Shown: positions 1-8,377 of the stretch, piece by piece | How the letters are laid out: the number at the start of each line of letters is the position of its first letter | Position numbering within the stretch: the stretch's first letter is position 1 | Assembly: GCA_021161545.1 (NCBI GenBank) | Contig: JAGHAJ010000152.1 | Span: 1-8,377, forward strand | DNA from: Synergistota bacterium | Lineage (GTDB): Bacteria > Synergistota > JAGHAJ01 | Direction of reading: 5' to 3' | DNA: 8,377 bases | The notes under the pieces: model-generated | Database searches by the model: none | Told to the model about the DNA's origin: nothing | Seen by the model: the letters and a program-made list of their open reading frames with translations, nothing else | Position numbers and translations under genes: made by a program

Positions 1-122
1 ACATTTAGATTATACACTTTAAGCAGCCCGAAGAGAAGGTGGGCCGCTTGATATCTTTTCAGAGGTATCAACTTAACGGGTATTAAATCCAGAGAACCAC
101 TTTTAGAAGATATGATACCCAT
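1..122 (-). CDS. Possible 5' part of a divergent gene, function unknown (partial)
   Basis: The - strand is open from position 158 to the window edge, and an ATG at 122-120 is preceded by a purine-rich AGGGAAGAGG stretch (134-125 on +) that could serve as a ribosome binding site. The 40 visible residues begin MGIISSKSGSLDLIPVKL and continue with an amphipathic segment around LKRYQAAHLLFGLLKV. All three + frames are closed by position 51, so the - strand is the best coding choice for this stretch. I do not recognise the family: there is no visible N-terminal helix-turn-helix of the GntR, IclR or LysR type. By position, head to head with the operon across a repeat-rich control region, it could be a regulator, but that rests on context alone. 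With only 40 codons it may also be chance. Confidence 0.3.
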   Translation of the reverse strand, partial: MGIISSKSGSLDLIPVKLIPLKRYQAAHLLFGLLKVYNLN

Positions 123-160
123 TGCCTCTTCCCTTTCTGCTCCTTCTAATTCTGGGGCCT

Positions 161-186
161 AGTAGATATGTCCATACCTATCTACT
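161..186. repeat. 8-bp inverted repeat, candidate operator
   Basis: AGTAGATA at 161-168 is mirrored exactly by TATCTACT at 179-186 with a 10-nt spacer. It is not GC-rich and has no T tract, so it is not a terminator. It lies between the possible divergent start at 122 and the operon promoter and directly abuts the direct repeat that begins at 186. A dimeric regulator site is a reasonable inference; I cannot assign it to a regulator family. Confidence 0.4.
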
Positions 187-220
187 GACAAGCTTTATAT
201 ACCTGTTGACAAGCTTTATA
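186..220. repeat. 14-bp direct repeat with 21-bp period, candidate regulator site
   Basis: TGACAAGCTTTATA occurs twice without mismatch, at 186-199 and 207-220. The copies are 21 bp apart, two turns of the helix, so proteins bound to each would lie on the same DNA face. The second copy overlaps the TTGACA element of the candidate operon promoter. On the - strand the first copy supplies TTGTCA, which could act as a -35 for the divergent gene, although the matching -10 (TATCTA, 168-163) is poor. The repeat is seen directly; regulatory use is inferred. Confidence 0.5.
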
Positions 221-235
221 GATGTATGATAAAAT
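206..235 (+). promoter_or_regulatory. Candidate sigma-70-type promoter of the operon
   Basis: A perfect TTGACA (206-211) is followed after 18 bp by TAAAAT (230-235), a five-of-six match to TATAAT. Transcription would start near 241-243, about 40 nt before the GTG start at 282. This placement puts the upstream ATG at 222 inside the promoter and supports the later start. The -35 overlaps the second copy of the direct repeat, so a bound regulator could block or recruit polymerase. Confidence 0.5.
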
Positions 236-264
236 TAAATTGGTAATGTGGCCTATCCAATTTA
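236..264. repeat. 8-bp inverted repeat between promoter and ribosome binding site
   Basis: TAAATTGG (236-243) is mirrored by CCAATTTA (257-264) around a 13-nt spacer. The right arm touches the ribosome binding site of the first gene. If transcription starts near 241, most of the left arm would not be in the RNA, so an operator in DNA is more likely than an RNA hairpin. It could also be chance. Confidence 0.25.
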
Positions 265-274
265 GAGGAGGAGG
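264..274 (+). promoter_or_regulatory. Ribosome binding site deciding the GTG start at 282
   Basis: AGAGGAGGAGG lies 7 nt before GTG 282. The in-frame ATG at 222, 60 nt further upstream, has no such site, so the GTG is preferred. Confidence 0.7.
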
Positions 275-281
275 GATAATA

Positions 282-1178
282 GTGCTAGAGAGAGTAGAAA
301 AGCTTATGGAAGGTGCAATTGATATTCAGGTTCATACAAACCCTGCGATACGGGAAAGGTTGTTGGACTCCTATGAAGCTGCAGTAGATGCTAAGTCTGC
401 TGGGATGAAGGGTATTGTATTAAAGGATCTTAATACCTTAAGTGCAAATGTTGCTTATTTGGTTAATAAGAGGGTAGAGGGTGTTGAAGTATGGGGAGGA
501 GTAGTTTTGGACTACTCTGTTGGGGGGATAAATCCTGCAGCAGTGGAAACTGCAGTGTCGTATGGTGCTAAAGTTGTTTGGATGCCATGTACAGATTCTG
601 CGAATACCATTGAGAAAACCTATGTTACAGGGGAGACGAAAAAAGCTGCTCCAATGATAAAGATAAAGGATCCAGCCAAGGGGCTGTCTATATTTGAAGG
701 AGGTATGGAAGGGAGTAAAATCTTACCAGAAGTTAGAGAAGTGATCTCTCTTGTGGCAAAGCACAACATAATATTGGAGACTGGGCACTTATCTCCTAGA
801 GAAATTATAGAGCTTACAAAAGAGGCTAGGAAAATGGGGGTTAATAAGATAGTTGTTACACATGTCAATAGTGGATTTATTGGTGCAACCATCCATGATA
901 AGGAGGAAATGATAAAGGCTGGAGCGTATTTGTGCTATACGTACGATTTATGTTTACCTACTACTTCCCGTCAGAATTCAGCAGATCTTGTGGAGGAAAT
1001 TAAGAAACTGGGTGTGGAGAATTGTATTCTTGCCACAAATATGGGGCAATTGTACACGATTAGACCTGTGGAAGGTTTAAAGCTTGCAATTACTGACTTC
1101 CTTAGGAGAGGTATGAGTGATGAGGAAATAGAGGTGCTGGTAAAACTAAATCCTAGTAAGCTCTTGGATCTTGTATAG
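282..1178 (+). CDS. DUF6282 family protein (amidohydrolase-like fold)
   Basis: This 298-residue protein resembles the DUF6282 family of TIM-barrel, metal-dependent-hydrolase-like proteins of unknown substrate. Supporting segments are GAIDIQVHTNP (11-21), AKSAGMKGIVLK (37-48), the GGVVLDYSVGGINPAAVE block, VVWMPC, ETGHLSPREI (His169), VTHVNSGF (His194), and MGQLYTIRPVEGL followed by an NPSKLLDL tail. Length fits the family. It is probably cytoplasmic: no signal peptide or membrane segment is visible. The start is GTG 282, chosen for its ribosome binding site; ATG 222 would add 20 residues and falls within the promoter. Oddly, positions where I expect metal ligands are changed: the usual HxH motif reads QVH (Gln16, His18), the KSH-type motif after the second strand reads KDLN, and the late Asp position is Asn253. 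As first gene of the operon it may process an intermediate of the same pathway, but the reaction is unknown. Family call is fairly sure, function is not. Confidence 0.8.
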   Translation: MLERVEKLMEGAIDIQVHTNPAIRERLLDSYEAAVDAKSAGMKGIVLKDLNTLSANVAYLVNKRVEGVEVWGGVVLDYSVGGINPAAVETAVSYGAKVVWMPCTDSANTIEKTYVTGETKKAAPMIKIKDPAKGLSIFEGGMEGSKILPEVREVISLVAKHNIILETGHLSPREIIELTKEARKMGVNKIVVTHVNSGFIGATIHDKEEMIKAGAYLCYTYDLCLPTTSRQNSADLVEEIKKLGVENCILATNMGQLYTIRPVEGLKLAITDFLRRGMSDEEIEVLVKLNPSKLLDLV

Positions 1179-1214
1179 TAATGTATAAGTGATTATTTAG
1201 GGAGGTAGGATGAT

Positions 1215-2732
1215 ATGGGGTTAATGGATAGTGTAGATGTTCTCGTAATAGGTGGAGGTGTTGCAGGTGCCTCTATCGTGCGTGAGCTTTCTCGGTACGA
1301 GCTTGAAGTTGCAATGGTAGAGAAAGAGGCAGATGTTTGTTTTGGGGTTACTAAAGCTACTCATGCATTAATACACTCGGGAATACCTGGTAAAGGTATT
1401 CCTTTGGAGAATAGGACTTTGCTACTTGGAAACCTTAAAATGGATCAGTTATGTAAGGATTTGGATGTGCCTTTTGAGAGGGTGGGAAAACTTTTAGTAG
1501 CGTTCAATAGCGAGGAATTAGAAATACTGAGAATGCATGAGTACAACTGCAGAGTGGGGGGTGTTCCGGGAGTTGAGCTAATTACAGATGTTAATAAGAT
1601 AAGGGAAATGGAACCAAATATTTCTCCTAAGGTGATAGCAGCTCTTTACACACCTACGACGGGTATAGTTAGTCCCTGGGAGCTGGTTTTTGGGCTTATA
1701 GAGAATGCGAAGAAAAATGGTGTGAGGCTTTATGTGAATGCTGAAGTGAAATCTATATTTGTGCAGCAGGATGGGAGCTTTATTGTTGGAACGGAAGTGG
1801 GAGATGTGAAGAGCAGGTATATTGTGAATGCAGCCGGTTTTGGCGCAGATAGTATAGCAAGGTTAATCGGTGATGATTCTTTCAAGGTGACTGCTGTAAG
1901 GGAACAAAGAATAATAATAGATAAAGTTTATAAAGGTTTGGTAAAACATTTGGTTCGGGCTTTAAATGGTTTAAAGACTACGGGAGATTTTGTAGCGCCC
2001 ACAGTATATGGGGATATAATGATTGGAGAAACCATAGAGCATCCGGATGATGTTTATGATGTTGCTACTACTAGAGATGGCTTAGAAGGAAGGGTAATAC
2101 CAAGGGCTAAAGATTTAGTTCCTTCTCTCCCTGTGAGAGGAACAATTAAGCCATTTGCAGGTAATATCCCTAGAGTTAATTTGAAGACGGAGGGGGGCTA
2201 CAAGCTTATAGGAGATTATCTTGTTAAGCCTTCGCTTGCTAGTGAAAAACTGATTAATGTGGTGCTTACTGGTTCTGGTGTTGGTGCAGCTCCTGCAATA
2301 GCTACATATGTTGTTGAGGAGATTTTACCTTCAGTGGGGTTGGAGTTGAAGCCAAAGGATAGATTTGATCCAAAAAGGGAAGGGATTCCAAGGTTTGCTG
2401 AACTGACAGATGAGGAGAGAGCAAAGCTTATAGAAAAAGACCCTAGATGGGGGCATGTGGTTTGTAGGTGTGAGATGGTAACAGAAGGTGAGATTGTGGA
2501 AGCAATTAGAAGGGGAGCAACTACCTATGATGGTGTGAAGTTTAGAACCCGTACGGGGATGGGTAGATGTCAAGGGGGGTTTGATAGGCCCCGAGTTTTA
2601 CGTATACTCTCCAGAGAACTAGGTATTCCGGTTGAGAAGATTACTCGAAAGGGAGACGGATCATATGAGGTTCTTTACAGAGTAAAGGAATTACTTTTGG
2701 ATGCAAGAAGGGGAAGTGATAGTAATGTCTAG
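1215..2732 (+). CDS. GlpA-like FAD-dependent oxidoreductase with C-terminal BFD-type domain
   Basis: This 505-residue protein belongs to the DAO/GlpA group, anaerobic glycerol-3-phosphate or 2-hydroxyacid dehydrogenases that reduce FAD. The N terminus has a dinucleotide-binding fold, GGGVAGAS (13-20), with an acidic residue ending the second strand (Glu36). Family-typical stretches include LCKDLDVPFERVGKLLVAF, PTTGIVSPWEL and the late FAD-contact segment VLTGSGVGAAPA. The C-terminal domain resembles the BFD-like [2Fe-2S] domain of GlpA: Cys417-x-Cys419, then Cys452 in GMGRCQGGF. The fourth ligand, normally Cys five residues later, is Asp457. The loop after the FAD motif, where relatives read close to HAGYDAKPGT, here reads HSGIPGKGIPL (from His54), so the substrate may not be glycerol-3-phosphate. 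A GGGAGGT site (1200-1206) about 8 nt ahead selects ATG 1215 over ATG 1224. It overlaps the GlpB-like gene by 8 bp, which points to a joint complex. No glpK or glpF is visible, so I give no gene symbol. Confidence 0.85.
   Translation: MGLMDSVDVLVIGGGVAGASIVRELSRYELEVAMVEKEADVCFGVTKATHALIHSGIPGKGIPLENRTLLLGNLKMDQLCKDLDVPFERVGKLLVAFNSEELEILRMHEYNCRVGGVPGVELITDVNKIREMEPNISPKVIAALYTPTTGIVSPWELVFGLIENAKKNGVRLYVNAEVKSIFVQQDGSFIVGTEVGDVKSRYIVNAAGFGADSIARLIGDDSFKVTAVREQRIIIDKVYKGLVKHLVRALNGLKTTGDFVAPTVYGDIMIGETIEHPDDVYDVATTRDGLEGRVIPRAKDLVPSLPVRGTIKPFAGNIPRVNLKTEGGYKLIGDYLVKPSLASEKLINVVLTGSGVGAAPAIATYVVEEILPSVGLELKPKDRFDPKREGIPRFAELTDEERAKLIEKDPRWGHVVCRCEMVTEGEIVEAIRRGATTYDGVKFRTRTGMGRCQGGFDRPRVLRILSRELGIPVEKITRKGDGSYEVLYRVKELLLDARRGSDSNV
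1380..1402. repeat. 8-bp inverted repeat inside the GlpA-like gene
   Basis: GGAATACC (1380-1387) and GGTATTCC (1395-1402) are perfect complements around a 7-nt loop. They encode the near-repeat GIP-GK-GIP in the atypical loop after the FAD-binding motif. It is seen directly; it has no obvious regulatory role and may reflect how this loop arose. Confidence 0.4.
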
Positions 2733-3993
2733 AGTATTAACGAAGAGTGTTGATGTAGTGGTGTTGGGTGGTGGACCTGCGGGGTTGGGGGCAGCTATTA
2801 GAGCAAAAGAGGTAGGAAGCAGAAGTGTTTTATTAGTGGAACGGGCAGAAGAGTTGGGGGGTGTTCTTCCTCAATGTATCCATAATGGTTTTGGGTTGCA
2901 TTATTTTAAGGAGGAACTTACAGGTCCAGAATATGCATGGAGATTGATAAAGAAGCTTGATAAACTAGGTGTAGAGGTTTTGACGCATACAATGGCTATA
3001 GATATAAATGCTGATAAGGTAGTTACGGTAGTTAATAGAGATGGGGTAATTAAGATCAAAGCGAGGTCTGTCATTCTTGCAATGGGATGTAGGGAAAGGG
3101 CTCGAGGAGCTATAAGGATTCCAGGTGATAGGCCTGCGGGAGTTCTTACTGCAGGTACTGTGCAAAGGTTGATCAATATTGAGGGATATCTACCGGGGGA
3201 GCGCGTGGTGGTTGTAGGATCAGGGGATATAGGGATGATAATGGCAAGAAGGCTTGTTCTTGAAGGAGCAGAGGTTGCAGCAGTAGTGGAAATACTTCCC
3301 TTTATAGGGGGGTTAATAAGAAATGAAGTGCAGTGTTTGCGAGATTTTGATATTCCTACTTATACTAGTCATTCTACAATATTCATACATGGCAGAAACA
3401 GAGTGAAGGGCGTTACCATTACAGAAGTTGATAGGAAGATGAATCCAATTCCTGGAACAGAAAAGTATATAGAATGTGATACAGTTGTACTCTCAGTCGG
3501 TTTGATTCCGGAAAATGAGCTCTCTAGGCAAGCAGGTGTTGAAATAGATCCCTCTACTGGTGGGCCTGTAGTAGACGAGGTGTTTCAGACTAACATTCCT
3601 GGCATATTTGCTGGAGGGAATGTAGTGCATGTACATGATCTTGCAGATTATGTAACAGAATCTGCTGAAATAGCAGCAGAGAACGCTGTTAAGTTTGCTC
3701 AAGGACAGCAGGTTGTAGATGATACTACACGCGTTTTTGTAGAAGCTGGTGAGAATATAAGATATGTTATCCCTAGATATGTTAGTAAGAGCAGGCCAGC
3801 GAGTTTTTATATGAGAGTTTCTTGGCCCTTAGAAAGGGCAGTAATAAAGATAGGTGATATAGTGAAGAGGAGATTTCCTTTTGTTAGGCCAAGTGAGCAA
3901 GTTAGGATAGACGTGCCGGTGGAGAAGATGAAGAAGATAGAGGGAGAAAGATTAGTAATTAGTTGTGAAGGTACGGAGGTGATTCCTCGATGA
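2725..3993 (+). CDS. GlpB-like NAD(P)/FAD-dependent oxidoreductase
   Basis: This 422-residue flavoprotein has the two-dinucleotide-fold layout of thioredoxin-reductase-like oxidoreductases. The FAD motif GGGPAG (15-20) is followed by CIHNGFGLHYF (Cys51) and ELTGPEYA, both characteristic of the GlpB-like partner of GlpA-type dehydrogenases. A MGCRER motif (Cys122), the NAD-binding GSGDIG (165-170), LSVGLIPENELS and the second FAD segment GIFAGGNVVHVHDLADYV follow in the expected order. It probably takes electrons from the GlpA-like subunit and passes them to NAD or another carrier; the direction is inferred. The start is ATG 2725, preceded by AGAAGGGG (2706-2713); ATG 2701 is in frame but has no close ribosome binding site and would overlap the previous gene by 32 bp. 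The gene overlaps the GlpA-like gene by 8 bp and the DUF1667 gene by 4 bp (ATGA). No signal peptide or membrane segment is visible. Confidence 0.85.
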   Translation: MSRVLTKSVDVVVLGGGPAGLGAAIRAKEVGSRSVLLVERAEELGGVLPQCIHNGFGLHYFKEELTGPEYAWRLIKKLDKLGVEVLTHTMAIDINADKVVTVVNRDGVIKIKARSVILAMGCRERARGAIRIPGDRPAGVLTAGTVQRLINIEGYLPGERVVVVGSGDIGMIMARRLVLEGAEVAAVVEILPFIGGLIRNEVQCLRDFDIPTYTSHSTIFIHGRNRVKGVTITEVDRKMNPIPGTEKYIECDTVVLSVGLIPENELSRQAGVEIDPSTGGPVVDEVFQTNIPGIFAGGNVVHVHDLADYVTESAEIAAENAVKFAQGQQVVDDTTRVFVEAGENIRYVIPRYVSKSRPASFYMRVSWPLERAVIKIGDIVKRRFPFVRPSEQVRIDVPVEKMKKIEGERLVISCEGTEVIPR

Positions 3994-4358
3994 AGAAAGA
4001 AATAATATGTTTACAATGTCCCTTGGCATGTAGAATGACAGTTGAACTTACTGAGAGCGGTGAGATTCTTAGCGTATCAGGTAATTCCTGTCCGAGAGGA
4101 GAAGAATATGCCGAACAGGAAATAAAACAACCTTTGCGGATACTTACTACTACTGTAAGGGTGCTAAGTAAAGATATTGAGCATCCTCGCTTACCTGTGC
4201 GGACCCAAGGGCTGATTCCCAAGGTGTTATTGAAGAAGTGTATGAAAACGCTTGCTTCTGTGGAAGTACGTCCTCCTGTTCGAGTGGGTGATGTAGTACT
4301 GGAAAACATATTGAGCACAGGTGTAGATGTTATATCTACCGCAGAAGTTTTGGAGTGA
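3990..4358 (+). CDS. DUF1667 domain protein, small iron-sulfur partner of the GlpA/GlpB-like pair
   Basis: This 122-residue protein matches DUF1667, whose genes commonly follow glpA/glpB-like genes in anaerobes. Near the N terminus four cysteines are arranged as C7-x2-C10-x3-C14 and C34 in NSCPRGEEYA, resembling the [4Fe-4S] motif at the start of molybdopterin oxidoreductases. A cluster is therefore plausible, though not proven for the family. Further conserved features are the basic stretch ending in the LPVRT segment and the PKVLLKKCMKTL region. The likely role is electron transfer in, or assembly of, the oxidoreductase complex, in place of the membrane-linked GlpC subunit, which is absent here. 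It starts at ATG 3990 with a GGAGGT site (3975-3980) and overlaps the previous stop by 4 bp. Family call is sure; the role is inference from neighbours. Confidence 0.85.
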   Translation: MKKEIICLQCPLACRMTVELTESGEILSVSGNSCPRGEEYAEQEIKQPLRILTTTVRVLSKDIEHPRLPVRTQGLIPKVLLKKCMKTLASVEVRPPVRVGDVVLENILSTGVDVISTAEVLE

Positions 4359-4370
4359 GGTATTCTATCG

Positions 4371-5750
4371 ATGGATATGACAAGTGATATAGTTTCTAAT
4401 ATTGTTAGAACTGGATATGGTGACATTCCTGCGAGAGTTATTGAAATAACTAAGAAGTTTATTATGGATACTATTGGTGTGGGATTGGCTGGGATAAAAG
4501 CGCCTGGATGTAGAGAGATGCTTCAGCTCTTTAAGTATATAGGTGGTGTTAGAGAATCCACGGTAATGGGATATGGATATAAGCTTCCGTCTTTGTCTGC
4601 AGCTTTTCTCAATAGTATGTTTTCCCATGCATTGGATTACGATGATACATTGGACGATTCGGCGATGCACAGCTATGCAAGTGTGTTGCCTGCTGCTCTA
4701 GCATTGGCTGAGGTTAAGGGTAATGTTAGTGGAAGAGAGCTGATTGAAGCTGTTGTTTTAGGTGTTGACTTGAGTGTGCGGCTTGGTTGCGCAATTAAAA
4801 CACCTTTAAGTTGGATTAGAACTGCGACTTGTGGATCGTTTGGGGCAGCTGCAGCTGCTAGTAAAATTATGGGTCTTAGTGAGACTAAGACCCATAATGC
4901 ATTAGGTATAGTGTACAGTCAAACTTCTGGTAATGCACAGTGCTTAATTGATGGTGGTTTGACTAAGAGAATGCAACCGGCTTTCTCTGCAAGGGCTGGT
5001 GTCTTGTCGGCCTTAATGGCCGATCGTGGCATTTCGGGTGCGAAAGACGTCTTTGAGGGAAAGTATGGATTTTTTTACTTGTATGAGAGGGGGTTTTACG
5101 ATAGGGAGGTTTGTTTAGAGGATTTAGGAAAGAAGTTTGGTAGTGAATTGCTTAGCATAAAGCCTTACCCCTCTTGTAGGATGACACACGCAGCTATTGA
5201 TGCAGCCCTCAAGTTGAGAAGTAGTAATGACTTTAGTGTTGATGAGATTACTAAAGTGGAAGCGTATGTATCCAAAATGGTGAAAAGCATGGTAGGTAGG
5301 GTTTTCTCTGTTAGAGAAAACCCCCAAGTGGATGCACAATTTAGTATTCCTTATACAGTAGCGGTTTCTCTTGAGAAAGGTAAGATAGATTTGTATGACT
5401 TTGAGGAGGATGTGGTTAGAAAGAGAAGAGACCATTCTCTTATTAAGAGGGTAATTGTCCTTGAAAATGATAGTTTTGATGAAAGGGATATAAAAAGAGC
5501 TGTTGTTAGGGTTCATCTCAAGAATGGAGCTGTTTTTTCTGAGGAAACTAGAGTACCGAAAGGACATCCCGATAATCCGTTGGATTGGGATGAATGCATA
5601 GGGAAGTTTAGGAACTGTGTGCACTATGGAGGGTGTGAAACTCGGTCAATATGGATAGAGGAGCTGATAGATACTCTTGTACGTTTAGAGCAAATCAGAG
5701 ATGTTTCACAACTTACCAGATTGATTAGTTGTAGCGTAAGAGATGATTAA
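4371..5750 (+). CDS. MmgE/PrpD family protein (dehydratase/isomerase/decarboxylase type)
   Basis: This 459-residue protein belongs to the MmgE/PrpD superfamily, which includes 2-methylcitrate dehydratase, cis-aconitate decarboxylase and iminodisuccinate epimerase. Length matches the family. Diagnostic segments are the N-terminal helix FIMDTIGVGLAG, GYGYKLPSLSAAFLNSMFSH leading into ALDYDDT, the following His in MHSYASVLPAALALAE, the GSFGAAAAASK helix, QPAFSARAGVLSALMA, and the KPYPSCRMTHAAIDAAL block of the second domain. The protein is expected to be a soluble cytoplasmic dimer acting on a small carboxylic acid, without a redox cofactor. Which reaction applies cannot be told: prpB and prpC, the partners of a methylcitrate cycle, are not in the window. 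The start is ATG 4371, 12 nt after the DUF1667 gene; a GGAGTGAGG site overlaps the stop codon of that gene. ATG 4377 is an alternative. The gene holds two striking perfect palindromes (4866-4898 and 5299-5323). Confidence 0.88.
   Translation: MDMTSDIVSNIVRTGYGDIPARVIEITKKFIMDTIGVGLAGIKAPGCREMLQLFKYIGGVRESTVMGYGYKLPSLSAAFLNSMFSHALDYDDTLDDSAMHSYASVLPAALALAEVKGNVSGRELIEAVVLGVDLSVRLGCAIKTPLSWIRTATCGSFGAAAAASKIMGLSETKTHNALGIVYSQTSGNAQCLIDGGLTKRMQPAFSARAGVLSALMADRGISGAKDVFEGKYGFFYLYERGFYDREVCLEDLGKKFGSELLSIKPYPSCRMTHAAIDAALKLRSSNDFSVDEITKVEAYVSKMVKSMVGRVFSVRENPQVDAQFSIPYTVAVSLEKGKIDLYDFEEDVVRKRRDHSLIKRVIVLENDSFDERDIKRAVVRVHLKNGAVFSEETRVPKGHPDNPLDWDECIGKFRNCVHYGGCETRSIWIEELIDTLVRLEQIRDVSQLTRLISCSVRDD
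4866..4898. repeat. 15-bp perfect palindrome with 3-nt loop inside the MmgE/PrpD gene
   Basis: ATTATGGGTCTTAGT (4866-4880) and ACTAAGACCCATAAT (4884-4898) are exact reverse complements around GAG. The RNA would form a 15-bp stem with a minimal loop. It encodes KIMGLSETKTHNA, a segment that still fits the family, so it is not an inserted element. On the + strand no T tract follows. On the - strand the stem is followed only by TTTAC, a poor terminator. Confidence 0.85.
5299..5323. repeat. 11-bp perfect palindrome with 3-nt loop inside the MmgE/PrpD gene
   Basis: GGGTTTTCTCT (5299-5309) and AGAGAAAACCC (5313-5323) are exact reverse complements around GTT. They encode part of GRVFSVRENP. No T tract follows on either strand, so it is not an intrinsic terminator. 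Confidence 0.75.
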
Positions 5751-5772
5751 GAGGGAGGTGGTTATTATGTGA
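5751..5772 (+). promoter_or_regulatory. Strong ribosome binding site followed by a start-stop pair (ATG TGA)
   Basis: GAGGGAGGTGG (5751-5761) sits directly after the MmgE/PrpD stop and is ideally placed for ATG 5767, but the next codon is TGA. A GTG at 5769 overlaps this ATG and is in frame with the binding protein, adding 22 residues (VRVNGLWGVDVYITLF and so on) before its signal peptide. It may be a translational control element, an alternative start, or the decayed copy of the real start site 68 bp downstream. Confidence 0.35.
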
Positions 5773-5820
5773 GAGTTAATGGGTTGTGGGGGGTTGACGT
5801 CTATATTACTTTATTTGAAG

Positions 5821-5826
5821 AGGAGG
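5821..5826 (+). promoter_or_regulatory. Ribosome binding site deciding the ATG start at 5835
   Basis: AGGAGG lies 8 nt before ATG 5835. The protein from this start opens directly with a well-formed signal peptide, so it is preferred over GTG 5769. Confidence 0.75.
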
Positions 5827-5834
5827 GTGATATT

Positions 5835-6818
5835 ATGAGTTTAAAGGGGAAAAGGTGGGTGTGGGTTGTTGTTTTAGTTGTTACTCTTCTGCTACAGGTT
5901 TCTGTGGTAAATGCTAAGGTTTTTCTTTCCTTAGGTACAGGGAGCTCTGCAGGAACATACTATTATTTAGGTGCAGGTTTTGCTGCGATAGTCAATAAGT
6001 ATGTGCCTAATATCAGGATAACTGCTCAATCCACGGCAGCGGCCTTTGAGAATGCGAGGCTTGTGGCAACTAAGAAGCTAGATTTAGGGTTCACTTGTAT
6101 GGGTACACTTCGCACTTTGAAGAAGGAAGAAGGTCTTGATTTGAGTGGTATTAGGCTTATAGCTGTTGGCCACAGAAGTGACGTTCATTGGATGACTATG
6201 GGAGATTCTGGTATTAAGCGGATAGAAGATATTAGGGGCAAGAGGGTAGGTGTTGGTCCGCAGGGAAGTGCAACGCTAAGACTTTTTAGTATTAAGTGTT
6301 TGAAAGCTGGGTGGAATCTCACATTGAAGGACTTCCAGCCAAGGTATTTTTCCTTTAAAGAGATAGTGAATGGTCTTGTAAATAGAACAGTAGATGCTGG
6401 TATTATAGCTGCAGGAGCTCCAGTTTCCTCTATTTTAAACTTGTGCACAATGCATAAGGTTAGATTTTTGGAGACACCGCCCCCCATAGCGGAAAAGATG
6501 CATAAGATACTGGGATACCCTATGCCTTTTATTATACCTGCTGGTACTTATCCAGGGCAGAGCAAGGATGTTCATACCTATACTATTAGACAGATGTTAA
6601 TATGTCGTGCAGATTTACCGGCAGAGACTGTTTACAGTATTATGAAAGCCATATATACCCATCCTAAAGAGAAAAATGCGATACATCCACAGGCTAAGCT
6701 TTGGAATCTGAAAGGTTGCTTTAAGGGTAGTAACTCTGTACCGGTTAAGTTTCATCCCGGTGCAATTAAGTTTTATAAGGAGATGGGGATCTGGAAGTAT
6801 AAGAATCAGTGGCAATAG
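5835..6818 (+). CDS. TAXI family TRAP transporter solute-binding protein
   Basis: This 327-residue protein is the extracytoplasmic receptor of a TAXI-type TRAP transporter, a sodium- or proton-coupled importer of small organic acids and related compounds. The N terminus is a signal peptide: basic residues at 4-7 (KGKR), a hydrophobic run at about 8-24, and likely cleavage after VVNA (Ala27). No lipobox cysteine is visible, so it should be a free or loosely held receptor. The mature protein opens with LSLGTGSSAGTYYYLG, the hallmark of TAXI receptors, followed by ARLVATKKLDLGFT, IRGKRVGVGPQGSAT and DAGIIAAGAPVSSI. Length is normal. The ligand cannot be read from the sequence; the neighbouring hydroxyacid-type enzymes suggest a carboxylate. 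GTG 5769 would add a 22-residue N-terminal extension before the signal peptide and is less likely. A strong hairpin begins at its stop codon. Confidence 0.88.
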   Translation: MSLKGKRWVWVVVLVVTLLLQVSVVNAKVFLSLGTGSSAGTYYYLGAGFAAIVNKYVPNIRITAQSTAAAFENARLVATKKLDLGFTCMGTLRTLKKEEGLDLSGIRLIAVGHRSDVHWMTMGDSGIKRIEDIRGKRVGVGPQGSATLRLFSIKCLKAGWNLTLKDFQPRYFSFKEIVNGLVNRTVDAGIIAAGAPVSSILNLCTMHKVRFLETPPPIAEKMHKILGYPMPFIIPAGTYPGQSKDVHTYTIRQMLICRADLPAETVYSIMKAIYTHPKEKNAIHPQAKLWNLKGCFKGSNSVPVKFHPGAIKFYKEMGIWKYKNQWQ

Positions 6819-6850
6819 AGAAGTGCTCCGCTAAGCGGAGCACTTCTCTA
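6816..6850 (+). terminator. 16-bp perfect hairpin between binding protein and permease (terminator or processing stem)
   Basis: TAGAGAAGTGCTCCGC (6816-6831) and GCGGAGCACTTCTCTA (6835-6850) are exact complements around a TAA loop. The left arm includes the stop codon of the binding-protein gene. Downstream is ATTTACTTTTTG, T-rich but starting some nt after the stem, so termination is probably partial. Since the permease follows in the same direction, with its own ribosome binding site and no clear promoter, the hairpin likely lowers permease expression or stabilises the binding-protein mRNA. Confidence 0.75.
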
Positions 6851-6884
6851 ACTATTTACTTTTTGTAAAGACGGGGGGCTAAGT

Positions 6885-8377
6885 ATGTCAATTTTAGGTG
6901 AAAATGGTAGAGAGAAATTGGTATCTGTGATTGCTATTGGGATGTCTTTGTTTCATCTTGCTACAGGTTACTACCAGTTAGAGGCGATGAGTCAGAGAAT
7001 AATACATTTAATGTTTGCTTACACTTTGATCTACCTGACTTGCCCTAAATCGCGGGATTGTGGAAGGTTCTGTTGGATCCTGAGATTGAGTCTTGCACTC
7101 CTATATGTAATTGTATCTATGTACTTTCTCTTTACATGGGATAAACGGATGGGCCAGATAGGACTGAGTTTACCACTTTGTGATATAGTATTAGGTATTG
7201 CTATTTTAGCTTTGTCTCTCGAAGGTGCTAGGAGAATAATAGGTATTGTGCTCCCTGCAATAGCTGTGTTGGTTATAATTTATGCTAGGTTTGGAGAGAT
7301 TATGCCAGATCTGTTTGCGCATGCAAACTATCCAATCGATAGAATTGTATATAGTATGAGCTTGAAAACTGATGGTCTTTACGGGATGCTTACAGGTATA
7401 TCAGCCACTTTTATCTACCTATTAGTTTTGTTTGGAACTATGTATAAGGAGTCCGGTGCTGGAAAATTTTTTATGGATTTTGCCATGAGCTTGGCTGGAG
7501 GATTACGTGGAGGAGCAGGGAAAGTTGCTGTAGTGGCAAGTTCGCTGTTTGGTATGATCTCTGGTAGTGGGGTAGCTAATACAGCTGCTACAGGTAGTAT
7601 AACTATTCCTTTGATGGTGAGGGAGGGGTACCCTAGCTACTTTGCTGCTGCCGTAGTTGCAGCATCTGGTTCAGGAGGACTAATAATGCCGCCTATTATG
7701 GGAAGTGCAGTTTTTATTATTATGCAGATTTTAGGAATCCCTTATACAGAGATAATGCTAAGATCCTTCATAATAGCAGTACTGTTTTACTTAGCACTTT
7801 TCCTAACTGTTGATATAGAATCCGTGAAGTTAGGGATACGTGGTAGAAACAGATTAGAATTGCCTGATACTGTGCAAGTGATTAAGGAAGGGTGGAATTA
7901 CCTTATTCCTCCTTTACTTTTGATAGTTCTGTTGTTATTGCATTTTACTGTTACGAGAGCTGCTTTTTGGGGGTGTCTTTCTATTCCATTGGCTTCGGCT
8001 TTGAGGAAATCTACAAGGATGGGGTGGGAGAAACTACTTTCATCACTTAGAGAAGGTGCTCTTAGCGCTATATCTGTAATAGCTATACTCTCTACTGCGA
8101 GTATAGTAGTTGGAGTGGTGAATTTCACTGGACTGGGATTGATGGTTTCGTCTATATTGATTAACCTCTCTGGGGGTAACTTATTTTTACTGTTGGTTCT
8201 GACAATGATAGCCTCTATTATCTTGGGAATGGGGATCCCTCCTGTAGCGGCGTACATCGTTCTTGCAATACTTGTAGTTCCTGCACTAACGCAGATGGGG
8301 ATTTGGCCCTTTGCTGCTCACATGTTTGTGTTTTACTTTTCTGTCTTGGCAGAGATAAGTCCTCCGGTTGCACCCAA
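6885..8377 (+). CDS. TRAP transporter fused permease, 4TM/12TM type (partial, 3' end outside window)
   Basis: An open frame from ATG 6885, with a GGGGGG site (6873-6878) 6 nt ahead, runs to the window edge without a stop (497 residues visible). It is the membrane part of a TRAP transporter in which the small DctQ-like and large DctM-like subunits are fused. The N-terminal part holds four hydrophobic segments. The DctM-like part begins near LTGISATFIYLLVLFG and carries the family motifs SGSGVANTAATG (226-237), a GYPSYFAAAVVAASGSGG stretch, IMPPIMG, and in the second repeat ILGMGIPPVAAY (448-453 for GMGIPP) and EISPPVAP. Roughly the last quarter of a usual protein is missing. It pairs with the TAXI receptor just upstream to import a small organic solute. 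GMGIPPVAAY differs from the GMGLPTTAAY form I recall as common in this family. Confidence 0.88.
   Translation, partial: MSILGENGREKLVSVIAIGMSLFHLATGYYQLEAMSQRIIHLMFAYTLIYLTCPKSRDCGRFCWILRLSLALLYVIVSMYFLFTWDKRMGQIGLSLPLCDIVLGIAILALSLEGARRIIGIVLPAIAVLVIIYARFGEIMPDLFAHANYPIDRIVYSMSLKTDGLYGMLTGISATFIYLLVLFGTMYKESGAGKFFMDFAMSLAGGLRGGAGKVAVVASSLFGMISGSGVANTAATGSITIPLMVREGYPSYFAAAVVAASGSGGLIMPPIMGSAVFIIMQILGIPYTEIMLRSFIIAVLFYLALFLTVDIESVKLGIRGRNRLELPDTVQVIKEGWNYLIPPLLLIVLLLLHFTVTRAAFWGCLSIPLASALRKSTRMGWEKLLSSLREGALSAISVIAILSTASIVVGVVNFTGLGLMVSSILINLSGGNLFLLLVLTMIASIILGMGIPPVAAYIVLAILVVPALTQMGIWPFAAHMFVFYFSVLAEISPPVAP

Follow-up and report, generated by a model that had tools for sequence, protein, structure and literature searches.

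An organic-acid operon candidate pairing a rare sub-branch of the GlpTk-type dehydrogenase family with an MmgE/PrpD protein

The GlpTk-NOX-MOX glycerol-3-phosphate (G3P) dehydrogenase complex has been described for Thermococcus kodakarensis, and its family includes sequences from Thermotoga maritima and Clostridium perfringens (PMC11962113). The stretch of DNA analyzed here (the window) is an entire contig of 8,377 bases (G000:C274) from the draft genome of its host, an uncultured anaerobe (1.58 Mb, 82% complete), and it contains the three adjacent genes of that family, encoding DAO/BFD, Pyr_redox_2, and DUF1667 proteins; DUF1667 is equated with the "MOX" subunit of PMC11962113 on the basis of gene order and size. 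We assign the window triad to a rare sub-branch of this Thermococcus-type family. Its GlpA-like catalytic subunit (DAO plus Fer2_BFD, from Pfam and alignment; 1215..2732, +) and its GlpB-like Pyr_redox_2 flavoprotein, the NOX subunit (Pfam; 2701..3993, +, with the start probably at 2725 rather than 2701), are 45% and 52% identical, respectively, to the subunits of a GlpP-linked triad (L186), and the top NCBIfam scores for GlpA are those of G3P oxidase/GlpA families (184 against a cut-off of 460, and 126 against 553 for TIGR03377). The third member is a small cysteine-rich DUF1667 protein (Pfam; 3990..4358, +), a family to which the papers examined assign no new function. In the window GlpA only, the fourth Cys of the BFD [2Fe-2S] motif is Asp457 (GAT, 2583-2585), the residue being Cys in five sister proteins; electron transfer could be altered by this loss. 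Separately, three genomes from the phylum of genome G113 (L189, L190, and L191) carry GlpA and GlpB as one fused frame, about 890-920 codons long, an arrangement that recalls a fusion reported in protists.

The triad sits within an operon of seven co-directional, closely spaced genes, as the first-pass annotation had described. All are on the forward strand with intact frames, their spacing ranges from a 32-base overlap to a gap of 84 bases, and all seven families lie well past their Pfam cut-offs. None of GlpA, GlpB, and MmgE reaches an NCBIfam equivalog cut-off. Upstream of the triad lies a DUF6282 gene (282..1178, +), with an improved start at a GTG at 282 that has a strong Shine-Dalgarno sequence; downstream are genes for an MmgE/PrpD-family protein (4371..5750, +), a TAXI-type TRAP solute-binding protein (NMT1_3; 5835..6818, +, with an improved ATG start at 5835), and a fused TRAP permease (DctQM, Pfam DctM; 6885..8377, +), the last cut by the contig end at 8377. 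A stem-loop of 16 pairs between the TAXI and permease genes (6816..6850, +) is terminator- or attenuator-like and may set the relative expression of the two. As that annotation had also noted, no glpK, glpF, prpB, or prpC was found in the window, which stops at the contig end at 8377. A promoter-like site (TTGACA-18-TAAAAT with TG ahead of the -10; 206..235, +) is the best in the window at 11/12 matches, although it is a consensus match only, 18 such sites being found against 17.8 expected in shuffles. Outside the operon, positions 1..186 (no strand assigned) hold the end of a repeated element with at least nine copies in the host genome, each at a contig end (L070-L077 among them), at 90-96% identity and nearly all ending at base 186; several copies are followed within about 70 bases by a promoter of TTGACA type, in some cases along with a tRNA gene, as if the element might insert just upstream of promoters. 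Assembly contamination was rejected because the window resembles the host genome's other contigs in GC content (0.415) and tetranucleotide composition (correlation 0.91), and also because this left-end repeat is common to the window and other host contigs.

The gene-neighborhood check proposed in the first-pass annotation returned a conserved core. The block GlpA-GlpB-DUF1667-MmgE recurs with order and strand unchanged in two Bacillota genomes, G408 (L222) and G615 (L227), at identities to the window of 55-57% for GlpA, 61-64% for GlpB, 57-59% for DUF1667, and 58-60% for MmgE; within the window's own phylum, the best MmgE match has 34% identity. Because the core recurs across phyla, the set is beyond chance co-occurrence. 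The claim of a conserved but unassigned gene combination therefore holds for these four genes and not for all seven, the complete set being met in the window only among the genomes examined. Likewise, the reading of the seven genes as one set has to be loosened at the DUF6282 and TRAP positions; elsewhere the former is occupied by a TatD-like hydrolase and the latter by transporters of the MFS or GltS type. In G615 the order is TatD-like, GlpA, GlpB, DUF1667, MmgE, MBL-fold hydrolase, and GntR, with an MFS gene further along; G408 carries the same series with the MFS gene adjoining. The MBL-fold protein is closest to AHL lactonases and 4-pyridoxolactonase, under the cut-off. In two further genomes, G005 (L146) and G441 (L223), a TatD-like gene comes after the triad, and G005 also has a Glt_symporter gene. 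MmgE is present at three of the six sub-branch loci, and two of the other three loci are on short contigs.

Apart from the window, no GlpA adjoins an MmgE by position in 100 genomes of the phylum, and in plasmid records the best matches are 34% for MmgE and 40% for GlpA. A profile built from three altered-site GlpA sequences and run over 398 sampled Bacillota returned two outliers (705 and 665 bits), with a continuous group from 521 bits down. Beyond these two, altered-type GlpA occurs in one other genome of the 185 in the window's phylum (two of 185 in all), in one further genome of the order of G408, and in one of 17 genomes of Candidatus Aerophobetes (the phylum of G113), 7 of which hold some GlpA match. 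In trees, clade support is 1.0 for the core five GlpA sequences, 0.999 for GlpB, and 1.0 for MmgE; the Aerophobetes GlpA joins the core-five clade weakly, at 0.56. At an Aerophobetes locus (L176, 3398-14658), GlpA is present twice, once in altered-site form, together with GlpB, DUF1667, a DHDPS-family aldolase, a creatininase, a pair of URO-D-like proteins, a corrinoid protein, and a DctP TRAP importer. In the genome of L153, L154, and L155 there is a second GlpA-GlpB pair, whose motifs are ordinary, along with two more MmgE genes; on reading the sequences, one of these adjoins genes for a PrpF-like protein and a TctC-like binding protein. Three tandem MmgE/PrpD paralogues are found in several genomes of the window's phylum (e.g., G010, G015, G018, and G034).

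The MmgE/PrpD protein (both MmgE_PrpD_N and C domains; Pfam, alignment) falls in a distinct subfamily. Its solved relatives are, nearest first, IRG1-type proteins and iminodisuccinate (IDS) epimerase, then PrpD, and the nearest of them act on di- or tricarboxylates. The active-site set of B. subtilis IRG1 (D91, R100, H102, Y146, H151, K200, K266, and C271) is conserved in IDS epimerase (PMC7347537). In that numbering, the window protein keeps D91, H102, K200, K266, and C271, but has Ala for R100, Ile for H151, and nothing equivalent to Y146; the motif WIRTATCG is common to all three subfamily members, and the window also has KPYPSC. Identity as PrpD was rejected, with equivalog scores far under the cut-offs (TIGR02330, 46 bits against 458; PRK09425, 56 against 575), and the first-pass annotation's exclusion of methylcitrate use stands on these scores. 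Identity as cis-aconitate decarboxylase or IDS epimerase was also rejected, R100, Y146, and H151 not being kept. The same residues bear on the strongest rival reading, which follows the breakdown of N-carboxyalkyl amino acids: GlpA would dehydrogenate an amine or imino acid, and MmgE would epimerize a compound resembling iminodisuccinate. In favor of it, the DAO superfamily includes many amine oxidases, MmgE counts IDS epimerase among its closest solved relatives, and creatininase, DHDPS-family, and aminotransferase genes are neighbors at the more distant L176 locus. Against it, the window protein has neither His151 nor the residue that serves IDS epimerase as its second catalytic base (Tyr145/146), and GlpA matches families of alcohol-oxidizing enzymes best. 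We consider this reading unlikely.

The DUF6282 protein (Pfam PF19799, 205 bits, E 9e-61; alignment and model) has a modeled amidohydrolase-superfamily TIM barrel (pLDDT 93.6) that matches amidohydrolases, TatD among them, at Z 19-20 over about 240 residues. Its metal site is degenerate: of the set DxHxH, KxH, E, D..GQ, the window protein has H16Q, H50L, E218C, and D253N, a combination seen in 0 of 34 relatives, all 34 of which retain E218 and D253. The first-pass description of an amidohydrolase-like protein is thus borne out by the fold but not by the metal-site residues, and the protein may not necessarily be an active hydrolase. A literature search for DUF6282 returned no paper. As a cluster anchor the family was rejected, since 60 loci in other genomes have varied neighbors and no quartet. 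Within the phylum, three other genomes (L039, L045, and L067) have it next to a TAXI or DctQM gene, and in one (L042) it stands divergently beside an ordinary-motif triad, and because of these neighborhoods it is tied to both triad and transporter by other routes. These contexts weigh on a second rival, that the functional unit is the four-gene core only, with the DUF6282 and TRAP genes unrelated or decaying passengers. Such decay would suit a DUF6282 protein without four near-invariant residues, a BFD domain without one Cys, and sister loci that have no DUF6282, TAXI, or DctQM relatives; yet every frame in the window is intact, the gene gaps are tiny, DUF6282 is found beside transporter genes in those three genomes, and in the window it takes the place of the TatD-like gene, whose superfamily fold it shares. 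We regard the passenger reading as improbable.

The argument that the triad does not act on G3P concerns the GlpA substrate site, and it rests on alignment because the single-sequence GlpA model is poor (pLDDT 33). All six sub-branch members keep the catalytic His, which is preceded by T/S-H; they have R/K-x-x-R/K where others have RGEY or KGEE and FxG-x-I/V where others have FAGxR, they have lost the Lys of KG and the SP of ESPG, and their RGEY, SPG, and NS motifs are replaced in 6/6. Ordinary motifs are kept, with small variations, in all of the about 52 other distinct homologues compared (in this tally, L138 is a second copy of the window protein and L171_2 a second copy of the Aerophobetes protein), and even the most irregular of them, L171_1 and L173_1, retain the FxGxR-type Arg. 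The lost Lys and Arg align with K258 and R320 of Mycoplasma GlpO (the numbering assumes a tag offset), which we take to be phosphate ligands. From this alignment, the window triad is predicted to be without the phosphate-binding site of G3P dehydrogenases. Gene context agrees: an FGGY kinase, GlpP, or DhaK gene lies within 1.5 kb of 25/28 ordinary triads and 0/6 sub-branch triads (for independent loci the probability of this would be about 6e-5, but these are related, so a guide only), and no glycerol genes were found in 5.5-19.9 kb around five of the six sub-branch loci. The motif switch separates the putative non-glycerol members of the family by sequence alone. That the triad is an ordinary GlpTk-family G3P dehydrogenase in an operon mixed by happenstance is very improbable, for all that its best NCBIfam scores and its 45% identity to the GlpP-linked triad point that way, given scores far under the cut-offs, the lost phosphate ligands and replaced motifs, and no glycerol genes near any of the six loci. 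The first-pass view that glycerol use does not explain the set is upheld, and neither glycerol nor methylcitrate use of the ordinary kind is likely.

What the substrate might be is suggested by transport. Both window TRAP proteins score above their NCBIfam cut-offs (TRAP_TAXI, 211 bits; TRAP_fused, 505 bits, with the permease incomplete at its C-terminus). The TAXI-TRAP glutamate importer VcGluP offers a reference, Gln93 having mattered most at its glutamate site (PMC11574862). The window protein keeps the glutamate-site Tyr (Tyr45 position) but has Cys at the position of Gln93, and a glutamate ligand is therefore unlikely. The organic-anion-type carriers by the sub-branch loci differ, being TAXI-TRAP, Glt_symporter, and a metabolite/H+ MFS protein whose nearest relatives, below the cut-off, are shikimate and tricarballylate carriers. 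It is mainly because these other members have other organic-anion carriers nearby that we infer a carboxylate. Within GlpA, new H50, H245, and R248 are conserved in the sub-branch, with a basic residue at 232; the gained H50, R248, and basic 232 would fit a carboxylate substrate, but prove nothing.

Taken as a whole, the operon probably serves to take up a small organic acid and oxidize it anaerobically. Four observations underlie this reading: the combination of genes, its conservation across phyla, the replacement of the substrate site, and the absence of glycerol genes. The TAXI-TRAP system would import the acid; MmgE/PrpD would shift a proton or water beside the carboxylate, as an isomerase, hydratase/dehydratase, or epimerase; and the altered triad would use FAD to dehydrogenate a secondary alcohol or, with lower likelihood, an amine, passing electrons through the Fe-S centers and the GlpB flavin to NAD+. 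The 2-hydroxy acid put forward in the first-pass annotation stays a hypothetical substrate of this oxidation. Of these elements we infer the carboxylate ligand, how the steps are ordered and which way they run, and the NAD+ acceptor. The amidohydrolase-fold protein might open or close a ring in its TatD-like form in relatives, the DUF6282 version here being perhaps re-tuned or inactive. The triad could instead serve a substrate unrelated to MmgE. More tentatively, and at somewhat less than even confidence, the locus may represent an undescribed anaerobic catabolic pathway in at least two phyla, combining a GlpTk-type complex recruited to a carboxylate, a new functional class of MmgE/PrpD, and a DUF6282 protein of retained amidohydrolase fold that works without the usual metal center. 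No function has been assigned to DUF1667, DUF6282, or most MmgE/PrpD proteins, and annotation transfer is likely to label homologues of the triad as G3P dehydrogenases; the four-gene block offers a small, testable system toward a new organic-acid pathway in anaerobes.

The closest described systems are each matched in part. The window triad is alike in its three subunits to GlpTk-NOX-MOX, keeping the catalytic His, the FAD fold, and the DUF1667 cysteines, but its phosphate-binding residues and three neighboring motifs are replaced and its partner is MmgE/PrpD, not glycerol genes. With E. coli GlpABC it shares a DAO plus BFD catalytic subunit and a partner flavoprotein, and it differs in having DUF1667 in place of GlpC and in its low TIGR03377 score. 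The window MmgE has both domains and five active-site residues of the 2-methylcitrate dehydratase/IRG1/IDS epimerase group, whereas it and its close relatives form a separate clade. The DUF6282 protein matches the TIM barrel of the amidohydrolase superfamily (dihydroorotase, PTE-like lactonases, and TatD) over its full length, but departs from both that superfamily and its own family at H16, H50, E218, and D253. Finally, the TAXI protein shares its binding-protein family and the Tyr45 position with VcGluP (PMC11574862), and differs from it in the Gln93-to-Cys replacement.
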